Part shown: positions 1 to 21,352 of the stretch, piece after piece | Numbering within the stretch: position 1 is the first letter of the stretch | Layout of the letters: each line of letters starts with the position of its first letter | Assembly (NCBI GenBank): GCA_026415985.1 | Contig: JAOAGA010000019.1 | Span: 1 to 21,352, forward strand | Direction of reading: 5' to 3' | Source: Pseudomonadota bacterium | GTDB lineage: Bacteria > CALINM01 | DNA: 21,352 bases | Notes under the pieces: generated by a model | Told to the model about the DNA's origin: nothing | Databases searched by the model: none | Seen by the model: only the letters and a program-made list of their open reading frames with translations | Position numbers and translations under genes: made by a program

Positions 1-473
1 AGTATTGGCTTGTTGTCTTTGCTTTCTATTAGGATTGGAGAAAGAGTCTTGAAACAAACCTCTTCTTTCTCTATTTTTTTCTCATTTATTAGAAGGACTT
101 TAATGGGTTTTAAAAAGTTATTATTTGATTTCATTATATCTAATAAACCATTGTATAGATTCATCACAAATTCATAATCACAAGAACTTATATACATAGT
201 TATATAGTTTTTTTCTGGAAAGTAGAAAACGCTATCTTCTACTTCAAATCTTTCATCTATAATAAATTTCTCTTTTTTAATAACCTTATCATTTGGCATT
301 AATACACTAAATGTAAAGGGTTTTACTATTTCCAAATTAAGACTTTTGTCTGGATACAAAGAGTTTTTGTAGGCCTCATCGGAACGTTTCAAACTTTCTT
401 TTATAAGAGCCATAAATATATTTCTGTATAAAATATTTAATTTTTGACAAAGTAATAATACCTTCAATCTCAT
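1..473 (-). CDS. cas6: CRISPR endoribonuclease Cas6, N-terminal part (cut by window edge)
   Basis: An open frame starts with ATG at 473 and reads leftwards without a stop to the window edge, giving 157 residues. The start follows GAGGG about 6 nt upstream. The product has the Cas6 N-terminal (ferredoxin-like) pattern: KPFTFSVLM at residues 51-59, a region ending in a MNLYNGLLDIM helix at 104-114, and the hallmark KTLSPILIES at 142-151, comparable to the TLSPI segment of Pyrococcus Cas6. Cas6 cuts the repeat in pre-crRNA to release crRNAs for type I or III effectors. The C-terminal domain with the glycine-rich loop is outside the window. There is no histidine in the visible part; Tyr40 stands about where many Cas6 proteins have the catalytic His. 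No repeat array is visible here. Identification rests on motif recognition. Confidence 0.82.
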   Translation of the reverse strand, partial: MRLKVLLLCQKLNILYRNIFMALIKESLKRSDEAYKNSLYPDKSLNLEIVKPFTFSVLMPNDKVIKKEKFIIDERFEVEDSVFYFPEKNYITMYISSCDYEFVMNLYNGLLDIMKSNNNFLKPIKVLLINEKKIEKEEVCFKTLSPILIESKDNKPI

Positions 474-498
474 GATTTACCCTCACGGCTTTTCTATA

Positions 499-526
499 AA
501 TATACCTAACATTTTTTTATTGTCAA
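499..526 (-). promoter_or_regulatory. Predicted promoter of cas6
   Basis: On the minus strand, TTGACA (526-521), a 16-nt spacer and TATATT (504-499) form a near-consensus sigma70-type promoter. Transcription would start about 20 nt before the cas6 ATG, leaving a short leader with the GAGGG ribosome binding site. Confidence 0.7.
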
Positions 527-641
527 GCTTCGTATGCAAAAAAAATACAGCTCGAATAGACCTATTGTTTTCGGTTTTTACTTCACTTTTATCATTTATT
601 TTGTAATTGCTCAGGATAAGAATGGCAGGGTTAGGTATATT
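499..641. repeat. 12-bp inverted repeat over divergent promoter region
   Basis: GTTAGGTATATT occurs on the plus strand at 630-641, and its exact reverse complement is at 499-510. The left copy contains the -10 hexamer of the cas6 promoter. The right copy reads toward the dppD-like gene. It could be a binding site shared by a regulator of both genes, or simply two similar -10 regions. Confidence 0.5.
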
Positions 642-642
642 A

Positions 643-671
643 TTGTAATTGATTATATTATGTTTTATAAT
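643..671 (+). promoter_or_regulatory. Predicted promoter of dppD-like gene, possibly giving a leaderless mRNA
   Basis: TTGTAA (643-648), a 17-nt spacer and a perfect TATAAT (666-671) place the expected transcription start on or within a base of the ATG at 678. No Shine-Dalgarno sequence precedes that ATG, in agreement with a leaderless transcript. A second possible -10 (TATATT, 636-641) lies upstream but lacks a good -35. Confidence 0.5.
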
Positions 672-677
672 TGCAAA

Positions 678-1628
678 ATGCTTCAGGTTAGAAATTTATC
701 GGTTTTTCAGTCAGAAAAGGGAGAAATCAGGCGAGAGATTGTTCGATCTGTTAATATTAAAGTGGGAAAGGGAGAGATTGTTGCAATTGTTGGTGAGTCC
801 GGTTCGGGAAAATCTTTAACCGCCTATTCTGTGATCAATCTTCTGCCTTCTGAAAATTTAAAGGTTAAGGGAGAGGTTATTTTTAATGATGAAAATATCC
901 TTTCCTTTTCCGAAGACAAATTGCGTAATCTCAGAGGTAAAGAGATTTTTCTGATTCCTCAGGATCCTTTAACCGCATTAAATCCTGTAATCACGATAGA
1001 AGAACAGCTTTCTGAGATTTTTTATTACCATAGTAAGCTTAGCAAAAAAGAGGTTAAGGAGAGGGTCATTTCTTTGCTTAATCTGGTTGAGATAGATTAT
1101 CCCGAAAGAAGGCTGAAAAGCTATCCACACCAACTTAGTGGTGGCCAAAGACAGAGGGTACTTATTGCTATGGCTATGGCGTTAAACCCAAAGCTGATAA
1201 TTGCAGATGAACCGACAACTGCCCTTGACGTGAGCATACAAAAAGGCATTCTTGATACCTTTATCAGCCTGAGAGACAGGTATAATGTAAGCTTTATAAT
1301 AATTACCCACGATTTTGGATTAGTCAGGTATATTTCCGATTATATATATGTTATGTACGGCGGAAAGGTTGTAGAGGAAGGCAAAAAAGAGCTATTACTA
1401 AACAGGCCGTTAAATCCCTATACTGTTGGCTTGATAAACTCTGTTCCTTCAATAAAGATTGAACCTAAAAGTAAGCTGAAGTCTATAGGTGGTTTTGCAT
1501 CTATATCAGATTTTGCCTGCCCCTTTTATGAAAGATGCAAGGATAAAGAAGAAGTTTGCAAGAGCTTCGTTGAATATGTTGAAGTAGAAAAGGATCATAA
1601 AGTACTATGTATGAAATATCAGAAATAA
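678..1628 (+). CDS. Peptide/nickel ABC transporter ATP-binding protein, DppD/OppD-like
   Basis: This is one of the two cytoplasmic ATPases that power import of di/oligopeptides or nickel chelates through a Dpp/Opp-type permease. The 316-residue product has Walker A GESGSGKS (39-46), Q-loop IPQDPLTALNP (93-103), signature LSGGQRQR (153-160), Walker B LIIADEP (173-179) and switch His211. The C-terminal oligopeptide-transporter extension carries Cys281, 287, 294 and 311, the spacing of the Fe-S-binding motif known in DppD-family proteins. The frame extends upstream to 534, but family alignment starts at MLQVRNLSV, so 678 is chosen. It overlaps the next ATPase gene by 22 nt. No permease or binding-protein gene is in the window, so the partners must be elsewhere. 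Confidence 0.88.
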   Translation: MLQVRNLSVFQSEKGEIRREIVRSVNIKVGKGEIVAIVGESGSGKSLTAYSVINLLPSENLKVKGEVIFNDENILSFSEDKLRNLRGKEIFLIPQDPLTALNPVITIEEQLSEIFYYHSKLSKKEVKERVISLLNLVEIDYPERRLKSYPHQLSGGQRQRVLIAMAMALNPKLIIADEPTTALDVSIQKGILDTFISLRDRYNVSFIIITHDFGLVRYISDYIYVMYGGKVVEEGKKELLLNRPLNPYTVGLINSVPSIKIEPKSKLKSIGGFASISDFACPFYERCKDKEEVCKSFVEYVEVEKDHKVLCMKYQK

Positions 1629-2398
1629 TAAGATGCGAGAATATCTCTAAAACCTTTATTGTTAAAAAGGGGTTCTTTGAAGAGCCTCTTAAGATACAGG
1701 CACTTAAAAATGTAAATCTTAATATAAACAGAGATGAGATAGTTGGACTTGTGGGAGAATCGGGCTCGGGAAAGTCAACCCTTGCAAAAATAATTCTTAA
1801 ACTTTTAAAGCCAGACTCAGGAAGACTTTTTTTTCTTAATTCTGATATTACCAATGCATCGGAAAAGGATCTTTCTTCTTTCAGAAAAAATATTCAGGTA
1901 ATTTTTCAGGACCCTATGGCTTCTCTTAATCCAAGAAGAAGGATCATAGACAGCGTTTCTGAGCCACTTTTTCTTCAGAAATCCCCTAAAGTATCTGAGG
2001 GGTTGGAGAGATGCGAGAGGATGCTTCTTAAAGTGGGGATTGAGAGTAAGGAGTTTTACAAGTTTCCTCATGAGCTTTCCGGTGGACAGAGACAGAGGGT
2101 AAATATAGCAAGGGCCCTTGTTACGGAGCCACTTTTTATCGTTGCAGATGAACCTGTTTCATCTCTTGATGTATCTATTCAGGCAGAAATAATTAATCTT
2201 TTAATAGATCTTAAAAGAGAGCTTTCCTTCTCTATGCTTTTTATCTCTCACGATCTGAGGGTTGTAAGACATCTGTCTGACAGGGTTTATGTGATATTTA
2301 AAGGTGAGATAGTTGAAGAAGGCTTACCGACAAATGTTTTCAGCTCTCCTGCGCATCCTTATACGAAATCATTGCTTGAGAACCTTTTTGAGGTATGA
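1607..2398 (+). CDS. Peptide/nickel ABC transporter ATP-binding protein, DppF/OppF-like
   Basis: This is the second ATPase of the heterodimeric motor, translated from a start 22 nt inside the preceding gene. The 263-residue protein has Walker A GESGSGKS (50-57), Q-loop VIFQDPMASLNPRRR (98-112), signature LSGGQRQRV (157-165), Walker B FIVADEP (177-183) followed by SSLD, and switch His in LFISHD. The segments FQDPMASLNPR and the C-terminal HPYTKSLL are typical of OppF/DppF. It ends soon after HPYTKSLL and lacks the Cys-bearing C-terminal extension of its partner, so it is shorter than many DppF proteins (about 320 residues). It converges on tsaD with only 17 bp between stop codons and no visible terminator. 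Confidence 0.88.
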   Translation: MYEISEIIRCENISKTFIVKKGFFEEPLKIQALKNVNLNINRDEIVGLVGESGSGKSTLAKIILKLLKPDSGRLFFLNSDITNASEKDLSSFRKNIQVIFQDPMASLNPRRRIIDSVSEPLFLQKSPKVSEGLERCERMLLKVGIESKEFYKFPHELSGGQRQRVNIARALVTEPLFIVADEPVSSLDVSIQAEIINLLIDLKRELSFSMLFISHDLRVVRHLSDRVYVIFKGEIVEEGLPTNVFSSPAHPYTKSLLENLFEV

Positions 2399-2415
2399 TT
2401 TAAGCACAAATTCCT

Positions 2416-3420
2416 TTACAACCGGAGCTCACTAATATCCCAATCTGCTATGGCAGAAACGGTCGGTTCCGCAAAGATACCTCTTTTCATTAAGTTTATT
2501 CCCACCGCTCCTATCATACCTGCGTTATCGGTGCAATATTTCTTGCTTGGAATATATAATTTAAGATTATGCCTTAAACAGAGTTTCTGAAAGGTCTCTC
2601 TTAAAAGTCTGTTGGCAGAGACTCCGCCGGATATGACAATATTACCGACAGACCTGTTTAAGGCAGAAGAGATTGTTTTATCGGTAAGTATCTCAACAAC
2701 GGTTCTCTGAAAACTACCTGCTATGTTTTTTTTGAGATCCTCTGAGAGGTCTTTGTGTTTTTTTACGATATTAAGAACGGCGGTTTTTAAACCGGAAAAG
2801 CTAAAATCTCTTTCTTTCTCAAGTGGTTTGGGTAAATCAATATCTCCTGATGTGTCACCAACAAATCTTTCTATTGCAACTCCGCCGGGATAGCCAAGGC
2901 CTAAAAGCTTTGCCACCTTGTCAAAGGATTCTCCTGCTGCATCGTCTCTTGTCTGACCAATGAGCTCATAATCTCTGAAACCTTTGACTAAATATATCCC
3001 TGTATGACCACCCGATGCCACAAGGGCAAGGTATGGATAATCCAAATCTTTATATTCAAGAAAGGGTGCAAAAAAATGCCCTTCTATATGATTTACCGCC
3101 AAAAGTGGTTTTTTAAGTGAAAAAGACAATCCCTTTGCAAAGGATATCCCTACAAGTAATGATCCAACAAGCCCCGGACCTATGGTAACAGCAATACCGT
3201 CAATATCTTTAACGGATATACCCGCCTCTTTCAGTGTCAGGTTAAATACCGGTGAGATGTTTTCCAAATGAGCCCTTGAAGCAACCTCCGGCACAACACC
3301 GCCAAAGATACCGTGAATATCGTTTTGTGATGAGACTACCGATGAGAGGACCTTATATCCCTCTGATACTACCGCAACAGAGGTATCATCGCAGGATGTT
3401 TCTATTGCCAAAATTATCAT
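2416..3420 (-). CDS. tsaD: tRNA N6-threonylcarbamoyladenosine synthase subunit TsaD
   Basis: TsaD (Kae1/YgjD/Gcp family) transfers the threonylcarbamoyl group from threonylcarbamoyl-AMP to A37 of ANN-decoding tRNAs, with TsaB and TsaE as partners. The 334-residue length is typical. Visible motifs are the N-terminal IETSCDDTSVA (6-16), the metal ligands in NHIEGHF (His111, His115), the nucleotide-binding ALVASGGHTG, and VISGGVSANRLLR near the C-terminus. It is the last gene of the long minus-strand block. Its ATG overlaps the stop of the upstream lipoprotein gene (TAATG), so it is probably translationally coupled. TsaD is a conserved housekeeping gene; tsaB and tsaE are not nearby. Confidence 0.96.
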   Translation of the reverse strand: MIILAIETSCDDTSVAVVSEGYKVLSSVVSSQNDIHGIFGGVVPEVASRAHLENISPVFNLTLKEAGISVKDIDGIAVTIGPGLVGSLLVGISFAKGLSFSLKKPLLAVNHIEGHFFAPFLEYKDLDYPYLALVASGGHTGIYLVKGFRDYELIGQTRDDAAGESFDKVAKLLGLGYPGGVAIERFVGDTSGDIDLPKPLEKERDFSFSGLKTAVLNIVKKHKDLSEDLKKNIAGSFQRTVVEILTDKTISSALNRSVGNIVISGGVSANRLLRETFQKLCLRHNLKLYIPSKKYCTDNAGMIGAVGINLMKRGIFAEPTVSAIADWDISELRL

Positions 3421-3710
3421 TATCTTGGATAGACATACCAGAGAATACCTCTGGAGGTGGCAAAGATTTTAATATAGACGGGGGTATTTCTATACATCGC
3501 TCTGACTACCATCTCACCTTTTTTATTGAGAACGTATATTATTGTCTCAGGATTTTCTTCTATAACAAACCTCTCGTATATCTTTGTCTCGTCCAGGGCT
3601 TCCTTGGTAACAGGAACATCGGGTGCTATAGAGCAGGATAAAAATAATAAAAGAAGCCCTAACAGACTAAACTTTGCAAGAGATCTCATTAATGGCCTTA
3701 ACAACCGCAT
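3420..3710 (-). CDS. Small predicted lipoprotein of unknown function
   Basis: The 96-residue product has a basic start, a leucine-rich hydrophobic core and a lipobox ending FLSC (Cys26), so it should be a lipidated envelope protein with about 70 mature residues. I do not recognise the mature domain, which is a short basic beta-rich sequence ending GILWYVYPR. The start at 3710 follows GAGGAA at good spacing and lies inside the end of the cysteine desulfurase gene (44-nt overlap). An internal ATG at 3689 would still leave a complete signal peptide but has a poorer ribosome site. The stop overlaps the tsaD start by one base. Its role is unknown; its position suggests co-transcription only. Confidence 0.7.
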   Translation of the reverse strand: MRLLRPLMRSLAKFSLLGLLLLFLSCSIAPDVPVTKEALDETKIYERFVIEENPETIIYVLNKKGEMVVRAMYRNTPVYIKIFATSRGILWYVYPR

Positions 3711-4815
3711 CTATATCTTCCTCAGTATTGAAATATCCTACACTTATTCTTACTGTCCCCTGCGGAAATGTGCCTATGAGTTTATGAACAAGGGGGGCAC
3801 AATGCAAACCAACCCTAACATATATATCATAAATTTCATCTAAAATAAACCCTACTTCTGAACAATCTAAATTTTTTATATTAAAGGAGACCGGTGAACT
3901 AATTTTTTCAGGATTCTTGGGACCGTATAAAATAATTTTTTTATTATCGGACAATTTTTCAATAAGCATCTTGTTTAATCTGATCTCGTGGTCTCTGATA
4001 TTTTTTAACCCGTTTCTCATAATGAACTCAACGCCCGCCTTAAGCCCCGCAATACCCGGTGTGTTCACTGTTCCCGATTCTAAACTTTCCGGCATATCAA
4101 CAGGCTGTTCTATGCTTGAAGACTGTGTCCCCGTTCCGCCTTCTATAAGGGGTTTTAAGTTTATTCCTTCTTTTACATAGAGGATACCCGTTCCCTGAGG
4201 TCCGAGAAGTGATTTATGTCCCGCTGTGGCGAGCATATCTATGTTCATATCCATAACATCAATGGGGATAACACCCGCTGTTTGGGCAGAGTCTAATAAC
4301 GTTAAGACATTATGCCTTTTACAGACAGAAAAAATCTCTTTAGCAGGGGATATGGTGCCAATTACGTTGGAAGAATGATTCAAAACCAGCAACCTGGTCT
4401 TTTTTGTTATAAGTTTCTCTATGCTATAAGGGTCAATAGTGCCGTCGGGGGCACAATCTATAAACTTTATCTCAACAGATCTCGATTTTTTCAGAGAAAA
4501 AAGCGGTCTTAAAACAGAGTTGTGTTCGAGGGGGGTTGTAATAACCTCATCACCTTCGTTAAGGATACCTTTTATTGCCATATTGAGTGCCGATGTGGCA
4601 TTGGAAGTAAATACTATTCTACTGCTTCTTTCTGCGTTGAAAAAGGTTGCTATAAGCTCCCTTGCCTCAAAGATTATACGGGAAGCCCTGAGAGACGGTT
4701 TGTGCCCGCCCCTTCCCGGATTTGCACCTACTTCCTTCAATGTATGAATAACCGCATCATAGACCTCTGCAGGCTTTGGATGAGAGGTTGCGGAATTATC
4801 TAAATATATACCCAT
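3667..4815 (-). CDS. Cysteine desulfurase family protein (class V aminotransferase, EGC type)
   Basis: This is a PLP enzyme of the NifS/Csd superfamily that removes sulfur (or selenium) from cysteine or selenocysteine to form an enzyme persulfide. In 382 residues it shows IYLDNSATSHPKP at the start, TSNATSALNMA (70-80), the PLP-phosphate/ring region LLDSAQTAG (173-181), Schiff-base Lys201 in AGHKSLLGPQGTG, and the active-site Cys339 in RVGLHCAPLVHK. The C-terminal GTFPQGTVRISVGYFNTEEDI is the signature of the subfamily named TIGR01977 (from memory), some members of which sit with selenium-metabolism genes. It starts directly after the SPASM-gene stop with GAGGAA before its ATG, so it belongs to the same transcript. 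General Fe-S assembly is an alternative role. Confidence 0.9.
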   Translation of the reverse strand: MGIYLDNSATSHPKPAEVYDAVIHTLKEVGANPGRGGHKPSLRASRIIFEARELIATFFNAERSSRIVFTSNATSALNMAIKGILNEGDEVITTPLEHNSVLRPLFSLKKSRSVEIKFIDCAPDGTIDPYSIEKLITKKTRLLVLNHSSNVIGTISPAKEIFSVCKRHNVLTLLDSAQTAGVIPIDVMDMNIDMLATAGHKSLLGPQGTGILYVKEGINLKPLIEGGTGTQSSSIEQPVDMPESLESGTVNTPGIAGLKAGVEFIMRNGLKNIRDHEIRLNKMLIEKLSDNKKIILYGPKNPEKISSPVSFNIKNLDCSEVGFILDEIYDIYVRVGLHCAPLVHKLIGTFPQGTVRISVGYFNTEEDIDAVVKAINEISCKV

Positions 4816-5667
4816 TTATTCCTCGCAAAGGGGGTCTTTATTATCTCCAAGAAAGATAGCGTTGCCGATGCAACCGAGTTTACATTCAACTCTTTTGTTA
4901 CAATCGTTGCAACATTTCTTAAATATATCATTTACAATATTATAAGCCCTGTTCCATAAAAACTCAAAATCATATTCAAGAAGTGAACCAACCTGTTCAG
5001 GAATAGAAGAGCAGGGATATAAAATACCGTTTTCCACATGTCCTAAAAGCTTACCCGCCTGACATCCGCCAAACCTGTCAGCATCAGAGAGCCCGAAAAA
5101 TTTTGCCAGAAAATAGTCGTGAATCTCTATTTGGGCCTTGCTTATCAAAGGTTTTATGTATTCAAGATTTTTGAGATCCTCTTTTCTGAGATATATCTGA
5201 GAAAGCTCATTTTTGTACCTGATAAGATTGGGGTTGGGAATCTTAATCTTTTTATTATTTTTTTCAGAATAAACAATTAACCTTTCAAAAATCTTAATGT
5301 TATCTCTCGTAAGTAAAAAGCTTATTGAAAAGTCTTTATCAGAGGCAAAATCAAGAAAGTCTTTTATCTCCTCTTCTTTGGAGTTAAAGGGAATATCAAC
5401 TTCTGTATCGTTAAAAAAAGAAGTTAAATGAAAAAAATCTTTGAAGTCGCTGAAACTAATCAGTAATGTCTTTCTATAGGCCCTGAAGGTAAGACTTTTT
5501 CCATATTTTTGAAATAAAGACAAAACACCCCTCTCCATTTCAAGGGTAAGAGAAAAAAGATTTAAGTTCTCCAATGATTTAAGTATCTTTAGATAGTCCT
5601 GCTCGCTTCCCTGCCAGTTAAAAAAAGACACGCTTAACCTTAGGGGTAAACTTACCTTAAGTTCCAT
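4816..5667 (-). CDS. SPASM-domain protein without radical SAM motif (GeoRSP-type)
   Basis: The 283-residue protein carries a full C-terminal SPASM domain: Cys202, then NGILYPC (Cys219), then Cys253-x2-Cys256-x5-Cys262-x3-Cys266 and Cys281, enough to bind two auxiliary Fe-S clusters. The N-terminal 190 residues look like a degenerate TIM-barrel (LRLSVSFFNW, LTLEMERG, ISFLLTRDN), but the CxxxCxxC motif that binds the SAM cluster is absent. It is therefore unlikely to cleave SAM and may be a partner or electron carrier for the adjacent radical SAM enzyme. Annotation databases describe such SPASM-only proteins in the GeoRSP system next to radical SAM/SPASM and PqqD genes, exactly the order here. 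Its start has no good ribosome site and lies 24 nt after the 17-codon ORF, suggesting coupled re-initiation. Confidence 0.8.
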   Translation of the reverse strand: MELKVSLPLRLSVSFFNWQGSEQDYLKILKSLENLNLFSLTLEMERGVLSLFQKYGKSLTFRAYRKTLLISFSDFKDFFHLTSFFNDTEVDIPFNSKEEEIKDFLDFASDKDFSISFLLTRDNIKIFERLIVYSEKNNKKIKIPNPNLIRYKNELSQIYLRKEDLKNLEYIKPLISKAQIEIHDYFLAKFFGLSDADRFGGCQAGKLLGHVENGILYPCSSIPEQVGSLLEYDFEFLWNRAYNIVNDIFKKCCNDCNKRVECKLGCIGNAIFLGDNKDPLCEE

Positions 5668-5691
5668 ATAAATATAAATTCAAATCAAGTA

Positions 5692-5745
5692 TTAGCAGGG
5701 ATGAACGCTTGATATACCCTTTGCTTTTGGTCTTACATATTTCAT
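5692..5745 (-). CDS. 17-residue peptide, candidate RiPP precursor of the radical SAM system
   Basis: On the minus strand, ATG at 5745 opens an 18-codon frame (with TAA) encoding MKYVRPKAKGISSVHPC. The ATG overlaps the TGA of the radical SAM/SPASM gene (ATGA). It is preceded by AAGGAGGTGAT (5761-5751), an 11-base match to the anti-Shine-Dalgarno sequence with 9 nt from GGAGG to the start. No other gene in this block has so strong a site, which suggests the peptide is made in excess over the flanking enzymes, as expected for a precursor. It is even shorter than PqqA (about 23 residues). Residues open to modification include Tyr3, Ser12-Ser13, His15 and the C-terminal Cys17. The alternative is a leader ORF that only couples translation of the SPASM gene. 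No homologue is known to me. Confidence 0.6.
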   Translation of the reverse strand: MKYVRPKAKGISSVHPC

Positions 5746-6758
5746 CTGTTATCACCTCCTTCCTTCCAGCAGTGTGGATCTGGATTATTAAAATCTCCTG
5801 CCATAATAAACGCCCTTGCCTTGCAACCACCGAGGCAGTTTTCGTAAATACTGCAACTGGTGCATTTTCCCTGAGGAACAGGATTTCTCAAGGTGTTTAA
5901 TACGGGGGATTCCTTCCATAATTTTATTATATCATCTTTTAAAATATTGCCAATCTTAACAGACATAAAACCACAGGGGGTAATATCTCCGTTAGAATGG
6001 ATATTAAGAGACAGCTTACCGCAGGTGCTACCTCTTACAAGGGGTCTTTCATTATACTCAGGCAATAGATGCATTATAGGATCATCAAATGATATGGTAA
6101 TGTGCGGGTTATTTTTTCTTACTTCCAGTGCCTTCTTATAAAACTCCTTCCATTCCTGCGGAGTAAGATCAAGCTTTTCCATGTTTTTATAACCCATACC
6201 TGAGCATTTATAATTGTGAAGATATAACTGTTTAACCTTATAATTTTCTACAATGGGAACAATCTCCTCAAAGTCATCTTTGTTAAGCTTACTTATTACC
6301 ATAGATACAGTGGTTTTTACATTCTCCTCTGCCAAGTTTTCCAGGGCTGAAAGTGCTCTTTTAAAACTACCCTTTTTGTTTCGAAAACTATCATGGACTT
6401 CTTCCTTAGGACTATCAATGCTAATTCCCACTGATGTAAAACCTGCTTTCTTAATCTCCTTTGCCTTTTCTTTATCAAGAAGATAGCCATTGCTGTTCAT
6501 AGAACAATGAAGCCCCTTTTGATTAGAAAATTTAACAAAATCAAAAAGCCATGAAACAAGAAGGGGTTCACCCCCGCCTATGTTCAAAAACGGGACTTTC
6601 CAATCGGACAATATCTGGGAGATTTTTTTAAAATCGTCAAAAGTAAGCTCCTCTGTTGGAGATATCTCCCTTGAGTAGCAATGATGGCATGTGAAATTAC
6701 ATCTATAGGAAAGAGAGATGTTTATAGTTAGTGGTGCATTAAGAAAAAAATTATTCAT
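5742..6758 (-). CDS. Radical SAM/SPASM peptide-modifying enzyme (GeoRSP-type)
   Basis: This 338-residue enzyme should bind a SAM-cleaving [4Fe-4S] cluster through Cys20-x3-Cys24-x2-Cys27 (CNFTCHHC). It shows the SAM-binding GGGEPLL, GISIDSPKEEVHD (a Ser-Asp strand typical of peptide maturases) and a C-terminal SPASM domain with STCGKLSLNIHSNGDITPCGF and CTSCSIYENCLGGC (Cx2Cx5Cx3C) followed by PDPHC. Relatives include PqqE and AnSME-type enzymes; PqqE-like members work with a PqqD chaperone that presents the precursor peptide. Here the PqqD gene lies immediately upstream with an 8-nt overlap and a candidate precursor immediately downstream (ATGA overlap). The gene order matches the GeoRSP set. 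Substrate and chemistry (Cys or Tyr crosslinks, epimerisation and so on) cannot be read from sequence. Confidence 0.9.
   Translation of the reverse strand: MNNFFLNAPLTINISLSYRCNFTCHHCYSREISPTEELTFDDFKKISQILSDWKVPFLNIGGGEPLLVSWLFDFVKFSNQKGLHCSMNSNGYLLDKEKAKEIKKAGFTSVGISIDSPKEEVHDSFRNKKGSFKRALSALENLAEENVKTTVSMVISKLNKDDFEEIVPIVENYKVKQLYLHNYKCSGMGYKNMEKLDLTPQEWKEFYKKALEVRKNNPHITISFDDPIMHLLPEYNERPLVRGSTCGKLSLNIHSNGDITPCGFMSVKIGNILKDDIIKLWKESPVLNTLRNPVPQGKCTSCSIYENCLGGCKARAFIMAGDFNNPDPHCWKEGGDNR
5751..5761 (-). promoter_or_regulatory. Near-perfect Shine-Dalgarno sequence for the 17-residue peptide
   Basis: AAGGAGGTGAT on the minus strand is complementary to the 3' end of 16S rRNA over 11 bases. 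It lies inside the last codons of the radical SAM gene (which encode ...GGDNR). It serves only the short ORF starting at 5745, because the next start codon (5667) is about 80 nt away. Confidence 0.75.
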
Positions 6759-7077
6759 AGATAATAAACCCGGAATCTATAAGGTCTTTTAGGAAAATTT
6801 TTACATCTTCCAGAGCGGTTTCATAGGGCACATCAAAATCTTTGCTTATCTCTTCTGCCAGCTGAGAAATAGTCTTGGGTTCTTTAATCTTGTTCCAGAT
6901 ATGATAGCCCATAATGTTAAGCTGAGTCATCAACCCCGCCTTTATAAGGGTTAAAACTCCTAAATTTTCCGCTACTTCATAAATACCTTTGGATAATGCC
7001 TCCTCTGCCTGCCTGAGGTTTTCTTCTTCGACCCTCTCAAAGACATCATCAGAAATTTTAACTGTCATATTTTGCAT
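6751..7077 (-). CDS. PqqD-family peptide chaperone (GeoRSP-type)
   Basis: The 108-residue protein has a PqqD-like winged-helix (RRE) domain in its second half: MGYHIWNKIKEPKTISQLAEEISKDFDVPYETALEDVKIFLKDLIDSGFI follows the pattern of an alpha-helix, 'tv.el...l...y', and a final wing helix with a 'dL...g.i' end. In PQQ and other RiPP pathways PqqD binds the leader of the precursor and delivers it to the radical SAM enzyme. The N-terminal about 45 residues (MTVKISDDVFERVEEENLRQ) are longer than in classical PqqD (about 90 residues). The stop overlaps the radical SAM start by 8 nt, and 19 nt separate it from the upstream beta-helix gene. There is no clear ribosome site; ATG at 7068 is an alternative start. 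Confidence 0.82.
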   Translation of the reverse strand: MQNMTVKISDDVFERVEEENLRQAEEALSKGIYEVAENLGVLTLIKAGLMTQLNIMGYHIWNKIKEPKTISQLAEEISKDFDVPYETALEDVKIFLKDLIDSGFIIYE

Positions 7078-7096
7078 AGTTGTAATTTTTGCAATT

Positions 7097-7849
7097 TTAA
7101 TGCCAATCAGGAAAATTTTTCAGGTTATCTATCAAAATTATCTTAAACTTAAGAGAGTTATCCTTAAGACTATCAAAAACAGATGGAGTTTTTTGAAAAA
7201 AATTATTATATATCTTTATGTCATCCTCCTGAAAAAAACCTCCATATAAATCAAAATTGTTGTCTAAAAAGCTATTTCCTCTTATAACTGTTGATTTTAC
7301 CCCTTCTCTGAGAAATATGGCTATATCGTTTTTGTAAAAGATGTTATCCTCTAAAAACGGCTCTGCCTTAATAAATCTTACCGCAATACTGTTTTTCGAA
7401 AAAATATTTCTTCTTATCTTAATATTTTCTCCGGTAAATCTTATCCCACCATAACCGTCTGAAAAAAAAGAGTTTTCTATTGTTCCCTTAGAGTGGTGAA
7501 TGTGTAAATACCAGCTTCCATTTTTAAAAATTGAGTTTTTTATAACAAAATCAGAATCTTCTATGTGAATAAGGTTCTTGTCTTCAAGCTCAGAGAGATT
7601 TCCGTATCCTTCCACAATTACAGGGTCAGATGAAGCACCATCAAAGATTATAGAACAATTCTCAAAGACCAGACCGCTTTCAAGGCTATTGTTTACTCTT
7701 ATTCTTGTTGAAGGTGCTATAGTAATTTTCTTGTTTTTATATACCATTTGTTCAGAAACATCTATCACACCTGTCAACAGGATATCCTCTGCCCGCAGAT
7801 TCCCGAAAATAAGAATTAAAAGAGTGGCTATAAGACTAATTTTTTTCAT
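7097..7849 (-). CDS. Periplasmic right-handed parallel beta-helix protein (NosD-like repeats)
   Basis: The 250-residue product has a Sec signal peptide (MKKISLIATLLILIFGNLRA, cleavage before EDI). Short solenoid turns of about 20-24 residues follow, with N/D-ladder motifs such as FKNGSWYLHIHHS, FFSDGYGGIRFTG, IFSKNSIAVRF, IFYKNDIAIFL and FLDNNFDLYGG. Such pectate-lyase-like helices occur in NosD/CASH-domain proteins, which bind carbohydrate or assist metal-site assembly. No catalytic site is visible. Its start overlaps the yedE stop by 14 nt, and it directly precedes the PqqD gene. It is the third beta-helix protein of the block, and this placement links the peptide-modifying genes to the envelope genes. 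The function is unknown. Confidence 0.8.
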   Translation of the reverse strand: MKKISLIATLLILIFGNLRAEDILLTGVIDVSEQMVYKNKKITIAPSTRIRVNNSLESGLVFENCSIIFDGASSDPVIVEGYGNLSELEDKNLIHIEDSDFVIKNSIFKNGSWYLHIHHSKGTIENSFFSDGYGGIRFTGENIKIRRNIFSKNSIAVRFIKAEPFLEDNIFYKNDIAIFLREGVKSTVIRGNSFLDNNFDLYGGFFQEDDIKIYNNFFQKTPSVFDSLKDNSLKFKIILIDNLKNFPDWH

Positions 7850-8900
7850 TTTTTAAGATTAGGTTATAACTCAAAAAGGAAAAGATAAGTATCCCTGAAA
7901 AAACACCTATCTTACCCATTAGGGTAGGGCCTGAAGAATCGGAGAGTATCTTAAAGTTTTGGACAAAGGCTCCTCCTATCAGCATACCTAAGAAACATAC
8001 AAAGGCGTTAACATCACCTTCCCCCATCTTTACAAGCTGACGAAAGGGACACCCATCTATAATTACAGCAATGTAGCCTACCAAAGTCATAGAGATAAAA
8101 GACCAAAGATACTCTGTATGACTTCCCGGCTGACCTATGACACCAAATTTCAGTCTTTCGAATATTGCGTTTACGATCAACGCAGATAAAACCAAAGCCA
8201 GCAATGCCATAAAACCTGTTGTCTTTCTGAGAATGATACTATTTCTTATGGAACCGGTAACACAAAACCTTGAATATTGAGAGAAGATACCTATTATCAG
8301 TCCCACAGAGATTGCGTAGATAACAGGACTTTTTTCTGCCCCTGCACCACTGACACTCTCGGCGAAGAGTTCTCCTTTTAAGAAATAGAGAGAAATAAGA
8401 AAAATTACTGAGAGAGGAATTATTATTGATGATCTGTCATTCCTTTTTATGACCGTTTTAAACAATGAGGTATCAATGTCTTCCCTGAGCAATCTGACCG
8501 CTAACCAAACCCCGAAGATTGTTCCGATTATTCCTGCCAAACTATTTAAATCCCCGCCCGCCAGTTTAAGAAGCATCTTTATGGGACACCCGATAAAAAC
8601 CGCACTGCCTATTATCATAAAAATTCCGCCGAGAAAGGAATGAATGATTGATGCAGAGTATCTCGTGATAAACTCTCTTCTTACCACAGCGGAGACAAAG
8701 CTTCCTATAACTATAAATATCATCTCAGGCCTTATATACTGCATTAGCATGTTATTGTGAAGCCTCAGGGCACCGGAAAAGTTCTCCATAAAACAGGATA
8801 TACAAATACCGGTATTTATCGGATTGCCCCAGACAGAAAGAAGGGCACCGAAAAGACCTATCAAAAGAGCGGTAAAGATAAAAATCAGATTTTCTTTCAT
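7836..8900 (-). CDS. yedE: YedE-type membrane transporter (putative selenium transporter, YeeE/YedE family)
   Basis: This is a polytopic inner-membrane protein of 354 residues with about 9-10 hydrophobic segments. It consists of two homologous halves, each with a conserved Cys motif: GCPIKMLLKLAGGDLN (from Cys105) and GCPFRQLVKMGEGDVNAFV in the second half. The N-terminal NPINTGICISCFMENFSGALRLHN...QYIRPE resembles the YedE subfamily annotated as a putative selenium transporter. The general YeeE/YedE family moves reduced sulfur species such as thiosulfate. The start overlaps the upstream stop in GGATGA (4-nt overlap). Selenium specificity is inferred from subfamily resemblance and from the cysteine desulfurase in the same block; no selA, selD or yedF gene is in the window. 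Confidence 0.82.
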   Translation of the reverse strand: MKENLIFIFTALLIGLFGALLSVWGNPINTGICISCFMENFSGALRLHNNMLMQYIRPEMIFIVIGSFVSAVVRREFITRYSASIIHSFLGGIFMIIGSAVFIGCPIKMLLKLAGGDLNSLAGIIGTIFGVWLAVRLLREDIDTSLFKTVIKRNDRSSIIIPLSVIFLISLYFLKGELFAESVSGAGAEKSPVIYAISVGLIIGIFSQYSRFCVTGSIRNSIILRKTTGFMALLALVLSALIVNAIFERLKFGVIGQPGSHTEYLWSFISMTLVGYIAVIIDGCPFRQLVKMGEGDVNAFVCFLGMLIGGAFVQNFKILSDSSGPTLMGKIGVFSGILIFSFLSYNLILKNEKN

Positions 8901-9358
8901 CCACAGCCACCTTTAAGTTTGCTGTCTATTAAATGACGGTAATTTTTAAACTCTTCCCTGCCTGTTATCTTTTCTGAGATTTTGTTGAGTATTCTTCTTA
9001 CATTATCAGGATAATAACCATCATAAAGGACCTGCTCTTCTCTTATGGCACCGGCAATCAGCTCAAGGCCCTCCTTTTCCTTACCCGTCTCAAAATAGAT
9101 CAGACCCAAATAAAATTTGGCAAAGACATTATTTGACAATCTTTCATCTTTAAGAAAAATTATTGCCTCTTCCGTTTTGTCCTCTTTTAACAAATCTATC
9201 GCCCTTTCAACCTCTCTCCTCTTCATTTCCAAACTCAGATAAATTGTCTCCTTGGGATTTGATTTTGGTATGCTAAGAAAGTGTAGATCTCTGATCAGAA
9301 AAGCAAGATAAGCCAAAGATAAAAAAAGTACTGATAAGGTTATTAATCTAATCTTCAT
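8897..9358 (-). CDS. Membrane-anchored small TPR-like protein, unknown function
   Basis: I do not recognise a family. The 153-residue protein has one N-terminal membrane segment (about residues 4-22). A charged helical region follows with a TPR-like rhythm (EVERAIDLLKEDKTEEAIIFLKDE; AKFYLGLIYFETGKEKEGLELIAGAI). The end is unusual: KLKGGCG, a Gly-rich tail with a single Cys four codons before the yedE start. It follows the PhnD-like gene with no gap (TAAATG) and overlaps yedE by 4 nt, so the three are surely co-expressed. It may scaffold the transporter or the binding protein. The C-terminal GGCG could be a metal or thiol handle, but that is speculation. Confidence 0.75.
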   Translation of the reverse strand: MKIRLITLSVLFLSLAYLAFLIRDLHFLSIPKSNPKETIYLSLEMKRREVERAIDLLKEDKTEEAIIFLKDERLSNNVFAKFYLGLIYFETGKEKEGLELIAGAIREEQVLYDGYYPDNVRRILNKISEKITGREEFKNYRHLIDSKLKGGCG

Positions 9359-10258
9359 TTAATATCTCTGATAGGGGGGAAAATTTATCCTTTTAAGTAT
9401 CTCTCTAAGACCGTCATAATCTTTATCTGCCAGCTCCTCAAAGCCTTCAATCTTTGATGCCCTGAAAATATTTATCCTTTCACCATTAATCTCGACGGTT
9501 GTGTTTTTGTCTATTTTCAAGAGTGCCTTCTTAACCTTTTCAACGACATCATCAGGTAGCCCCTTCCTGTAACCGAAGGTGCAATAGGGATGGATATCCG
9601 TTTTTGCTATTATCTTAAAGTCTTCATCAAGCTTGATCTTTCCTTCCTTTTGCATCTCTTCCAGATCAAGCAGTGGCGCGGTTCCCGCATCATAGGCACC
9701 AAACCAGACACCGTATATTATCTTTTCATGCTGAAATGAATGAGAGGGCTGATAGAGAATCTTAAGATCTTTATAGGGATCTATGCCTCCCCTTATCATC
9801 ATATCAAACTGAGTAACATAACCAAAGGGAGCAAAGGTGGGACCGAATATCATCTTTTTACCCTTTAGGTCTTTGATTGAGTTTATATTGCTATCCTTTC
9901 TTACGATTATTGTCCCCATCGTTTTTGACCCGTATATGCCATTTTTTTCTGAGACCAGGAGATTAACCCCGTATTCTTTGTTTAGGATTATATACAGGAT
10001 TGAGTTTGTGTGGGTAAAATCATACTGTTCTTTCTTAAATCTTTCTTCAAAATCAACTGTATCAATAGCGGAAAGGACAAAGTTATATCCTGTCTCCTTC
10101 TTAAGGTATTCCATTAACGGTTGAAACCTCTCCTTTGTCTCTTTCTCACTATTACAAATCATAAAGCCTATCTTATAGGTCCTTCCGCCTCCGCTTACAC
10201 TTCCCTTACAGGCAGATGTAACTATCAAGAATAATAGAAACAATGCCAATCTTTTCAT
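9359..10258 (-). CDS. PhnD-like phosphate/phosphonate-type substrate-binding lipoprotein
   Basis: The 299-residue product has a lipoprotein signal with lipobox VTSAC (Cys17), then a type II periplasmic binding fold of the PhnD family. Visible marks are YKIGFMICNS, FQPLMEYLKKETGY, FTHTNSILYIIL, GSKTMGTIIVRKDSNINSIKDLKGKKMIFG, GAYDAGTAPLLDL and FGYRKGLPDDVVEKVKKAL. PhnD proteins bind phosphonate, phosphite or phosphate for an ABC importer, but many members of this broad family act as sensors or sit with redox operons. No permease or ATPase of the PhnCE type is present, so import by the usual complex is not supported here. The gene has its own promoter (10306-10278) and a GAGGTAGG ribosome site, so it begins a second transcription start within the block. 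The ligand is unknown. Confidence 0.85.
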   Translation of the reverse strand: MKRLALFLLFLIVTSACKGSVSGGGRTYKIGFMICNSEKETKERFQPLMEYLKKETGYNFVLSAIDTVDFEERFKKEQYDFTHTNSILYIILNKEYGVNLLVSEKNGIYGSKTMGTIIVRKDSNINSIKDLKGKKMIFGPTFAPFGYVTQFDMMIRGGIDPYKDLKILYQPSHSFQHEKIIYGVWFGAYDAGTAPLLDLEEMQKEGKIKLDEDFKIIAKTDIHPYCTFGYRKGLPDDVVEKVKKALLKIDKNTTVEINGERINIFRASKIEGFEELADKDYDGLREILKRINFPPYQRY

Positions 10259-10277
10259 TAAACCGCCTACCTCATAA

Positions 10278-10306
10278 AAATTATCAATCTGTTAAAAAAC
10301 TGTCAA
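10278..10306 (-). promoter_or_regulatory. Predicted promoter of the PhnD-like gene and downstream operon
   Basis: Minus-strand TTGACA (10306-10301), a 17-nt spacer and TAATTT (10283-10278) lie in the 97-bp gap before the gene at 10258. A good ribosome site (GAGGTAGG) follows. It is the clearest internal promoter seen in the minus-strand block. Confidence 0.6.
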
Positions 10307-10355
10307 CAAGGGATAGGATGAATATTTTCTGCGACGCTAAATTCAGACCTATCAC

Positions 10356-11354
10356 CTATTCTTTATACAATCTGAGCCCGTAAGCTCCTTCAAAGCCTTT
10401 AATGTCAGAATTACCCTTTAAATAAATATCAAATCTGCCGTTTTTCGTGAAAGTAATATTTTCGCCGGTCAGAATGGAGCTATCAAGAGATATGCCGTCA
10501 AGAAGATTATTTGATATTTCACCGGAGTTTATTTCTACATCTGAGCTTTCAAAAGAAAGTCCCCTTAAAAGGGCACCTTTGGAAAAAATCCTGTCAGCCC
10601 TTATTTCTGAATTTTTTCCATAAAAATTCTGCATGCTATCAAATATGGAAAGATTTGAAATTTCAGCCTTTGAAAACCTGACCTTAATCCCAAAAAGAGA
10701 GTTATTATTGATCTCAATATTCTTTAAAATTACATCGCTATACAAAAAGTTTATACCGCCTATATTGTTGTAAAGAGAAGTGCTTACAACCTCTGCCTTT
10801 GAGTTTCTGAACTGTAGGGCGGTATTGTTATTGTAAAAACTGCAGTTTTGAATACTAATTTTTCCCTCCTGACTTTGAAAACCACGCATGTTATTCCTGA
10901 AGATTGTATTAAGTATCTTCAGATTGGAAAAATGGGAATGAAGCGCCATGTAGGCATCTTCAAAAACTGCGTAATTAAGGACTGACTCACTGTCAACACT
11001 CATAATACTAAAGCCAAGCCAGCTCCCCTTTTCTTTTCTGTCAGACTCAAAAACAACAGGTTTATCCTTACTTCCTAAAACTGTAACCCTGCCCTGACTT
11101 AAAATCTCACTCTCTCCGATGCCATCCCTGTCATCATCCAGAAATATAAAGATAACCCTTGTGCCGGGATTAATCAGAAGTGAGGCATTTTCGTTAACGG
11201 TAATCCTGCCCTCTATATATATCGTTCCTGAGAAGGTGTTATCTCCTTCTAAGGTAAGCTCTTTTAGCCTCACATCCCTGAAATCTTCCGCAAAAAGGCT
11301 TTTATTACTGGTTAGTAAAATCAGCAAAAATAATATTATCTTTTTTATTTTCAT
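10356..11354 (-). CDS. Periplasmic parallel beta-helix protein (NosD-like)
   Basis: From the ATG at 11354 the product is 332 residues with a clear Sec signal (MKIKKIILFLLILLTSNKSLFA). A capping region follows (LEGDNTFSGTIYIEGRITVNENASLLINPGTRVIFIFLDDDRDGIGES). Many beta-helix turns come next, with repeated N-rich corners: IFRNNMRGFQSQEGKISIQNCSFYNNNTALQF, LYNNIGGINFLYS, ISNNLLDGISLDSS. The acidic DDDRDGIGE loop looks like a calcium-binding site. The open frame extends upstream to 11411, but that would place extra hydrophobic residues before the signal peptide. The chosen start overlaps the upstream beta-helix gene by 50 nt. No enzymatic motif is visible. A stabilising role for an envelope complex, as for NosD, is inference. 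Confidence 0.8.
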   Translation of the reverse strand: MKIKKIILFLLILLTSNKSLFAEDFRDVRLKELTLEGDNTFSGTIYIEGRITVNENASLLINPGTRVIFIFLDDDRDGIGESEILSQGRVTVLGSKDKPVVFESDRKEKGSWLGFSIMSVDSESVLNYAVFEDAYMALHSHFSNLKILNTIFRNNMRGFQSQEGKISIQNCSFYNNNTALQFRNSKAEVVSTSLYNNIGGINFLYSDVILKNIEINNNSLFGIKVRFSKAEISNLSIFDSMQNFYGKNSEIRADRIFSKGALLRGLSFESSDVEINSGEISNNLLDGISLDSSILTGENITFTKNGRFDIYLKGNSDIKGFEGAYGLRLYKE

Positions 11355-12087
11355 AAGATTTAATCTTAATAAGATTGAAATCAATACATTGATTAGACAT
11401 AACAATACCATAGAGATTGTCTCTTACAACAAGGTTTTCAATATTATGAGGGCATCTTCTCAATAAAACTCCTTCATCATTTTTTTCTACAATTACGTTT
11501 GAAAAATTGGTTCTTTCTGAGTTATTTATAATGGCGTTCTCGTTTTTTGAAAAGTAAGCATCTGATATTTCCGCCGATCCTCCATTTCCAAGAACTGAGA
11601 TGCCAATCTTATTCCCTACAAATTTAGAATCTTTCAGATACACGTTACCATTAATCAGGTTAATTGCATTATAGGCGTTATTAATCTCCATATTTTCTGC
11701 CTTTAGCACACCTTTATTTACAATAATACCACCCCAGTTAATACCTGTCTTATCTAAGGAAGTAAAAATGACAGGTTTTTCCTTTGTCCCCTTTACAGTT
11801 AACCTGCCTTCTACAACTATCTCTGTCTCAGGCATGAGAAAAACCGGTTCAGTCCTTGATATATCTGATTTTTCAACGAGAATCGCTGACCCTTCTTCTA
11901 TCTCAACATGAGAGCCGCTGGCAATTAATAAATCTTTTTCTATTTTCACCTTTCCATTAAGTTTGATATCTTTTGCTATAATACCACCTATAACAGTAAT
12001 ATCAGATGGTTGACTATTTTTTTTTTCTTCAATGGTTGCGGTACAGGAAGAAAGGATGAGGGATATAAACAATAAAAAGACTACCAT
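11305..12087 (-). CDS. Parallel beta-helix lipoprotein
   Basis: The 260-residue product has a short lipoprotein signal with lipobox ILSSC (Cys15). Then comes a beta-helix with an N-terminal strand series (GGIIAKDIKLNGKVKIEKDLLIASG, EIVVEGRLTVKGTKEKPVIFTS) and turns such as GGIIVNKGVLKAENMEINNAYNAINLINGNVYLKDS. The phrase 'V-x-G-T-K-E-K-P-V-I-F-T-S' is shared in style with the next gene's VLGSKDKPVVFES, so the two are probably paralogues. The ATG lies in ATGGTAG, overlapping the upstream stop by 7 nt, and the 3' end runs 50 nt into the next gene. It is anchored to a membrane by lipid, whereas the neighbour is soluble. The function is unknown. Confidence 0.78.
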   Translation of the reverse strand: MVVFLLFISLILSSCTATIEEKKNSQPSDITVIGGIIAKDIKLNGKVKIEKDLLIASGSHVEIEEGSAILVEKSDISRTEPVFLMPETEIVVEGRLTVKGTKEKPVIFTSLDKTGINWGGIIVNKGVLKAENMEINNAYNAINLINGNVYLKDSKFVGNKIGISVLGNGGSAEISDAYFSKNENAIINNSERTNFSNVIVEKNDEGVLLRRCPHNIENLVVRDNLYGIVMSNQCIDFNLIKIKSYENKKDNIIFADFTNQ

Positions 12088-12554
12088 AAGCCTTTCTCCA
12101 TGAGATATTCCTTAATTGTTCTTTTTATCTTACCCTTTTTTTCTACAAGGACATTTAAATCATCCAAATCCTTTTTGCTCAGCCCCTTTGACAGGTTAGT
12201 TATTGCCTCTAAGAGACTATTAAACCTCAGATCTTCTTCAATCTTTTTTCTATAGAAAAGGGTTATTTTTTTATCCTTTGTCAGATTAAGCCCTTTTGTC
12301 TTATCGGAACCGTAGGAAAAGGCTAAAATATCAATCTGCTCTTTCTCAAGAAGCCTCGGGATAATCTCTGAATCAACCTCTTTTAACACAACATTAATAC
12401 CGGTCTTTTCTTTTATATAAACATCAAGGATGCTGGCAATGATGTAAGATTCGATGTTTTTTCTTTCATAACCGACAAACAGCTCCGGACCAAAACAGGC
12501 CAGGGAATTTTTGGTCAGAAAAATAAAAATAAACAGAAAAATTAATCTTCTCAT
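12081..12554 (-). CDS. Small periplasmic solute-binding-like protein (OpuAC-type N-terminal lobe)
   Basis: The ATG at 12554 overlaps the stop of the NapH-like gene (ATGA) and gives 157 residues with a Sec signal (MRRLIFLFIFIFLTKNSLA). A longer frame from 12572 adds six residues without benefit. The mature part begins with FVGYERKNIESYIIASILDVYIKEKTGINVVLKEVDSEIIPRLLEKEQIDILAFSYGSD, which resembles the first lobe of glycine-betaine/choline-type binding proteins (xxGSKxFTEqyil...). It is only half the length of a normal binding protein (about 270-300 residues), so it may be a truncated paralogue or a single-lobe protein with a new role. No permease is nearby. The fold assignment is tentative. 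Confidence 0.6.
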   Translation of the reverse strand: MRRLIFLFIFIFLTKNSLACFGPELFVGYERKNIESYIIASILDVYIKEKTGINVVLKEVDSEIIPRLLEKEQIDILAFSYGSDKTKGLNLTKDKKITLFYRKKIEEDLRFNSLLEAITNLSKGLSKKDLDDLNVLVEKKGKIKRTIKEYLMEKGLW

Positions 12555-13810
12555 ATAAATACAAAAAGCCATTTTATGATGATATATTCAATAAAGAAAA
12601 AGATAAAGGTAAAAAGAAGCCCCAAGGGGATTGTGACAGGTAACTTTTCTTTAAAAATTTTTACCATACCTGCTGAATAAAAGAAGACAGGCAGGATAAA
12701 AAGGATTATCCTGAAATATTCTATCGGTATGATATCTCCGGGAATATCAAAATTATAGGCTAATCTGAGAGTTACCACATCTTTTCCTGAGGGATCAAGA
12801 ACTGCATAGGGCAGAAACTTAATGCGGGAGTTAATTTTAACGAGAGCAAGTATCATATGCACCGATAAGGTTGAGAAGATAAAGTAGGAGATATACTTAC
12901 CAAATGATTGCCTGTCAAAAATTTTTATTAAAAATGCCGATAAGATAAAAAACGCCAAGGGATATATAAAAACACCAAAAAATGTTGTCAAAGGCAGAAT
13001 TAACTTATGAGAAAGGCTTAAAATCTCCGTTATCTTATAAGGTATATAGACAAAAATCTCCCTCACATCTCTTACAACTCTTATAAAAGCCATAAAGGTA
13101 AGGCCCGTAAGCACTGAAAAAATAAAAAAATCGGCTCTGTTAAAATCAGGCAGAGATACGCCTTTTAAGGGGTTAGTTAAAGATAGCTTCAAGCCTTTGC
13201 TATCCTTAAAACATCTCAGACAAAGGTGACAATCCTCTTTTTTTATATCACAGGGGTTAAGAAGAACAGGACATTGATTTTTTACATTGCAATCACCTTC
13301 TGAACTCAATTTAACAGAGGAAAAGAGTCCGTAAAATTTCAGGAAGGCACTGGCAGGGCAAAGCAACAGACAAAAACTGTTTCCGTTAAAGATTAGCCCC
13401 ATCACTGCGGATAACGAAAAGGCGCAGATTATCAGTATTGTTGTCAGATGAGGATGTCTTGAAATATTGAACGTTATAACCAATAAAAAGACCAGTAGCA
13501 GAGTAAAGGCCTGAAGTATGGAAAATTTGAGGTTTATCTTTTTATTAAGACCAATTTTTGACATAAGGTAGTTTATCTCACCGACGGGACATAGGGCACA
13601 AAAAAACCTCCCCAGAGGTATCAGCAGAACAGAGCCCATAAGAAAGATTACCCAAAAGGAGAAATTGGTCAGATTTGAATACATAAAAAGGGCATAAGCA
13701 CCCTCTCCCGAATAGATTCCCCAACCATTAAAAACAAGAAAGAGAGAGAACAAAATCAGTAATTTTCTAATGATAGAGACTATATGGTAAAGCTGGTTTA
13801 CCTTTTTCAT
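12551..13810 (-). CDS. NapH/NosR-like polyferredoxin membrane protein
   Basis: The 419-residue inner-membrane protein has about 9-10 hydrophobic helices and two Cys pairs at helix ends: Cys71-x2-Cys74 in GRFFCALCPVGEINYLMSK and Cys147-x3-Cys151 in SFCLLLCPASAFLKFYG. A cytoplasmic-type ferredoxin region follows, with Cys174, 180, 187, 194, 197 and 200 (CHLCLRC). This is the layout of the NapH/NosR/CcoG family, which passes electrons from the quinol pool or cytoplasm to periplasmic reductases or maturation systems. The ferredoxin region has one tidy Cx2Cx2C cluster motif and scattered extra Cys rather than two classic Cx2Cx2Cx3CP motifs. The start lies 44 nt inside the HEAT-lipoprotein gene. 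It is the likely electron-supply component of the block. Confidence 0.82.
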   Translation of the reverse strand: MKKVNQLYHIVSIIRKLLILFSLFLVFNGWGIYSGEGAYALFMYSNLTNFSFWVIFLMGSVLLIPLGRFFCALCPVGEINYLMSKIGLNKKINLKFSILQAFTLLLVFLLVITFNISRHPHLTTILIICAFSLSAVMGLIFNGNSFCLLLCPASAFLKFYGLFSSVKLSSEGDCNVKNQCPVLLNPCDIKKEDCHLCLRCFKDSKGLKLSLTNPLKGVSLPDFNRADFFIFSVLTGLTFMAFIRVVRDVREIFVYIPYKITEILSLSHKLILPLTTFFGVFIYPLAFFILSAFLIKIFDRQSFGKYISYFIFSTLSVHMILALVKINSRIKFLPYAVLDPSGKDVVTLRLAYNFDIPGDIIPIEYFRIILFILPVFFYSAGMVKIFKEKLPVTIPLGLLFTFIFFFIEYIIIKWLFVFI

Positions 13811-14684
13811 CGATGTAATAGGTCCTTTCTCCGGTTAAAACCTCTAAAGACCTCGCTGACCACTCCCTAACAACTACTTCTTTATCAGAAAGTAACTTTC
13901 TCAGGTAGGGGATAGCAGAAGGCTGATTTAAATCACCAAGAGCCTGACAGGCTTTAACACGGGCTAAATAATCAGGATTTTTAAGTTCAGATAAAAGGTA
14001 TGGCAATGATTTCTCCGTTCCGACCTTTCCCAGAGCCCATATAACATCATACTTATTTTCTGAGTTAATCTGCGAAATCAGCAGATCCTCTGCGGATCTG
14101 TCTCTTATCTCGCCCATTGCCCTGATAAGATAACCCTGAACTTCCTTTTTTAAGCTGTTAAATCTCTCAAAAATTACCGGAAGTGCCTTTGGCCCTAATT
14201 TTATAATAGCCCTCGAAGCATACTTCTGAACATCAACCCTTTCATCTTCCAGACCTTCTATTAATGTTGATATACTTGATATATCTCCGATCTCACCAAG
14301 GGCGAAATAAACTACATATCTTCTCGGATAGCTCTTATCTCTTGCCATATCTATTAAAACCGGAACTGCTGATTTAATTTTTAACTTACCCGCGAGGGCT
14401 ATCAGAAACTCTTTTGTCACAACATCCTTCTCTGACTTGAGTTTATTTAAAATAAGTCCCGAAAGAAACTCCCTTTTGCCCTCCGGAACCATAATTAATC
14501 CACCATAGGCTTTTACCTTTATATCTTCTTCGTAATGCTCAAGAAGTTTTAAAAGACTTTTTATGGCAGATTCATCTCCTTTTTTTGCACCATCGGTATA
14601 TACATCTATCTTTGATATTTTTGGAGAACAGGATAAAGCAACCAGCAAAATTAATATAAAAGACTTTTTTAAGATACCCATCAT
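13767..14684 (-). CDS. HEAT-repeat lipoprotein
   Basis: The 305-residue product has a lipobox ALSC (Cys19), then about six HEAT-like helical pairs. Examples are AVPVLIDMARDKSYPRRYVVYFALGEIGDISSISTLIEGLEDERVDVQKYASRAIIKLG and AIPYLRKLLSDKEVVVREWSARSLEVLTG. Such solenoids mediate protein-protein contacts; PBS-lyase-type HEAT proteins are common beside cytochrome genes. Start choice: the ATG at 14684 forms TGATG with the upstream stop and stands 7 nt after AAGG, a better position than the ATG at 14690, where AAGG is only one base away. The 3' end overlaps the NapH-like gene by 44 nt. Probably a periplasmic or outer-membrane-facing scaffold. Confidence 0.82.
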   Translation of the reverse strand: MMGILKKSFILILLVALSCSPKISKIDVYTDGAKKGDESAIKSLLKLLEHYEEDIKVKAYGGLIMVPEGKREFLSGLILNKLKSEKDVVTKEFLIALAGKLKIKSAVPVLIDMARDKSYPRRYVVYFALGEIGDISSISTLIEGLEDERVDVQKYASRAIIKLGPKALPVIFERFNSLKKEVQGYLIRAMGEIRDRSAEDLLISQINSENKYDVIWALGKVGTEKSLPYLLSELKNPDYLARVKACQALGDLNQPSAIPYLRKLLSDKEVVVREWSARSLEVLTGERTYYIDEKGKPALPYSLYH

Positions 14685-15424
14685 CACCATACCTTGTGAA
14701 CAGTAATATCAATATTTTTTAGTATTTCGTTATCCCTTACCACAACACCGGAGGGCTCAATGGTGCCTTTATCATATCTTCCGTATAAATCCCCCACTTT
14801 AGGCGGTCCTCCAAACTTATCTCTCGCAGCAAGATAATACGTCCCACCTTTAGGAAGATAGACAATATACTTACCGTCAGGCCCCGTGGGACTTGATACA
14901 AACTTTGGTCTTTCCGACATCTGAATGTGATCGTAGATATGAACCCTTGCGTTTGCAACCGGTTTACCATCGGCATCAAGAATACGCCCCTCTATCCCGG
15001 TCTTTTTTGATAAATCAGGAGAAGTTATGGCGATATCTTTAGTCTCACCTATCTTCTGAAAGACCTTAATATTTTTTTCCAAAACCTTTCCATCCTCCGG
15101 CACGGTTACCGGCCCTATTACCTCACTCTTTAAATCACCTACCTCAACAGGTCCTGCAACCTCTCCTGTTTTTCTCATCCTCGCTACAAGCAAATATTTA
15201 CCCGGTGGCAACGATATGGAGAAGTTACCTTCCTCATCTGTCAGGGTATCTGCAAAGGCTGGCCCCTTTAAGTCCATTCCCTCTTTATATACATAGACAT
15301 AAATTTTCTCCACAGGCTTATAAACAATACCTTTAATGCCTCCCTTATCTTTCTTCTTCTCACAGGCTGAGAGAAATGTTAATAAGATAAAAAAAACAGC
15401 TAATAAAAAAAGATTTTTCTTCAT
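14684..15424 (-). CDS. Lipoprotein with carboxypeptidase-regulatory-like (beta-sandwich) domains
   Basis: The 246-residue lipoprotein has lipobox FLSAC (Cys21) and two prealbumin/carboxypeptidase-regulatory-like domains: GIKGIVYKPVEKIYVYVYK...DEEGNFSISLPPGKYLLVAR (about 29-85) and GIEGRILDADGKPVANARVHIYD...GPDGKYIVYLPKGGTYYLAARDKFGGPP (about 145-215). These Ig-like folds bind or support partners and are not catalytic. The ATG at 15424 follows GGGGAG. It begins the tightly overlapping run of genes, after an 88-bp gap from the haem-binding-type lipoprotein gene. Its place between a haem-type lipoprotein and the HEAT and NapH-like proteins suggests a part of an envelope redox complex (inference). 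Confidence 0.8.
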   Translation of the reverse strand: MKKNLFLLAVFFILLTFLSACEKKKDKGGIKGIVYKPVEKIYVYVYKEGMDLKGPAFADTLTDEEGNFSISLPPGKYLLVARMRKTGEVAGPVEVGDLKSEVIGPVTVPEDGKVLEKNIKVFQKIGETKDIAITSPDLSKKTGIEGRILDADGKPVANARVHIYDHIQMSERPKFVSSPTGPDGKYIVYLPKGGTYYLAARDKFGGPPKVGDLYGRYDKGTIEPSGVVVRDNEILKNIDITVHKVW

Positions 15425-15512
15425 AAACTCCCCGCAAAGTTTGAATAAAAAGTTTTACTTTCTTGTAACCCTTACCTCTCACCGTTTAACAAACAATTAT
15501 CTTTATCTAATC

Positions 15513-16406
15513 TTATTCAAAGACCGCACTAAATGTTTCTGTCATACTATGATTTACATTGGTTCCGTCAAAAAGGGCAATTGCCATATATATTTTAGCA
15601 CCTTTTTTAATTTCCTTTAATCCTAAAAAATCAAGGGGGATAGATATTTCTGAAGACCATTGATTGAGCTTATAGTAAATCTTGCTGTCCAAATAAACAT
15701 TGTCATTACTTAAAATAAACAGATTTTCATCTTTAAAAACAGGACTATCTTCCTTTCCCAATATCTGATAGAGGTAAAAAGAAGAAACCCTGCCTTCGGC
15801 CCTTTTTGAGTTAAAAACAAAGAACTCACCACCCTTTGGGTTTCTCTTACCATCCTTCCCTAAAATGCCCGCTACCGCCCTGCCCATGCTTTTGGCTGAA
15901 CGCAATAAAGTTATTGGATTTTCTTCCTTCTCATTGAACATTCTGTAATCTGAGACGAACTTCCCTCTATCAATCTCCCAGTTAGTCATATGGCAGGTAA
16001 GGGCACAGTTAAAGTCAGGAGATTTAGAAAAAATGATTGATATACCGTCATCTTTACCTTCAGTTAAGTTACCATTTTTCCAGCGGGAAATTCTGCTATC
16101 CTTAGTCAAATCACTCCAGCTGACTTTAAGATATATATTCTTGTCATCATAACTGGCAGACAGAAACCCCCTTAATGGCGGAACAACTTCACCTCCATGG
16201 TGGCAGGATTTTGATGATACAGGTATTGCCTCTTCCCCCCAGTCAATAAGGCTTAAATGTCTTTCGCCACCCTTTGCGATAAACTGATAGAAATCAGAGT
16301 TTTTAGCACTTACCTTTACAACAGGAAGATAATCTTTGCTAACCGCTTTCTCTTTTGCACAGGAAAAGATAAAAAGAGCCAAAAGAATTAATAGATATTT
16401 TTTCAC
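15513..16406 (-). CDS. Ethylbenzene-dehydrogenase-related haem-binding-type lipoprotein
   Basis: From GTG at 16406 the 297-residue product begins VKKYLLILLALFIFSC, a textbook lipoprotein signal (Cys16). The open frame extends to a TTG at 16442, but that adds only hydrophobic residues. The mature part matches the haem-binding domain of cytochrome c-552/DMSO-reductase gamma-type proteins (EB_dh): FLSASYDDKNIYLKVSWSD, EGKDDGISIIFSK and ISIPLDFLGLKEIKKGAKIYMAIALFDG. It also has Cys68-His-His and a Cys134-Ala-Leu-Thr-Cys138-His139 motif, a CxxxCH that could be a nonstandard haem c attachment site. The gene is divergent from the MBL-fold gene and is the first of the minus-strand block. A soluble electron-transfer role is likely but the partner is unknown. 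Confidence 0.78.
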   Translation of the reverse strand: MKKYLLILLALFIFSCAKEKAVSKDYLPVVKVSAKNSDFYQFIAKGGERHLSLIDWGEEAIPVSSKSCHHGGEVVPPLRGFLSASYDDKNIYLKVSWSDLTKDSRISRWKNGNLTEGKDDGISIIFSKSPDFNCALTCHMTNWEIDRGKFVSDYRMFNEKEENPITLLRSAKSMGRAVAGILGKDGKRNPKGGEFFVFNSKRAEGRVSSFYLYQILGKEDSPVFKDENLFILSNDNVYLDSKIYYKLNQWSSEISIPLDFLGLKEIKKGAKIYMAIALFDGTNVNHSMTETFSAVFE

Positions 16407-16508
16407 GCTTAAAGTAAAAAGCAAAATAAATGCCAGAATCAAACATAGACCATGAACAAACTGGTCGGCTATTTATATTTTTCCTTAGGAAATATTCAGT
16501 TTACTCAA

Positions 16509-16533
16509 TATAATTATTTGTTAATAAACAAAT
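16509..16533 (+). promoter_or_regulatory. -10 element with adjacent 18-bp palindrome (operator candidate)
   Basis: A perfect TATAAT lies at 16509-16514, without a recognisable -35. Directly after it, ATTTGTT (16516-16522) and AACAAAT (16527-16533) form a perfect inverted repeat with AATA between. The core TTGTT-N4-AACAA has the geometry of Crp/Fnr-family sites (TTGAT-N4-ATCAA for FNR). It overlaps the expected transcription start of the MBL-fold gene, where a bound regulator would repress. It lies in the divergent gap, so it might also affect the minus-strand block. Confidence 0.5.
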
Positions 16534-16546
16534 CAGGAGAGAAAAA

Positions 16547-17389
16547 ATGAGAGGACCTCTCAGCTTGGGCAAGTTTAAGTTATACTGGCTAAAGGGTGGT
16601 GCATTTGAGCTTGACGGTGGTGCAATGTTTGGCGTTGTGCCAAAGGCACTCTGGTCAAAGAAATATCCCGTTACAGAAGATAACTATATACCGATGGTAA
16701 CCTGGCCTATTTTAATAAAGACACCTGAAACATTAATACTTCTTGAAACAGGGCTCGGAAACAAGCTTACAGAAAAACAAAAACAGATCTACAGAGTTAA
16801 AGAAGAATGGAATATCCCCAGTGAGCTTAATAAACTTGGATTTTCAAGAAATGACATAGAATATGTGATCCTAACACATTTTGATTTTGACCACTCCGGT
16901 GGTGCAATAATGAGAGATGAAGAAGGTCATTTAGAGATAACCTTTCCTTTGGCAAAATACGTCATCCAGACCAGAGAATGGCATGACGTCTTAAATCCCA
17001 ATAGGCGCTCAATTAATACTTACTGGGCTGTCAACAATGAAAAATTAAGAGACAGTAAAAATCTTATGCTTATAGAAGGTGAAAAAGAAATTATACCTGG
17101 TATCAAAGCAGTTTTTTCGGGAGGACATAATGGAGGCCATCAAATTGTAATTATTGAGTCAGAAAGCGAGATGGCAATTCATCTTGGCGATTTAATGCCA
17201 ATGCATTCCCATTATAACCCTCTATGGGTTATGGCCTATGATAACTTCCCTATGGAATCAATAAAACAGAAGGAAAAATGGGAAGATTTTGCCCAAAAAC
17301 ACAACGCCTGGTTAACATTCTATCACGACCCCTTTGTTTTGGCTGGCAAGTTTAACGAAAAAGGGGAATTACTTGAAAAGTTCTATTAA
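16547..17389 (+). CDS. MBL-fold metallo-hydrolase with altered HxDxDH motif
   Basis: The 280-residue protein has the metallo-beta-lactamase fold of the AHL-lactonase/YtnP-like branch. Marks are VTWPILIKTPETLILLETGLG, the metal motif ILTHFDFDHSGG (His111, Asp113, Asp115, His116), GGHNGGHQ (His194), HLGDL (Asp215) and FYHDPF (His260). In most relatives the motif is HxHxDH; here the second His is Asp113, which would change one metal site. There is no signal peptide, so it is cytoplasmic. The ATG follows CAGGAGAG. It is a single-gene unit, divergent from the lipoprotein block and followed by tRNA-Leu. The substrate is unknown; a lactone, thioester or other ester is possible. Confidence 0.85.
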   Translation: MRGPLSLGKFKLYWLKGGAFELDGGAMFGVVPKALWSKKYPVTEDNYIPMVTWPILIKTPETLILLETGLGNKLTEKQKQIYRVKEEWNIPSELNKLGFSRNDIEYVILTHFDFDHSGGAIMRDEEGHLEITFPLAKYVIQTREWHDVLNPNRRSINTYWAVNNEKLRDSKNLMLIEGEKEIIPGIKAVFSGGHNGGHQIVIIESESEMAIHLGDLMPMHSHYNPLWVMAYDNFPMESIKQKEKWEDFAQKHNAWLTFYHDPFVLAGKFNEKGELLEKFY

Positions 17390-17419
17390 AATTTAATTTT
17401 AATTTTCTGAAAAATCTCT

Positions 17420-17425
17420 TATAAT
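17420..17425 (+). promoter_or_regulatory. -10 element upstream of tRNA-Leu
   Basis: A perfect TATAAT lies 12 nt before the tRNA-Leu gene. The -35 region at the usual distance is TTTTAA, a weak match. The site lies in the 48-bp gap after the MBL-fold gene. Confidence 0.55.
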
Positions 17426-17437
17426 AGTCAGATTACA

Positions 17438-17519
17438 GCGAGGATGGCGGAACTGGCAGACGCGCTGGGCTTAGAACCCAGTGGGTAACACCGTAGGGGT
17501 TCGACTCCCCTTCCTCGCA
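17438..17519 (+). tRNA. tRNA-Leu(UAG)
   Basis: The cloverleaf is complete: acceptor GCGAGGA/TCCTCGC, D-stem GCG/CGC, anticodon stem CTGGG/CCCAG with loop CTTAGAA (anticodon TAG at 17472-17474), a long class II variable arm, and T-arm AGGGG-TTCGACT-CCCCT. Discriminator A73 at 17519 is that of leucine tRNAs. CCA is not encoded (the next bases are TTA), so it must be added after transcription. Confidence 0.97.
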
Positions 17520-17576
17520 TTAATTATTGTATTAAAAAAGAAGTGAGGGTCATTTAATTTTTGATTATTTGCATAT

Positions 17577-17616
17577 AACTCTTTCCGAATAATGTCTCAA
17601 TGATAAATCAAGAGTT
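17577..17616 (+). repeat. Inverted repeat in the tig leader region
   Basis: AACTCTT (17577-17583) and AAGAGTT (17610-17616) are perfect inverted copies separated by 26 nt, in the 124-bp gap between tRNA-Leu and tig. It could be a weak RNA hairpin or a regulator site. No convincing -35/-10 pair was found in this gap, so tig may rely partly on read-through. Confidence 0.3.
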
Positions 17617-17643
17617 AATATTTACAAAAATGAGGAGGAAAAA

Positions 17644-18912
17644 GTGAACGTAGAGATAACAGATTTAAGCCCAGTGAAAAAGAAGGTAGTGGTTAAATTC
17701 AACAAGGAAGAAGTAGCACCGGAAATAAAAAAAGAGCTTATTAATATCGGGAAAACCGCTAAAATAAAAGGTTTCAGGCAGGGAAAGGCCCCCTTCCATC
17801 TGATAGAAAAAATTTATACTCCCGAGGCGCAGTCAAAATATTCCGAAAGAATAATAAGAGACTCTCTATTTAAGATAGTGGAAGAAAAAAATATTGAACT
17901 TGCAGTCAGACCAATAATAGAAAGGGAAGAGTTTCAAGAAGATGGTTTTGTTTACGAAGCAGTGGTTGAGACACACCCTGACGTTCAGTTAAAAAACTAT
18001 AAGGGCTTAGAGTTTAAAAAAGACAAGATAACCGCATCAGAAGAAGAAATCCTGACAAAAATTGAAGAAATAAGAAATAAACATATAAGCTTTGAAGATT
18101 TACCTGAAGATGAAACCGCAAAGGACGACACAGTTGTTAACTTCGACATTTTAAAATATGTAATGGAAGGCAAAGATTTAGGGACAGCGGTTAATCAACA
18201 AATTGATCTGTCTAAGGATACAATACTCACCGAGATAAAATCCGCCATATTGGGATTAAAAAAGGAGGAAGAAAAGGAGTTTTCCTTTGTCTATCCCGAA
18301 GATATTGAAGATGAAAATCTGAGAGGCAAGTCCGTCGATTTAAAAATAAAGGTAACGGGTTTAAAAAAGAAGGTCTATCCTAACGATGAAGATTTAGCGG
18401 TAAAATTAGGTAAGGAAAATTTCAGTTCCTTAAAAGAAGAGGTTTCAGAAAAAATACTTGAAGACAAGAAAAAAGCAGACGAAGAGAAATTTAAAAAGTT
18501 AGTCTATTCAAAGATTTTCGAGGAAAATCCCTTTGAAATACCTGAGGGACTTAAAAAAGAAGTCGCCCTCGATATGTTGCAAAACTTCATTAAAAACTTA
18601 GAACAGGCGGGTCTTGATATAAAAAATATGAACCTTGAGTGGGATAAGATTTACGAAAATTACATTACACAGGCCGAAGATTTTTTAAAAAGACAGTATA
18701 TAATAAAGGCGTTAAAAAAGCAGGAAAACATTGATATTACCGATGAAGAGCTAAACAAAATTGCCGAAGAAAAGGCAGAAAAATCCTATAATAAAGAAAA
18801 GATGCTTCAGTATTTTCAAACACCTGAGGGGAGAAAAAGCTTATATCTTTCTGAGCTTGAAAACAAGATTTATAATTATATACTGGAAAATAACAAGATT
18901 GTGGAGGAATAA
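17644..18912 (+). CDS. tig: Trigger factor, ribosome-associated chaperone
   Basis: Trigger factor binds ribosomal protein L23 at the exit tunnel and shelters nascent chains; it also has peptidyl-prolyl isomerase activity. The 422-residue protein has the ribosome-docking signature GFRQGKAP (43-50), a PPIase-like middle domain beginning near ETAKDDTVVNFDI, and a long charged helical C-terminal domain. The start is GTG, seven nt after GAGGAGG, and is supported by the usual N-terminus (MNVEITDLSPVKKKV). It is followed without a gap by clpP and then clpX, the classic tig-clpP-clpX protein quality-control operon. The protein is very rich in Lys and Glu, as is usual in AT-rich or thermophilic lineages. 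Confidence 0.96.
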   Translation: MNVEITDLSPVKKKVVVKFNKEEVAPEIKKELINIGKTAKIKGFRQGKAPFHLIEKIYTPEAQSKYSERIIRDSLFKIVEEKNIELAVRPIIEREEFQEDGFVYEAVVETHPDVQLKNYKGLEFKKDKITASEEEILTKIEEIRNKHISFEDLPEDETAKDDTVVNFDILKYVMEGKDLGTAVNQQIDLSKDTILTEIKSAILGLKKEEEKEFSFVYPEDIEDENLRGKSVDLKIKVTGLKKKVYPNDEDLAVKLGKENFSSLKEEVSEKILEDKKKADEEKFKKLVYSKIFEENPFEIPEGLKKEVALDMLQNFIKNLEQAGLDIKNMNLEWDKIYENYITQAEDFLKRQYIIKALKKQENIDITDEELNKIAEEKAEKSYNKEKMLQYFQTPEGRKSLYLSELENKIYNYILENNKIVEE

Positions 18913-19497
18913 ATGCCCTATGCTCCTATTGTCATAGAACAAACAGCCCGTGGCGAAAGAGCCTATGATATATACTCTCGCCTGCTAAAAGACAGAATTA
19001 TTTTCTTAGGCACCGCCATAGATGATGAAGTGGCAAACTTAGTTATAGCTCAGATGTTGTTTTTGGAATCGGAAGATCCTGAAAATGATATATATCTCTA
19101 CATTAACTCGCCCGGCGGATATGTAACCGCAGGACTTGCCATATATGACACGATGCAGTATATCAAACCAAAGATATCGACCATATGTGTCGGTCAGGCT
19201 GCAAGTATGGCTGCGGTATTGCTTGCTGGCGGAGAAAAAGGCAAGAGATTTGCCCTCCCCCATTCACGGATACTTATACATCAGCCGTTAGGTGGAGCAC
19301 AGGGGCAGGCAAGTGATATAGCTATTCAGGCAAAAGAGATATTGAGGCTTAAAGATATTTTACATCAGATACTTGTTAAACATACGGAACAACCTTTGGA
19401 AAGAATCCAGATTGATTCCGACAGAGATTTTTATATGAATGCAAAACAGGCTAAAGATTATGGTATAATAGATGAAGTGATAGCTGAGCGTAAATGA
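18913..19497 (+). CDS. clpP: ATP-dependent Clp protease proteolytic subunit
   Basis: ClpP forms the two-ring serine-protease chamber that degrades proteins fed by ClpX or ClpA. The 194-residue length is standard. The catalytic triad is Ser98 (VGQAASMA), His123 (LIHQPLGG) and Asp172 (DSDRDF), with the oxyanion-hole SPGGYVTAG. The start [25 protein letters not shown] is typical and shows only a short propeptide at most. The ATG directly follows the tig stop with GGAGG upstream, so it is translationally coupled. ClpX follows after 44 nt. Confidence 0.98.
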
Positions 19498-19541
19498 GCA
19501 TGATATAGGACTTAATTTAAATTTTTTAAGGAGTGTTATTA

Positions 19542-20786
19542 GTGAACAGAGAAGAAATAAGATGTTCCTTTTGTGGGAAAAAACAATCAGAAGTTAAGCA
19601 ACTTATCGCAGGTCCAAACATTTTTATCTGCAACGAGTGCATAGATTTATGCAATCAGATAATAAAAGAACAGGATGAAAAGGAAAGGTTCAGTATAAAA
19701 GAAGACCTTTCTGTTCCCAAACCATCGGATATTAAAAAAACTCTTGATGACTATATAGTTGGTCAGGAACGGGCAAAAAAGGTATTATCTGTTGCAGTCA
19801 GCAATCATTACAAAAGAATACTCTCAAAGGCATCGGGCAAGAAATTAGATGTGGAGTTACAGAAAAGCAATATACTTCTTATCGGCCCCACCGGAACAGG
19901 AAAAACCCTTATAGCCCAGACCCTGGCAAAAATACTTAATGTTCCATTCGTAATAGCAGACGCTACGACATTAACAGAAGCAGGGTATGTCGGTGAGGAT
20001 GTAGAAAACATTATATTATACTTACTTCAGGCAGCAGATTTTGATGTGGCCCGTGCCCAAAAAGGTATAATTTATATTGATGAGATTGATAAGATTGCCA
20101 GAAAGGGAGAAAATCCTTCTATTACAAGAGATGTATCAGGTGAAGGGGTTCAGCAGGCCCTTTTAAAGATCCTGGAAGGAACTATTGCAAATGTTCCTCC
20201 AAAGGGCGGGAGAAAGCATCCCCAACAGGAATATATAAAGGTTGATACTACAGATATACTCTTTATATGTGGTGGTGCCTTTGTGGGACTTGAAAAGATT
20301 ATTGAAAAGAGAATCGGTTCAAAATCATTAGGATTTACAGCAGATATAAAGTCAAAAAATGAGAGACCAATCGGCAAGATACTTGAAGAAGTTCAGCCTC
20401 AGGACTTACTTAAATTTGGTTTAATACCAGAGTTTGTAGGAAGAATACCAGTAGTTGCAACCTTTGAAGAGCTAAACGAAGAGGCGATGATAAAGATTCT
20501 TACGGAACCAAGAAACTCAATTATTAAGCAATACAAGACTCTTTTTGAATTAGAAGGCGTAAACCTAAAGTTTACCGATGGCGCCTTAAGGGCAATCGCA
20601 AAAGAGGCCATTAAGAGAGGAACAGGAGCAAGAGGGCTAAGAGCAATTATGGAAAATGCCATGCTTGATATAATGTATGAGATCCCGGGTCAGAAAAATA
20701 TCAAGGAATGCATAATAAGCGAAGAGGTAATCACTAAAAACGAACAACCTATTATACTTTATGAAGAAACTCTTGAAAGTGCTTAA
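19542..20786 (+). CDS. clpX: ATP-dependent Clp protease ATP-binding subunit ClpX
   Basis: ClpX is the AAA+ unfoldase that recognises tagged substrates and threads them into ClpP. The 414-residue protein begins with the C4 zinc-binding domain (Cys8, Cys11, Cys30, Cys33). It then shows Walker A GPTGTGKT, Walker [11 protein letters not shown], the pore loop GAFVGLE (GYVG loop [11 protein letters not shown] earlier) and the sensor region [12 protein letters not shown]. The start is GTG at 19542, eight nt after AAGGAG. An in-frame GTG at 19533 overlaps that ribosome site and would add only three residues, so it is rejected. It is the last gene of the tig-clpP-clpX operon. Confidence 0.98.
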
Positions 20787-20788
20787 AT

Positions 20789-20810
20789 AATTGATATTAT
20801 TCAATTTTTA
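20789..20810 (+). terminator. Possible weak terminator after clpX
   Basis: AATTGA (20789-20794) and TCAATT (20801-20806) can pair around a TATTAT loop, followed by a short T run. The stem is only 6 bp and all but one pair is A-T, so it is a marginal terminator. Confidence 0.3.
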
Positions 20811-20873
20811 TCTGAAAGATTAAAAACCTCCTTTCAAAGCATTGAAAAAATTGAAAAAAAAATTAAAAAAAGC

Positions 20874-20902
20874 TTGACAATATTGCAGAGCCTTGATATA
20901 TA
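20874..20902 (+). promoter_or_regulatory. Strong predicted promoter of the HU gene
   Basis: A consensus TTGACA (20874-20879), a 17-nt spacer and TATATA (20897-20902) precede HU. The sequence upstream (20840-20872) is a run of A tracts that resembles an UP element. The AAGGAGG ribosome site ends shortly before the ATG at 20934, consistent with high expression. Confidence 0.8.
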
Positions 20903-20933
20903 TAGACTAACTTTACAAAAAGGAGGGTAAACA

Positions 20934-21203
20934 ATGACAAAAGCAGAATTAGTAGCAGCAATCGCAAGTAAAGCAGACATCTCCAAGGCAAACGCAGAGA
21001 AGGCTCTTAATGGTTTCATCGCAGCGGTTACCGAAGCCCTTAAGAAAGGTGATAAGGTATCACTCGTTGGCTTTGGTACTTTCGAAGTAGTCAAAAGAGC
21101 AGCAAGAAAAGGCAGAAACCCAAGAACAGGTCAGGAGATCAAGATTAAAGCTTCCAAAGCTCCAAAATTCAGAGCTGGTAAAGCCCTTAAAAAAGCTGTT
21201 TAA
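20934..21203 (+). CDS. hup: HU-family DNA-binding protein
   Basis: This is a small histone-like protein that bends and compacts DNA as a dimer. The 89-residue length is typical. Marks are [25 protein letters not shown] at the start, the hydrophobic core [12 protein letters not shown], and the beta-arm signature [10 protein letters not shown] with the intercalating Pro, then [20 protein letters not shown]. Its promoter, AAGGAGG ribosome site and downstream terminator show a monocistronic, strongly expressed gene. Codon use is biased to GCA/AAA/GTA as in a highly expressed gene of an AT-rich genome. Whether it is HupA- or HupB-like cannot be told from sequence alone. Confidence 0.96.
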
Positions 21204-21216
21204 TTAACAATCTGTC

Positions 21217-21245
21217 TTGACAAAATTAAAAAAAGAGGGGATAAT
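21217..21245 (+). promoter_or_regulatory. Predicted promoter of tRNA-Val, overlapping the HU terminator
   Basis: TTGACA (21217-21222), a 17-nt spacer and GATAAT (21240-21245) give a strong sigma70-type promoter, with a start expected near 21252, about 17 nt before the tRNA. Its -10 element lies in the stem and loop of the HU terminator. Confidence 0.65.
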
Positions 21246-21261
21246 AATCCTCTCTTTTTTT
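21228..21261 (+). terminator. Rho-independent terminator of the HU gene
   Basis: A 15-bp stem (21228-21242 with 21247-21261, one G-U wobble) closes an AATA loop. The 3' arm ends in seven T and the 5' arm begins with seven A, so the pairing is continuous with the U tract. It begins 24 nt after the HU stop. Confidence 0.85.
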
Positions 21262-21268
21262 GTTATCA

Positions 21269-21340
21269 GGGTGGTTAGCTCAGCGGGAGAGCATCGGCCT
21301 TACAAGCCGGGGGTCATAGGTTCAAATCCTATACCACCCA
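21269..21340 (+). tRNA. tRNA-Val(UAC)
   Basis: The cloverleaf is complete: acceptor GGGTGGT/ACCACCC, D-stem GCTC/GAGC, anticodon stem TCGGC/GCCGG (one T-G pair) with loop CTTACAA (anticodon TAC at 21301-21303), and T-arm ATAGG-TTCAAAT-CCTAT. Discriminator A is at 21340, and CCA is not encoded. It may head a tRNA cluster beyond the right edge. Confidence 0.97.
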
Positions 21341-21352
21341 TTTTAGTTTATC

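Follow-up and report, generated by a model that had tools for sequence, protein, structure and literature searches.

The closest described systems to the locus studied here are those in which a short ribosomal precursor is handled by a PqqD-like protein and a radical SAM/SPASM enzyme. The PQQ precursor has a Glu/Tyr core, and the mycofactocin precursor has a Val-Tyr end and dedicated partners. The mycofactocin enzyme MftC decarboxylates a Tyr and cross-links that Tyr to a Val (PMC8326336). The discrete RREs of lasso and LPP systems bind their leaders through the motif [Y/W]xxPx[L/V/I/F/A] (PMC13381572), and W/Y/LxxP motifs of a related kind are met repeatedly among the PqqD-like RREs (PMC12710340). 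In LppB, one of the discrete RREs, the Pro is sandwiched by F74, its kink is fixed by N33, and D70 forms a hydrogen bond to the Tyr (PMC13381572). For the GeoRSP enzymes curated models are known and we found none for a substrate; our search of the open literature returned no relevant paper on GeoRSP, and prior recognition of the peptide described below is possible.

The GeoRSP trio and the peptide gene

We analysed a stretch of 21,352 nucleotides (the window), in which the following features are central:

6751..7077, minus strand: PqqD-family recognition element (TIGR04302, 59.6 bits, cut-off 100; N54, D91 and F95 present)
5742..6758, minus strand: GeoRSP radical SAM/SPASM protein with CxxxCxxC and a 7-Cys SPASM domain (TIGR04303, 410.1 bits, cut-off 400)
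4816..5667, minus strand: SPASM-domain partner lacking the CxxxCxxC motif of radical SAM proteins (TIGR04304, 41.9 bits, cut-off 300)
5754..5761, minus strand: Shine-Dalgarno sequence AAGGAGGT of the peptide gene (−13.0 kcal/mol, the top value in the window)
5692..5745, minus strand: gene of the putative 17-aa precursor peptide MKYVRPKAKGISSVHPC (translation, Shine-Dalgarno sequence, conserved family)
5722..5739, minus strand: YVRPKA, residues 3-8, a match to the RRE-recognition motif [Y/W]xxPx[L/V/I/F/A] (motif from PMC13381572)
5695..5706, minus strand: C-terminal VHPC, the invariant core [V/I]HPC-stop (family comparison; HPC preset by the search patterns)

The radical SAM protein, which retains CxxxCxxC and all seven SPASM cysteines, passes the TIGR04303 threshold and is the only member of the trio above its NCBIfam cut-off; its second-best NCBIfam match is the MftC family and its top PDB match is SkfB. 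The PqqD falls below the TIGR04302 cut-off, yet TIGR04302 is its best family and its position is syntenic; judged by sequence, it is GeoRSP-like rather than a strict member of the family. The SPASM protein, also below its cut-off, has TIGR04304 as its best family, lies adjacent and keeps the 7-Cys SPASM domain; in all 44 homologues CxxxCxxC is absent from the first 80 residues. No dedicated protease or exporter was evident in the trio.

The short ORF proposed between the two enzyme genes, with its ATG over the radical SAM stop, is indeed there: the minus strand of 5692-5745 translates to MKYVRPKAKGISSVHPC followed by a stop, the ATG (5745-5743) shares bases with the radical SAM TGA (5744-5742) as ATGA, and the stop lies 24 nt from the SPASM gene. 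The proposal that the peptide has the best Shine-Dalgarno sequence in the window and its neighbours poor ones was equally borne out, as pairing of GGAAGGAGGTGATAACAG, upstream of the peptide ATG, with the anti-Shine-Dalgarno sequence gives −13.0 kcal/mol, the strongest value among the 23 gene starts that we tested in the window, compared with −3.2 kcal/mol for the radical SAM gene, +0.4 for the SPASM gene and +2.2 for the PqqD gene. Among the 585 ATGs in the window, only the peptide's own has a Shine-Dalgarno sequence of such strength. On this sequence evidence the ORF is a genuine gene: it is short, conserved and provided with a ribosome-binding site of its own, as is looked for in a RiPP precursor.

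Conservation of the peptide family

The nearest relative carries MKYIKPKTLGISTVHPC at the position of the window peptide, and pattern searches brought out a family of 17-21 residues, peptides of the MKKLTYVKPKVVGTASVHPC type among them, with the consensus MKKxxYVxP[KR][VI]VGxxx[VI]HPC. A first DNA pattern, P-K-x6-V-H-P-C-stop, matched 29 of the 46 genomes searched, mostly GeoRSP carriers, and its reversal matched none; when mismatches were allowed, most of the remaining genomes proved to have variants, V-to-I and K-to-R. When the Lys anchor was replaced by Tyr, matches were obtained in 54 of 64 genomes, and the reversed control gave none in all 64. Of the 59 genomes that encode a GeoRSP radical SAM protein, 54 contain the family, at up to five copies each; this tally adds G000, G001 and G404, which were caught by the earlier patterns only, and leaves out G182, G183, G184, G206 and G246, which have no GeoRSP-grade radical SAM protein. 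Of these last, G206 and G246 have peptides and no GeoRSP match at E 1e-40. The pattern searches found no peptide in G002, where the contig ends inside the radical SAM gene, or in G148, G163, G174 and G552, which have no such explanation. Neither NCBIfam nor Pfam holds a model matching the family.

Each of the 64 fully readable matches to the DNA patterns has Tyr or Phe at the position 15 residues ahead of its stop, and a start, preceded by a Shine-Dalgarno sequence, lies 17-23 codons ahead of that stop; both features lay outside the DNA patterns used. The C-terminal [V/I]-H-P-C is the invariant part of the family; HPC and the P were imposed by the search patterns, so that the full variability at those positions is not captured. 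The Ser residues, which had also been suggested as sites of modification, vary across the family.

A conserved short ORF, as anticipated for related loci, thus exists, but mostly elsewhere than in the gap between the radical SAM and SPASM genes: in most genomes the peptides are dispersed, and often multicopy, and in most trio loci the two enzyme genes overlap or abut. We considered whether the missing gap should count as a refutation and rejected this, because the genome-wide patterns located the peptides elsewhere. In several loci (L038, L039, L173 and L181-L183) the peptide occupies the place of the SPASM gene after the radical SAM gene, with no SPASM gene nearby, as if the SPASM partner might be dispensable; G145, G146 and G207 have good TIGR04304 matches elsewhere in the genome, and the other such genomes have only weak ones. 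The excellent Shine-Dalgarno sequence, taken with the several copies per genome, suits a substrate required in excess.

The overlap of the peptide start with the radical SAM stop and the strength of the Shine-Dalgarno sequence would also be expected of a leader or regulatory uORF whose translation serves to couple that of the radical SAM and SPASM genes and whose product has no role. Such an element would not, however, keep its amino acids in unrelated contexts, with a pN/pS across pairs of 0.33 (positions preset by the search included) and with third bases varying at the conserved codons, and most copies lie far from the radical SAM and SPASM genes; we give this explanation almost no credence.

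Co-occurrence with the GeoRSP enzymes

In a sample of 198 genomes from the Geobacter phylum, comprising 13 GeoRSP carriers and 185 others, the peptide was found in 9 of the carriers and none of the others (p = 7e-13), and the carriers rise to 12 of 13 if three more with a peptide directly after the radical SAM gene are counted. A second sample of 198 genomes, from the Nitrospirota-type phylum, contained 11 carriers and 187 others, with the peptide in 5 and 2, respectively (p = 4e-6); a looser pattern, applied to carriers only, found it in 11 of 11. Pooling both samples, the peptide occurs in 2 of 372 genomes without GeoRSP. Among 145 broad relatives, of which 130 have some radical SAM match, the pattern occurred in only two, both with a trio-linked peptide. 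The central claim of the original prediction, that this is a RiPP precursor and the substrate of a GeoRSP-type PqqD/radical SAM/SPASM trio, is supported by the co-occurrence in 54 of 59 genomes and by the near absence of the peptide where the radical SAM protein is lacking. The family is very probably, from these sequence comparisons, the substrate of the GeoRSP radical SAM enzymes in Geobacter-like and Nitrospirota-like bacteria.

A predicted recognition motif and the PqqD pocket

The motif YxxPx[LVIFA] is found in the N-terminal half of 67 of 69 peptide genes, its [YF] and the residue at P+2 being partly imposed by the regular expression. A profile of 37 GeoRSP PqqDs, compared with the PDB, matched TbiB1, LppB (9x8z), PbaB1 (9x90), PqqD and TfuB1, and the closest PDB relatives of the window PqqD are RREs that bind YxxP or WxxP. 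The positions aligned to N33, D70 and F74 of LppB (the chain being numbered from the alignment, with the paper's pocket residues in register) are Asn in 37 of 37 GeoRSP PqqDs, Asp in 36 and Phe in 37. The sole loss of the Asp, to Ala in L180, occurs in genome G404, in which the only peptide found (L187) has Phe replacing the Tyr; this is one case, but the sequence pairing is a pointed one. A recognition motif is thus matched by the residues of its cognate RRE, with binding predicted. Tyr3 had been put forward as a site of modification; it fits the RRE motif instead, and so is more likely, on sequence grounds, to be a recognition residue.

With the gene, its conservation, its co-occurrence with GeoRSP, the matching motif and the RRE residues established by sequence, we infer the binding, modification chemistry, product and function as follows. 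It is highly probable, from the sequence data, that the peptide is a ribosomal GeoRSP precursor, of which PqqD would hold the YxxP half and the radical SAM/SPASM enzyme would modify the C-terminal [V/I]HPC. The PqqD-family RRE would bind the N-terminal half by its Tyr-x-x-Pro-x-hydrophobic motif (Y3, P6 and A8 in the window), this half running along the PqqD beta-sheet in the manner of lasso and LPP leaders, and PqqD would present ISSVHPC, the C-terminal part, to the radical SAM/SPASM enzyme. This enzyme and its SPASM-only partner may oxidatively modify the C-terminal [V/I]-H-P-C, the likeliest outcomes being a thioether at the terminal Cys, or a decarboxylation or cross-link as in mycofactocin. 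The kinship of the radical SAM protein with MftC (NCBIfam) and SkfB (PDB) makes a C-terminal oxidative change or a Cys thioether most likely.

Gene neighbourhood

The trio and peptide genes adjoin a conserved set of genes:

7097..16442, minus strand: conserved surrounding directon (library matches and synteny)

This directon encodes a NosD-like beta-helix protein, a YedE transporter, a TPR-like protein, a PhnD-like binding protein, beta-helix proteins, and OpuAC-like, NapH-like, HEAT, CarboxypepD_reg and EB_dh proteins. The trio loci of Nitrospirota and Geobacter have in common a small binding protein, ResB-like, PhnD-like, TPR-like and YedE proteins, a protein of ~630 aa, a cupin-like protein of ~107 aa, PqqD, the radical SAM protein and the SPASM protein, and the window has much of this set, all on one strand. 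The long minus-strand directon of the window, 3420-16442, resembles the GeoRSP neighbourhood of both groups and is suggestive of a redox or assembly system of the envelope. The cupin-like protein (THTHHGNH; judged by eye) directly precedes PqqD in the Nitrospirota and Geobacter loci; in the window, no such gene separates NosD from PqqD. Its genes lie at:

L045:5357-5680, cupin-like protein
L055:5371-5697, cupin-like protein
L061:5375-5695, cupin-like protein
L067:5343-5660, cupin-like protein
L074:5369-5692, cupin-like protein

The gene upstream of the peptide is on the same strand in 61 of 68 cases, and 17 of these 61 neighbours are multihaem cytochromes. Among the remaining genes of those loci the count is 12 of 283 (p = 2e-7), a comparison set that is not independent of the chosen loci. 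The other upstream neighbours include CarboxypepD_reg proteins, fibronectin-type proteins or the radical SAM protein itself. Among loci L109-L145, the giant multihaem cytochromes upstream of peptides share a C-terminal end near WN-x-x-TPW and the fibronectin-type proteins end like TTPAYQ-x-GD-x-TC; these shared ends are possible sorting or interaction signals.

The cytochrome enrichment and the shared strand are what one would also expect if the peptide were a conserved small structural or metal-binding (His-Pro-Cys) partner of cytochromes and surface proteins, acting directly and unmodified by radical SAM chemistry. We regard this as very improbable, since it leaves unexplained the tie to GeoRSP across phyla, the position between the radical SAM and SPASM genes and the YxxP motif with its conserved RRE residues, and since many peptides, including that of the window, have no cytochrome neighbour.

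In two loci the gene just upstream of a peptide encodes a B12-binding radical SAM protein whose best match in NCBIfam is BchE:

L077:3424-4902, B12-binding radical SAM protein
L123:4363-5841, B12-binding radical SAM protein

This protein is a possible second tailoring enzyme. That the peptide is a RiPP precursor mainly modified by such another radical SAM enzyme, with the GeoRSP trio providing one tailoring step, is very improbable, there being these two cases only, against GeoRSP as the consistent partner.

Returning to the peptide as a GeoRSP substrate, the gene neighbourhood by itself suggests a role of the product in the cell envelope: copies away from the trio are often preceded by a multihaem cytochrome or a secreted surface protein, so the product would probably serve envelope redox proteins. 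More tentatively, and with considerable doubt, the [V/I]HPC peptides might give rise to a redox or ligand cofactor that would join PQQ and mycofactocin as a new one made from a peptide, and that would support extracellular electron transfer by multihaem cytochromes and other surface proteins in Geobacter-like and Nitrospirota-like bacteria. The dispersed copies adjoining giant multihaem cytochromes give a first link of putative RiPP chemistry to electron transfer at the surface of bacteria that cycle metals. The analysis yields a synthesizable candidate substrate family of 17-21 residues, for which both a binding motif and a site of modification are predicted, and a family so defined makes the chemistry of the GeoRSP enzymes directly testable.

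Comparison with known systems

The NCBIfam GeoRSP families TIGR04302, TIGR04303 and TIGR04304 represent the enzymes of the window locus, and no peptide family was matched in the libraries searched. Like mycofactocin (MftA/MftB/MftC), the system combines a short ribosomal precursor with a PqqD-like RRE and a radical SAM/SPASM enzyme predicted to act at the extreme C-terminus; unlike it, GeoRSP has [V/I]HPC, dispersed multicopy peptides, an extra SPASM-only partner and cytochrome neighbours, and the window locus is not a mycofactocin locus, the radical SAM protein scoring 173.8 bits against a TIGR03962 cut-off of 265 and the peptide ending in VHPC rather than Val-Tyr. With PQQ (PqqA/PqqD/PqqE) it shares a very short precursor overlooked by gene callers, a PqqD chaperone and a radical SAM/SPASM enzyme, whereas the Glu/Tyr core is missing from the GeoRSP peptide and the radical SAM protein, at 121.9 bits, is far under the PqqE cut-off (TIGR02109, 381). 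The sactipeptide and ranthipeptide enzymes SkfB and PapB are likewise radical SAM/SPASM proteins, and the conserved Cys of the GeoRSP peptide would be available for a thioether, although here it is a single, C-terminal one. An asparagine-synthetase-like cyclase and a leader peptidase, as in lasso systems, were absent among the window genes scanned. The likeness to lasso and LPP leaders with discrete RREs lies in the [Y/W]xxPx[L/V/I/F/A] motif and the counterparts of RRE residues N33, D70 and F74 (PMC13381572); the difference is that the GeoRSP precursor has just 17-21 residues, so that, by its sequence, a single precursor of about 17 residues appears to combine recognition and core.
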